A DNA stretch of 64,000 nucleotides, taken from assembly GCA_019112865.1 (NCBI GenBank), contig DXIN01000030.1, positions 1 to 64,000 on the forward strand, in the 5' to 3' direction. Below the pieces are notes generated by a model. That model was not told the DNA's origin. It did no database searches and saw only the letters and a program-made list of their open reading frames with translations. The position numbers were made by a program, and so were the translations under genes. This document shows, one piece after another, positions 1 to 64,000 of the stretch (its first letter is position 1; every line of letters begins with the position of its first letter). Origin of the DNA: Candidatus Helicobacter avicola (lineage in GTDB: Bacteria > Campylobacterota > Campylobacteria > Campylobacterales > Helicobacteraceae).

Positions 1-23
1 AAACAAAAGCTTCGTAATTCTAT

Positions 24-32
24 CCCCCCCCC
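24..32. repeat. C9 homopolymer tract at left edge
   Basis: Nine consecutive C on the plus strand (G9 on the minus strand) in the 181 bases downstream of the obgE stop. No complete gene is visible here. On the minus strand one frame is open through the tract to the window edge but has no ATG, GTG or TTG start; on the plus strand two frames enter open from the left and stop at 37-39 or soon after the tract. It may be a promoter or coding contingency tract of a gene beyond the left edge. The rest of 1-181 shows only a short TAG-rich stretch near 141-154. Confidence 0.6.
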
Positions 33-181
33 TTATAAGAAGCTTAAAAAGAGGATATTTGTAAAAAATTTGTGAAATTTTTGCGCGCTTTGAGCAATGT
101 TAGTAATCTCAAAGCAGTGTCGAAATGGGCAAAACAGATAGTAGTAGTAGGTAGAGGATTGGGAGGAGTGGGTGAGCCTTG

Positions 182-1195
182 CTAGGCTTGGTGCTTAGTG
201 CCTAAAGAGCGCATTGCCTCAAAAAGTGCGAAGACAAGCTCTCTAGTCCCCTGGTGTGTAACTGCTGAAATAGGTAAGATAAAGTGTGGCTTGTGTGTGT
301 GTGTCGCACAAAGAGCATGGAGTGAATCTAGCTCGGGTGCCTGCACATCGCATTTGCTAATCACAATCCCAAAGCTTCGCTCACTCAATGCAGGAGAGAA
401 GTTGTCTAGCTCTCGCCCTAGATTCTCAAACTGCGTGCAAATATCCATATCTCGCGCACCATCAAGCACAAAAAGTAGGAATTTCGTGCGTTCGATATGT
501 TTGAGGAATTTTAGCCCTAGCCCCTTACCTGCACTCGCACCCTCGATAATCCCCGGAATATCCGCCATCACAAAGGAATGTAGCTCATCGACCTCTACCA
601 CTCCTAGATGTGGTGTGAGGGTGGTAAATTCGTAGTTAGCAATCTCTGGCTTGGCGTTTGAGAGTGTCGAGATAAGTGTGGATTTGCCGACATTTGGATA
701 GCCCACAAGCCCTACATCAGCGATGAGTTTGAGCTCTAAACGTATGTGGAGCTGCTTGCCTGCAATGCCTTTTTGTGCGTGAGTGGGTGCTTGATTGCGC
801 GCAGTTTTAAATCGTGCATTGCCTAATCCACCTTTGCCTCCTTCTAGGAGTTTAACGCGTATGGTGCTATCGTCAAAATCCGCTAGCACCTCGCCACTTT
901 CAAAATCCAGAATCTGTGTGCCTAGCGGAACTTTAATGATGAGATTTTCACCATTTTTACCAGTGCAGTGTCTAGGTGCGCCATTTGCACCATTTTTGGC
1001 TTTGTAGTGCTTTTTGCCACGGAAGTTTGCTAATGTGTGTGCATTAGAATCTACCTCAATGATCACATCACCACCCTTGCCTCCATCACCCCCATCAGGT
1101 CCGCCCTGTATGACAAATTTTTCGCGCAAAAAACTCACTGCACCAGCTCCGCCATTGCCAGAAAAAACGAAAATATCAGCACTATCAACAAACAT
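182..1195 (-). CDS. obgE: Obg-family GTPase ObgE/CgtA
   Basis: Ribosome-associated GTPase acting in 50S assembly and stress control. The 337-residue protein starts with the glycine-rich Obg fold (about 1-157, with runs such as [12 protein letters not shown]), followed by a G domain: P-loop GYPNVGKS at about 165-172, the TTLTP switch near 191, DIPG near 212 and the SKCD specificity motif near 283. It stops soon after the G domain, so the C-terminal OCT domain of many Obg proteins is absent. The ATG at 1195 touches the stop codon of the upstream small secreted protein gene, so the two are probably cotranscribed. Confidence 0.97.
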
Positions 1196-1659
1196 TATTT
1201 GTCTTTTGGTTGGGAATGTAGGACTTGGGTAATTTGCTGTGTCATTGTTTGGAGATGTTTTTGCATAATGTTAAAAACGATTTTTTGGGTTTGTTCTTGC
1301 ATAGGCATGAGGTTTGCTGCGAGTTTTTTGCCCACGGGTGTGCGATAGAATGAGATGATTTCTCGGAGATCGGATTCACTCAGATAGTATGCAAAAACGG
1401 CTTGTATTTGGGGCATAGATTCTGCAATGGTGGCTTGGGTGGTGTTGGCTATGATGTCATAAATTTTTTGTCTTTGGGCTTTGGTAAGGTTAGCATCTGC
1501 TGGTAGCAAATCCCCCATAATGCGCGCTATATACTCTGCATTTGGTGTCATAAGATCCTTTGTCCCACTTTGTTCCAAATACTCCATAAAGGCTTCTTGA
1601 TACGAACCAAGGGCTATGGTATAGCATAAAAGAGAGGATACGAGAAGTTTTTTTATCAT
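1195..1659 (-). CDS. Secreted DUF2059-like protein
   Basis: A 154-residue protein with an N-terminal signal peptide ([18 protein letters not shown]) and a helical body. The segment around [17 protein letters not shown] resembles the DUF2059 family, whose function is unknown. It is probably periplasmic. Its stop overlaps the obgE start by one base, implying translational coupling. A longer frame on the same strand (1490-1714) is a shadow. The 178-base gap to flaA on the right holds no convincing gene. The family assignment is from motif memory and is moderate; the gene itself is well supported. Confidence 0.8.
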
Positions 1660-1837
1660 ACATAAGTCCTAAAGATTGTGTTAATAATGCGGGATTGTAT
1701 CGCAAAATCAGCAAATTTGGGCTTAGGTTGTTGCTTTAAATGTGGATTTAGTAGCGGAGTTAGAGTGAAGCAGGGCAGTGGGGATTACCACCACCCCCAA
1801 GCCTTGCGCCTTGAGGGCACAAGCTTGTGTGAAAACC

Positions 1838-3415
1838 CTAGTTAAGGAGTCTTAGGATATTTTGTTGCACCGCATTGGCTTGAGAAAGCGCGTAGCTTCC
1901 AGATTGAGCCAAGATGTTGAGCTTGCTAAATTCAGAGCTTTCAGCAGCGAAATCCACTTCGCGGATTTGAGATTCAGCAGCCTTGACATTCACTTGGGTA
2001 ATGGTGATGTTATTGACGGTGCTCACCATTTGTCCTTGCACAGAACCAAGGTCAGCGCGGATTTTATCAAGAATCTTTTGTGCAGATTCTGCAATATCCA
2101 TTACCACCATCGCACCTCTTAGGCTTGTTACACCAGCACCAAGGTTGCGGTCTTCTTTGACAAGCACACCATTGAAGTTACCACCAGCAGCTGAACGCAC
2201 ATCTTTATTAAAGGAGCCTGTAACATCACGCAAGTTTGCAGTCTCCTCTGCGACTATTTGACCTACACCATAGCCAGTCGCACTGATGCCTGTCCCACTA
2301 ACCACGATATCTCTAGCGTCAGTTCTCACCATTGAGAGACGACCAAGGTTCCAGTTACCACCATTTGTTACGCCTTGGGCTGCGGTGATAGCTTTACCAT
2401 CGTTGACATGCTCGATAGCAAGCACACCGGCTTGTTGCTGTCCTTGTCCTTGACCTTGGACTTGCTGGGCTACCGCACCTGTGGTAGAGAACTGGATCCC
2501 GCGTCCATCTGTGCTACGCAAGTTTAGTCGTCCGAGGTTGTCTGTATAAGCCTCTACACCAGTATCCATTGTAGCGGCGTTGATAGCCTGCACCAAACGA
2601 CCATCGCTATCGTTGTCTTTGATACCGATAATATCCCCGATTGAGAATCCATTGAGGATCACACCACCTAGACTTCCTGCTTTGATCGCTTCATCAGAAG
2701 TGGTAATCACATTGGCAGTCGCACGCACACCTGTTTTATCCGAGTTTTTGTTGATAATCTCTACAAGTGCCCCTAGACCTGTGCCTGCAGATGATGAGAT
2801 TTTCACAGATTCAAGTTCTACATCATTGACCCCATCGACATTGACAAATTTCAACTTCACTTCGCCAGTGGCCGTAACATTCTGACCTGTCTCTAGTCTC
2901 ACCTGACCGATTTTGTTAGAAACCGCTGCACCAATAGATGCTTTAATGGTTTGGTTAGAATACGCACCCACTTGGAATTCTTTATTAGAGAAAGTTCCAG
3001 AAAGCAACGCAAGACCATTATAAGTCGTGGTGTTACCGATGTTGTCCAAACCTTCGATAAGACGCTTGATGTCTGCTTGGATTGCCTGACGAGATTGAGT
3101 AGATTGTCCATCTTGTCCAGCTTGCACCGCTTTGACCTTAATCGTGTCAAGGATTTTTAGCTGCTCGTCCATCGCTTTATCCGCGATTTGGATAATCCCC
3201 ATACCATCGTTTGTGTTTCTAATAGCCTGACCTAGCGCACTTGCTTGAGAGCGCAAGCTATCAGCAATCGTCATACCTGAAGAGTCGTCTGCTGCCTTGT
3301 TAATTCTAAGACCAGAACTCAACTTCTCCAGTGAGTTTTTCATATTGTATTGGGTAAATGTCCCTTGAGCCGCCGCGTTAAGCGCGTTGATGTTGGTATT
3401 GACTTGGAAAGCCAT
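1838..3415 (-). CDS. flaA: Flagellin (FlaA type)
   Basis: Major flagellar filament subunit, 525 residues. The N-terminal D0/D1 region ([14 protein letters not shown]..., [17 protein letters not shown]) and the C-terminal D1/D0 region ([19 protein letters not shown]..., ending QQNILRLLN) match Helicobacter FlaA closely; the middle is the variable surface domain. A Gln-Gly run near residues 317-328 is encoded by an imperfect CTTGNN hexamer repeat (2431-2470, plus strand). A good SD (AAAGGAG) precedes the ATG. A FliA-type promoter and a 7-bp leader hairpin lie upstream. The divergent neighbour gnnB starts 127 bases away. FlaA rather than FlaB is chosen by overall similarity. Confidence 0.95.
2431..2470. 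repeat. Imperfect CTTGNN hexamer repeat in flaA
   Basis: About six imperfect hexamers beginning CTTG on the plus strand encode the Gln/Gly-rich run in the variable domain of flagellin on the minus strand. Hexamers keep the reading frame when they expand or contract, so length change would alter a surface-exposed loop without loss of the protein. Confidence 0.5.
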
Positions 3416-3440
3416 GATATACTCCTTTATGTGTGTTTTT

Positions 3441-3460
3441 CTTACGCTTCCTTGCGTAAG
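3441..3460 (-). promoter_or_regulatory. 5' leader hairpin of flaA mRNA
   Basis: A perfect 7-bp inverted repeat (CTTACGC / GCGTAAG) with a 6-base loop lies a few bases downstream of the predicted FliA -10 element and about 25 bases upstream of the flaA start codon. It would form the very 5' end of the flagellin transcript. A stabilising or translational-control role is inferred from position only. Confidence 0.6.
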
Positions 3461-3469
3461 TTACAAGCT

Positions 3470-3494
3470 AAATCGGACACGAGACAAAAATTTA
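3470..3494 (-). promoter_or_regulatory. FliA (sigma-28) type promoter of flaA
   Basis: On the minus strand: TAAA at 3494-3491, a 13-base spacer, then TCCGATTT ending at 3470. This agrees with the campylobacterote sigma-28 -10 form CGATWT. The same architecture with a 13-base spacer precedes flaG, which supports both calls. Confidence 0.65.
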
Positions 3495-3541
3495 AATATT
3501 TTTTTGGTAAAATTGCCCAAAATTGAGATTTAAGGCAGGCT

Positions 3542-4642
3542 ATGAATATACAATTTATTAACCTCAAAGCACAATACAAGGCTTACAAAGATGAAATAGA
3601 CACTGCAATAGCTGAAGTGCTAGATTCTAGTGCGTATGTGATGGGGGCGAGTGTGGGTGAGTTAGAATCCAACCTAAGTGCGTTTTGTGGCGCGCGATAT
3701 GCGCGTGCAGTCTCTAGTGGCACAGATGCGTTGCTCATCGCGCTCCTTGCACTGGGGATACAAAGGGGTGATGAGGTTATCACTACGCCTTTTACTTTTA
3801 TCGCAACTGCCGAAATGATTGCGCTTTTGGGTGCAAAGCCGGTGTTTGTGGATATAGATGAGATGACATATAATATTGACCCCGAAAAAATAGAATCTGC
3901 TATCACTTCGCGCACCAAGGCGATTATCCCTGTAAGCCTGTATGGATTGCCAGCTGATATGGATAAGATCAATGCCATAGCCAAAGCCCATAATCTCGCT
4001 GTGATTGAGGACGCGTGCCAAAGCTTTGGAGCGACTTATAAGGGCAAATATTCGTGCAATCTCTCCTACATAGGAGTTACGAGCTTTTTCCCCTCTAAGC
4101 CACTTGGGTGTTATGGCGATGGTGGTGCGATGTTTTGCAATGATGAAGCACTCGATGAGAAAATCGGCTCTATCCTCAATCATGGACAAATCGGACGCTA
4201 TATCCACAAATACATCGGGCTTAATGGGCGGTTAGATTCACTCCAATGCGCAGTGCTTAATGTCAAACTTAGGCATTTCAAAGAAGAAATTGCCAAACGC
4301 GAACAAATCGCTAGAATCTACACAGAGAATCTTCACAACCTCATCTTGCCTGTGATTCCACAAGATCGCACAAGTGTATATGCGCAGTATTCGGTGCGAC
4401 TAACTAGCGGAAATCGTGAGGCGGTGCTGGAGGCATTACAACACAAAGGTGTGCCTACTGCAGTGCATTATCCGCTACCGCTGCATTTACAAGAATCTCT
4501 TGCTTATCTAGGTTACACTAAGGGGGCATTTCCTGTGAGTGAGAAAATCGCGCGTGAGATTTTTTCACTACCCTTTAGCGCGTTTTTGAGTGAGCAAGAG
4601 CAGAGCTATATTATAGAATCTCTCAATGCCTTATTGGGTTAA
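3542..4642 (+). CDS. gnnB: DegT/DnrJ-family sugar aminotransferase, GnnB-like
   Basis: PLP-dependent aminotransferase of the DegT/DnrJ/EryC1 family, 366 residues. The Schiff-base lysine is about K186 in FFPSKPLGCYGDGG, and the cofactor aspartate is in IEDACQSFGA near 157. It is close to WbpE, which aminates 3-keto UDP sugars. The partner gene 14 bases downstream is a Gfo/Idh oxidoreductase. This B-then-A order matches the gnnB-gnnA pair that makes UDP-GlcNAc3N for amide-linked lipid A in Campylobacter jejuni. The chemistry is well supported by family; the exact lipid A role is inferred from pairing. A WbpB/WbpE-like role in a surface or flagellar glycan is the alternative. Confidence 0.8.
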   Translation: MNIQFINLKAQYKAYKDEIDTAIAEVLDSSAYVMGASVGELESNLSAFCGARYARAVSSGTDALLIALLALGIQRGDEVITTPFTFIATAEMIALLGAKPVFVDIDEMTYNIDPEKIESAITSRTKAIIPVSLYGLPADMDKINAIAKAHNLAVIEDACQSFGATYKGKYSCNLSYIGVTSFFPSKPLGCYGDGGAMFCNDEALDEKIGSILNHGQIGRYIHKYIGLNGRLDSLQCAVLNVKLRHFKEEIAKREQIARIYTENLHNLILPVIPQDRTSVYAQYSVRLTSGNREAVLEALQHKGVPTAVHYPLPLHLQESLAYLGYTKGAFPVSEKIAREIFSLPFSAFLSEQEQSYIIESLNALLG

Positions 4643-4656
4643 AGAGGTGGCTAGTT

Positions 4657-5649
4657 ATGGATCGTAAAATTGTGAAAATCGGGCTTCTTGGCATTGGCAA
4701 AATGGGGCAAAACCACCTACGCAATCTCAATCTTTTAAAAAATGTCGAGGTGAGTTTCATCTATGATGTGAATAAGGATCTACTGGAAAAAAGTGCCAAA
4801 GAATTTGATGTGTATGCGCTAAAGAATGAGAGCGAGCTAGAGAGTGCGCTTATTGGTAGTGATGGCGTGATTATCGTAACGCCTACCTTCACGCATTTTG
4901 ATTATATCCAAAAAGTGAGTGATCATATCAAAAATATCTTTGTGGAGAAGCCCCTGACTGATACGCTCGATAGCACGCAAATCATTGTCGATGCTGCGCG
5001 TGATAAAAATCTGTGTATCCAAGTGGGCTTTATTGAGCGTTACAATCCTGCGATTACTGCTTTGCGCGAACTGCTCAAAAACTCACCGCGTATTTTTAGC
5101 ATTGATTTTGTGCGCACTAACAAAATGAGCAATCGTATTACTGATGTCGATGTGGTAATGGATTTGATGATTCATGATATTGATTTGAGTTTGCTTTTTA
5201 ACGGAGAGGCGTGCGAGGTGCAGGCTCATGGCGTGGTCATCAATGGTATGATAGAATACGCCCGTGCGATCATCACGCACAAAAACGGCGCGTTTAGCAC
5301 TATCACTGCTTCGCGCATTACTGAAAAGAGAATCCGCCAAATCACTGCGACTTGTGAAGATATGTATATCGACTGCAACCTGCTAAGCAAAGAAGTGCTT
5401 GTCAATAAACAAACCATTGAGCAGCATATGCACAATATCTCTATATCCTCGCGTAGTGAGAGTATAGAGGTGCGTCCGCAAGAGGCATTGCTCCTAGAGC
5501 TTTTGGATTTTAGCAATATGTGCCGTGCAAATGCCAAAGATTCTCATACACATAACATACGCAACGAAATCGCACCCAATGAGATTGATGGACAAAACGC
5601 GATGAAAATCGCCAACCAAATACAAAATCTCATCTACAACAAACACTAA
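4657..5649 (+). CDS. gnnA: Gfo/Idh/MocA oxidoreductase, GnnA-like
   Basis: NAD(P)-dependent oxidoreductase, 330 residues. The Rossmann motif GIGKMG lies at about 12-17, and the catalytic EKP motif of the Gfo/Idh family at about 97-99. It is expected to oxidise C3 of a UDP-HexNAc so that the preceding aminotransferase can add nitrogen there. Its ATG follows gnnB by 14 bases with an AGAGG-like SD, and bioB follows by 9 bases, so the three are probably one operon. The substrate is inferred, not visible. Confidence 0.75.
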   Translation: MDRKIVKIGLLGIGKMGQNHLRNLNLLKNVEVSFIYDVNKDLLEKSAKEFDVYALKNESELESALIGSDGVIIVTPTFTHFDYIQKVSDHIKNIFVEKPLTDTLDSTQIIVDAARDKNLCIQVGFIERYNPAITALRELLKNSPRIFSIDFVRTNKMSNRITDVDVVMDLMIHDIDLSLLFNGEACEVQAHGVVINGMIEYARAIITHKNGAFSTITASRITEKRIRQITATCEDMYIDCNLLSKEVLVNKQTIEQHMHNISISSRSESIEVRPQEALLLELLDFSNMCRANAKDSHTHNIRNEIAPNEIDGQNAMKIANQIQNLIYNKH

Positions 5650-5658
5650 AGGAAGGCG

Positions 5659-6504
5659 ATGAATCCAAAGGAAATTTTTTTGTGCTCAATCTGTAATGTA
5701 ACTTCTGGGAATTGCGCGGAGGATTGCAAATACTGCACGCAGTCTGCACACTATCACACCGATATCCCCACATACAAAAACAAGCCCATAGATTCTATCT
5801 TGCAAGAAGCGCGTAGCCTCAAAGAATATGGCGCGCTGGGGTTTTGTCTGGTAACCTCTGGGCGTGGGTTAGATTCTAAAAAATGCGAGTATATCGCACA
5901 AGCCGCAAGGGCGATCAAGGAGGCGGATTTGGGGTTGCATATCATCGCGTGCTGTGGGCGTGCCGATGTGGATTCACTCAAATACCTCAAGGCAAATGGC
6001 GTGGATAGCTATAACCACAATTTAGAGACTTCAAAGAATTTTTTTTCACAAATTTGTAGCACGCACACTTGGGTGGAGCGGTTTGAGACTTGCGAAAACG
6101 CGCTCAAAGCCGAGCTTGGACTCTGCTCAGGTGGGATTTTTGGGCTAGGGGAGAGCTGGGAGGATAGAATCGATATGCTAAAAATGCTTCAGATTCTAAC
6201 TCCTCATTCTAGCCCGATTAATTTTTATATCGCCAACCCCAACCTCCCCATCGATGCGCCAAAGCTTAGCAAGGAGGAAGCGCTTGATTGTGTGGCATTG
6301 GCGCGAGAGTTTTTGCCCAAAACACGTCTAATGATCGCTGGTGGGAGGGAGCATATCTTTGGTGAGGATCAAAAGAAATTGTTTGAATGTGGGATAAATG
6401 CAGTGGTGCTCGGGGACTATCTCACGACTAAGGGTGAAGCACCTAAGCAAGATGTAGAGCGCATACTCTCTTATGGATATGTCGCGGCGAGTAGCTGTCA
6501 TTAA
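5659..6504 (+). CDS. bioB: Biotin synthase
   Basis: Radical-SAM enzyme inserting sulfur into dethiobiotin. The protein has 281 residues, a short form usual in this phylum. The SAM cluster cysteines are in CAEDCKYC (about C19, C23, C26), and the second-cluster region includes SYNHNLETS. The start ATG follows an AAAGGAAGG SD. The stop TAA is directly followed by the ATG of the next gene, so coupling with the YihY-like protein is likely. Confidence 0.95.
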   Translation: MNPKEIFLCSICNVTSGNCAEDCKYCTQSAHYHTDIPTYKNKPIDSILQEARSLKEYGALGFCLVTSGRGLDSKKCEYIAQAARAIKEADLGLHIIACCGRADVDSLKYLKANGVDSYNHNLETSKNFFSQICSTHTWVERFETCENALKAELGLCSGGIFGLGESWEDRIDMLKMLQILTPHSSPINFYIANPNLPIDAPKLSKEEALDCVALAREFLPKTRLMIAGGREHIFGEDQKKLFECGINAVVLGDYLTTKGEAPKQDVERILSYGYVAASSCH

Positions 6505-7377
6505 ATGTCGATGAAAAAATTAGATTGGGAATGGTTGAAAAATACCGATACCAAAGTGCTTGTGCGTAAAATCCGTATTGAAATCAAGCGAATCTATCGT
6601 TTTTTTGACCAGCAGCTTATTTATGCCGCTTCATTGAGTTTTTATACCATTTTTGCGCTAATTCCGATGTTGCTCATTCTTTTTTCGGTTTTGCTCAATC
6701 TCCCGCAGTTTCAAGATGAAGTTTTAGAGCTAAAGGAGCTAATCCTCTCAAATCTCCTGCCCACCAACACCGATACCTTTTCCCAATACCTTGATACATT
6801 TTTGCAAAATAGCTCTAAGCTTGGAACAATGGGACTTGTGTATGTGCTTATCACTTCAATTTTATTTTTTCGCAACTTTGAGTATGTAACTGCCAAGGTT
6901 TTCAACTCAAGCCCACGCAAATTTTTTGATTCTGTGGTGGTGTATTGGACGATGATTACTTTGTTTCCGATGTCGCTAGCACTCTCTATTTATTTTAGTG
7001 GCGAGGTGCAAAGGTATTTAAATGATGTGGCGGATTTTAGCCTGCTTTTTAAGATTCTGCCCTATCTTATCACTTGGAGTATGTTTTTTGTGCTTTTTAA
7101 AATCTCGGCAAACAAGGCGTTGCGGTTTTTCCCTCTGTTGCTTTCTAGTCTAGGCACTACGATTGTGTGGCTTATCACCAAATGGGGCTTTGTGTATTAT
7201 GTGTTTTACAACCAAACCTACAAAAGCATATATGGACAGATTTCGATTTTGCTTTTTTTAATGTTATGGATTTATGTTTCTTGGGTGGTGATTTTGAGCG
7301 GTATGCGATCGTGCGAGGGGTTTATGAGTAATTTTGGCAAAAAGCTTGAGCAAACTTTTGGAGAAGTAAAGATTTAA
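6505..7377 (+). CDS. YihY/BrkB family inner membrane protein
   Basis: Polytopic membrane protein of 290 residues with the YihY/virulence factor BrkB (old RNase BN) signature: the early segment LIYAASLSFYTIFALIPM, then several hydrophobic helices and a late KWGFVYYVFYN region. About six membrane segments can be seen. Its biochemical role is unsettled in the family and a transporter is suspected. The start ATG abuts the bioB stop with no gap; the SD would lie inside bioB. The lipid-related PLD gene follows by 5 bases. Confidence 0.85.
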   Translation: MSMKKLDWEWLKNTDTKVLVRKIRIEIKRIYRFFDQQLIYAASLSFYTIFALIPMLLILFSVLLNLPQFQDEVLELKELILSNLLPTNTDTFSQYLDTFLQNSSKLGTMGLVYVLITSILFFRNFEYVTAKVFNSSPRKFFDSVVVYWTMITLFPMSLALSIYFSGEVQRYLNDVADFSLLFKILPYLITWSMFFVLFKISANKALRFFPLLLSSLGTTIVWLITKWGFVYYVFYNQTYKSIYGQISILLFLMLWIYVSWVVILSGMRSCEGFMSNFGKKLEQTFGEVKI

Positions 7378-7382
7378 GGCTA

Positions 7383-8981
7383 GTGATGACACTTTTGGGC
7401 GAATATATTTTTAACACCACTAATATCTTTGTGTTGGGTTTCCTCGCACTTTTTTTGTATGCGGGGTGTTCTTCTGTGGTGGTTAATATCAAGGATATTG
7501 ATCCCCAAAAATTGCCAAAAGGGCGTGAGATACCAGACTTTATCCCAAATAATACAACTTTGGGTATGGTGTATGCCAATGAGCTAGAAACACGCAAAGG
7601 AGAGAGTGGCGCACTCCTACTAACTGATGGCACACAGGCACTTTTGCATCGTGTCGCACTTACGCGTATGGCACAAAAAAGTATTTTATTGCAGTCTTAT
7701 ATTTATAAAGATGAATTTGCTTCCAAAATCTTTATGCATGAGCTTTGGAAAGCGGCAAATCGTGGTGTGCAGGTGCGCATACTCATCGATGATAATGGCT
7801 TAGATTCGGATTTTTCAGACATTATCACACTAGATTCACACCCAAATATTGAGGTTAAGATTTTTAATCCCTACAAAAACCGCTCTAAAATATTGCGTTA
7901 TCCAGAAATGGTGTATGACTTCAATCGTATCAACCATCGTATGCACAACAAAATCTTTGTAGTCGATGATATTGCACTTATTATCGGCGGGCGCAATGTC
8001 GCAGATGACTATTTTGATAATAATACACATCTAAATTTTACTGATACTGATGTGGTGTTTATCGGCGATGTGGTCAAAGCCGCGACAAAGAGCTTTATGT
8101 CTTATTGGCACTATGATCGTTCTATACCCGCGACACTTTTGCCTTCAAAGCGATCAATGAAAAATTATTTCAAAGAAATAAAGGCAATTTCACAAGAAAT
8201 CCAAGCCCAGCCTAGCGGATTTATCAAGTATGACAGCACGATTAAAACATTTGTGCATCAATACACTACAAAGTCGTTTGATATGATGTGGGGTAGGGCA
8301 GTGTTTATCGCTGATGCGCCTAGTAAGGTTGAGAAAACACACCAAAAATACCCCATTACTGATGCACTCAAGGAGATTTTTGCACACACCACAGATAATG
8401 TGTATATTGCCGCGGCATATTTGGTGCCGGGTAAGCACGCATTAGGGGACTTAGATTCGCTAAAAAGTCGAAAAATATCTATCAATGTCTTGACAAACTC
8501 GCTTGCTTCGACGGATTCACTTGTGGTGTATGCGGCGTGGGAACGTTATCGTGATTATTTCCTCAAAAATGGCGTGCGAGTGTATGAGTATCAGTATGAG
8601 GGCAAAAGTAAAAAAAATGGCAAGAAAAAAAGTGGCGTGCGTGGGAAACTTAACTCGGGTGCGTCATTGCATAGTAAAACAATCGTGTTTGATGAACATA
8701 TCACTTGGGTGGGGAGCTTTAACCTTGATCAACGTTCAAGCAATCTCAATACAGAATCTGTCGTGATTTTTGAAAATACCGAGTTTGCTAAGAAGACCAA
8801 GGCAAATATCCAAGCGGAAATGGCAGATGCATGGGAGCTTTGGAGAGTGGGAAATGAGACATTTTGGAAAGGATACAACAAAGATGGGGCATTTGAGATT
8901 CACAACACATCGCCAAATGCCAATATATTTTTGCGTCTTTTTAATGTCTTAGCAAAGGTTTTGCCAGAAAGTCAGATATAA
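7383..8981 (+). CDS. PLD-superfamily cardiolipin synthase-like protein
   Basis: 532-residue phospholipase D superfamily protein with two HKD motifs: HNKIFVVDD at about 186-194 and HSKTIVFDE at about 429-437, each followed by a GG or GS motif (GGRN; GSFN). The spacing resembles ClsB/ClsC-type cardiolipin synthases. The N-terminus is hydrophobic and ends in YAGCSS, which could be a signal anchor or an imperfect lipobox, so it acts at the membrane or in the periplasm. It converges on a GDPD-like gene only 7 bases away, so lipid head-group enzymes cluster here. Substrate is inferred. Confidence 0.8.
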   Translation: MMTLLGEYIFNTTNIFVLGFLALFLYAGCSSVVVNIKDIDPQKLPKGREIPDFIPNNTTLGMVYANELETRKGESGALLLTDGTQALLHRVALTRMAQKSILLQSYIYKDEFASKIFMHELWKAANRGVQVRILIDDNGLDSDFSDIITLDSHPNIEVKIFNPYKNRSKILRYPEMVYDFNRINHRMHNKIFVVDDIALIIGGRNVADDYFDNNTHLNFTDTDVVFIGDVVKAATKSFMSYWHYDRSIPATLLPSKRSMKNYFKEIKAISQEIQAQPSGFIKYDSTIKTFVHQYTTKSFDMMWGRAVFIADAPSKVEKTHQKYPITDALKEIFAHTTDNVYIAAAYLVPGKHALGDLDSLKSRKISINVLTNSLASTDSLVVYAAWERYRDYFLKNGVRVYEYQYEGKSKKNGKKKSGVRGKLNSGASLHSKTIVFDEHITWVGSFNLDQRSSNLNTESVVIFENTEFAKKTKANIQAEMADAWELWRVGNETFWKGYNKDGAFEIHNTSPNANIFLRLFNVLAKVLPESQI

Positions 8982-8988
8982 GACCAAG

Positions 8989-9906
8989 CTAGTATGTTTT
9001 GCATCGCTGTTTGTCTGAAAGGGCGCAATCTTTGGATTGTAAATCCCAAAAATCTGTATAAAACTTGCTTGCTCTCACGCCTAAATGTTGCTTGATAAAG
9101 CTTTGTTCGTTGGTGGAAAACATCATAATGCAACCCCCATTTGCAATATATTCTTGTGCGAGTTGGGCGGTTTTTTCGTCTTTGAGTGCGCCGGTATGGG
9201 CGGCTACCATAGGGATACCAAGCGTTTTTGCCAACCTAAAATCATTTGTAGAGAGCATAGGGTATTTGATACCAGCTTTGCGGGCTTTGTAGTAGTTATC
9301 AAGCCCAAAGACTTCAACGAGGATTCTCTCTTGAAAATCCAGCTGTGTAGCAATCGCCTCAAAATCATTGAGTTTGTCGGTTACTAAAAATACTTGTGGA
9401 TTGTGCGCAAAAATTTCGTTTATAGAATCTCTAGTGAGTGGGGTTAAGACCCCATAAATCTTAGCTTGCTTGATGTAGTCCCTGCTTGGTGGGGAGTTAG
9501 AATCTATCAAATCTTTAGGAGCGTTGGTGATACCATAAAAATGTTTGTAATCGTGCGCACCAAAGATTTGCCCATCGCTATCTAGCATTAAATCTAGCTC
9601 AATAAATGTGTAACCATTATTGATACTTTGTAGCAGTGCCTCTTTGGAGTTGGAGTATGTGTATGGTTTGCCCTCATAGATGATTGCTCCACCAGCGTGG
9701 GCGATGAAACTTTGTGAATCTCCTAGATCTTTGGTGGAGGGAAATGTGCATTTCTCGTGTGCAGATTGGATTTCTCTCATAAGATTCCAATATTGTTTGT
9801 CTATATTTTTTGCGATTTTAAGGGTATCTTTGATGGTGTGATAATACACCGCCGATATGAGGATAATTCCGATTGCTATCAAGCCCAGTATAAGTTTTTT
9901 CTTCAT
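8989..9906 (-). CDS. GDPD-like phosphodiesterase, membrane-anchored
   Basis: 305-residue protein with an N-terminal membrane anchor (about 4-22) and a domain with the glycerophosphodiester phosphodiesterase layout: IAHAGGAI where HRG is usual, FIELDLMLDSDG with the metal-binding E/D pair, and FGAHD carrying the second histidine. The Arg of HRG is replaced by Ala, so activity may be altered. It lies 9 bases downstream of the OpgB-like gene in the same direction, suggesting joint work on glycerol-phosphate head groups in the periplasm. The family fold is fairly sure; the reaction is inferred. Confidence 0.7.
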   Translation of the reverse strand: MKKKLILGLIAIGIILISAVYYHTIKDTLKIAKNIDKQYWNLMREIQSAHEKCTFPSTKDLGDSQSFIAHAGGAIIYEGKPYTYSNSKEALLQSINNGYTFIELDLMLDSDGQIFGAHDYKHFYGITNAPKDLIDSNSPPSRDYIKQAKIYGVLTPLTRDSINEIFAHNPQVFLVTDKLNDFEAIATQLDFQERILVEVFGLDNYYKARKAGIKYPMLSTNDFRLAKTLGIPMVAAHTGALKDEKTAQLAQEYIANGGCIMMFSTNEQSFIKQHLGVRASKFYTDFWDLQSKDCALSDKQRCKTY

Positions 9907-9915
9907 TGTTTCTCC

Positions 9916-11470
9916 TTATAATTTTTTGGGATTGAGATTCCAAAAACTCTCATAGATTTTTGAGGGTATTTTGAGCTCTTGAGCGAGGTTTTGCTCCCCT
10001 AGGGATTCTAAGAGTGTTTGGGAGCGAAGTGGGTTGCGCCCTAGTCCAAAGCTCTCTATGGAAATTCCTAGAGATTCTAAAAACAAAAGTGTAACATCAA
10101 AATGACTAATTAGTCTATTTTTGAGCTTCTCTTGTGGGAAATGTGTGCCGATGAAAGCGTTATAGATACTGCGTTTTGTGTTTGCTGGGAAAAAGTTTTG
10201 TTTCATACTTTTGTGATCACCTAGGATAATAATACTTGTATTATCTTTAAACTTCGAGTTTTGCACCCACATCACAAAATCACTGATAATTTTATCCGAG
10301 CAACGCACGGCGTTTTCAAAGGTCTTTTCAAAACCTTGGCAGTATTGAGTATCCACAAAACCATCGGGGTGGTGAGTGTCCATCGTGGAGATATAGAGCA
10401 CAAATGGTTTAGAATCCGTGTAGGTTTGTAAGTAGTCTTTGACAAACCCAAATATTACAGAATCTTTTATGCCCCACATACCTTGAAAATTCCCCTGTAG
10501 TATCTTGTGGGATTGAAAGTATTTGTCATCACGCATTTCTATCTTGTGGCTAGTGAAAAATCCTCTCGTAGCAGCAAAATCCGCCGAAGTGCCTTGAAAC
10601 ATTATTTGTCTATAGCCTAGTGAATCTAGCACATCACCTAGACATACGGCAGAGTGGAGATAGTATTTTGCTACATTGTTGTTGTAGCCGGTTTTGTAGG
10701 GGAGTTGGGTTTGGGGAATCGCACAATTATACGAGATAAGCGCGGCTATCGTCCAGCCTGTGCCTATGGTTTGAGTAATGCCACCTAAGGCATTTGTGCT
10801 GCTAAAGTTGTTGGTTTTAAGTGCGAGCTGTGTGAGGTTGGGGATTAGCTCGCCAAATGGCGCATAGATGCTTGCCCCCCCCCTCAATGCCTACAGGAGC
10901 ACTTTTAGTGCTGTAAGTGGATTCTAGAGATTCAGCAAAGATAATAATGAGGTTGCGCGGATCTTGGAGGTTGGCAAATTGTGTGGCAATCTCTTGGAGT
11001 GGTGGATTGATGTAATGTGTCTCGTAGAAAGTGCCATAGGTTTTGGAGGAGTTTTGTGCGATAAATTCTTGGATTTGGAATTTTTGATTCACAAATTTTG
11101 TGGCAAATACAATCATACCAAGACATACTACCACCCGCACACTAAAGGTATGTCTTTTGCCACATAAAAACACAAGGGATAAGTATGTTTTGGTATGTTT
11201 GCCTATTTTGAGAACAAAATGCCAAAATCGTAGTGGAAAGAGCGCAATGACACTTAGCAAAATACTAGGCAACAAACTTTTGAACACAAAGCCTTTGATA
11301 AAAGTTGGATCAATATCGGTAATAGGAAATTGGATATGGAAGAGAATCTGGGCTATCTCGACTTCTTTGCCAAAAGTTTTTTTAATCCATATCGTGGTAA
11401 AAATGAGTAAAAAAGCTAGAAAAAAGCTCACAAAAAGAGCAAAAAACGCAAAAAATCGTTTGTATGACAT
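9916..11470 (-). CDS. OpgB/MdoB-like phosphoglycerol transferase, phase OFF
   Basis: Alkaline-phosphatase/sulfatase superfamily protein split into two frames by the G9 tract at 10875-10883. The upstream frame (from 11470) gives membrane helices and IIIFAESLEST with the metal-binding Glu. The downstream frame has GTGWTIAALIS with the catalytic Thr, ICLGD-like VCLGDVL, TMDTHHPDGF and LGDHKSM. These parts match OpgB/MdoB, which moves phosphoglycerol from phosphatidylglycerol to periplasmic glucans. Eight or eleven G would join the frames into about 517 residues; nine leaves it OFF with a 217-residue product. Upstream is tRNA-Ser, downstream the GDPD-like gene. The acceptor could instead be lipooligosaccharide. 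Confidence 0.8.
10875..10883. repeat. C9/G9 phase-variation tract in OpgB-like gene
   Basis: Nine C on the plus strand, G9 in the coding direction. The upstream frame reads GIEGGG and then leaves frame; the downstream frame resumes as GGASIYAP. Tract lengths of 3k+2 (8 or 11) restore one frame. Confidence 0.9.
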
Positions 11471-11493
11471 CAGAATCCTTTACATCGAAGCAA

Positions 11494-11581
11494 TGGCAGA
11501 GAGGAAGGGATTCGAACCCTCGAAGGCTTGCACCTTACACGCGTTCCAGGCGTGCTCCTTCAACCACTCGGACACCTCTCT
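11494..11581 (-). tRNA. tRNA-Ser(GGA)
   Basis: An 88-base tRNA with a long variable arm. The acceptor arms AGAGAGG and CCTCTCT pair fully, followed by a G discriminator and an encoded CCA. The anticodon stem CACGC/GCGTG holds the loop CTGGAAC with anticodon GGA. The T-arm contains GGTTCGAATCC. It lies 23 bases upstream of the OpgB-like gene on the same strand and may share a transcript. Confidence 0.95.
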
Positions 11582-11691
11582 ACAAACAAAGCCCTCATTA
11601 TAGCTCCCTTCAACTTCAAAAACTCTTAGATTGCGATTTTGGTGCTTAAGAGATTTTGTTATTTTCTGTGAATCTTGAGATTGTTTAGATT

Positions 11692-12480
11692 CTATAATGC
11701 TAGTGCATTCATACATTTGAGTGCGTTCTCAAAACTAATTGCCCCAAAACTAAAAAGCTCACTGCTTAATGCAGCTTGATTGATAAGCATTTGCGCACCA
11801 TCAGAAGTTTGCAAGCCTAAATCTTGAGCAAGCTGTAGAAATGGTGTGCGTTTGCCATAGATGAGGTCAAAACCATAATGTGCGCTTGAGAGAATCTCCT
11901 GTAATGTTTCAATCTCTAAGGGGAGTGAGTTATCATTAAGCCCTGCTGGTGTGGTATTTATCACAATATCATACATTTGTGTGGCGCAAAAACGCTCTGG
12001 TGTAAAGCAGACAAAACCATTGCGCACAAAGTTTTGCAAACGCTCACTAGAGCGATTTAAAAGATGTGTGGTAATGCCATTTTGGCGTAGGATAAATGCT
12101 ATGGCTTTTGCCGAGCCACCTGCACCAAGTATGAGCGCGCTCTGTATATTCCATCTTTGCACACACATAAAAAACCCTTGTGCATCGGTATTGTAGCCAA
12201 TAATCTTATCTTGCTCCAACACCCAAGTATTGACTGCACCAATTTCTTTAGCAATTCCTCGCACTTCATAGCTTTGCTCAAATGCTGCTTCTTTAAATGG
12301 CACGGTGATGTTTGCCCCTTGAAGCTTTAGTGCATAAAATGTATGAGCCAACGCACTAGATTCACGAAGCAAATACCTACCATAAGACGCTCTAAAGCCT
12401 AGTGTTATAAAAGTGGCATTGTGTAAAAGCGGGGATTTAGAATGTGCAATGGGATTGCCAAAGACACAAAACTGCTGCAT
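11692..12480 (-). CDS. aroE: Shikimate dehydrogenase
   Basis: NADP-dependent reduction of 3-dehydroshikimate in aromatic amino acid synthesis; 262 residues. Visible motifs are SKSP (about 14-17) in the shikimate site, NITVPFKE with the catalytic lysine, and the cofactor loop GAGGSAKA. The start ATG overlaps the stop of the SH3 protein gene by one base. The 110-base gap on its downstream side, before tRNA-Ser, holds no gene. Confidence 0.95.
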   Translation of the reverse strand: MQQFCVFGNPIAHSKSPLLHNATFITLGFRASYGRYLLRESSALAHTFYALKLQGANITVPFKEAAFEQSYEVRGIAKEIGAVNTWVLEQDKIIGYNTDAQGFFMCVQRWNIQSALILGAGGSAKAIAFILRQNGITTHLLNRSSERLQNFVRNGFVCFTPERFCATQMYDIVINTTPAGLNDNSLPLEIETLQEILSSAHYGFDLIYGKRTPFLQLAQDLGLQTSDGAQMLINQAALSSELFSFGAISFENALKCMNALAL

Positions 12481-13289
12481 TATTTCCTCAAGAGACGAGA
12501 GGCAATATAGCCCTCTTGTCCGTTTTCTAGGAGGATTTTACTCCATTGCCCATCATTTTGGAGCACACGCACATTGTGATCAAGCCCTACTGCTGCTATA
12601 ATGGGTGCTTCTGGGCTAGGCAGCGCGCGGATATTGGCAGACTTGACGATGACTTGATACATATCGTATTGTGGTGCTTGGTCGCTTAGTAAGTATGAAG
12701 CGATGTAGCCTCGAACACCCGGAGCTATTTCTACCTCACTCCATTCACTTTGTGGAAGCGCATGGATTAGGACGAGTTGCTGTCCGCTATTGGCGCGGTG
12801 CAGGATTTCACTTTCAATGTTGGGCAGCGCGCGGATATTGGCACTTCGGACATTGACATAGACATAGTGAGGTCGGGAGATTGGGAGAGATTGTGGTGCT
12901 TGAGACACTTGAGGGGTGCTAGGGAGTTCTTGTGTCGCATCGACAACCAAGGAAGTATCTTGTGTAGGAGATTCTGATACAATCTCCTCTTGAGGTTCAA
13001 AAACAATCTCTGGCTTAGGCTGCTCCACTGCTACCACGGGATCTTGAGGCTCTTGGGAATGTGGCATTGATGTGTCTTGCGTGTGAGAATCTGTAGCTAC
13101 CAGCGGAGATTGTGTAGATTGAGATTCTGGAGTGTGATTTGGGACTTGCCGGTGTGTCTGAAAGTGCGGAACGCCCTTATCTTTAATCTCTACAAACACA
13201 ATAAAATACAGACAAATCCCCACTACCACGATTAGCACAGGAATAGAATACAATTTAAAAAGAGATTTTAATGGCAAACTCTGCTCCAT
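12480..13289 (-). CDS. Membrane-anchored protein with two SH3b domains
   Basis: 269-residue protein: N-terminal membrane segment (about 14-31), a long low-complexity Ser/Gln/Pro/Thr linker (about 40-140), then two bacterial SH3 domains beginning YVNVRSANIRALP and YQVIVKSANIRALP, each ending GYIAS.LL. SH3b domains usually bind peptidoglycan or proteins in the periplasm. The two domain copies share a stretch of about 20 identical bases around GCGCGCGGATATTGGCA (near 12620 and 12825). It precedes aroE with a one-base overlap and follows purM after 12 bases. Confidence 0.8.
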   Translation of the reverse strand: MEQSLPLKSLFKLYSIPVLIVVVGICLYFIVFVEIKDKGVPHFQTHRQVPNHTPESQSTQSPLVATDSHTQDTSMPHSQEPQDPVVAVEQPKPEIVFEPQEEIVSESPTQDTSLVVDATQELPSTPQVSQAPQSLPISRPHYVYVNVRSANIRALPNIESEILHRANSGQQLVLIHALPQSEWSEVEIAPGVRGYIASYLLSDQAPQYDMYQVIVKSANIRALPSPEAPIIAAVGLDHNVRVLQNDGQWSKILLENGQEGYIASRLLRK

Positions 13290-13301
13290 TGGTAATAAAA
13301 A

Positions 13302-14285
13302 TTATTGCAACTTAACGCCGCTTTGAGAATCTATATGCCCTAGCACATATCCTCCGCTTCCTTTGGCAACAAAATCGGCATTTTTTGCATCTACTACAAA
13401 AATCATTCCAATTCCCATATTAAAGGTTCTAAAACACTCTTCTTCACTCACATATCGTTGTATTAAATCAAAAATTGGCGGAGTTTTAATCACATTTTTT
13501 TGTATGCGCGCGCCAAGTCCGCTAGGGAGTGCGCGTGGGAGATTCTCCACTATACCACCACCGGTAATATGCGCAAGGGCTTTGATGTGATTTTTGAGTT
13601 CTAAAAAAGTCTTGACATAGATTTTAGTAGGTGTGAGGAGTGTCTGGGCTAATGGCATTCCATCAAACACTGAATCTAGTGTGAGATTGGCGCGCTCTAG
13701 CACTTTTCGCACCAGTGAGTAGCCATTAGAATGCAGTCCGCTTGAGGGTAATGCTACAAGCACATCGCCTACTTGCACATTGTCTGTGCGCCCCAAATCT
13801 TCTCTCTCGGCTATACCTACTGCAAACCCAGCAAGGTCGAAATCTTTGGGAGCATACATTCCGGGCATTTCAGCACTCTCACCACCTATAAGCGCGCATT
13901 GTGCGAGCTTGCAGCCTTCTACAATCCCCTGTATCACGCGCAAAGCACTAGTTTTGTCAAGTTTGCCTGTGGCATAATAATCAAGAAAAAATATTGGTGT
14001 GGCAAAATTACAGATGAGGTCATTGACACACATTGCCACAAGGTCTATCCCTACATTTTCCAAAATCCCTGAATCTATGGCAAGTCGTAGCTTTGTGCCT
14101 ACACCATCGGTCGCACCCAAAATCACGGGCTGCTTGTATCCGCTGGGCATAGCATACGCACCAGCAAACGATCCAATCCCACCGATGACATTTGTATCAA
14201 ATGTGCTTTGCACTAAGGGTTTGAGCCCATCTACAAGGGCATTGCCCTCATCTATATCTACTCCAGAATCTTTGTAGCTTAGCAT
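13302..14285 (-). CDS. purM: Phosphoribosylformylglycinamidine cyclo-ligase
   Basis: AIR synthetase of purine synthesis, 327 residues. It begins MLSYKDSGVDIDEGN, the conserved PurM N-terminus, and shows GATDGVGTKL and the late AHITGGGIVENLPRALP. I take the ATG at 14285 because it has a GGAG SD 5 bases upstream. An upstream in-frame extension to 14417 would run into pssA and lacks conserved sequence. It lies downstream of pssA on the same strand. Confidence 0.95.
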   Translation of the reverse strand: MLSYKDSGVDIDEGNALVDGLKPLVQSTFDTNVIGGIGSFAGAYAMPSGYKQPVILGATDGVGTKLRLAIDSGILENVGIDLVAMCVNDLICNFATPIFFLDYYATGKLDKTSALRVIQGIVEGCKLAQCALIGGESAEMPGMYAPKDFDLAGFAVGIAEREDLGRTDNVQVGDVLVALPSSGLHSNGYSLVRKVLERANLTLDSVFDGMPLAQTLLTPTKIYVKTFLELKNHIKALAHITGGGIVENLPRALPSGLGARIQKNVIKTPPIFDLIQRYVSEEECFRTFNMGIGMIFVVDAKNADFVAKGSGGYVLGHIDSQSGVKLQ

Positions 14286-14367
14286 AGTTGCTCCATAGGA
14301 AAATTTAGCGTATTGTATAGTAGGAAAACTTTGTGCAAGATTATGTGCAAACTCACAGCATCTAGCT

Positions 14368-15078
14368 CTATTGTTTGTGTTTTTCAGGTTTGCAGAGAAT
14401 CTTAGTAAAAAGCACAAGCCAACGCACTATGCCATACACTACATAGCCACTGATAAATGCGCAAAGTGCCTCTGGCGGATACACAAAGATAATACCAAGC
14501 AAAATAACAAGAATAATAAAAGACTTGAGATTCCATTGCATTTTTTTAAAACTCGGATAGCGAATGTTGCTCACCATTAAAATCCCCACGATAAATGCCC
14601 CTATAAGCAATGGTAGCTTTGATGTGGCAAAGATAGAATAATCCAAATCAATCAGAATCCACAATACGATAAAAATAGCTGCCGAAGGGATTGGTAACCC
14701 TATAAAAAAATTTGGCTCATTGGAGGTTGTGATATTAAAACGTGCCAAGCGAATCGCCCCAAAAATCACAAAAAGCGCAGGGATAACCTGCCCAATGCGT
14801 CCATACGACTCTCCAGTATAAAAAAACAAGAGCATTGCTGGTGCCACACCAAATGCCACGACATCTGCGAGCGAATCAAACTCCACACCAAATTTGCTCG
14901 AAGTGTTGGTAAGACGCGCTACGCGTCCATCTAATCCATCTAAAATCATTGAAATTACGATAAGCCAACACGCTAATGTGAATCTATCATGTGAAGCGGC
15001 AATAATGCTCAAAATACCCAAAAATATGCTACTGGCAGTAAAGAGATTAGGTAGGATAAAGAGTGGGCTTATTTTCAT
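14368..15078 (-). CDS. pssA: CDP-diacylglycerol-serine O-phosphatidyltransferase
   Basis: Makes phosphatidylserine from CDP-diacylglycerol and serine in the inner membrane. The 236-residue protein has about eight hydrophobic helices and the CDP-alcohol phosphotransferase signature starting DGLDGRVAR and ending FDSLADV near residues 48-72. Its ATG overlaps the stop of the upstream PSD-like gene by 4 bases. Confidence 0.95.
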   Translation of the reverse strand: MKISPLFILPNLFTASSIFLGILSIIAASHDRFTLACWLIVISMILDGLDGRVARLTNTSSKFGVEFDSLADVVAFGVAPAMLLFFYTGESYGRIGQVIPALFVIFGAIRLARFNITTSNEPNFFIGLPIPSAAIFIVLWILIDLDYSIFATSKLPLLIGAFIVGILMVSNIRYPSFKKMQWNLKSFIILVILLGIIFVYPPEALCAFISGYVVYGIVRWLVLFTKILCKPEKHKQ

Positions 15079-15686
15079 TTGCTATATCCTATTACGCTTT
15101 CACACGCATAGACTTTATCACCCACATTTGCCTTGATTTCAAGGGTTTTGGGGAGATAGATTTTTGTAAGTCCGATTTTCATATACCCACAGCGATCGCC
15201 CATAGCAAGATCTGAAGTGGTGTAGATATGGGAAGTGTTAAAAAATTCTGGGAAAAACTCCATACGATATGTCTCACCACGCTCTTGCCACGATAGACTA
15301 AAAGACGCATTGAGCAGACGTTTTTTATCCGCACTACTAAAAAAAAGGCTTAATCCATTTTTGCACTTTAAGGTGGATTGGAGAATATCCCTGGGGGCAC
15401 GTATGACGCCTATATCGTAGCAACGCGTCTGAATCTGCACACACACGCTATCCTCAAGAATATCAATATTTTTGATAACCCCATCTATAGGTGCTGCAAA
15501 GCTTGTAGGATCTAAATCCTCAATTCGTTCGGGATTGCGAAACATATAAAGCCAAAATACCAATGCTAAAAACACAATGAATGTGAAGATTCCAAGCTCA
15601 AGATACGCACTTACCAAAAAAATAAATGCCCACACACCTGCACCTAGCCAACCCTCTTTGGCAATGATTTGAATGTTTGCGTTCAT
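15075..15686 (-). CDS. Phosphatidylserine decarboxylase-related protein lacking cleavage serine
   Basis: 203-residue protein with two N-terminal membrane segments and a PSD-like barrel: FRNPERIEDLDP, AAPIDGVIK, the metal-region stretch IGVIRAPRD and IYLPKTLEIKANVGDKVYA. In true short-form PSDs the region before VYLP holds a Gly-Ser pair that self-cleaves to form the pyruvoyl group; here that place reads MKIGLTKIYLP, with no Ser. It may therefore be a non-catalytic relative. Position between ftsH and pssA is conserved in H. pylori as I recall it. Coupled to pssA by a 4-base overlap. Confidence 0.75.
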   Translation of the reverse strand: MNANIQIIAKEGWLGAGVWAFIFLVSAYLELGIFTFIVFLALVFWLYMFRNPERIEDLDPTSFAAPIDGVIKNIDILEDSVCVQIQTRCYDIGVIRAPRDILQSTLKCKNGLSLFFSSADKKRLLNASFSLSWQERGETYRMEFFPEFFNTSHIYTTSDLAMGDRCGYMKIGLTKIYLPKTLEIKANVGDKVYACESVIGYSK

Positions 15687-15727
15687 ACTAACCCTCCTTA
15701 AAAAGTCAGATTCTATCTACTCTTAGC

Positions 15728-17641
15728 TTAATGTTCCTCCTCTATGGGAACAAGACGCGAAGTCATATTGTGCTCTTTTTCATAAGATTCTATGATTTCA
15801 CGCACTCTGCTACCATCGATTACCTCTTTTTCTAGCAATTCCGCGACCATACTCTCAATCGCTGGGGCATACTCGCGCAAAGTCTTTTTGACATGCTCAA
15901 AATGCTCTTCAAGCATTGTGCGTATGTAGTTGTCCATTTTTTGTGCGGTTTCCTCGCTAAACTCACGACTGCTAGCTCCTCCACCAAGGAAATTGCTCCT
16001 ACGCGTAAAGTCCTCAAGCACCATAAGTCCGCTGACATCTGTCATTCCATAATACACAATCATATTTTTCAAAATCCCAGTAGCACGGCGCAAATCATCA
16101 GATGCACCATTAGAGATTTCTTGCAAAAACACCTCTTCGGCAGCGCGTCCGCCAAGCAAAACATCAATTTGAGCTAACATCTCGTATCGTTGCTCAAGAT
16201 TGCGGTTTTCCTCCGGCGTATGCAGTGTGTAGCCAAGCGCACCCATACCACGCGGGATAATCGAGACTTTATTCACCCTATGCGCACCCTTTGTGAGCTC
16301 GCCCATCAGCGCGTGTCCGCTCTCGTGGTAGGCTACGATTTTCTTTTCTTTTGGCGAGATGGAGCGGGATTTCTTTTCTAATCCAATCATAGTGCGCTCC
16401 ATTGCTTCTTTAAAGTGTTTTTGGGAAACCTCTTTTTTGTTTTCGCGCCCAGCTAGCAAGGCGGCTTCATTGACGATATTTGCTAAATCCGCACCTGCAA
16501 GCCCTGCAGTGAATTTCGCAATCTCTTGCAAATCCACATCACGCGCGAGTTTCACGCTTTTGATATGGACTTTGAGAATCTCCACGCGTCCCTTGAAATC
16601 TGGCGCATCGACAAGCACCTGTCTATCAAATCGCCCGGGGCGCAGAAGTGCAGGATCGAGAATCTCTGGTCTGTTTGTGGCGGCTAGGACGATCACAGGT
16701 GCATTTTCGCTTCCAAATCCGTCCATTTCGGCTAAAAGCTGGTTAAGTGTCTGCTCACGTTCATCATTACCACCTACCATACTGCCCGCTGCACGAGATT
16801 TACCAATCGCATCAATCTCATCGATAAAGATAATGCTTGGTGCCTCTTTTTTTGCCATTTCAAACAAATCTCGCACTCTACTAGCCCCAAGCCCCACAAA
16901 CATTTCTATAAAGCTACTCCCACTCATTGAGAAAAATGGCACATTTGCCTCTCCTGCCACCGCCTTAGCAAGCAGAGTTTTACCCGTGCCTGGAGGTCCT
17001 ACCAAAAGCACACCTTTGGGGATTTTCGCACCCACAGCCGCGTATCGCTCGGGATATTTTAAAAAATCCACGATTTCTACGACTTCTTCCTTTGCTTCCT
17101 CGTTGCCTGCCATATCATCAAAGGTTACATTGGGTTTTTCGGCATTGACAAGTTTTTTGGAACTTCCTATGCCAAACATACCTCCACCCATAGATTTTTG
17201 CATTCTACTAGCGATGAAAAGCCAAATAGCGATGATGATAAAGATAGGCAACAGCATATTAATCATATCTGTGAAAAAGTTAGATTCACTAAAGCCGCTG
17301 TATTCGATTTGTTTTTCATCAAGCAGAGTTGTGAGATTGGGGTCTGCCACGCGTTTAGCGGTATAGAGAATCTTTGGCGAGTTGCTTGTAGAAAGTGCGC
17401 GTATAATGGTCTGCCCGATACTCACAGAATCTACTTCTTTGTTTTGGATAAGTTGCTTGAGTTCGTAATAACTCACTTCTCTGCTCACGACATTGCCACT
17501 TAGTCTATCACTAAGAATATCTCCTGTGGGTGAAAATAGCTTAAATAAAATCATAACCCCAATCACCAAAACCGCAAAAGTCAAAAATGGGTTTTGCTTA
17601 AAAGGTGTTTTTTTGTTGTTATTGTTTTGGTTTTCTGTCAT
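15728..17641 (-). CDS. ftsH: ATP-dependent zinc metalloprotease FtsH
   Basis: Membrane-bound AAA protease of 637 residues degrading misfolded membrane proteins. Two membrane segments (about 19-36 and 127-145) flank a periplasmic domain. The AAA module follows: Walker A GPPGTGKT (215-222), Walker B IIFIDEID (270-277) and a second region of homology around ATNRPEILD (321-329). The zinc-binding HESGH lies at 439-443. PrmA lies upstream 32 bases away; the PSD-like gene follows. Confidence 0.98.
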
Positions 17642-17673
17642 TTTGTATGCTCCTTCAAAAATACAATCCTGCC

Positions 17674-18678
17674 TTAGTTAATGCGCTTTTGTAGCTTGAG
17701 TGCTACCCATTCATCGCGTGTGCGAGATTCTATGAGGTCAAAACCTCGCAAAAAAGCCTCTAGCACATCATCTTTGTGAATGTCTAAAATCCCAGAGAGG
17801 ATTAAAACCCCATCATGGGCGAGATATTGCACAAAGTCCTTATATAAAGTTTTTAAGGTAAAAGCTAAAATGTTTGCTACTATAACATTAAAAGTTAAAT
17901 CCTCCTTGATACTTCCTATACTCCCTTCCCAAATTTCACATATTTGCGCATCGTTGCGTGAGAAATTTTTTTTGCTCTCTGCGATACTTAGTGAATCTGT
18001 ATCACACGCATACACTTCTGCACCGAGCTTAAAAGCCGCTATGGACAAAATACCACTCCCACAACCCACATCAAGCACTTTTTTACCCTCTATGGCGAGA
18101 GTGTCTAGCATCTCCATACACATTGCAGTGCTTGCGTGATGTCCCGAGCCAAATGCAAGTGCAGGATCTATGATAATAGGGATAAGCTCTAAATCTTGTT
18201 TGTGTGGAGGGTTAGTCAGGTTAGTCAAGGAATCTGGTGAAAAATCCCAAGAAGGAGTGATGAAAAATCTATCACACACAATAGGCTTGATAGAATCTTT
18301 GTAGGCTTGTATCCAGTCTTTATTGTCTTTTTGCACGATTGCATACACACAACCCACTTGAGATTCTATCCTGCCACTTAGAATCTCACAAAATTCTGCA
18401 AGATTACGCGCAAATGCCTCACGCAAGTCATATGGAAGACGCACTATAAGCTTTGTCTGTTGTGAGGAGCGTGAGAGTGCATCGTATGTGGTATGGAGAG
18501 TGTGCCATTGTGTAGAATCTAGCTTTTGGTCAAAGACACTATTATCTTGGATATATTCAATGCTACACAAGCTAGAGTCTTGAGAGTGTTGGGAGATAAA
18601 ATGGGATAAGAAATCTGCAAAGATTTCTACATCTTGGCTTGGATAAACAATATATTCAAAATACTTTTGGTGGTGCAT
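17674..18678 (-). CDS. prmA: Ribosomal protein L11 methyltransferase
   Basis: SAM-dependent methyltransferase of 334 residues modifying L11. The C-terminal domain shows motif I VLDVGCGSGILSIAA, the acidic motif II (ACDTDSLSI) and NVIVANILAF, the PrmA variant of the catalytic motif IV. The N-terminal domain is the divergent L11-binding part. It sits between cheY and ftsH in the same direction. Confidence 0.93.
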   Translation of the reverse strand: MHHQKYFEYIVYPSQDVEIFADFLSHFISQHSQDSSLCSIEYIQDNSVFDQKLDSTQWHTLHTTYDALSRSSQQTKLIVRLPYDLREAFARNLAEFCEILSGRIESQVGCVYAIVQKDNKDWIQAYKDSIKPIVCDRFFITPSWDFSPDSLTNLTNPPHKQDLELIPIIIDPALAFGSGHHASTAMCMEMLDTLAIEGKKVLDVGCGSGILSIAAFKLGAEVYACDTDSLSIAESKKNFSRNDAQICEIWEGSIGSIKEDLTFNVIVANILAFTLKTLYKDFVQYLAHDGVLILSGILDIHKDDVLEAFLRGFDLIESRTRDEWVALKLQKRIN

Positions 18679-18695
18679 TCTAAGAAAGTGTGAAT

Positions 18696-19073
18696 CTAGC
18701 CTTCATTCACACCCAAAACCACCTCAAGCTTTTCTTTAAGCACCTGTGGGGTGAATGGTTTAACGATATAATTATTTACACCGGCTTTGAGTGCGGTGAT
18801 CACCTCGGCTTTACCGCCTTCTGTGGTAACCATAATGATAGGAATATCTTTGTAGCGATCATCACTTCTTACTTTTTTTACCAAATCAAGTCCATTCATT
18901 TCAGGCATATTCCAGTCTGTGATAAGCACATTGATACCTTCCACGCTATCAAGTAGTCCCCACGCTTCTACGCCATGTTCCGCTTCCAAAATATCCTCAT
19001 AGCCTAATCTTTGCAGTGTATTTTTTATGATTCTTCTCATTGTTGAGCTATCATCGACTACAAGTAACTTCAC
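18696..19073 (-). CDS. cheY: Chemotaxis response regulator CheY
   Basis: Single receiver domain, 125 residues: acidic pocket VVDDSS (D7, D8), phosphoacceptor D53 in LITDWNMPEMNG, switch Thr in MVTTEG and Lys in IVKPF. It carries signals from chemoreceptors such as the one at 50.4 kb to the flagellar motor. The start is GTG at 19073 behind an AAGGAG SD. The upstream region holds an overlapping sigma-70/FliA-like promoter. Confidence 0.96.
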   Translation of the reverse strand: MKLLVVDDSSTMRRIIKNTLQRLGYEDILEAEHGVEAWGLLDSVEGINVLITDWNMPEMNGLDLVKKVRSDDRYKDIPIIMVTTEGGKAEVITALKAGVNNYIVKPFTPQVLKEKLEVVLGVNEG

Positions 19074-19103
19074 TGGTATTCTCCTTAGTTGATTTCTTTG
19101 TGG

Positions 19104-19137
19104 ATTATATCGGAAAAATTATGCGTATGTTAGCATA
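19104..19137 (-). promoter_or_regulatory. Promoter of cheY, overlapping sigma-70 and FliA-like elements
   Basis: On the minus strand a perfect -10 TATAAT (19109-19104) overlaps TCCGATAT, the FliA-type -10. A TAAC lies 14 bases upstream, close to the 13-base spacing seen at flaA and flaG. The gene may therefore be read by either holoenzyme. Only sequence resemblance supports this. Confidence 0.5.
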
Positions 19138-19160
19138 CAAAGTTTGATATTTACTTTAAT

Positions 19161-19877
19161 CTAACTCATTTCACGATTTTTCATATACTTTTGTAAATCA
19201 ATTTTATGCTCATAAAACGCTTTACCGATGATAACTCCACTTATGTGAGGATTGGTGCTTAAAATCTCTAATTCCTTAGCGTCCGCGAATCCTCCGCTTG
19301 CGATTGTGTAGATTCCGCTTGCTTGTGCGATACTTTGGGTAAATGCCACATTTATACCACTTAATGCACCATCACGATTGATGTCTGTGCAAATAATCGC
19401 ATCAACCTTGCTCCCCTTGAAATATGCCGCAAAATCACTTGCTTCTACATTTTCTTCTTTTGCCCAACCTTGCGTTGCGACTTTGCCATTGCGTGCGTCA
19501 ATCCCTATGGCAATTTTGTAATTTTCTGCCATTTTGAGAGCAAACTCTGGATTTTGCAGTGCCACAGATCCTAGGATAATCCGCTCTACCCCTAAATCTT
19601 GATATTGCATAATATGCTCTTGTGTGCGGATACCTCCGCCTAGCTCAATTTTTAGCGATGTGTGCGTGAGAATCTGCTTGATAACCTCTATATTGCGTGG
19701 TTCTCCAGCAAATGCACCATTGAGATCCACGATATGCAGCCACTTTGCCCCCATTGTCTCAATTTCTTGGGCAAATTCCAACGCCTCGCCATACACTTTT
19801 GCACTCTGCATATCTCCTTTGTAGAGACGCACCGCCTTACCATCTTTGAGATCAATTGCTGGATAAATGTCTATCAT
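19161..19877 (-). CDS. hisA: Phosphoribosylformimino-AICAR isomerase HisA
   Basis: Amadori isomerase of histidine synthesis, a 238-residue TIM barrel. It shows IYPAIDLKDGKAVRLYKGD at the N-terminus with the catalytic Asp, IELGGGIRT, and ICTDINRDGALSG with the second Asp. Histidine synthesis is lacking in H. pylori, so this points to another Helicobacter. It starts 3 bases after the stop of the AAA ATPase gene. Confidence 0.95.
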   Translation of the reverse strand: MIDIYPAIDLKDGKAVRLYKGDMQSAKVYGEALEFAQEIETMGAKWLHIVDLNGAFAGEPRNIEVIKQILTHTSLKIELGGGIRTQEHIMQYQDLGVERIILGSVALQNPEFALKMAENYKIAIGIDARNGKVATQGWAKEENVEASDFAAYFKGSKVDAIICTDINRDGALSGINVAFTQSIAQASGIYTIASGGFADAKELEILSTNPHISGVIIGKAFYEHKIDLQKYMKNREMS

Positions 19878-19880
19878 TGC

Positions 19881-21602
19881 TTACCCCCTCATAAAACCCA
19901 TACTTTTTTGGCTATCAAAGTTCGCATTTAACTCCTTTTTGGCTTCTTCTTCAAAGTCTTGCAGTAAAAACACAGGTTTTTGTCTTGTAGCGACCTTATA
20001 CGCAGTGTTGCGCACGACAATTTTTATCTGTCCGCCACTTAGGTCATACTCACAAAGTTTGGCAATCACAGATTCTCGTGTGCCTTCAAATGTGATATTC
20101 ATAGGTAGGAGATGTTCCCAAAGCCTCTGTCTTTGTTCTTTGTTAGGTCTTTTAAACTCGATTTTGTAATGAAAGCGCCGCGAAAATGCCTTATCAAAAT
20201 TTTCCAATAAATTTGTCGTAGCAATCAAAATCCCCTCAAATCGCTCAATCTGCTCTAAAAAGATATTTTGCATTTGGTTGTGCATCTTGTCTGTGCTCGT
20301 ATGCGAACCACCTCTTGATGAGAGGAATTGGTCGGCTTCGTCCAAAAACAAAATAGGCTCGCTTTTTACCTTCTTGCACATATCTTTGTAGGTGTCAAAA
20401 ATAAGGCGCACATTTTTTTCACTCTCGCCCACATATGCCGAGAGAATCTTGGAGCAGTCAAAGCTTAGCACCTCTTTTTTGAGGCTTTTAGCCAATGCCA
20501 TTGCGCTCAAGGTCTTGCCCGTGCCCGGTGGTCCAAAAAACAAAATCTTTGCATCGATATTCTTGCTTTCTTTGATACCCCAAAGTTTCAAACGGCTAAT
20601 GACTTTAGAATCTACTTGGGCGAGAATATGCTCAAGCGTTTCCTTAGTCTTTGGGCTTAAAATCACTTCATCAAGCGAGGATTTGGGTGTAAGAAGCTCA
20701 AATATCTCTTGATTTTTCACTAGAGATTCAAGAGTGATTTTGGTGCGCTTTTGTTTTTTGCTGGGATTGCTAATGGTGTGCAGAATCTCATCAGGGATAA
20801 AAAAGGATTTATCAATATTCCCAAAGCCCGAGAGATATTCATCATAATCCACCAAACCCTCTGAGAGAAGCTTAGAGTGCTCACCAAGCAGCTCGAGATT
20901 TGCCATTTTTTCGTATTCGTCATTGCTCACAAGGCGCATAAGCACATTAATATCACGCGCACTTTCCATACTCCTAGGGGAATATTCCTCTTTGAGCAGA
21001 GCTAAAAAAATCGTTTGTTCTTTTTGGTTGAGCTTATGTGTCTTGAAAAACTTCAGGAGCAAAAGGGGTTTTTTGGTAAGCTTAAGTCTTGCAGAGATTC
21101 TATCTTCAAGGAGTTTGAGAGAGTTCTTGGATAGAGGTAGAGAATCTTTACGCATACGACTGGTTTTTTGTAATAAATCTATGCGTTTAAATTGATCTTT
21201 GAGATATTCCAAATCGCTAGTATATGCACTAATTTCTGGCAAATTGTCCTCAAAATACCCCTCCAAAAGGCGTAAAAAACTATAAGAGAGACTAATGCGT
21301 TCGTTATAAAGCTCAAGCATAAGCATAGGCATATTGTTTGGATAATCCGAGTTTAGCTGTATGACCCACCCCATTTCGATAAGATTGTAGATTTTTGGTA
21401 AAAGTTCAAAGTGAGCCTTGCACTCTTGTTCCCCATAATACTTGCTCAAAAATAGCGACACATTGCAGACATTCTCGCCATAGAGGTAGTTTTTGAGGAG
21501 ATTTTGGAGAATCTGCGCCTCCTGCTCATCGCATTTTAGATGAGGAAAAATCTTTGAATCTCGCAATGTGCTAGATTCTAAAAAGTCGATAAGAAATTCC
21601 AT
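19881..21602 (-). CDS. AAA-family ATPase of unknown role
   Basis: 573-residue protein with an N-terminal helical region of about 340 residues that I do not recognise and a C-terminal AAA domain: Walker [10 protein letters not shown] near 353-361, Walker B ILFLDEADQF near 417, sensor ATTN and an arginine-finger region AFSRRFHYKIEF. The AAA domain resembles the FtsH/spastin/proteasomal class; no protease domain is present. Its ATG overlaps the CDF transporter stop by one base. The target is unknown. Confidence 0.75.
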   Translation of the reverse strand: MEFLIDFLESSTLRDSKIFPHLKCDEQEAQILQNLLKNYLYGENVCNVSLFLSKYYGEQECKAHFELLPKIYNLIEMGWVIQLNSDYPNNMPMLMLELYNERISLSYSFLRLLEGYFEDNLPEISAYTSDLEYLKDQFKRIDLLQKTSRMRKDSLPLSKNSLKLLEDRISARLKLTKKPLLLLKFFKTHKLNQKEQTIFLALLKEEYSPRSMESARDINVLMRLVSNDEYEKMANLELLGEHSKLLSEGLVDYDEYLSGFGNIDKSFFIPDEILHTISNPSKKQKRTKITLESLVKNQEIFELLTPKSSLDEVILSPKTKETLEHILAQVDSKVISRLKLWGIKESKNIDAKILFFGPPGTGKTLSAMALAKSLKKEVLSFDCSKILSAYVGESEKNVRLIFDTYKDMCKKVKSEPILFLDEADQFLSSRGGSHTSTDKMHNQMQNIFLEQIERFEGILIATTNLLENFDKAFSRRFHYKIEFKRPNKEQRQRLWEHLLPMNITFEGTRESVIAKLCEYDLSGGQIKIVVRNTAYKVATRQKPVFLLQDFEEEAKKELNANFDSQKSMGFMRG

Positions 21603-22516
21603 TATCTCCGTCCTTGCTGTGAAATTACATCAAATTCTGAATCGTCATAGGGGTCAAGATGTGCATTTATCTCCCATATCAAGCTAACATCAAGTGCGCG
21701 GATATGCTCCTCTATGGAGTTAGAGATTCTATGAGCCTCTAGGAGCGTAATATCTGGGTGAAATACCAAATGCACATCAAGAAAAATAATATTCCCTACG
21801 ATACGAGTACGCAATGCGTGATAGCTCGTGATAGGTGCGTTTTCCAGCACTTCCTGCACACGCACAAAGATATGGGGATCAATCGCCCTATCAAGCAGCA
21901 ACAATACACTTTCCCTCATCAGCCTAAAAGCCGAAAACATAATATACAAAGCAATGCCAATCCCCAAAATCGCATCAAGTTTGTCAAAGCCACTCACGCT
22001 AATTACTGCGAGGGAGCATAAAATCACGCCATTACTAAGCAAATCCACCTTGTAGTGCATCACATCGGCTTTGATTACCTGTGAGTTAGTCTTTTTGGCA
22101 ACTTTTTGGAGATACCACACGAGGCAAAATGTTATGCAAAAAGAGAAAATCATCATACCTAGCGAGTATTGTAAGCTCTCAATCTCGTGGGAAGAGATGA
22201 GTTTCACACACGAGGTATAAAAAATATACACGCCAGAGAGTGCAATCACAAGCCCTTCAAAGGTGGCTGCTAGAGATTCTAACTTCCCTAACCCATAATT
22301 AAACCGACTATCTGCTGGTTTTTCTGATTTTTTAAGCGCAAAGAAATTAAAGATAGAAATCCCCACATCAAGTAGTGAATCTATCGCGCTAGCTAACACC
22401 GCGACTGAACCACTCACAGCTCCCACAACAAGCTTGCCTATGGCAAGGCATAGGGCAGTGATGGTTGCAATGAGTGTCGCATACTTGGGAGTATAGGATA
22501 AATTCTTGCAAAACAC
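21602..22516 (-). CDS. Cation diffusion facilitator metal exporter
   Basis: 304-residue CDF/FieF-like transporter with about six membrane helices. Metal-site residues are in SAIDSLLDVG (helix 2) and MHYKVDLLSNG (HxxxD, helix 5), with a cytoplasmic C-terminal domain containing FLDVHLVFHPDITLLEAH. It is expected to exchange protons for Zn2+, Fe2+ or similar; the metal cannot be told. The start is GTG at 22516 without a strong SD, so the start is less sure. Coupled to the AAA ATPase gene. Confidence 0.9.
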   Translation of the reverse strand: MFCKNLSYTPKYATLIATITALCLAIGKLVVGAVSGSVAVLASAIDSLLDVGISIFNFFALKKSEKPADSRFNYGLGKLESLAATFEGLVIALSGVYIFYTSCVKLISSHEIESLQYSLGMMIFSFCITFCLVWYLQKVAKKTNSQVIKADVMHYKVDLLSNGVILCSLAVISVSGFDKLDAILGIGIALYIMFSAFRLMRESVLLLLDRAIDPHIFVRVQEVLENAPITSYHALRTRIVGNIIFLDVHLVFHPDITLLEAHRISNSIEEHIRALDVSLIWEINAHLDPYDDSEFDVISQQGRR

Positions 22517-22552
22517 TTCGCTACTTCGGTCTTAAAAATTTCGTGTTGTTTC

Positions 22553-23356
22553 TTATTTGAAAGTCGTGCCACCATCTATCACAATTGTTTGTCCCGTGAG
22601 CCACGCACTCTGCGTATTATCGCATAAGAAAAATGCCGCTCCTGCTAAATCTTGTGGTGTCCCCATACGATTGAGCGGAGACTGCTCCTCGACTTTTGCC
22701 TTAACTTCCGCATAATCCGGAAATGCACGCAGTGCATCGGTGTCGATAGGACCTCCACTCACAGCATTGACGCGTATGCCCCATTCTCCTAGTTCTGCAG
22801 CAGCGTATTTGACCATCGTTTCCACAGCATTTTTGGAGTTACCATGCCCTGCATAGTTTGGCATATACACGAGATTCCCTGTGGAGCTAAGTGATACGAT
22901 TGCACCACCACCCACTTCTTTCATTCTCTTTGCAGCTTCTTGCGCACCCACGACAAAAGCTAACACGGTGGCAGTATAGATATTGTTTAATCCTTTGGGG
23001 CGCAAACGCATAAATGGTGCGAAACCTCCTGCCACGCTTTTACCATAAATAATCGCATTAGAGACAAAAAAATCCACGCGGCTAAAATCGTTATCGATTT
23101 TGCTAAAAAGCTCGGTGTATTGCTCTGGTTCTAACACATTGAGCGGATAGAATCGCGCCTTGACTTTATAGGTAGATTCTATGTCTTGGGCGATTTTTTG
23201 TGCCTCTTCTTCGTTTTTGTTGTAGGTAAAAGCCACATTTACGCCATTTTGTGCAAACCGATACAAAATCGCCTTGCCTATACCACGTGTAGCACCACTG
23301 ATAACTAAAGTCTTGCCTTTCATAAAGTCCGTTGTGTTTTGCTCATTTGTCATCAT
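22553..23356 (-). CDS. Short-chain dehydrogenase/reductase, FabL-like
   Basis: 267-residue classical-fold SDR: cofactor motif SGATRGIG (about 20-27), VSNA in place of NNAG, SLSS, and the catalytic Y-x6-K in YAGHGNSK. The general look, with LNRMGTPQDLAGAAFFLCD and a GQTIVIDGG end, suits an enoyl-ACP reductase of FabL type, which would act in fatty acid synthesis. An H. pylori gene in the same neighbourhood is annotated as a hydroxysteroid dehydrogenase as I recall. The substrate is undecided. Confidence 0.75.
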   Translation of the reverse strand: MMTNEQNTTDFMKGKTLVISGATRGIGKAILYRFAQNGVNVAFTYNKNEEEAQKIAQDIESTYKVKARFYPLNVLEPEQYTELFSKIDNDFSRVDFFVSNAIIYGKSVAGGFAPFMRLRPKGLNNIYTATVLAFVVGAQEAAKRMKEVGGGAIVSLSSTGNLVYMPNYAGHGNSKNAVETMVKYAAAELGEWGIRVNAVSGGPIDTDALRAFPDYAEVKAKVEEQSPLNRMGTPQDLAGAAFFLCDNTQSAWLTGQTIVIDGGTTFK

Positions 23357-23411
23357 ATACCTCGCTTTTTGAAGTTCTAAAATCCTCTATTCTAGCAAAC
23401 TTTTCTTTAAA

Positions 23412-24014
23412 CTAATACATTGTGTATAAATTTGGTAATATCCCGAAATTATGCAAAACCTCAATCGCCAAAATCGCTATCACACCGATAAACCAATTAA
23501 GTGTGCGTCGTAATTCTTTATGAAAAAAGTGTGGGCGCACTTCGATTTTTTCTGGACAAGAAAAGTTTGCAAAAGATGGAAAAAATCGTGAGGTGCTTTG
23601 CAAAAATTGTTGGTATTTCTCGCCAAACTTTTGTCCCAAAAACTCCTCTTCGCCCAAAATCGTCATACGATAAACCCACAAAAACAGCATTCCACCCACA
23701 AGCACAAGCACAAGCTGGGCTTTGAGTGCTAAAATGCCAATAAATCCGATAAAAGAAAAGAGATACAAAGGATTGCGACACAGGCTGTATGCGCCATAGT
23801 CAATGAAACTTTTGCCATCGGTTCCTTCATTTTTCATACCACCAATAAACATTGTGGCATACAATCGCCCAATCACACCCACAATGACCAATGCCACGCC
23901 TGCGCCTCGTATGCAGTTTGCTACAAACTCATCATAAGGCGTATAGGAGACAAACAGCCACACCACACCCACTGCTCCTAATATGTATTGCAAAACAAAA
24001 CGATTGAATCTCAT
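23412..24014 (-). CDS. ICMT/PEMT-family membrane methyltransferase-like protein
   Basis: 200-residue integral membrane protein with four to five hydrophobic helices. The signature GAYSLCRNPLYL and EEEFLGQKFGEKYQQF near the middle fit the isoprenylcysteine carboxyl methyltransferase / phospholipid methyltransferase family. The bacterial substrate is unknown. It lies 9 bases downstream of dapA, between dapA and the SDR gene. Confidence 0.8.
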   Translation of the reverse strand: MRFNRFVLQYILGAVGVVWLFVSYTPYDEFVANCIRGAGVALVIVGVIGRLYATMFIGGMKNEGTDGKSFIDYGAYSLCRNPLYLFSFIGFIGILALKAQLVLVLVGGMLFLWVYRMTILGEEEFLGQKFGEKYQQFLQSTSRFFPSFANFSCPEKIEVRPHFFHKELRRTLNWFIGVIAILAIEVLHNFGILPNLYTMY

Positions 24015-24023
24015 ATATACTCC

Positions 24024-24920
24024 TTATATTTGCACATCATAGTTTTGGAGGACTTGCTCAATCTTGGCTAGATTCTCCTTGCTTGGGGCTAAGAGTGGCA
24101 GCCTGTATTCCAGACTTGGTAAGAGTCCGCTGATATACATTGCTGCTTTGATAGGGATAGGATTGCTCTCGCAAAAAAGCACTTTGTTGATATGATAGAG
24201 CTTGTTGTTTATCTCTTGGCTTTGTTTCATATCACCGCGAAGAGCTAAATGCGTAAGTGTAGCTATTTCTTTTGGGAGTAGATTGCCCGTTACAGAGATT
24301 ACGCCCTTGCCACCATTGGCTAAAATCGGATAGTTAATCGCATCATCACCACTAAAAACTCCCATATTTGGCGTATTTGTCGCAAACTCAATAATGCGCT
24401 CCATCGACCCTGCCGCCTCTTTGATAGCAAAGATATTTGGCACATTCTCAAAGAGTCGTATAGCTGTGTGTGTTTCGATACTCACACCCGTGCGTCCGGG
24501 GACATTATAGAGCATAAGCGGAATCTCTACCGAATCTGCCACGGCTTTGTAATGCTGATATAGCCCCTCCTGACTTGGTTTGTTATAATACGGACTCACG
24601 CACAAAATCGCATCTGCACCGCATTTTTGTGCGAATTGTGCAAGCTCAATGGCTTCTTGTGTCGCATTGCTTCCTGCACCAGCAAGCACCTTGGTGTTAC
24701 TTCCCTTGCACACACTGACTGCGACTTCTATACACTCCATATGTTCCTTGTGGCTCAAAGTCGCAGATTCTCCTGTCGTGCCTACTGGCACACAAGCGTC
24801 CATTCCATTCCGAATCTGGCGGAGCAAAAGCTTCTCATAAGTTTCAAAATGAATTTTACCTTGATAAAAAGGTGTGATAAGTGCGCTCATAGCCCCATTG
24901 ATCGTTGTCTTGTTCTCCAC
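24024..24920 (-). CDS. dapA: 4-hydroxy-tetrahydrodipicolinate synthase
   Basis: Condenses pyruvate with aspartate semialdehyde in lysine and peptidoglycan synthesis. The 298-residue TIM barrel shows [10 protein letters not shown], the catalytic-triad tyrosine in [10 protein letters not shown], the Schiff-base lysine in [10 protein letters not shown], and FSGDDA. It starts 9 bases after the M16 peptidase stop. Confidence 0.97.
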
Positions 24921-24929
24921 GCTACCCCC

Positions 24930-26234
24930 TTATTTGCGTAAAATAACGACACTAAGCTGCTTATTGTCAAAGTATTTTCTCGCTACTTGCGCAATTCTCT
25001 CTATGCTAAGATCCCCAATCGCCTCCTCATACGCAAATAATGGGCTTAAATCCCCTCTAGCGAGATAATCCCCAAACACATACGCACTCGAAGAGGCATC
25101 TTCAAATCCATAGATAAAATTTGCTTTGGTATTAATCTTTAGTTTTTCAAGCTCTTGGGGGCTTATCTGTCCTTTCTTAAGACGCTCCAAAATCGCATAA
25201 ATCTCTTTTTCGATTGTTTGGGCTTTGACATTTGGGAGGGCTTGTGCCATTATGAAAAATACCCCTTCATCTTTTAGCCCCATATTATAAGCTGATATAC
25301 TGGAGGCAAGGTGTTTTTTATCGACAATTTCGCTCTCAAACAAACTCGATTTGCCCCCACTTAGAATCTTACTAATCGCACTAAGCACTACCTGATCTTT
25401 GTGGGCAAAGTTTGGTATCTTATAGCCCATAGCAAGATATTCTATTTCACTATCTTTGTTGATAACCACGCGTCTTTGCTCGGTTTGTTTGGGTTCTTTT
25501 ATCTGCACCTGTGGGATAGAATCTGTCTTGTTGGCAATCTCTCCAAAATATTTCTGTGCCGCATCAAACACTGCTTGAGGTTCTATATCGCCTGTTACAA
25601 GCAAAATCGCATTTTGTGGCTGATAATACATAGTGTGAAATGCTTTAATATCCTCTATTTTCCAAGCCTTGATATCTTCGCTAAAACCAATAGGTGTCCA
25701 GTGATAAGAATGCTGCTTAAAGGCAGTATTAAAAAATGTAAAATACAAAAGTCCCATAGGATTGTTGTCTGTGCGCCATAATCGCTCCTGCATTACCACA
25801 TCACGTTCGGGTTGAAATTCTGAATCTCTGAGGCTTAAGTTTTCCATCACTTCAGCAAAGAGTTCTAGGCTTTTATCAAGATTGCTGTTTGTAGTCTTGA
25901 TATAGTATTTTGTGTAATCAAAACTTGTGAAAGCATTATCCACACCACCAAATTTCTTGACAATCTCATCAAACTCACCGGCTTTGAGGTTTTTAGTCGA
26001 TTTGAAGTTGAGGTGTTCAAGCATATGTGCGATACCGCTTTTGCCCTGTATTTCGTTGCGACTGCCTACTTTGTAAATCACATCGACTTCTATCACACTG
26101 CTTTTGTTTGGCAATGGCACCACCACCACTTCCAACCCATTCTCTAGTGTCTGCTCATAATGTTTTGGTATCCCTCCTGCATAGCCTATCGCGCTCATCA
26201 GTCCTCCTAGCAACAAAATTTTGAGAATCTTCAT
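24930..26234 (-). CDS. Periplasmic M16-family zinc peptidase
   Basis: 434-residue insulinase/processing-peptidase-like protein. The inverted zinc motif is HMLEH in GIAHMLEHLNF, with the third ligand expected in the ERDVV region. A signal peptide (MKILKILLLGGLMSAIGYAGG) supports the ATG at 26234, one base after the pyrD stop. A longer reading upstream to 26414 only overlaps the pyrD tail and would bury the signal sequence; an ATG at 26243 is also possible. It lies between pyrD and dapA. Confidence 0.88.
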   Translation of the reverse strand: MKILKILLLGGLMSAIGYAGGIPKHYEQTLENGLEVVVVPLPNKSSVIEVDVIYKVGSRNEIQGKSGIAHMLEHLNFKSTKNLKAGEFDEIVKKFGGVDNAFTSFDYTKYYIKTTNSNLDKSLELFAEVMENLSLRDSEFQPERDVVMQERLWRTDNNPMGLLYFTFFNTAFKQHSYHWTPIGFSEDIKAWKIEDIKAFHTMYYQPQNAILLVTGDIEPQAVFDAAQKYFGEIANKTDSIPQVQIKEPKQTEQRRVVINKDSEIEYLAMGYKIPNFAHKDQVVLSAISKILSGGKSSLFESEIVDKKHLASSISAYNMGLKDEGVFFIMAQALPNVKAQTIEKEIYAILERLKKGQISPQELEKLKINTKANFIYGFEDASSSAYVFGDYLARGDLSPLFAYEEAIGDLSIERIAQVARKYFDNKQLSVVILRK

Positions 26235-26235
26235 C

Positions 26236-27480
26236 TTAGGCATTTGTCTCATCATCACTTGCTCTTGTGCGTTTTGTAGGGGATTTGGGTTTTGTAGAAT
26301 CTTTGCTTTGCTTGGCGACTGAAGAGGTAGCTTTGGCGTTTGATTTGGCTTTGGCAGATTCTGTGATATTGATTTCTTGTTCTTTGTCTTTTGCTGACTT
26401 TGAATCTTTAGCATTTTTGTGTGATTTGGTGGTGTGGCTTACACCTATGGCTTCAGAGATATGGCTAAATCCATCGGCTTGCATACGCGCTAAAATCCCT
26501 TCATTAATGCGTCTAGGTAGTGAAGGACCCTGATACACAAGCCCAGTGTAGATTTGCACAAGACAAGCTCCCATTTTAATACGCTCGTATGCCTCGTCTG
26601 CACTATCAATACCACCAGAGGAAATCAGCAGTGTTTTGCCAAAAAACTCCTTTGCAATACTCTCAAAAACCTCTCTCGAACGCTCTTTAAGTGCCTCGCC
26701 ACTGATACCTCCTTCGCTTTTTGCGCCCTTAAGCAAACTATAATCAATGCTTGTATTTGTCGCGATGATACCACTACAGCCGTGTTTTATAGCAGATTCT
26801 ATAACTTCTAACATATCATCGGTGTGCATATCTGGCGAGATTTTCAAAAAAATAGGCTTTTGGGTATGTTTGCGCGCCATTTTAAAGAGTGAGGCGACAA
26901 AACCTTTGTTCTGTAAATCACGAAGTTTTGGGGTATTGGGACTAGAGACATTAAACACAAAATAATCTGCCAAATCCAGCACTTCTAGCAGTGTGTTTTC
27001 GTAATTTTGCAACGAGTCGCTTTGAGCGATAATTTTGTTTTTGCCTATATTTGCCCCGATAGGGAGACACAATGGATAGAGTTTTTGGAGACGTTTGGCG
27101 ATTTTGCTTACGCCGTTGTTGTTAAAGCCCATCATATTTTGGAGACTATGTTCTTGGGGGAATCGAAACAATCTAGGCTTTGGATTGCCACTTTGTGGGG
27201 CTTGCGTGATTGTGCCTACCTCGATAAAACCAAACCCCAAAGCACCAAGCCCCTTTAGCATCGTGGCATTTTTATCAAACCCAGCACTTACCCCTACGGG
27301 ATTGGGAAATCGCACAGAATCTAGAGTATTTGCTAACCGCTCATCGCACTTGACAAATTGCCATGCCAACAAGTCTTGCACCAAAGGCAGTGGCGCAACT
27401 TTTCGCAAAAAAAATTCTACTATATTATGGGCTTTTTCCGCATCTAGCTTAAACAATACTTGCTTGAGATTCTCATACAT
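26236..27480 (-). CDS. pyrD: Dihydroorotate dehydrogenase (quinone), with a Lys/Ser-rich tail
   Basis: Class 2 FMN enzyme of pyrimidine synthesis, 414 residues against about 350 in most relatives. Core motifs: NPVGVSAGFDKNA, GFNNNG, NVSSPNTPKLR with the catalytic Ser, and SSGGIDSADEAYERI. After about residue 345 comes an unusual hydrophilic tail rich in Lys, Ser and Ala (KSHKNAKDSKSAKDK and on), ending DDETNA. The tail has no counterpart that I know. Directly followed by the M16 peptidase gene. Confidence 0.95.
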   Translation of the reverse strand: MYENLKQVLFKLDAEKAHNIVEFFLRKVAPLPLVQDLLAWQFVKCDERLANTLDSVRFPNPVGVSAGFDKNATMLKGLGALGFGFIEVGTITQAPQSGNPKPRLFRFPQEHSLQNMMGFNNNGVSKIAKRLQKLYPLCLPIGANIGKNKIIAQSDSLQNYENTLLEVLDLADYFVFNVSSPNTPKLRDLQNKGFVASLFKMARKHTQKPIFLKISPDMHTDDMLEVIESAIKHGCSGIIATNTSIDYSLLKGAKSEGGISGEALKERSREVFESIAKEFFGKTLLISSGGIDSADEAYERIKMGACLVQIYTGLVYQGPSLPRRINEGILARMQADGFSHISEAIGVSHTTKSHKNAKDSKSAKDKEQEINITESAKAKSNAKATSSVAKQSKDSTKPKSPTKRTRASDDETNA

Positions 27481-27541
27481 CTCACACCCCCTTAAGTATT
27501 CATAAACCCTGCATTGTATAAAAAATCCTTAAATAATACCT

Positions 27542-28144
27542 TTAAAGATTCTGCACTTGTTTTGTGTTAAAGGTATTTTGCAACGCATTGACTGCTGGAT
27601 TTTTGACAAAAAAGTCTAATGCCTGCACGCCATACGCACAGAGTGTCTCCAGGGTTTCGCACTCTTTTGGGCTAAAATTTCCAAGCACATATTCAATGAC
27701 ACATTGCTCCTTTGGCTTATGCTCACTTATAGGTGGTTTGCCAATCCCACAGCGCATACGTAGATACTCATTGCCATACATCGAATCTATGGATTTTAGC
27801 CCATTATGCCCACCGCTTGATCCACCGAGCTTGAAGCGCACCGCACCAAGACAGAGGTCTAAATCATCGTGAATCACAAGTATATGGTGAATCGTATGGT
27901 ATTTACAAAATGCCGCAACACTCTCACCAGAGCAATTCATAAAGGTTTGGGGCTTGAGGCAAAACACAGAGGAGTGATCACTTTCTAATCGTGCGCAGAG
28001 AGCTTGGGATTTTTTCTCAATCTCCCAAGAGAGATGGTGGCACTGCACAAATCTATCTAAGATTATAAAGCCGATGTTATGTCGTGTGAGTGCGTATTTC
28101 TCTCCGGGATTTCCGAGACCAACGATAAGGAGATGCTCCTGCAT
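27542..28144 (-). CDS. pth: Peptidyl-tRNA hydrolase
   Basis: Cleaves peptidyl-tRNA released from stalled ribosomes. 200 residues: VGLGNPGEKYALTRHNIGF with the catalytic His, KPQTFMNCSGE and HDDLDLCLG. It lies 6 bases downstream of rplY on the same strand, a pairing common in bacteria. Confidence 0.96.
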   Translation of the reverse strand: MQEHLLIVGLGNPGEKYALTRHNIGFIILDRFVQCHHLSWEIEKKSQALCARLESDHSSVFCLKPQTFMNCSGESVAAFCKYHTIHHILVIHDDLDLCLGAVRFKLGGSSGGHNGLKSIDSMYGNEYLRMRCGIGKPPISEHKPKEQCVIEYVLGNFSPKECETLETLCAYGVQALDFFVKNPAVNALQNTFNTKQVQNL

Positions 28145-28150
28145 ATGAGA

Positions 28151-28687
28151 TTATTTCGCTTTAATCACGCCCACCACAGCAACATCTTGATTGTTTAGCA
28201 CTTTTACGCCATTTATTTCAGGTAAATCACGCACAAGGATAGAATCTCCCACATCTAAATCACTCACATCAAGCTCATAGGCATTTGGTAGATTCTCTGG
28301 CGTGCATTTTACGCTAATGCGCTTAGTAGAGATGAAAAGCACACCTTTGTTTTTGAGTCCTTTTGCATTACCTTTTGGTTTGACTGGGACTTTAAATTTA
28401 CTTGCTACACCTTTTTGGGCAAGGAGTAAATCCACATGTTTTAGCACACTGGTAACCGGGTCTTTTTGGTATTCTTGCACCACGACATCATAGCTTTTGC
28501 CACCTAATTTAACTTGAAAAATCAAGTTTTGCTTACTTTTGATTTCTTTGATGAAATCATTGAGCTTGAACGCACAATGGATATTTTCCTGCCCTTTTCC
28601 ATAAATGTTGGCAATTAGATAACCATCGTTTCGCAAAGCCTTCGCTGCTGCTTTAGAAATACTCTCTCTAATGATACCTTCTAACAT
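28151..28687 (-). CDS. rplY: 50S ribosomal protein L25 (CTC form)
   Basis: 178-residue long-form L25/CTC protein binding 5S rRNA. It begins [24 protein letters not shown] and has the N-terminal L25 fold followed by the TL5/CTC C-terminal domain ([30 protein letters not shown]). It is cotranscribed with pth. Confidence 0.94.
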
Positions 28688-28754
28688 TTGTGATCCTTAT
28701 GTAAAAATTTAAAGCCACGCATTGTAGCAAAAAATACTTAAATTAAGTTTGTAT

Positions 28755-29502
28755 TTAGTCAAGATCATGGTGCAGGGCGTCAATGGAGTAATGTGGCTGC
28801 GAAGCATTGTGTGGTTTGAAGGCGAAATTTCTGCTAAGGAATATTGAAGTCGTCCAAGTGTAGCAATTAATAGGTCCAAATCCGTGGAAGTCAATCTCTA
28901 TCAAGCCTTGCTCTCGCAAAAATCGCGCACAGCCTCTGTGCCAATCGGCATTATCTAAGATAATCATCGCACCCTCTTGTGCGTGAGTGTTGAGAATCTC
29001 CACAGCCACCTTTGCACAAGCCATACGAGTGTTTTCTCCATTGATATCGCCACCATCTACGATGACACAATCAAATTTTTTGCCTAGAGAGAGGGCAAAA
29101 TGTGCATAGTCTTGGTGTGGGTCGCCATTAAGAGTGGTTTTGAGATAGAGATCTTGATTAGGAGCTTGCTGGGATTGTAGGGTTTTAAACCATTGTTTAT
29201 CACTTTCTATGGTTGTGATATGAGAGGCGCGTTTTGCCCAATACAGCGATGATTGCCCCCCCCCCAAATTCCAAAATCTCCTTTTTAGAAAAATCTAAGT
29301 TATTGAGGTATTCGATACAGGGATACACATACCATGGAAGGGGTTGTTTATTGTTGTCGATACATTTCCACTCACGCATACTTTGGAGTTGGTTATACTC
29401 TCGCGCAAGCGTTCTGCAGTTATGCCATAGCCACCTATATGGATAGTAATGACGCCATAGCCACGATTGTGGGATACATTTTTTGATGAGTTTTTTTAGC
29501 AT
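28755..29502 (-). CDS. Class I SAM methyltransferase-like protein, phase OFF
   Basis: Two frames separated by the G10 tract at 29256-29265. The upstream part (from ATG 29502) is a basic, aromatic N-terminus ending KEILEFGGG; the downstream part resumes QSSLYWAKR, ITTIESDKQWF, CVIVDGGDINGENTR and GAMIILDNADW. Joined with nine or twelve G, these make motif I (EFGGGQSSLYWAKR), an acidic motif and a VDGG motif of a SAM-dependent methyltransferase-like fold, about 248 residues. Ten G places them out of frame, leaving a 100-residue product. The substrate is unknown; a surface sugar is a reasonable guess since phase variation targets surface structures. Confidence 0.75.
29256..29265. repeat. C10/G10 phase-variation tract in methyltransferase-like gene
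   Basis: Ten C on the plus strand (G10 in the coding sense) inside the glycine loop of motif I. Lengths divisible by three (9, 12) keep the frame; ten breaks it. Confidence 0.9.
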
Positions 29503-29602
29503 ACAAGCTCCTTGGGTAGAAATAAGCCCCCAAGTATAGAGTTATTTTGATAAAAAACTACTAAAAACTTATGGATTTGAATACTTGCCTAAGCTTGTTG
29601 TA

Positions 29603-30084
29603 TCATCGTGCCTCTTCTTTAACTTCCTTTTCTAGCCATTCCTTAAGATCCTTGCTACTGACGATATAAAGCCGCTGTTGTAAGGAGCTATGCTCACTTT
29701 GTAGATGAGATTTTATGAGATTTTGGACTTTTATATCATCAATGATAAGACTCACATTATAGCCAGCTTGCAAATCCTCTAGCACTTTTTGATAAAACTC
29801 TTTCCAATTTCCCCCATCATCGACAAAGACAAATGTATGCTTATCAAGAAAATAGCTTATGAGGTTAATATGCCTCGTGATGCAAACTGCTTGTGCTGCA
29901 TACTATCAAGCCTTAGCTCGTGGAGGTGAGTGTGTTGGGATTTAGGGATTTTGATACGCACACTCTCATCGGCTGCAAGCATTTCTAAATGCTTATAGGT
30001 AATCTCATCAAGCCTGTCTTTGCGCAACATTGTAAAAAACACTTCAGTATCAATGTAGAGAATATTTTTGACTTTTTTATCCAT
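29603..30084 (-). pseudogene. Frameshifted gene of unknown function
   Basis: A first frame from ATG 30084 gives 75 residues starting MDKKVKNILYIDTEVFFTM and stops at 29857. A second frame, open from near 29905, continues without a start as YAAQAVCITRHINL, through VFVDDGGNWKEF to LEKEVKEEAR at 29603. One missing base near 29905-29910, just after LRLDS, would join them into about 160 residues. No homopolymer lies there, so this looks like decay or a sequencing error rather than a switch. I do not recognise the family. It sits between two phase-variable loci. Confidence 0.6.
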
Positions 30085-30169
30085 AAAAGTATCCTTGTAA
30101 TTTTGGGTTAATTATAGCATAAGTTTCCAAAGCCTCTTAGGTCCAAGTGTTTAAGGAAATTTTAATTTA

Positions 30170-30185
30170 GGGGGGGGGGTAAAAT
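30170..30185 (+). promoter_or_regulatory. Phase-variable promoter: G10 tract next to -10 TAAAAT
   Basis: Ten G (30170-30179) directly abut a -10-like TAAAAT (30180-30185), 30 bases upstream of an OMP gene with a clear AAGGAG SD. A tract here changes the distance between the -10 and any upstream polymerase contact (candidate TTTAAG at 30150-30155), as known for other contingency promoters. The -35 is uncertain. Confidence 0.65.
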
Positions 30186-30214
30186 GGCGCGCTTACACGA
30201 AATCTTAAGGAGAG

Positions 30215-31048
30215 ATGATGAAACTACGATGTATTTTTGCCCTATGTGTGCTAGGTGCTGGAATCTATGCTGATGAATTAGAGAGCAAAAAAGCAGAGCT
30301 ACAACGACAAATCCAAGAAATAGAGCAAAAGCAACAAAAACAAAGTGAGATAAACGAGCTAGAGAGACGATTACAAGAGCTCAAAGCTTCTCAAAGCCCC
30401 AAACCCACATCAGACTACGCACACCCTACCACAGCCCACCACGCACAAAATCCCTATCTTCAAGATTTCAAACCCGTTACTCAAGAAGAGCTTGATGCCG
30501 AGGCAAAAAAATTTTTTGGCAAAAACCGAAGCGGTGTGCTTATCGGGCTTAGTGCTGGGAGTATGGGGATAGACCTCAAGAGTTCTGTGAAATCTGGAGA
30601 GGGGAGCTACTCAATGTTTGGTTTGCGCCTTGGCTATCAGAGTTTTCCGGGAAATAAATTTTTAGGTTTTAGACTCTATATAGACGCACATGCCGGTATC
30701 GGAGAAAACAATACCTTTACCACAGAGATGCAATCTCTTGGGGCTTACAATGCCGATTTGCTACTTGATCTCCATATACCCGGCACTTATTCGTATCTAG
30801 GGCTCATAGCTGGCGTGGGATACGGATTTGTGGCGTATGATTACAGATACAATGATCTTTTATTTTCAGAAAAATATGTAAAGCTACAAATGCCCACAGC
30901 TTTTGTGAATCTCGGTGTCGCTATCACGATGAGTGCTAAACATCGCATAGAGTTCTATGCTAAGCTTCCCACCACTAATGAATACAACGAAAAATTTTAT
31001 TACAAAACCTCGCCACTCATCACTGCTGCGTATCAATACACTTTTTAG
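30215..31048 (+). CDS. Outer membrane beta-barrel protein with coiled-coil N-terminus
   Basis: 277 residues: signal peptide (MMKLRCIFALCVLGAGIYA), a charged coiled coil about 22-60 rich in Glu, Lys and Gln, a Pro/His linker, then alternating beta-strand sequence ending in aromatic AAYQYTF with a terminal Phe as in barrel proteins. It resembles Helicobacter outer membrane proteins without a named family. ATG at 30215 or 30218 are both possible behind the AAGGAG SD. Its promoter carries G10, so expression probably switches. It converges on the catalase-like gene. Confidence 0.8.
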   Translation: MMKLRCIFALCVLGAGIYADELESKKAELQRQIQEIEQKQQKQSEINELERRLQELKASQSPKPTSDYAHPTTAHHAQNPYLQDFKPVTQEELDAEAKKFFGKNRSGVLIGLSAGSMGIDLKSSVKSGEGSYSMFGLRLGYQSFPGNKFLGFRLYIDAHAGIGENNTFTTEMQSLGAYNADLLLDLHIPGTYSYLGLIAGVGYGFVAYDYRYNDLLFSEKYVKLQMPTAFVNLGVAITMSAKHRIEFYAKLPTTNEYNEKFYYKTSPLITAAYQYTF

Positions 31049-31055
31049 TCTATAA

Positions 31056-32024
31056 CTACTGCCGTTTTCCAAAGGTGATGCTATACACTTCGTTTCTTGT
31101 CTCAAAAAGCGGGTCTTTGGGTGCGCCCACTCCCTTTGGTAATACTGCTGGCATAAACACATCACGATTGCAACCCTCACCTGCATATTTTTCCACCTTG
31201 AGTGTAGCGATTTGCACCTCTTTGTGCTTACCGCTCCAAAGGGCTGTGGTATCATCAGTCTTATCTTTGGGATTAGCAAGGATTAGCATCATTTTGTATT
31301 CTATGGGCTTGCTAGCGACTTTGGTCTTGAAATCTTTGAGCAAAAAATCATCGCCTAGCTTCTTTGCCTCATCAGGCGTTAATCCCTTCTCACCTGCCAC
31401 AGGCACAAATGCAAAGCGCGCCGGGATACTCCTGCCCTTAGTATCCTCAAAATAAAAGGTATGCACGCTATAATAGGTCGTATTTGCGACACTAGGGGTG
31501 AGCGGGATAGTAGAGAGATATTTCTCATAGTTTGCAAAAGATGGAGTTTCTTTGGTAACCTTAGTAAGATTTTGAGAATCTACTTTGCCATTTTTTGGGA
31601 TTCTGATTTCAAAAAATTTCACAAACTCCTCTAGATTCTTAGCAAAGTTTATCTCGGTGTTGAGCACGACAATCTCCCAGCTATCACTTTTCCCTTCGAT
31701 TTTGAGGGCAAGTCCCCTGCCCTTTGTGCTATCGCTTGCCTTAGGATTACCGCCACCAAGTGAAAAGCGCACTTGTGTAGGGATAGTAGATTCTCTAAGT
31801 AAGGGGATATTGTAGGTATTTGTGATATTTTTCACAGGCACAAACTCCCCAGTGGCACAAAAACCCTTGGTATGATTGATTTTTTTGTGCGGATCCTTTG
31901 CATCGCCATTGAGCGTATAAAAAAGCTCGGCAATATTCTCTGAATCTGTTTTAGATTGCGCCCATAAGGCATAATGTAGGCTAAATAATAGTGTGAAAAT
32001 CACGACTTTTGTATTTCTCATCAC
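31056..32024 (-). CDS. Secreted catalase-family (SrpA-like) protein
   Basis: 322 residues, shorter than true catalases (about 480 or more). A signal peptide (about 1-22, ending ALWAQ) places it in the periplasm. The catalase fold is suggested by NHTKGFCATGEFVP with the distal His, FSLGGGNPKASDSTKGRGLALK and RSIPARFAFVP. Such minimal proteins are heme peroxidases in other species; a similar one occurs in H. pylori. The activity here is inferred. The 184 bases upstream contain no gene. Confidence 0.85.
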   Translation of the reverse strand: MMRNTKVVIFTLLFSLHYALWAQSKTDSENIAELFYTLNGDAKDPHKKINHTKGFCATGEFVPVKNITNTYNIPLLRESTIPTQVRFSLGGGNPKASDSTKGRGLALKIEGKSDSWEIVVLNTEINFAKNLEEFVKFFEIRIPKNGKVDSQNLTKVTKETPSFANYEKYLSTIPLTPSVANTTYYSVHTFYFEDTKGRSIPARFAFVPVAGEKGLTPDEAKKLGDDFLLKDFKTKVASKPIEYKMMLILANPKDKTDDTTALWSGKHKEVQIATLKVEKYAGEGCNRDVFMPAVLPKGVGAPKDPLFETRNEVYSITFGKRQ

Positions 32025-32208
32025 TTACTCCTTATATGACGGATTTATCTTAAAGCAAAATTATCACACAGCACCACAAACCAATGGTAGTTTAAGTATT
32101 TTGATTGCGTATGATGATTGCATTTGTGCAATATTCCTACTAAAGCCAAAAACCACGGCTATGAGGTGCTAGAATCTAGATAAATTGCGACTATCTGCTA
32201 TCACAGCC

Positions 32209-33057
32209 CTAGTGTTCTTGCAAAAGATAAAATTCTCCCGTGTTTGGGTTTTGTTTTTTGATTTTGGGATTTGAGAGTGAATGCGATTTGGTATTAGTGT
32301 CCAAATCCTGTGGTAGCTCCATAAACACCTGTTTTTTTGTCGCTGTGCGAGTTTGATAATCCCTAGTTTGCAGAGCGAGCTTAGTTTGTGTATGAGGTTT
32401 TTGTGTGTTATATGGTTTTGGAGATGGTGTGCGTGGTGTTGGATTATGGGCTAATTGTGGTGTTTTCCCTAAGAACAAAAGGGCTTTGTCATTTTTGGCT
32501 TGTTTGGAGAGAGTAGCGACATATTTGGGTATATAGGCTTGCAGGGCTTCAACCCTCCGTGCCACATCTTCGTAATAGCTTTGTGCCATTTTATCCCGCT
32601 CACTATCTTTTTCCCAGCTAAAACCTTTATTGTAGGATTTGATAACTTCTTTCCAGTTACCATTGCGCACTTTGTGCCAATACAAAAGCTCATCAAGCGC
32701 AACTTGTGAAGCATATTCGTCATCGCGTATGAGTAATTCACCCACCATATTGCGCATAAACCCTGTGTCTTTTTGATTATTTTTTTTCAAAAGCCCCGGA
32801 ATATGTGCGTGATAAATCCCTGCTGAAGGGTCTGCAAAATTCATCTTATATTCCCCTGCACACGATTCCTTCCACGCAATCGCTGCCATTGTGTAGCCAT
32901 AACCGGATTTTAGTCCATATTTAAATGCCTTGAGTATGACATTTTTTTGTGCCTTGCTAAAATCTTTTAATTCCACACATTTACCCTCGACTTTGTGTAG
33001 CGGCATTGCCACCACACTCACAAGACCAAATGCCACACTAAAAATTATTGCTCTCAT
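32209..33057 (-). CDS. Secreted transglycosylase-like protein
   Basis: 282 residues with a signal peptide (about 1-18). The domain about 30-160 has features of SLT lysozyme-like folds: AIAWKESCAGEY with a candidate catalytic Glu, DPSAGIYH and IKSYNKGF. The C-terminal 90 residues are a Pro/Thr/Lys-rich low-complexity tail. Peptidoglycan cleavage in the periplasm is inferred and the family match is weak. It is divergent from glyS, 94 bases apart. Confidence 0.65.
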   Translation of the reverse strand: MRAIIFSVAFGLVSVVAMPLHKVEGKCVELKDFSKAQKNVILKAFKYGLKSGYGYTMAAIAWKESCAGEYKMNFADPSAGIYHAHIPGLLKKNNQKDTGFMRNMVGELLIRDDEYASQVALDELLYWHKVRNGNWKEVIKSYNKGFSWEKDSERDKMAQSYYEDVARRVEALQAYIPKYVATLSKQAKNDKALLFLGKTPQLAHNPTPRTPSPKPYNTQKPHTQTKLALQTRDYQTRTATKKQVFMELPQDLDTNTKSHSLSNPKIKKQNPNTGEFYLLQEH

Positions 33058-33151
33058 CTTTTTCCTTAATTCTTTATTTGAGTTCTTGTTTTAAAAAACC
33101 CTAATGCTTTGCGTGGTAGAATCCCTAAAGACTTTACACAAAAGGACACTC

Positions 33152-35371
33152 TTGAACACAGCAGAGCTTTTGATAGAAATACTAACCCAAGAACTCCCAG
33201 CAATTCCGTTTTTGCAAGAATTTCCACATATCGCCACTAAATGGCATCACTCTCTTAAAGCACATCACATACCGCCTTGTGATACACAAGTGTTTTTTAC
33301 GCCTAGACGCCTTGTGCTTTATGCCAAAAATTTCCCACTATACTCGCAAGATAGAGAGATTGAAGCCTACGGCGCACCCATTAGCATAGCGTATGAAAAT
33401 AGCGGTGCGCTTACTAAGGCGGGTTTGAGTTTTTTTGCTAAACACAATCTCGACCCTCAACTAGACCGAGATAAGGTAAGTAGTGCAATCAAAGACGGCA
33501 AGGAAGTGCTGTATTTTTCCCACACCCAAAAGGGTGTAGAGACTACTAGCCTACTCCCAGAGATTTTTAGTGAGTTTTTGCAGAGTTTGCATTTTGGCAA
33601 AAGTATGCGTTGGGGGAGTTTAAGCGAGGGATTTATCCGCCCTATTGAGAATATTTGCGCGTTTTTGGGTGGCTCTAGCCTACATCTTAGTGCATTTGGG
33701 GTAGATTCTAAGCCACAGACTTTTGGGCATAGGGATTTAGGATTTGCGCCTATTGATGTGGAGAGTGTGGAGGGGTATTTTGAGATTTTGCGCAAACACA
33801 AAGTTATCCTCAACCAACAAGAGCGTAAAGAGCATATTCTAAAGCAGATTCGCGAGATTGAGGATACGCACAATGTGGAAGTGGAACTCGATCCCGCATT
33901 GCTTGATGAAGTGGTGGCAATCACAGAGTATCCAAAAGCTTTGCTTGGGAGATTTGATGAGAAATTTTTGGAACTGCCAAAGGAAGTCATCATCACTTCT
34001 ATGAAAGAGCATCAGCGGTATTTTGCTATCCACAAACAAGGGCGGCTTTTTGATGGGTTTGTGGTCGTGAGTAATTCCACAAATAGCGATGCTTCACTCA
34101 TCATCTCGGGTAATCAAAAAGTGCTCAAAGCGCGGCTAAGTGATGCGATGTTTTTCTACCATAATGATTTAAAACGTGGATTACAGACACAGGGGCTAGA
34201 GAATATCCTCTTTGTGCAGGGGCTAGGGAGTTTGGCAGACAAGAGTGAGAGGGAGCTACAAATCGCGCAGATTCTGTATGCTAAATACGCACCCACGCAT
34301 AATTTTATGCCTAAGAATTTTTTGGAGCTACTCACACAAAGTGTGCGGTATGCTAAGGCAGATTTGCTCACGGAGATGGTGTATGAGTTTCCCGAACTAC
34401 AAGGGATTATGGGCGGGTATTATGCGCAGGCACTTGGTTATGATGAGTTGGTGGCGCGAGCTATCAGGGAGCAATATCTCCCAAATAGCGAGGAGAGTGC
34501 ATTGCCTTCTAATGCGCTAAGTGCGATTGTGAGTCTTGCAAATAAGCTTGATAGTATCTTTGGGCTTTTTAGTATCGCAAAAATCCCTACTGGCTCTAAA
34601 GATCCCTTTGCTCTGCGGCGTGCGGCTAATGGGGTGATAAAGATTATCCAAAATGAGGGCTTTACATTTAATCTGCGCGAGGATTTACGCGCACTCTATG
34701 AGGCATTGGGCTATGGTAAAGATTCACAGAGTGGGGATTCACGCCCCACGACAGAATCTAAAGCCTTAGATTCAGGCAGTGTATGCGCGCGCAGCGGAGC
34801 GAGTGGGGATTCACTCCTCACGAGCGATAACAATTTGCCACAGGCAAATTGCATAAAAAAAATAGAATCTTTTTTTCTTGAGCGGCTTGAAAATGCCCTG
34901 CCGGTAAATGCTTCGATTTTCCGCGCTGCGCTTTGTGGGTTAGATACACACAATCAGCCACAACGCGACATTAACACTCTCACCCAAAACGCCCTCGCAC
35001 TGCATGAGGTATTCCAAAGCACGCAGGATAAGCCAGCACTCCTTAGCACCTTTAAGCGTGTGGCAAATATTTGCAAAGACATCGACATTAATGCGTTAGA
35101 TTCTGTAGATTCTCTTGACACCTCACTTTTTGTCCATAAGGCAGAATCTAGTCTTTTTGAGAGTTTTATGAGGGTTAAAAATGGGGAGTTTGCCACGCAG
35201 TTAGATCGTGCAAGTGCGCTTTTTGCACTCAAATCTCCGCTTGAAATGTTTTTTGAAAATGTGCTTGTCAATGATAAAAATGAGCGGTTAAAACGCAACC
35301 GATATGCGCTTATTGGGAGCATTTATCGGGAGTTTTTGACTATCGGCGACATCGCCCAAATCGCTATCTAG
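33152..35371 (+). CDS. glyS: Glycyl-tRNA synthetase beta subunit with inserted element
   Basis: Charges tRNA-Gly together with GlyQ. The conserved N-terminus LNTAELLIEILTQELPA supports TTG 33152 as start, with AAAGGA 6 bases upstream; frames from 33104 add 16 unconserved residues. The protein is 739 residues, longer than the about 700 usual in relatives. Family motifs include GKSMRWG, EHQRYFA, KDPFALRRAANGVIKI and a C-terminal anticodon-binding DALR-like part. Residues about 524-572 (KDSQSGDS to NCIKKIE) look foreign and coincide with a palindromic element. Confidence 0.95.
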   Translation: MNTAELLIEILTQELPAIPFLQEFPHIATKWHHSLKAHHIPPCDTQVFFTPRRLVLYAKNFPLYSQDREIEAYGAPISIAYENSGALTKAGLSFFAKHNLDPQLDRDKVSSAIKDGKEVLYFSHTQKGVETTSLLPEIFSEFLQSLHFGKSMRWGSLSEGFIRPIENICAFLGGSSLHLSAFGVDSKPQTFGHRDLGFAPIDVESVEGYFEILRKHKVILNQQERKEHILKQIREIEDTHNVEVELDPALLDEVVAITEYPKALLGRFDEKFLELPKEVIITSMKEHQRYFAIHKQGRLFDGFVVVSNSTNSDASLIISGNQKVLKARLSDAMFFYHNDLKRGLQTQGLENILFVQGLGSLADKSERELQIAQILYAKYAPTHNFMPKNFLELLTQSVRYAKADLLTEMVYEFPELQGIMGGYYAQALGYDELVARAIREQYLPNSEESALPSNALSAIVSLANKLDSIFGLFSIAKIPTGSKDPFALRRAANGVIKIIQNEGFTFNLREDLRALYEALGYGKDSQSGDSRPTTESKALDSGSVCARSGASGDSLLTSDNNLPQANCIKKIESFFLERLENALPVNASIFRAALCGLDTHNQPQRDINTLTQNALALHEVFQSTQDKPALLSTFKRVANICKDIDINALDSVDSLDTSLFVHKAESSLFESFMRVKNGEFATQLDRASALFALKSPLEMFFENVLVNDKNERLKRNRYALIGSIYREFLTIGDIAQIAI
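34721..34868 (+). repeat. In-frame palindromic element, glyS copy
   Basis: Four hairpins in a row: GTGGGG/CCCCAC (34731-34749), GAATCTAA/TTAGATTC (34754-34773), GTGGGGA/TCCTCAC with one G-T pair (34803-34821) and CAATTTGCC/GGCAAATTG (34831-34851). The core GCGCAGCGGAG then GAGTGG and CACGAGCGATA recurs in the D-lactate dehydrogenase gene with altered but paired arms. Encodes ESKALDS and then RSGASGDSLLTSD. Confidence 0.8.
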
Positions 35372-35407
35372 CGCGCGGGAGAGCCACACACAACACAAGG
35401 AGCAAAG

Positions 35408-44557: not shown

Positions 44558-45225
44558 GTGCAATTATAGAAGCAAAAAATCTGAATCTAGGCTACAAAGA
44601 TGATGAAAATGTCATCAAAAATGCAAGCTTTAGTGTGCGTGCCAAAGAATTTGTGTTTATCACCGGTGCTAGTGGGAGCGGCAAAAGCACGATTCTAAGC
44701 TCTCTTTATGGACATCTGCCTATAAAGGGTGGGAATCTTGAAGTGTTTGGGGTAAATATGCCTCGTGCTTCAAAATCTAAGATTCATTACTTGCGGCAGA
44801 ACATTGGTATCGTATTTCAAGACTACAAGCTGGTTAAAGAATGGAATATCGAAAAAAATGTAATGCTCCCTATGGTGATTAATGGTTACAAAAAAGAAAT
44901 TTGTAAAGAACAAGTGGAACGGCTTTTGGCACATATCAAGCTTTCACATAAAGCGAGCAAGTTCCCATTAGAGCTTAGTGGTGGAGAGCAACAACGCGTG
45001 GCTATGGCAAGAGCTTTGGCACACAATCCCGCAATCATCTTAGCCGATGAGCCTACGGGAAATCTTGATGACTATTCTAGTGAGCTTATATGGAATCTCC
45101 TAAAAGGCGTAAATGAACAGCTAGGGATTACTATCGTGGTGGTTACTCACCGCTTGCCAGAGAGTCTCAATATCAATTACAGACGCTTACATATCGAAGA
45201 AGGGGTTGTTTATGAGTTCAATTAA
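44554..45225 (+). CDS. ftsE: Cell division ABC ATPase FtsE
   Basis: 223-residue ABC ATPase: Walker [11 protein letters not shown]-loop VFQDYK, signature [15 protein letters not shown] and Walker [11 protein letters not shown]. It pairs with FtsX to control peptidoglycan hydrolysis at the septum. It overlaps trmB by 4 bases and ftsX by 14, showing tight coupling. Confidence 0.95.
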
Positions 45226-46021
45226 AAGACATTTGGCACTTATCATTCCTTTGCTTGCCTTATTATTTGGGATTGAGAGTATTATGCTTATCAATCGTTC
45301 TATTTCCACGCACGAGCAAAAACTCGCAAATAGTTATTCTATCATCATTGCTTCTAAGGAGGCTCTTGATCTCCAAAAAGTGCAGACTTTTGTGCGTGAA
45401 GCAGAGGAAATCAAATCCATAGCACCAGACTATATGATAAACGAGCTCAAAAAAGAGCTTAGCAAAGATGCCCTGCAATCACTCCAAAAAGAATTGCCAT
45501 TGTTTTATTCGCTAAGGCTTGCTGTATTTCCAGACAAAGAGCGTCTTGAGCAGATAAATTCCACACTTTTAAAGCTAAGTGGTGTAACAAAAGTAGAATC
45601 TTTTAGCAAATCGCATTCGCAGGTGTATAAACTTTTGCTCATTATTAAAGGCTCGGTGATAGTTTTTTCAATCCTTAGTGCGATACTAAGTTGTCTGCTT
45701 ATGGTTAAACAAATAGAAGTGTGGAAATTTGAACATAGCGAGCGAATGGAGATTATGAGCTTTTTGGGTGCGCCATCGTGGATGCGCAATAGCATACTTT
45801 TTAGGCTTGCCGTAGTTGATTCGGTGCTGGTGAGTGTTATGAGCTTGTGTGCGTTGCACTACTTCAAAGCCAGCGCATTAGCCTCTGATCTTGCCAATAC
45901 CTTAGAAGTGAGCACAGAGATTATAAAAGTGTGGAGCGATAGCATAATCTTACTTCTTTGTTCGCTTATCATTTCTCTTGTGTGTGTGTGCTTTGTAATC
46001 CTCAAGCAAAGAGATCTCTAA
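45212..46021 (+). CDS. ftsX: FtsX-like membrane protein
   Basis: 269 residues with four membrane helices: one N-terminal (about 9-29), a periplasmic stretch of about 120 residues, and three C-terminal helices, the FtsX layout. Sequence similarity is low but the position after ftsE and before the EnvC-like gene is convincing. ATG 45212 behind AAGGGG is preferred over the in-frame 45206. Confidence 0.88.
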   Translation: MSSIKRHLALIIPLLALLFGIESIMLINRSISTHEQKLANSYSIIIASKEALDLQKVQTFVREAEEIKSIAPDYMINELKKELSKDALQSLQKELPLFYSLRLAVFPDKERLEQINSTLLKLSGVTKVESFSKSHSQVYKLLLIIKGSVIVFSILSAILSCLLMVKQIEVWKFEHSERMEIMSFLGAPSWMRNSILFRLAVVDSVLVSVMSLCALHYFKASALASDLANTLEVSTEIIKVWSDSIILLLCSLIISLVCVCFVILKQRDL

Positions 46022-46026
46022 GTCTT

Positions 46027-47259
46027 ATGCACAAAATTCTTTGGTTTGTGGTGTTTGTGTCCGTTTGTGTGTGGGCAGATATTCAAAAAGACATCACGCT
46101 TAATTCCCAAAAAATTGCTCAAAACCAACAAGCCAAAGACCAAGTGAGCCAAAAACTCTCTGAAATAGGAAGTGCAATCAATGCCAAAAATCAAGAAATC
46201 ATCAAGCTAGATTCACAAATCGAAAGTCTCCAAAAAGACATCAACCAAAACAAAGATAAATACTATTCGCAAGAAAAATCCTTACAAGCAAACAAGAAGC
46301 GTCAAGAGGAGCTTTTAGAAAAACGCAATGCGCTTGAAGGGGAGATTGTAAGCTTGCTAAGTCAAAGTATGGCATTTTACGCGCTAAGTGGCGAGGTGGA
46401 TTCTGTAGAAGATGTGCTTTCACGAGAGATTTATACAATCCTTATAAACCTCACAAAAAAGCATATCAAATCCCTCAATCAAACGCGAGATACACTAACC
46501 AACGAAATGGCGAGTGTATCAAAAAATATCCTTGAGATTCAAAACTCTATACAGGAGCAGACAAAAAAACGCGATACACTCGAAGAAATCAAAGCAAAGC
46601 AGGAAAGAATCATCACCTCTATGCAAGCAGAGCTCAAAATCTACAACCAAAAACTCCAAGACATTAACACAGAGCGTAAGAATCTAGATTCTATCCTCAA
46701 CAACCTCAAAATCACCCAAGAGCAAAACCAAAAAAAGATTCAAGAAAAAATCCAAAAAGAGGAGCAAGCCCAAGCCAACAGCCCAAAGCCAAAGCGAACA
46801 ATCCAAGCAAGCAAGGACATCAAAATCGCTTCAAGTGCGTATAAAGACATATCCACAACTTCCTATCGCGGGAGCAAAACAATCCCACCTTTAAACCCAA
46901 ATACCTTTCGTATTGAGCAAAAATTTGGTCCGACTTTTGATCCTGTCTATAAAATGAAGTTTTTTTATGAAAACATCATACTCGTGCCAAAAAATCGCAA
47001 TGCCGATGTCAAAAATGTGCTTGATGGCAAAGTGGTGTTTGCCAAAGAAAATCCAGTAATCAAAAAGGTTATTATCATAGAACACAAAGATTCGCTTTAT
47101 ACCGTGTATGCGTATTTGGATAGAATCTCTGATACCATAAAGCCCGGTGTGTTTGTCAAAAAAGGCTATACAATAGGCAAAGTCAATGAAAAACTAAGCT
47201 TTGAGGTAACCCAAAAAGATAGGCACATCGACCCCTTACAGCTCATAAAAATTAATTAG
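46027..47259 (+). CDS. EnvC-like murein hydrolase activator with degenerate M23 domain
   Basis: 410 residues: signal peptide (MHKILWFVVFVSVCVWA), long coiled coils about 20-260, then a LytM/M23-like domain. Zinc-ligand positions are lost: YAYLD stands for YAHLD and LSFEV for LHFEI, and the first His motif is missing. This fits EnvC-type activators that bind FtsX and stimulate amidases rather than cut peptidoglycan. It starts 5 bases after ftsX. A frame from 45958 merely extends upstream. Confidence 0.85.
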   Translation: MHKILWFVVFVSVCVWADIQKDITLNSQKIAQNQQAKDQVSQKLSEIGSAINAKNQEIIKLDSQIESLQKDINQNKDKYYSQEKSLQANKKRQEELLEKRNALEGEIVSLLSQSMAFYALSGEVDSVEDVLSREIYTILINLTKKHIKSLNQTRDTLTNEMASVSKNILEIQNSIQEQTKKRDTLEEIKAKQERIITSMQAELKIYNQKLQDINTERKNLDSILNNLKITQEQNQKKIQEKIQKEEQAQANSPKPKRTIQASKDIKIASSAYKDISTTSYRGSKTIPPLNPNTFRIEQKFGPTFDPVYKMKFFYENIILVPKNRNADVKNVLDGKVVFAKENPVIKKVIIIEHKDSLYTVYAYLDRISDTIKPGVFVKKGYTIGKVNEKLSFEVTQKDRHIDPLQLIKIN

Positions 47260-47261
47260 TT

Positions 47262-47286
47262 TAAGAAAAATTTTTTTAGCCGATAT
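47262..47286 (+). promoter_or_regulatory. FliA (sigma-28) type promoter of flaG-fliD-fliS
   Basis: TAAG at 47262-47265, a 13-base spacer and GCCGATAT at 47279-47286, 39 bases upstream of the flaG ATG. The layout is the same as at flaA. Confidence 0.7.
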
Positions 47287-47324
47287 GTCCCTTGTATTTC
47301 TAAAGTTTCAAGGAGGAAACTACT

Positions 47325-47708
47325 ATGAATATGGCAGTAAATGACATTAAGGTAGCACAAAATCGGCTTGTAGATATGGTAAAAGCTATGCCAAACAAGC
47401 AAGACACCCAAAAGAGTGGGAATGTGCAAGATCTTATCCAGGATTCTATCAAACAAGAGCAAGTCAAGAAAAACAAAGAACATCTCAAAGAGGAGCTTGT
47501 GGAATTAAGCAAGAAGCTTAACGATGAGATGAAACGGGTAGGCACAAGTATAAATTTTGCTTACAACGATGATATACCCGGCTTGACGGTTACGGTAAAG
47601 GAATATGGTGGTGATAAGATCATACGCGAGATTCCTAGCAAAGAAGCCATTGAGCTTATGAAACGTATGCGTGAAGTTGTAGGTATTATCTTTAACCAAC
47701 AAGGCTAA
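47325..47708 (+). CDS. flaG: Flagellar protein FlaG
   Basis: 127 residues with a charged, helical middle and the FlaG C-terminal region LNFAYNDDIPGLTV-like (INFAYNDDIPGLTVTVKEYG, then REIPSKEAIELMKRM). It influences filament length. A strong AGGAGG SD precedes the ATG. First gene of a likely FliA-dependent operon with fliD, 3 bases upstream of it. Confidence 0.92.
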   Translation: MNMAVNDIKVAQNRLVDMVKAMPNKQDTQKSGNVQDLIQDSIKQEQVKKNKEHLKEELVELSKKLNDEMKRVGTSINFAYNDDIPGLTVTVKEYGGDKIIREIPSKEAIELMKRMREVVGIIFNQQG

Positions 47709-47711
47709 GTA

Positions 47712-49763
47712 ATGGCTTTAGGCAAACTAAGCTCGCTAGGTATCGGTAGCAATGTCCTAAATTATGACACTATCGAGAAGTTACGCAAAGCCGATGAGGG
47801 GACACAAGTCGCGCCCATAGATAAAAAAATCGAGCAAAATGTAGAGAAGCAAACACAGCTCGTAGATCTTATGAGCGGTGTGCGCGAGATGAAATCCCAC
47901 ACAAGCAAGCTTGGGGATTATTCTACCTATTTGGGACGCTCTCACAATATCATAGGCGATGCTATCAAAGCTACCATAGGCGATGGTGTGCCAATCCAAG
48001 ACATCAAGCTCGATATAGATTCGCTAGCACAAAGTGATATTAACGAAGTGGGGACGAAGTTTGCAGAGCGAGATTCTGTCTTTAGTCAAAAAGATGCGAC
48101 ACTACGTTTTTTTACGAAGGGTAAATTTTATGAGCTTGACATAAAAGCTGGTATGACACTTGAAGAAGTCGCACAGCTCATTACAGATAAAACAGATAGT
48201 GCGGTGCTTGGCACGATTATGAAAACCGGTGGAGCCAACCCCTATCAGCTGATGATTAACTCCAAGGAGACGGGCGAAAACAACCGGATTTATTTCGGAG
48301 AAACCCTTAGCGGTAATACGCTCAAATCTGGAAATCTTGACCTCAAAAATGACGATTTTACCCTCACACTCACGGACAAAAAAGGTGGGAGCAAGACGCT
48401 TAATATCGAGCTACAAACTTCCACAGAATCTAAGTCTAATGATAATGCTCAAGCTCTCAAAGAAGCGATTATCAACGCAATCTCTGCAGATTCTGACCTC
48501 CAGGAATTGCTTGATAATGGAGATATTAATGTCGGGATTGGGGAGAGTGGCGATAATCTCGTCATCAATGACAAAAGAGGCTATAGTGTGCAAGTGGGCG
48601 GTGGCAAGAGCGCCCAAATGGGTTTTAGAATCACAAATAGCACAGACAATCGTGAATCTAAGGATCTTATCACAACCCAAAAAGTCCAAGCTGGCAAAAT
48701 AGAAGGCACGATTACCATAGGCACGGTGCCCCTAGATCTCGCTACACTCACACACAAAAACAACTCCTCATACCAAAATGCCAAAGTCATTGCCGAGGCG
48801 ATTGACAATATTGCAGGGTTGCATTCTCACGCGACAGATGATGGCAAAATCGTGATAAATTCCGACACCGGCGAGGTAGCCATCAGCGCCAACAACGACC
48901 CAAAAAGCAAAAAAGCACTAGAAAGCCTAGGCAATCTCAAGCAAGGTGTTGCGATGGACTATGTCCGCACCCAAAATGAGCTTTTTAAAATCAAAAATAT
49001 CCAACAAGCTCAAGATGCGAGCTTTAGCTACAATGGCATACGAATGCATCGCTCCACAAATACGATTGATGATGTAGCCACTGGGATTAGTATTGATTTG
49101 CTTTCTACCACAGAGCCGGGCAAACCTGCTATCATCAACATCACAAACGATAGTGAATCTATCATAGAGAGCGTTACGAAGTTTGTGGAGAGCTACAATC
49201 AACTAAGTATGAAAGTCGATGAACTCACGCGATATGACGAAGATACGCGTATTGCCGGGGTATTTAATGGCGAAAGCAATGTGCGTATGATACGTCCTGC
49301 ACTCAATAAGATTCTTACCTTTAATATGGGTGGAGGTATTGATAAGTATTCGCTTGTCAAATACGGCATTAGCGTGAATGAAAAAGGTGTGATGAGCTTG
49401 GACACAAGTAAGTTGCGCACAGAAGTCAATAACGATCCAGAAGGCACGCGAGACTTTTTCCATGGCAAAATGAGCACGCAAGATTTTCGTGAGGTGCAAA
49501 TTGATGGCGTTTTTAAAATGCTCGATAAAGAATTGGCAAATTTTGTCGATGGTAGTAATTCAAGATTGAAATTGCTTGAGGAGAGTCTCACAAGAGAAGA
49601 TAAGAGACTAAAAGAAGACAGGAAGCGAGCTATCTCAATGCTTGATACGCGCTATGATTTAATGGCGCAGAGATTTGCTGCCTATGATAGCCAAATCTCA
49701 AAGACTAACAATGCTTTTAATAGCGTGCAGATGATGATAGATCAATCTGTCGCTAAGAAATAA
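47712..49763 (+). CDS. fliD: Flagellar filament cap protein FliD
   Basis: 683-residue hook-associated protein 2 that caps the filament and guides flagellin folding. The FliD N-terminal region (LSSLGIGSNVLNYDTIEKLRKAD) and C-terminal coiled region (DKELANFVDGSNSRLKLLEESLTREDKRLKED) match the family; the middle is variable. It is followed by fliS after 9 bases with an AAGGGGG SD. Confidence 0.96.
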   Translation: MALGKLSSLGIGSNVLNYDTIEKLRKADEGTQVAPIDKKIEQNVEKQTQLVDLMSGVREMKSHTSKLGDYSTYLGRSHNIIGDAIKATIGDGVPIQDIKLDIDSLAQSDINEVGTKFAERDSVFSQKDATLRFFTKGKFYELDIKAGMTLEEVAQLITDKTDSAVLGTIMKTGGANPYQLMINSKETGENNRIYFGETLSGNTLKSGNLDLKNDDFTLTLTDKKGGSKTLNIELQTSTESKSNDNAQALKEAIINAISADSDLQELLDNGDINVGIGESGDNLVINDKRGYSVQVGGGKSAQMGFRITNSTDNRESKDLITTQKVQAGKIEGTITIGTVPLDLATLTHKNNSSYQNAKVIAEAIDNIAGLHSHATDDGKIVINSDTGEVAISANNDPKSKKALESLGNLKQGVAMDYVRTQNELFKIKNIQQAQDASFSYNGIRMHRSTNTIDDVATGISIDLLSTTEPGKPAIINITNDSESIIESVTKFVESYNQLSMKVDELTRYDEDTRIAGVFNGESNVRMIRPALNKILTFNMGGGIDKYSLVKYGISVNEKGVMSLDTSKLRTEVNNDPEGTRDFFHGKMSTQDFREVQIDGVFKMLDKELANFVDGSNSRLKLLEESLTREDKRLKEDRKRAISMLDTRYDLMAQRFAAYDSQISKTNNAFNSVQMMIDQSVAKK

Positions 49764-49772
49764 GGGGGATAT

Positions 49773-50159
49773 ATGAGAAGCACAAACGCCTACAATCTGT
49801 ATCAACAAAATTCTGTGATGGTAGAATCTCCAGTAAAGCTTGTGGAGATGTTGTATGAGGGTATTTTACGCTTTTGTGCGCAGACCAAACGTTATATGGA
49901 GGCTCAAGATATAGAGAAAAAAATCTATTATATCAACCGCACCACAGATATTTTCACAGAATTGCTCAATACACTTGATTACGAAAAGGGTGGCGATGTC
50001 GCGGTATATCTCACCGGGCTTTATACGCACCAAATCAAGCTCCTGACCCAAGCAAATGTTACCAACGACACTGCAAAGGTTGATATTGTGATGAATGTGG
50101 CTAGAGGATTGCTCGAGGCGTGGCGCGAAGTCAATGCCGATGAACTAATGCGTCAATGA
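49773..50159 (+). CDS. fliS: Flagellin chaperone FliS
   Basis: 128 residues, helical. NAYNLYQQNSVMVESPVKLVEMLYEGILRF at the N-terminus is the classic FliS start (Y..N.......P..LI..LYDG). It binds the flagellin C-terminus before export. It overlaps the next small gene by 4 bases. Confidence 0.95.
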   Translation: MRSTNAYNLYQQNSVMVESPVKLVEMLYEGILRFCAQTKRYMEAQDIEKKIYYINRTTDIFTELLNTLDYEKGGDVAVYLTGLYTHQIKLLTQANVTNDTAKVDIVMNVARGLLEAWREVNADELMRQ

Positions 50160-50398
50160 GCCTGAATACACAGCAGTGGCTAGATGCACTCAAGGTTGCT
50201 ATTCTTAGCCAAGATGACCAGAGGGCTTTTCTCCTCACACAAGATCTTCCATTGGATCTTGCCCAAAGCCCATTAGAATCTAAGCTCCAAGCCAAGGAGC
50301 TTATCTCTCAAACACTCAAGCTTCTTACCTACAAAAAGCAACTTGCTAAAACATCAATGGAGCAAATCAAAGCCGCCAAAGCATTTTTAGAGACTTAA
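50156..50398 (+). CDS. Small helical protein in FliT position
   Basis: 80 residues, mostly helical and Leu/Lys/Gln-rich, with no clear family motif. It overlaps fliS by 4 bases, a place where FliT-type chaperones for FliD are often found. Function is a guess from position. It converges on the chemoreceptor gene. Confidence 0.65.
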   Translation: MSLNTQQWLDALKVAILSQDDQRAFLLTQDLPLDLAQSPLESKLQAKELISQTLKLLTYKKQLAKTSMEQIKAAKAFLET

Positions 50399-50443
50399 CA
50401 AACATATCCATTATCCGTCATTTTCTAGCAGACTACACCAATT

Positions 50444-52033
50444 TTAGCATTTAAACGAATCTAGCTGCTCATTGAGTGTGTTTGCTTTAGAGGCGATGTC
50501 TTTAGAGATTGTATTTATCGTATGCACACTTTGGCTATTTTGGCTGATAAAAGTATCAAGTTGCTTGAGATTCTCTAAAATCTCGCTAATAGCCTTAAAG
50601 AGTTCATTTGCCTTTTGCAGTGAGTGTGAGGAGGCATCAAGTGCGCTTTGGAGTGATTGCATACTTTGCTCCAAAAACTCCGCACTTTTTGTCGATGAAT
50701 CCGCCACCTGCGAGATATTCTCCACATTTTGCCCCATAGCTGCGTTTGCATCATGAGAGGATTGGATAATCACATTGATAACCGCATTGATTTCGCTCAA
50801 GCTTTTTTGTGTGCGCTCAGCCAACTTCCTTACTTCATCAGCGACTACAGCAAACCCTCGCCCTGCTTCCCCAGCGCGTGCAGCTTCTATATTGGCATTG
50901 AGTGCGAGGAGTGCGGTTTGGTCAGCGATTTCATCAATAATCACAAGCACATCTTTGATGCGCTCACTTTCTTTAGCATCAGCTTCAAGTCGTCCTGCGA
51001 TTTCGTGTTCTGTGCTTACATTTTGCTGGAGGGATTGCACCATTTGGGCTAACACTTCCTTAGTGTTTGTGAGCTGCTTGAAAGATTCACGCACATCATC
51101 AGCACTCCTTTGTGCTAATGCGATAGAATCTTGGAGCACCACTTCAATCTCCTCACGCATACTAGCACTTTTATGCACCACCTCCACACTTTGGGCTATG
51201 CGTGAATCTATCTCTTTTGAAGAATCCGAAAGATTGCGTGCTTGAGTGATGTTTTGGTGTGAAGTGTGCTTGGCATTACTAATCGTATCGCTAATTTTTT
51301 GGATAAAAGCGTTGATATATGCGCTAGCTTTGGCTATCTCATCTTGATTTTTGACTGGCAGGCGCTTGGTCAGGTCGCCATCGCCTTGCGAAAGATCTTT
51401 GGCAACATTTGTAAGGTTTTCAATAGGTGCAAACACGAGATGTTTAAAGACAAAAAACAGCACTACCAACATCACGAGGGCTACTCCTAGAATCCACAGC
51501 ACAACTTCAAACAAAATGGTGTCTGAATAAGTCAGCATTTCTTTATTAGAAATCGTGATTTTTGCCACGCCTAGTGCGTCTCCTATTTGTGAGGTCGCGT
51601 GGCACATTAGACAACTTTCTTGGGCTATGAGGGGCTTGAGCATTACATAGCCATTGTCATTATTGCTCTGATAGGATTTGAGTAATTGTGTCTTATCCGC
51701 AAAAATCTTTTCAATCTCCGCATCATCGCTTGGAGATTTGTTTAATCCCATAAGCTCAATGACATCTTTGGAGGGGAATATCTCGAGATTCACTACACCG
51801 GGCGTGTGTTGCGCACCATTGATAAAGCCATTAATCACTTCAGGATCGCCGGAGTTCATAGCGACCTTTAATCCCTCAAAGAGCATAGCATTGAGTTTAT
51901 TGAGTTCGCTCGTTATGTTGTTTTTGGCTAGGATTCCAAAACCATTGTGGAGGTTATGCAATACTACACCAAGCAGGATTGCGATAAATACCAAAAGAAT
52001 CAAAGTGATTTTTGAGCGAATTGTGCGTAACAT
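50444..52033 (-). CDS. Methyl-accepting chemotaxis protein with CxxCH heme motif
   Basis: 529 residues: membrane helix about 9-27, periplasmic domain about 28-180 with CLMCH at 141-145, a second helix about 178-200, HAMP about 200-255, and the MCP signalling domain with the hairpin tip ([41 protein letters not shown] in parts). The CxxCH motif predicts covalent c-type heme in the sensor (Tll0287/DUF3365-like), so redox or gas sensing is likely. Divergent from gatB across 210 bases. Confidence 0.9.
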
Positions 52034-52208
52034 TGCTTGCCTCCTTCGCTAGAGTTTAAGCACAAATTTCTGTTTTGTTTGACTTTATATTTCTTTAAGC
52101 TTATACTAAAATAAAAAAGCTTAATTTGTCAAGCTAATCCCACTATAATGTGTGCAAGCCAGCAAAAAGCTTACAGATTTTCGCAGAGTTTTTTTAGCTT
52201 AGATTCGT

Positions 52209-52214
52209 TATACT
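52209..52214 (+). promoter_or_regulatory. Candidate -10 of gatB
   Basis: TATACT 30 bases upstream of the gatB ATG with no clear -35. Another plus-strand TATAAT lies at 52144-52149 in the same 210-base divergent gap. On the minus strand a TTGACA (forward TGTCAA near 52125) could serve the chemoreceptor gene. Confidence 0.4.
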
Positions 52215-52243
52215 AAGGCACAAAATACCACAAAGGAAGTCAT

Positions 52244-53671
52244 ATGAGTGCTTTTGAGACGATTATCGGACTAGAAGTGCATGTCCAGCTAAATACCAAA
52301 ACCAAAATCTTTTGCTCCTGTGCCACGAGCTTTGGCGCAGAGCCTAATACCAATGTCTGCCCCACCTGTTTAGGACTGCCCGGTGCGCTTCCGGTGCTAA
52401 ATCGCGAAGTGGTCAAAAAGGCGATTTCCTTTGGCACTGCCATTAACGCACAGATTAACCAAAACTCTATCTTTGCGCGCAAAAACTACTTCTACCCAGA
52501 CTTGCCTAAAGCCTATCAGATAAGCCAATTTGAGATTCCAATCGTGGGACGCGGGAATATCGAGATCGAAGTGGGTGGCGAGAAAAAGATAATCGGCGTT
52601 ACGCGTGCGCATATGGAGGAGGACGCGGGCAAAAATATCCATGAGAGTGATTACTCTAAAGTCGATTTAAACCGCGCTTGCACGCCGCTACTAGAGATTG
52701 TCAGCGAGCCAGATATGCGTAGCAGCGATGAGGCGATTGCTTATCTTAAAAAACTGCATTCTATCGTGCGGTTTTTGGACATCAGCGATGCCAATATGCA
52801 GGAGGGGAGCTTCCGCTGTGATGCGAATGTCTCAATCCGCCCTAGCGGAGATTCTAAACTCTACACACGCGTGGAGATTAAGAATCTAAACTCTTTTAAA
52901 TTTATCCAAAAAGCTATCGAATACGAAGTAGAGCGGCAAATCGAGGCGTGGGAAGATGGCAAGTATGAATCCGAAGTGGTGCAGGAGACACGGCTATTTG
53001 ATACCGCTAAGGGTGTAACGCGATCTATGCGGGGTAAGGAAGAGGCGGCGGACTATCGGTATTTCCCCGACCCGGATTTACTGCCGGTGTATATTGATGA
53101 GGCATTAATGAGTGAGGGGCGACAAATCCCTGAAATGCCCGATGAGAAGCGTGAGCGATATGTGCGGGAGTTTGGGATAAAGCCAAGCGATGCGGGTGTG
53201 CTCACAAGCGAGCTAGAAATGGCGCGGTATTTTGAATCTATGCTAGATTCTGGCGCGAGTGCGAAGGGTGCGGTTACTTGGCTTACCACCGAGCTTTTGG
53301 GGCGATTAAAGGGCGAGAATACACTGCAGAGTTGCGGGGTAGATTCTATCACATTAGCGACTTTGGTCAAACGCATCGATGAGGGCAAAATCAGCGGCAA
53401 AAGTGCTAAAGAAATCCTTGATGTGCTAGTGGAGCAAAGGGGTGGCGATGTGGATAGGCTGATAGATTCTATGGGATTGGCGCAAGTCAATGACGATGGG
53501 GCGATTTTGAGCGCGATAGAATCTGTGCTGGCTGCCAATGCCGATAAGGTAGCCGAGTATAAAAGTGGCAAAGATAAGCTCTTTGGGTTTTTCGTCGGGC
53601 AGGTGATGAAAGCTAGCAAGGGCGCGAACCCCGCACGCGTGAATGAGCTACTCAAAGAAAAACTGCAATAG
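52244..53671 (+). CDS. gatB: Aspartyl/glutamyl-tRNA amidotransferase subunit B
   Basis: 475-residue subunit of GatCAB, which amidates misacylated Glu-tRNA-Gln and Asp-tRNA-Asn. It shows [50 protein letters not shown], and the C-terminal YqeY/GatB tail ending [12 protein letters not shown]-like ([15 protein letters not shown]). The 246-residue antisense frame over its 3' half is a shadow. Confidence 0.97.
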
Positions 53672-53689
53672 CGCAAGTAAGGAAGCGGT

Positions 53690-53851
53690 GTGAATCTAAA
53701 AAGTGTGGTGTATGGGATTTTAGTGCTTGTGGCTTTTGTGGGCTGTGCATTGGGTGTGAGATGTCTTAAAACCACTAGTCGCGCACTCCCCAATCCCGAC
53801 TACAATCCGATGAAGTGTCCTAAGATTCTAAAAAGACTTAAGGATTTCTGA
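53690..53851 (+). CDS. Small lipoprotein-like protein
   Basis: 53 residues from GTG 53690 with SD AAGGAAG just upstream: VNLKSVVYGILVLVAFVGCA begins a hydrophobic signal with a lipobox-like FVGC (Cys about 19), followed by a short basic tail ending KRLKDF. The TGA stop overlaps the ATG of lnt (TGATG), so translation is coupled to the enzyme that acylates lipoproteins. It matches no family that I know. It could also be a single-pass membrane peptide. Confidence 0.6.
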   Translation: MNLKSVVYGILVLVAFVGCALGVRCLKTTSRALPNPDYNPMKCPKILKRLKDF

Positions 53852-55269
53852 TGTCTCTCCTCTCACATACACGCTCTGTGTTAGATTCACTGCGTGCTCG
53901 GCTTGAGATACCATCATTTGCGCCCTATATTGATGCGATCTTGGCGTATTTTGCGCGCCTTATGCCATTTTTGCCCCCCTTTGCACAAAAAATCGCTTCC
54001 CTGATTATTGTGCTTTTTTGTAATGCGCTGATGGCATTTGTCTTTGCCTCGCCCATTTATGCAATCTATCTTTTTGAATCTAGCGCTCACACCGATATAC
54101 CCTATTGGCTAGGGAGTATTTTAGGGGTATTGAGCCTATACACCTATTTGCGCATTCCTAAATCTCATCGCTTTGGCTTTGGATTTTTTGTGGGGATTTG
54201 GTGGTTTTGGTGGGTGGGGCTTAGCTTTAGATTCTTTGAGCTTAGCGCGCTTGTGCCCGTCATCGCAGTGTGTGTCGCGCTGGTGTATGGCGTGGTGTTT
54301 TGGGTGCTGCTCTTTTGTGAATGCTTGCCGGTGCGGCTCGTGGGGCTACTCATCATGCACTTTATCACGCCATTTGGGTTTGATTGGCTCGTGCCTCAAG
54401 CCCTGCTAGCGTATAGCTATTTTGGGGTGGATTCACTGCATTTTTGCCTACTTATCCTCGCACTCTATGTCTTTATAGTCTCTCTGCACGCACGCAAAAG
54501 CTGTGTGCTAGGCTCTAGGCGCAAGCCTTTGGCAAACCTCGCTCTAAGTCTTTTGTGTGTATTTGGTGCGCTAGACTCTGACACATTTGCTCCCAAAAAT
54601 CCACCGAGCTTTAGCTCACAAATCGCTCTTAGCGCGACCCAAGTCCCCCAAAATACCAAATGGAATACCCAAAATGTGCGTGAGATTATCGCGTATAATT
54701 TCGCACTTATCGAGGACGCCATAGCACAAAAAAAATCACTCATTATTCTCCCCGAAACCGCCTTCCCTTTCTCACTCTCTGGTAGTGGAGCATCGGCAAG
54801 TGTCTATGAGACATTGCAGCGGTATGCTTTAGATATTACGATTGTGGCGGGTGCGCTACACACGCAGGGAAATGACACCTATAATAGTGCCTTTGTCTTT
54901 AGTAATGGAGAATCTAAGCGCATAGACAAGGTGATTCTCGCGCCATTTGGAGAATATATCCCCCTGCCGCAATTTATCAAAAAGCATTTTGCTATTTTGA
55001 CAAATATGGAGTTTAGGGCAGGAGCGGTATTTAAGGATATTAGAGTGTTTGGGGAGCAGTTCCGCGTGGCTGTCTGCTATGAAGCGACTTCAAACAAGCT
55101 GTATGCAGAATATCCGGAGTTTATCATCGTGATGAGTAATAATGCGTGGTTTTACCCAAGTATTGAGCCAAGCCTGCAAAAAATGCTCCTCAAATACTAT
55201 GCGCGGCTGTATCAAAGCACAATTTTTCATAGCGTTAATATGAGTGAGAGTGCGATTATCACACCCTAG
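53851..55269 (+). CDS. lnt: Apolipoprotein N-acyltransferase
   Basis: Adds the third acyl chain to lipoproteins in the inner membrane. 472 residues: several N-terminal helices and a nitrilase-like domain with the catalytic Glu in ILPETAFP, Lys in DKVILAPFGEYIP and Cys in VAVCYEATS. The preceding small lipoprotein-like gene overlaps it by one base. Convergent with the porin gene; the 58 bases between hold no clear terminator. Confidence 0.92.
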   Translation: MSLLSHTRSVLDSLRARLEIPSFAPYIDAILAYFARLMPFLPPFAQKIASLIIVLFCNALMAFVFASPIYAIYLFESSAHTDIPYWLGSILGVLSLYTYLRIPKSHRFGFGFFVGIWWFWWVGLSFRFFELSALVPVIAVCVALVYGVVFWVLLFCECLPVRLVGLLIMHFITPFGFDWLVPQALLAYSYFGVDSLHFCLLILALYVFIVSLHARKSCVLGSRRKPLANLALSLLCVFGALDSDTFAPKNPPSFSSQIALSATQVPQNTKWNTQNVREIIAYNFALIEDAIAQKKSLIILPETAFPFSLSGSGASASVYETLQRYALDITIVAGALHTQGNDTYNSAFVFSNGESKRIDKVILAPFGEYIPLPQFIKKHFAILTNMEFRAGAVFKDIRVFGEQFRVAVCYEATSNKLYAEYPEFIIVMSNNAWFYPSIEPSLQKMLLKYYARLYQSTIFHSVNMSESAIITP

Positions 55270-55327
55270 ACAAGTAGGTGAGCAAGAGTGTGGGCTAAGC
55301 CTGCAAGAGTGCAAGCTCGCAATGGGG

Positions 55328-56800
55328 CTAGAAATCATAGCGCATTTCTACGCGTCCCTTGCCATAATTTACATCACCAAAGTTTTGCCCATAGTATGCA
55401 GTAGCAGTAACTCTGCCAATCTTATAGGTGATTGATGGAGCGACTTCATGAAATGTGATGCCTTTGCCATTTTGTGCATCTGCTAGGTCTTGTGCTGATA
55501 GTACAGATTCTACATATGGATAGCTGTTGTTGCCTCCGATATATGAGTAGTCTAGTCCAAGTTTCCAAGATTTAGTGAGTGCGTAATCTAGCGCGAGATA
55601 GCCCACTTGTATGCTAGAGCCAGCGCGTCCGCCACCACCCATAAATCCAAAGCCCTCATTAGTCGCATCGTAGCTATTTGCCCAAAACTTCCCAGCGACA
55701 TTTATCCCGCCTTTGTGATCAAGGAGCGTGCCATAGCCATCGCCAAAGCTACCGAGATAACCGAGCTTGAAAGAGAATGGGTTTTCTTTGTGTTTGTATC
55801 CAATTTGGAAGTTATAAATCCCGCGGTTTTTTGCCCAGTTAGTATTACCAAAGCCGTTGTATTTATCCACGCCTTGTCCTGCACTTGGTCGATGTGTGAA
55901 AGCCCATGTGGTATTGCTAAAATCCCCAGCACCAGTCATAAAGTTTGCATCATCGCTCATACCAGCTGCCGAGACTTGCCCTAGCACATAAAATCCTCCA
56001 AAATCGTATTTGGCTTCACCAAAAGCAAGGTAATCTAGCAATCTATTCGCATAGCCTAAAGAGACATTGTAGCTAAAGCCTCCAAGTTTATCACCGCTGA
56101 TAGAGAGAGTAGCTAAACCATTGCCAAGGCTACCTTCATTGACATTAGCAGCACCTAAATTCACGCCACTCGTGCCACGGAAGTTATAAATAATGTGGCT
56201 TGTAATCCAGCTGTCATAGAGGTTTAGGGCGAGTTTTGTCTTGCCCGCTTGGAGCTTGGCGACACCACCCGTGCCTATATCTGTAACCTTGTCGCTAAAA
56301 ACTGAATCCATTGAGATGCGTCCGGCACGAAACTCGGCTTTAGTCTTTTCTCCCACGATTTCTTTATTGACAGAGAGTTGGGAGATACCAAACCTGTCGT
56401 TGAAGTTTTTGCCCATCACTACCGCCATAGAGCCTTGCGTGGCGTAGTTGGAGTTGCTATTATCGACAGGATTTGAGCTGCCGTAGTTAAACATTAGCCC
56501 TGTGGTGAGACTCCACCCATCGACTTTGCCTGAAGTGAGATCAATCCTAAATCGATGTTGCTGATCCCCACCGCCACCACCACCAGGACCTTCAATCGTG
56601 GTAAATCGCATACGCGCAAACCCCTTAGCTTCCATACCTTCAAAAAAGCTATTTAGTGCTTTTTTGGCATCACTTGATGCAGAAGATGGGGCTTGTGCGC
56701 TTTGGGAATTTTGAGCACCCTGTGCGTTTTGTGCCTCATCTGCGATAAGCAAACTCGAACTAAGCAATCCTGCCAACACTAACGATATTTTGTTTTTCAT
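55328..56800 (-). CDS. Opr-family outer membrane porin
   Basis: 490 residues: signal peptide (about 1-20), an Ala/Gln/Ser-rich segment, then a porin domain beginning EGMEAKGFARMRFTT, with a glycine run at GPGGGGGGDQQ, many amphipathic strands and a terminal VEMRYDF with C-terminal Phe. It resembles the Campylobacter/Helicobacter major outer membrane porin family. The glycine run is coded by mixed GGT/GGC codons, so it is not a homopolymer switch. Confidence 0.88.
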   Translation of the reverse strand: MKNKISLVLAGLLSSSLLIADEAQNAQGAQNSQSAQAPSSASSDAKKALNSFFEGMEAKGFARMRFTTIEGPGGGGGGDQQHRFRIDLTSGKVDGWSLTTGLMFNYGSSNPVDNSNSNYATQGSMAVVMGKNFNDRFGISQLSVNKEIVGEKTKAEFRAGRISMDSVFSDKVTDIGTGGVAKLQAGKTKLALNLYDSWITSHIIYNFRGTSGVNLGAANVNEGSLGNGLATLSISGDKLGGFSYNVSLGYANRLLDYLAFGEAKYDFGGFYVLGQVSAAGMSDDANFMTGAGDFSNTTWAFTHRPSAGQGVDKYNGFGNTNWAKNRGIYNFQIGYKHKENPFSFKLGYLGSFGDGYGTLLDHKGGINVAGKFWANSYDATNEGFGFMGGGGRAGSSIQVGYLALDYALTKSWKLGLDYSYIGGNNSYPYVESVLSAQDLADAQNGKGITFHEVAPSITYKIGRVTATAYYGQNFGDVNYGKGRVEMRYDF

Positions 56801-56835
56801 TGTTTCTCCTTGGTTGAATTTTTAAGGACAAACAA

Positions 56836-56841
56836 ATTGTA
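56836..56841 (-). promoter_or_regulatory. Candidate -10 of porin gene
   Basis: TACAAT on the minus strand, 35 bases upstream of the porin ATG, preceded by a G/T-rich stretch and TTTTAC about 17 bases further up. An AAGGAG SD lies just before the start codon. Confidence 0.45.
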
Positions 56842-56892
56842 ACCACACGGCGTAAAATGCGCGTGAAAAGCGTGTAAAGATTCTATAAAGTT

Positions 56893-57969
56893 TTAGGGGA
56901 GAAGTTTTAGGGCTTTGTGGCTTAGATTTGAGAGTGGGAGGGTAGGGAGTGAATCTAGCCTCACAAACGTGAGATTTTCGTGCTTATCAAAAGGGAGGGA
57001 ATCTATAAGGTTTAGTGCGGCTTGTCTGTCTGCACATCGCGTGCATAATACTTCTGCGGTGATATTGTATTTGGTATAAGCATGTTTAAATCGCCCTATA
57101 TGCGTAAAAGATTTGCTCATACTAGGCAAGGGTGTAGGGAGCATAGGGAGATTATAAAGCCCTGCATAGAGTTGTGAGTGATTGTGTGATAAATCTCGTT
57201 GTGGTGCGATGAGTGCGATAAAATCCTTATGGGATTGACAAAATACAATAACAAAGAGATGCAAGACCAAATCCTCACGCACTCTTGTGATTTTTTGTGG
57301 ATAGCGGTGCGGGGCATTACTCCCTTTGCAAAACTCCCTAATAGGACACACAAGACAGAGTGCTCTAGCCCGACACACAAGCGCACCAATGTCAAGCAAG
57401 GCTTGGTTATAGCTAAAGCTATCATTTGTATCAAGGAGTTTTGTGGCTAGACTTTGTAGCTGGGAATGTGTGGGATTAGGGAGAGCAAAGAGGCGCGAGA
57501 ACACGCGCTTGATATTAGAATCTACAAAGCCCACACTCTCCCCAAAACCAAAGCAGCTTATCGCTCCTGCACTATAATCCCCAATACCTGGGAGACTCTT
57601 TAGCTTTTCCACACCTCTTGGAAGCATACCGCCGTGCTTTTGCACACAGATTTGTGCGCATTTACGCAAGTTGCGCGCTCTTGTGTAATAGCCTAGTCCC
57701 TGCCAAAGTCGCAAAACTTCTTGCTCGCTAGAATCTGCCAAAGCACGCAAGCTAGGGAAGGCACGCAAAAATGGGAAGTAAAACTCCTCTAGCACCCTTG
57801 AGACTTGGGTTTGCTGGAGCATAATCTCGCTGATATACACCTCATAGCTTTGTGAGCCATCGCGCGCAAGATTGCGCCAAGGTAGCTCTACTCTGCCACA
57901 TTTGGCATACCATTGTGCGATTTGAGTGTGGAAAGCAGGAAGTGCATCAAGTGCGGAGCGTGCGGACAT
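56893..57969 (-). CDS. mutY: A/G-specific adenine DNA glycosylase
   Basis: Removes A opposite 8-oxoG. 358 residues: QTQV in ISEIMLQQTQVSRV, helix-hairpin-helix LPGIGDYSAGAI with catalytic Asp in GFVDSNIKRV, and a 4Fe-4S cluster CRARALCLVCPIREFC (C-x5-C-x2-C-x5-C, one residue shorter than the usual first gap). ATG 57969 has GGAGG 5 bases upstream and starts MSARSALDALPAF; the frame open to 58311 overlaps the divergent cadA gene and is not credible. Confidence 0.93.
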   Translation of the reverse strand: MSARSALDALPAFHTQIAQWYAKCGRVELPWRNLARDGSQSYEVYISEIMLQQTQVSRVLEEFYFPFLRAFPSLRALADSSEQEVLRLWQGLGYYTRARNLRKCAQICVQKHGGMLPRGVEKLKSLPGIGDYSAGAISCFGFGESVGFVDSNIKRVFSRLFALPNPTHSQLQSLATKLLDTNDSFSYNQALLDIGALVCRARALCLVCPIREFCKGSNAPHRYPQKITRVREDLVLHLFVIVFCQSHKDFIALIAPQRDLSHNHSQLYAGLYNLPMLPTPLPSMSKSFTHIGRFKHAYTKYNITAEVLCTRCADRQAALNLIDSLPFDKHENLTFVRLDSLPTLPLSNLSHKALKLLP

Positions 57970-58082
57970 AGAATCCTCCAAAATGATTTGTGTGATTATA
58001 GCAGATTCACAAATGTGGAGTGTTTTATAAGTTTTAGCTTGGCTTTGGATTCTAAGAAGTATTAACACGCTATTGTTTGCAA

Positions 58083-58088
58083 TATAAT
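58083..58088 (+). promoter_or_regulatory. Candidate -10 of cadA-like gene
   Basis: A perfect TATAAT 33 bases upstream of the ATG, in the 151-base divergent gap with mutY. The -35 is weak (TTAACA at 58063-58068). Confidence 0.5.
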
Positions 58089-58120
58089 AGGATTGTGTCA
58101 TTACAACTTTAGGAGTGTGT

Positions 58121-60961
58121 ATGCAGACATTTTCTATCAAAAACCTTGATTGTGCGGCTTGTGCGGACAAGCTAGAGCGCAAACTGCGTGAATGTAGTGG
58201 CGTGCGAGAAGTGCATATCTCCTTTGCTACCAACACCTTACAGATTGATTGCGAGGATATATCCTCTGTGCGCGCACTCATACACTCCATTGAACCAAAG
58301 GTGCAAATCACACAAAAGATTCAAAAAAGCAGTTTTTTTACCCCTAAGCTTTTTGGATTATTGGGACTTATCACGCTTTTTTTGGCTTGTGTGGCATTGT
58401 GGCATTGGGCTGATATGGAATCCGCAGATTCTCTAAGCTATGATGTATTGGCGATTAAGCTTGTGTGGATTGGTATCTATCTTGTGAGTGGGCGCAATGT
58501 CATCAAAGGTGCGATAAGGGGCTTTAAAAATAAGGAATTTTTTGATGAAAATGTGCTTATGCTAGTGGCAAGTATAGCGGCATTTGGGCTTGGGGCGTGG
58601 GAAGAGGCAGTAAGCATAATGCTCTTTTTTGCCACAGGGGAGTATCTGCAAGAAGTGAGCGTGAAGAGGTCGAAAGAGGCGATAAGTGAGGGGGCGAATT
58701 TGGTGCCTGCCACCGCGCACCTTTTGGAGAGAAATTCCTCTCTTGCGCAGGAAAATGACTCCGTAGGCTTGCAATGTGATAAGATTGTGGATTTTTGCAA
58801 AGGCACGGACACCAAATCCGCTAACCTTCCAAAAAATCCGCAAAGCTTACACAGCCACACTGCAAATACTAATTTTATTGTGTGCAATAGTGAGCTTAGA
58901 GAATCCGCACTAAGCCAAGAGGGCAAGCCAAGCACGGAATGTAAAACAAGTTCAGAATCTAATGAAAGCTTAGATTCTAGATTCAAAGTTTCAGATTCAA
59001 ATTCAGAATCTAACCTCATGGATTCAGAATCTACCACTTCAAAAAACTTGTGCGAGGCTTTGCCAAATATAAATAGTGCGTGCGTAAGCACGAACCGAGC
59101 AGAATCTAAAGCTTTAGATTCTGCCATTTTTGCAGAGCAAAAATCAAATCAAATGTGTAGTGCGACAGCACCAACCACCTCTCGCCCGCTTCGTGGTGTG
59201 CAATCGTTGGAGCAAGGAGGCAGTAGTGCCTCCGCAACGATTGCGCTAGAAGCGGATATAGCGAGGCTCTCTCCCCGATTGCCGAAAAAGCGGTGGCTTT
59301 TTCGGGGCTGGGGAGAGCGGGGAGAGGGGAATACCCCTTTTTGCGAAAAAACACAGGATTTTAAAAAACAAAGAATTATTCGTGAGAATGAAATTCCAAG
59401 AAATGGAGAATCTAACCCACAGATTCTAACACACACAGAATCTAAGGGAGATTTAGAATCTAATCCCGCCACACAAGAACCCCAAAGCGCGAAAACAAGC
59501 CAAGCCACAACAACAGACATCGACCCCAAAGACTTAGCAGAGGGCGACATCATAGTCTTGTATGCTGGCGAAATGCTGCCTTGTGATAGCGTGCTATTAG
59601 AGGAGAATGCGAGTTTCAACACTGCAGCTATCAGTGGCGAGTCCCTCCCTGTGGAATCCAAAAAGGGCGAGGAAATCCTAAGCGGCTCTATCGCACTCAA
59701 TAAAGCCATAAAACTCCAAGTCCTGCGCCCCTTTGCCAAAAGCCAAATCGCCCAAATCGCTGATTTGATAGCCTCTGCCACCCTGCAAAAATCCCCTACT
59801 GAAAATTTCATCACGACTTTTGCGCGTTACTACGCGCCCATAGTCTTTGCCTTTGCCCTAGCCCTTGCGCTTATCCCGCCGCTAGCGTTTGCCCAGAGTT
59901 TTGAGGAATGGGTGTATCGCGCCCTTGTGGTGCTTATGGTAAGCTGCCCGTGCGCCCTTGTGGTGTCTGTGCCTATTGGCTACTTTGGGGGATTAGCCGC
60001 AGCAAGCAAACGCGGTGCGCTCATAAAGGGCTCAAACTACCTAGAAGCCCTAAGCAAACTCTCTACCATAGCCTTTGACAAGACGGGGACACTGACAAAG
60101 GGCGTGTTTGAAGTCATTGATGTGTGTCCAAATGAGGGGTTTAGCAAAGATGAGGTGCTAGCCAATGCGCTATGTGCGCAAAATCTCTCTAATCACCCCA
60201 TAGCCAAATCCATACGACAAGCCTATCAGAATCTAGCCCACACGCACGCTATCAGTGAATACGAGGAGTTATCGGGCTTGGGCGTGCGCGCGGTGTGTGA
60301 TAATCACGAGATACTTGCGGGCAATGACAAAATCCTCCATACCTTTGACATCGCTCATAATACCTGCTATGTGCAAGGGAGTGTGGTGCATATCGTGCGC
60401 AATAGGCAGTATCTAGGCTATATCCTCATCGCTGATGTGCTTAAAGACGAAGCTCCAGAGGTTTTGGGGAGCTTACGCGATTTGGGTGTGGATTCACTCA
60501 TACTTAGTGGCGATGGGGAATATCCCTGCAAGGTGGTGGCACAAAAGCTTGGCTGTGAGTATCATCACTCACTCTTGCCGCAAGATAAGGCGCGAATCTT
60601 TAGTGAGATAAAGGCGCAAAGTAGCTCTAAAGTGGCGTTTGTGGGTGATGGTATCAATGACGCCCCTACACTTGCGCTTGCTGATGTGGGCATGGCAATG
60701 GGTAGCGGGAGTGATATAAGTATGCAAAGTGCTGATGTGATTATCACGAACAATTCCCTCAAAACCCTGCTTGGCACGATACAAATCGCCAAAAAGACAA
60801 AGACTATCATCTACCAAAATATCGCTCTAGCTTTGGGGATAAAGGGTGTGTTTATCGTGCTAGGGCTTTTTGGGCTAGCAAGTATTTGGGAAGCAATCTT
60901 TGGCGATGTGGGCGTGGCACTGCTCGCACTTGCAAATGCGATGCGGTGTATGAGGGCTTAG
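58121..60961 (+). CDS. cadA: CadA/ZntA-type P1B metal ATPase with about 255-residue insertion
   Basis: Heavy-metal exporter. N-terminal HMA domain with CAAC (about 11-14), then helices, the CPC metal site SCPCAL, phosphorylation site DKTGTLT, HP motif NHPIA and hinge GDGINDAP; the class fits Cd/Zn/Co transport. ATG 58121 has AGGAG 5 bases upstream. At 946 residues it is far longer than the about 690 of relatives. The excess, about residues 205-462, is Ser/Glu/Asn-rich and splits the actuator domain between GANLVPATAHLL and DIDPKDLAEGDIIVLYAGE, before the intact SGES. That DNA is a hairpin array. Function is likely but folding of the insert is unknown. Confidence 0.9.
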   Translation: MQTFSIKNLDCAACADKLERKLRECSGVREVHISFATNTLQIDCEDISSVRALIHSIEPKVQITQKIQKSSFFTPKLFGLLGLITLFLACVALWHWADMESADSLSYDVLAIKLVWIGIYLVSGRNVIKGAIRGFKNKEFFDENVLMLVASIAAFGLGAWEEAVSIMLFFATGEYLQEVSVKRSKEAISEGANLVPATAHLLERNSSLAQENDSVGLQCDKIVDFCKGTDTKSANLPKNPQSLHSHTANTNFIVCNSELRESALSQEGKPSTECKTSSESNESLDSRFKVSDSNSESNLMDSESTTSKNLCEALPNINSACVSTNRAESKALDSAIFAEQKSNQMCSATAPTTSRPLRGVQSLEQGGSSASATIALEADIARLSPRLPKKRWLFRGWGERGEGNTPFCEKTQDFKKQRIIRENEIPRNGESNPQILTHTESKGDLESNPATQEPQSAKTSQATTTDIDPKDLAEGDIIVLYAGEMLPCDSVLLEENASFNTAAISGESLPVESKKGEEILSGSIALNKAIKLQVLRPFAKSQIAQIADLIASATLQKSPTENFITTFARYYAPIVFAFALALALIPPLAFAQSFEEWVYRALVVLMVSCPCALVVSVPIGYFGGLAAASKRGALIKGSNYLEALSKLSTIAFDKTGTLTKGVFEVIDVCPNEGFSKDEVLANALCAQNLSNHPIAKSIRQAYQNLAHTHAISEYEELSGLGVRAVCDNHEILAGNDKILHTFDIAHNTCYVQGSVVHIVRNRQYLGYILIADVLKDEAPEVLGSLRDLGVDSLILSGDGEYPCKVVAQKLGCEYHHSLLPQDKARIFSEIKAQSSSKVAFVGDGINDAPTLALADVGMAMGSGSDISMQSADVIITNNSLKTLLGTIQIAKKTKTIIYQNIALALGIKGVFIVLGLFGLASIWEAIFGDVGVALLALANAMRCMRA
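58954..59338 (+). repeat. Array of palindromes inside cadA
   Basis: Hairpins in order: AGAATCTAA/TTAGATTCT (58954-58978), CGTGC/GCACG near 59078-59092, a perfect 26-base palindrome (59099-59124), ATTTTTGC/GCAAAAAT (59126-59144), a nested structure 59186-59255 with stems CCGCTTC, GCAATCGTTG and GGAGGCA, another at 59269-59317 with stems CTCTCCCC and CCGAAAAAGC, and AGGGG/CCCCT (59325-59338). All stems listed are perfect. The frame stays open throughout. Confidence 0.85.
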
Positions 60962-60990
60962 AACTACCCAAATCTGGTCAAAAATGTGGA

Positions 60991-63198
60991 TTAACGTTTG
61001 AGATTTATGGCTTCTTTGATAAGGTCATCGCCGGTTGTGAAAGCCTTGGCGTTCATTGAGTAGCCTCGCTGCATTACGATGAGATCGGTTAGGGCGTTGC
61101 CCACATCGACATTGCTTGTCTCTAAGTGTTTATAGAGCACCGAGCCAAATCGCAAATGCTGCCCACTCCAGCCAAGCAATGGTCTGCCACTGCTAATGTA
61201 GGTGTCGCCATCATTGACAATTTCACTCATCTCAAAGAGATTGCCACCTACTTTTTTTAACCCTTGGTCATTGACAAATGCTGATATACCCACGCGTCCC
61301 ATAGCCTCAAATGCTCCATTGGTAAAAGCAAGAAATATAATGCCATCTCTATCGATGCGCAAATCTTGCAAATGCCCCTCACTGCGCCCATCTTGGCTGG
61401 TTTGCAAGATTTGTGAATCTTGATAGAGGCGATTGGCACTGCGTCTATCCGCGCTCCCTGCGATATTATACGCGATCTGTCCATTGCCAAAAGCGATGTC
61501 AATGGGCTGTGTGATGGGATTGTTATTCTCATCAAAGGCTATTTCGTGTGTGCTTACCTCACCTAACGCAATCGTGCCATCTTGATTAAATAGCTGCGTG
61601 CGCACTTCCCAACGCTCATTGATACGCGGGTTTGTGGTAACATCTGCAGAATTTAGGAGATAATAATGACTTTGGAGCAAAAATTTCGCACCACTTTCAT
61701 CATACACCTCAACATTGCTTTGGTAGCTAGGCACTTCTAGGTAGGCACTCTCAAAGCTATTGTTATCAAGCACCCTCCAGCCTATTTTATCTTCTCTAGG
61801 GTTTGAAATCCCCGCACTCACGCGCTCATAGAGCCTGCCCTGATAGCTCACAATGCTTTTTGGTGTGTAGTTTGTCCCCTCGATAAATTCTTGGGGGAGA
61901 TTGCGCGCTGATGGTATTACTTGCTCCCAGCCACCTTGGAGCGGATCGCTGTTGCCATTAGATTCTATGCGGCGATAGACATTGCCTTGATGATTGACAA
62001 GCTCGCCTACTTGATAGCTTGTGCGCTCCTGCCACTCACCTAATGCACTTGTGTCTAAAACCTCCCAATTTGCAGAATCTTCTAGCGGATTGCTATTGCC
62101 ACTCTCGCCACTATAACGAAACACAATCCCTTGGGCATTGACTATATCGCCGTTGTTGTAGTTTTTGGTGGGGCGGTATTGTGAATCTACCCCACTAGCG
62201 AAGCTATCGTTGCGTCCGGCTATACCGAGTTTTTCGGCAAGATTTCCGCTAATGGTGATGTCTTTTGTGGTGTATGTAACATTTGAGAGTCTTAGTCCTG
62301 CTTTTGGCACGCTTCCATCGGGGAGTCGTGTGAGATCTAGCCCAATCCCCGCACGCTCTAAAAGCACATTTTTGAGTTCATTAAAAGTTCGAAAATCCCT
62401 ACCATAGCGCAATTCTATATCTTGGTTGCGTCCATTGTTGCGTGTGGTGATGAGAATCTTATCAAAGGTTGTGGCATCAAGTGTCTCGCCATTAGCGGCG
62501 AAACCATTAAGATCAGCGTTCAAAAACCGCTCTTCATCAAAGCTCCCATTAGGCAGGCTATACACTTGTGTGGCATTGACGCTGTTTTGCTTTTTGTTGA
62601 GGTTGATGCTCAAATCTACCTTGGTGGTAAGTACAGGCTTGAAATACAAATCTTGAGGGATTTGCAAGGGTTTTAGTTCTCCTGTGGCGAGCTTGGCAAA
62701 GTCCTCATCGCTATTGTTTGAGGTGGTAAAGACATTATTGCTAATCTTGCCCAAATCCACACCATACATATAATACCCACTTGAATTAACGATATAGCCC
62801 TCTCCATCGCGCAAAAAACTCCCATCGCGTGTGAAATAGGTTTTTTGCTTGCTCTCATAGCCATCGTCTTTTATTACAAATGAGCCACCTTTGTTTTCGC
62901 CCACGACAAACCACCCCTTACCCTCATAGGCGACATCAAACTCCCCATCGCTGTTTTTATAGCTTCCGCTTTTGGTAGAGATGGCGTTGCTGGCTTTGGT
63001 AACGCCATAGTTATAGTCGTTGTTGATGGCGGAATTGGCATTGAGTGAATCTAGTGATGAAGCAAAAAGGCTTTCAAATTGTGGTTGATTCTCACGATAG
63101 CCTAGTGTATTGACATTGGCGATGTTGTTAGCGAGTGAATCTAGCCCAAATTGGTGGGTTTTTATCCCGCTAAAAGAATTTATCATCGTGCCATTCAT
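60991..63198 (-). CDS. flgE: Flagellar hook protein FlgE with three repeat modules
   Basis: 735-residue hook subunit. The N-terminus (MINSFSGIKTHQFGLDSLANNIANVNTLGYR) and C-terminus (SNVDVGNALTDLIVMQRGYSMNAKAF) are the conserved rod/hook regions. Between residues about 340 and 476 are three tandem segments with the pattern Y-x2-G-[DE]-x-V-x3-G-x-[VL]-Y-R and a following NP/W, resembling carbohydrate-binding modules of the CBM5/12 type. It overlaps flgD by 4 bases and converges on cadA. Confidence 0.94.
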   Translation of the reverse strand: MNGTMINSFSGIKTHQFGLDSLANNIANVNTLGYRENQPQFESLFASSLDSLNANSAINNDYNYGVTKASNAISTKSGSYKNSDGEFDVAYEGKGWFVVGENKGGSFVIKDDGYESKQKTYFTRDGSFLRDGEGYIVNSSGYYMYGVDLGKISNNVFTTSNNSDEDFAKLATGELKPLQIPQDLYFKPVLTTKVDLSINLNKKQNSVNATQVYSLPNGSFDEERFLNADLNGFAANGETLDATTFDKILITTRNNGRNQDIELRYGRDFRTFNELKNVLLERAGIGLDLTRLPDGSVPKAGLRLSNVTYTTKDITISGNLAEKLGIAGRNDSFASGVDSQYRPTKNYNNGDIVNAQGIVFRYSGESGNSNPLEDSANWEVLDTSALGEWQERTSYQVGELVNHQGNVYRRIESNGNSDPLQGGWEQVIPSARNLPQEFIEGTNYTPKSIVSYQGRLYERVSAGISNPREDKIGWRVLDNNSFESAYLEVPSYQSNVEVYDESGAKFLLQSHYYLLNSADVTTNPRINERWEVRTQLFNQDGTIALGEVSTHEIAFDENNNPITQPIDIAFGNGQIAYNIAGSADRRSANRLYQDSQILQTSQDGRSEGHLQDLRIDRDGIIFLAFTNGAFEAMGRVGISAFVNDQGLKKVGGNLFEMSEIVNDGDTYISSGRPLLGWSGQHLRFGSVLYKHLETSNVDVGNALTDLIVMQRGYSMNAKAFTTGDDLIKEAINLKR

Positions 63199-64000: not shown

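Follow-up and report, generated by a model that had tools for sequence, protein, structure and literature searches.

Our results indicate, with a probability that we put at roughly 0.83, that the 258-codon insert in a metal-transporting ATPase of Candidatus Helicobacter avicola is an array built of small palindromic elements, mobile but non-autonomous, which entered a permissive loop of the protein one after another with the reading frame kept. The host gene lies at positions 58115 to 60961 on the forward strand of the window, which is the whole stretch of 64,000 nucleotides analyzed here, begins with a GTG start codon, and encodes a ZntA-like heavy-metal P-type ATPase of 948 amino acids. ORF analysis recovers it as a single frame of 948 codons with neither frameshift nor stop. 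Pfam identifies HMA, E1-E2 ATPase, and HAD domains, the NCBIfam matches are heavy-metal P-type ATPase families, and the motifs DKTGT, CPC, GES, and GDGINDAP are all intact in the alignment. Among the five congeners compared, Helicobacter equorum (G001) and Helicobacter sp. TUL (G003) share 84% identity with residues 463 to 947.

The ATPases of all five congeners align to residues ~2 to 206 and ~459 to 947 with at most 30 nucleotides between the two parts, and the additional sequence is located between AHLLE and DIDPKDL. This site, empty in the five congeners, is the first hairpin loop of the actuator domain, a surface loop equivalent to residues 244 to 252 of ZntA (4UMV). In an AlphaFold model built with seven aligned sequences, the pLDDT is below 50 at residues 206 to 463, with values of about 23 across the insert, and this stretch is flanked by strands at residues 201 to 205 and 465 to 469. 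We set the limits of the insert at 58730 to 59503 (forward strand, 258 codons) because the region of pLDDT below 50 spans residues 206 to 463. A first-pass annotation of this DNA had described a 255-residue insertion at 58720 to 59520 that interrupts the actuator domain of a metal P-type ATPase without closing the frame, and had proposed structure prediction as a check. The insert is real and its size and limits needed correction; its position in the domain and its open frame are confirmed by the single ORF, the Pfam and NCBIfam matches, and the congener alignment, and the prediction finds strands of the host on either side of a low-confidence stretch. Low pLDDT fits disorder, yet also arises where a stretch has no relatives in the alignment. 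The 258 residues probably form a disordered loop in the protein.

The insert is a mosaic, in which all segments but one are read on the forward strand. At the 5' junction, positions 58733 to 58753 (AATTCCTCTCTTG..., peptide NSSLAQE) appear from their sequence to repeat part of the 5' end of the element that follows, which we designate element A. This is a 123-bp protein-coding imperfect palindrome at 58754 to 58876 with the peptide NDSVGLQCDKIVDFCKGTDTKSANLPKNPQSLHSHTANTNF, which scores 108.8 bits with covariance model R1 and is further supported by structure and covariation. It is followed by a repeat segment rich in the word AGAWTCT at 58947 to 59112 (SSESNESLDSRFK...), which is matched on contig C14 of this genome within an open frame of 303 codons, and by a strandless 26-bp perfect palindrome at 59099 to 59124 (GCAGAATCTAAAGCTTTAGATTCTGC, peptide AESKALDS), which resembles the head of a further repeat, element C. 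Element B, a palindromic repeat of ~165 bp at 59180 to 59345, contains nested hairpins at 59200 to 59244 and ~59269 to 59317, and the tail of the insert at 59391 to 59503 includes several AGAWTCT words. DNA comparison with six genomes of the genus matched pieces of the insert to separate places. The first piece is also present in frame in a type ISP enzyme (G002), an MBOAT protein (G005), and IlvD of this genome, the piece at 59152 to 59390 matches contig C10, and the piece at 59246 to 59353 matches eleven places in G005. The view that several palindrome types had gathered at one tolerated site thus gains support from a site that is empty in congeners, from the joining of at least two dispersed families with AGAWTCT-rich segments, and from the side-by-side occurrence of elements A and B in one frame in two other genomes, G070 and G076, where 100 bp separate element B from an element A copy. 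We infer that the insertions at the ATPase site were successive.

The insert was described earlier as rich in palindromes, and DNA folding against shuffled sequence shows that these exceed chance. The z-score is -7.1 for the perfect palindrome at 59099 to 59124, -5.6 for a nested hairpin of 18 pairs within 59195 to 59245, -4.9 for the hairpins within 59245 to 59360, and -3.3 for the element at 58770 to 58889; in RNA folding over the whole gene, the strongest z-scores mostly fall within the insert. Nested hairpins of up to 24 paired bases, as first described, are close to what we count but inexact, as the two contain 18 and ~20 pairs and the element A fold contains 28. The peptide ESKALDS is indeed common to the palindrome at 59099 to 59124 and to glyS, where it heads the longer element C of ~116 bp. 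This element occupies positions 34755 to 34870 (forward strand), in frame within glyS (33104 to 35368, named by sequence reading), and a second copy at 37516 to 37636 (forward strand) is in the same frame within an ORF at 35408 to 38356 that encodes an FAD-linked oxidoreductase-like protein. Copies of element C are repeatedly found in the same frame, sometimes in tandem, and matches number 51 in this genome (G000) against three weak ones in the five congeners, which therefore points to a recent, species-specific burst. Relatives of element B occur in 29 of 119 genomes of the family, representing 8 of 13 genera. Several are within long ORFs in more than one frame, and as their frame counts are less uniform than those of element A, we assign element B no one preferred frame.

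Element A is the best characterized of these repeats. Its copies share the ends AATTC...GAATT, which form terminal inverted repeats, and a length of 123 bp (41 codons), and 93% of the outer helix is paired. A peptide search found matches in 25 of the 119 family genomes; as such a search finds one frame only, it was superseded for locating copies by a covariance-model search, which is blind to frame. With up to 150 candidates scored in each genome, the latter revealed at least 103 copies in G056, at least 78 in G027, at least 22 each in G036 and G096, at least 19 in G045, and at least 6 in this genome, and element A was absent among the matches listed for H. equorum, Helicobacter sp. TUL, and three genomes of genus g7. 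We inspected the sequence context of 88 copies and found 41 within long ORFs (200 codons or more, with extended flanks). Of these 41, 36 are in frame +0, one of six frames, although the covariance model started from peptide hits and the 36 are not all independent, with orthologous hosts including IlvD five times and GT8, type ISP, and DUF2400 proteins twice each. The length is divisible by three in 34 of the 36. The remaining five intragenic copies belong to a related subfamily that is read on the opposite strand. Palindromes of this subfamily, DSKNCGGALRALGQFGG..., are seen at L155, L185, L174, L188, and L157, in frame and ahead of domains that include DegT and GT8. Copies of element A usually have two or three open frames, and the choice of frame is therefore not forced by stops internal to the element alone. 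Outside long ORFs, 20 of 24 high-scoring copies have an open frame +0, compared with ~15% expected from shuffled sequence.

The hosts identified by Pfam include IlvD, AlaS, ProS, RNase R, NAD kinase, MurJ, and a GlyS beta subunit that contains two elements, as well as ABC ATPases, an AIR-synthase-like (PurL-type) protein, SMR, carbamoyltransferase, GT8, GT9, GT1, DegT, DUF459, DUF2400, MBOAT, and type ISP proteins, and the host domain is often split around the element. The copies in IlvD of one genus and in AlaS of another are identical at 122 of 123 bases, which is too close a match to have arisen through descent of the host genes. The insert as a whole was not found conserved as protein in distant species; what recurs in other genera is the element A peptide, in unrelated genes, and this therefore supports mobility. 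Several further arrangements were observed. Element A or a variant is present at the same IlvD site in several genera (L106, L110, L114, L117, and L125), by descent, transfer, or a hotspot. Variants with the ends of element A and a different core, still in frame, are found at L098, L099, L112 (1090 to 1212), and L166 (559 to 681). At L140, a small multidrug resistance (SMR) protein, whose family model has 93 positions, is one 420-codon frame enclosing element A and a long array.

The stems of element A display strong covariation. Across 17 copies, 95.9% of the cells pair, and 17 pairs have changed on both sides, compared with 7.8 in shuffles, none of which reached as high a number; pairing falls to 34 to 52% when the partner is slid. 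The inner arms of 46 copies vary in multi-base blocks with complementarity kept. Quasi-palindrome template switching copies one arm onto the other and can also yield covariation. Selection for shape and the copying of one arm onto the other would both fit the pattern of the arms.

The word AGAWTCT is a second feature of this DNA. Over both strands of the window, the form AGAATCT is found 139 times, where ~11 would be expected, and AGAWTCT (AGAATCTA) occurs 59 times in the window against 2.5 expected and 1775 times in this genome (889 and 886 by strand) against 90 (45 and 45) for the reversed control. In the window, AGAWTCT is present in most genes and in all phases, and its density is higher beside element A. 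Many genomes of the family have an excess of the word, and those of genus g7 have no consistent excess. In G031, AGAWTCT (AGAATCTA) is found 9796 times and one weak match to element A is among the matches listed, and the two phenomena are therefore at least partly separate. AGAWTCT could act as a word for DNA uptake or methylation. By analogy, it resembles the DNA uptake sequences of Neisseriaceae (PMC2397512, PMC3630211) in being short, dense, on both strands, and mostly in genes, and differs from them in being self-complementary. No relevant paper on AGAATCT/AGATTCT was found in the open-licence literature.

Other origins of the insert have to be weighed against mobile elements. The hairpins could be functional parts rather than selfish DNA, selected for a role in RNA or DNA such as mRNA control, termination, or protein binding. 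The compensatory changes in the stems of element A and the many copies outside long ORFs would agree with this. We nevertheless regard it as improbable, as the copies lie deep in the coding sequences of unrelated genes, the stem sequence varies in blocks, the ATPase insert is wholly missing from five congeners, and the copying of arm onto arm could also give the covariation. Still less credence is due to a lineage-specific disordered linker grown by slippage and accumulation of AGAWTCT without mobile elements. The word is in excess throughout the genome and occurs 10 times in the 782 bp of the insert against 2 times in the remaining 2065 bp of the gene, but at least two segments of the insert are copies of dispersed multicopy palindromes with defined ends, which largely refutes such growth, and no AGAWTCT is present within element A itself in the 41 copies counted.

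That the ATPase gene is decaying, and that the insert is tolerated since the pump is out of use, we consider an equally slight prospect. An addition of 258 codons to a catalytic cytoplasmic domain is drastic; nonetheless, the 948 codons contain no stop or frameshift, residues 463 to 947 and the four motifs are conserved as described above, and genes that are usually essential (alaS and proS) likewise host element A. Removal of the insert after transcription or translation, by an intron, an intein, or programmed bypass, has next to no chance of being correct. The known RNA families found in the window by Rfam are two tRNAs only, with no intron family, the Pfam and NCBIfam scans contain no intein family, the frame is open throughout, and a mosaic of unrelated repeats is unlike one self-splicing unit. 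An array of mobile palindromic elements is thus the reading we prefer, and we take the insert to be nearly neutral for the pump.

Among known systems, element A behaves, by analogy, as do the Rickettsia palindromic elements (RPEs), and we do not claim membership in the named families RPE-1 to RPE-10. Reviewing the work of Ogata et al. (2000, 2002), PMC3767692, PMC10969869, and PMC2229807 describe RPEs as palindromes of 100 to 150 bp in frame in unrelated, conserved Rickettsia genes. The title of the 2002 paper by Ogata, which PMC10969869 cites, presents protein-coding palindromes as unique to Rickettsia, and MITEs other than RPEs with fused frames are known (PMC2229807). Element A displays RPE-like traits, as it is a dispersed palindrome of 100 to 150 bp with a conserved hairpin and in-frame hosts, and has an element-free ortholog of a host, as seen for the ATPase in five congeners. 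RPEs and the palindromic elements of Wolbachia are similarly imperfect palindromes of 100 to 150 bp in several families, both in frame in genes and intergenic. Different RPE families occur at similar sites, and extended RPE inserts overuse ATGAC, to which AGAWTCT is the counterpart here. The bacteria belong to different phyla, the window being from a Helicobacter placed next to H. equorum, and the likeness drawn here is one of behavior. Unlike RPEs, the elements described here number up to ~100 per genome within one family, form an array that joins several families, and have stem arms that vary in blocks from copy to copy. The MITEs ERIC, Correia/NEMIS, and RU-2/YPAL (PMC2229807) are also short and non-autonomous with terminal inverted repeats and are sometimes fused to genes in frame. 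Element A differs in that 41 of the 88 copies sampled sit within long ORFs, with one preferred frame. No target duplication was evident at the ATPase junctions, where the flanks have diverged, and the search for a parent element, which covered Y1, identified none. REP/BIME sequences with their RAYT (Y1) transposases (PMC3733652) are likewise short multicopy palindromes, but REPs are 20 to 40 bp and extragenic. Dispersed mitochondrial palindromes in Volvox (PMC2670323) and sponges (PMC2800124), which these sources regard as probably selfish, are organellar, unlike those described here. No report of in-frame palindromes or uptake sequences in Helicobacter or Helicobacteraceae was found in the open-licence literature, which is weak evidence. 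By this comparison, the array would represent a palindromic behavior known mainly from Rickettsia, with no earlier report from Helicobacteraceae in that literature.

Our results suggest the following course of events. Element A, a protein-coding palindrome of 41 codons that is free of stops in one frame and dispersed in Helicobacteraceae, would survive in genes where its frame meets that of the host and where the site tolerates the added residues. In the ATPase, a permissive loop would have received non-autonomous palindromes in turn; once it contained one insert, this loop would have become neutral ground on which further elements and AGAWTCT words could pile up. The elements are presumably moved by some enzyme. 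A Y1/RAYT transposase was considered and ruled out, as no Y1 transposase was detected in any of the 15 genomes searched, while the control was detected. No clean target-site duplication was seen at the ATPase junctions, whose flanks have diverged. As the stem arms vary in whole blocks with pairing and ends kept, we tentatively raise the possibility, itself a doubtful one, that Helicobacteraceae have a mobilization system that reads the shape of the hairpin and not its sequence and whose cargo would stay readable as protein. Long disordered arrays would form in essential enzymes and would be fed further by natural transformation, with AGAWTCT as the uptake word.

To our knowledge, selfish palindromes that keep the reading frame have been treated as peculiar to Rickettsia and Wolbachia. 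These bacteria are obligately intracellular and hard to manipulate, whereas Helicobacter species can be cultured, so that the movement of the elements, the keeping of the frame, and the effect on essential enzymes are directly testable. Such elements would explain the unusually long aminoacyl-tRNA synthetases and other enzymes encoded in these genomes, and the in-frame arrays provide natural examples of sites at which proteins tolerate large insertions.
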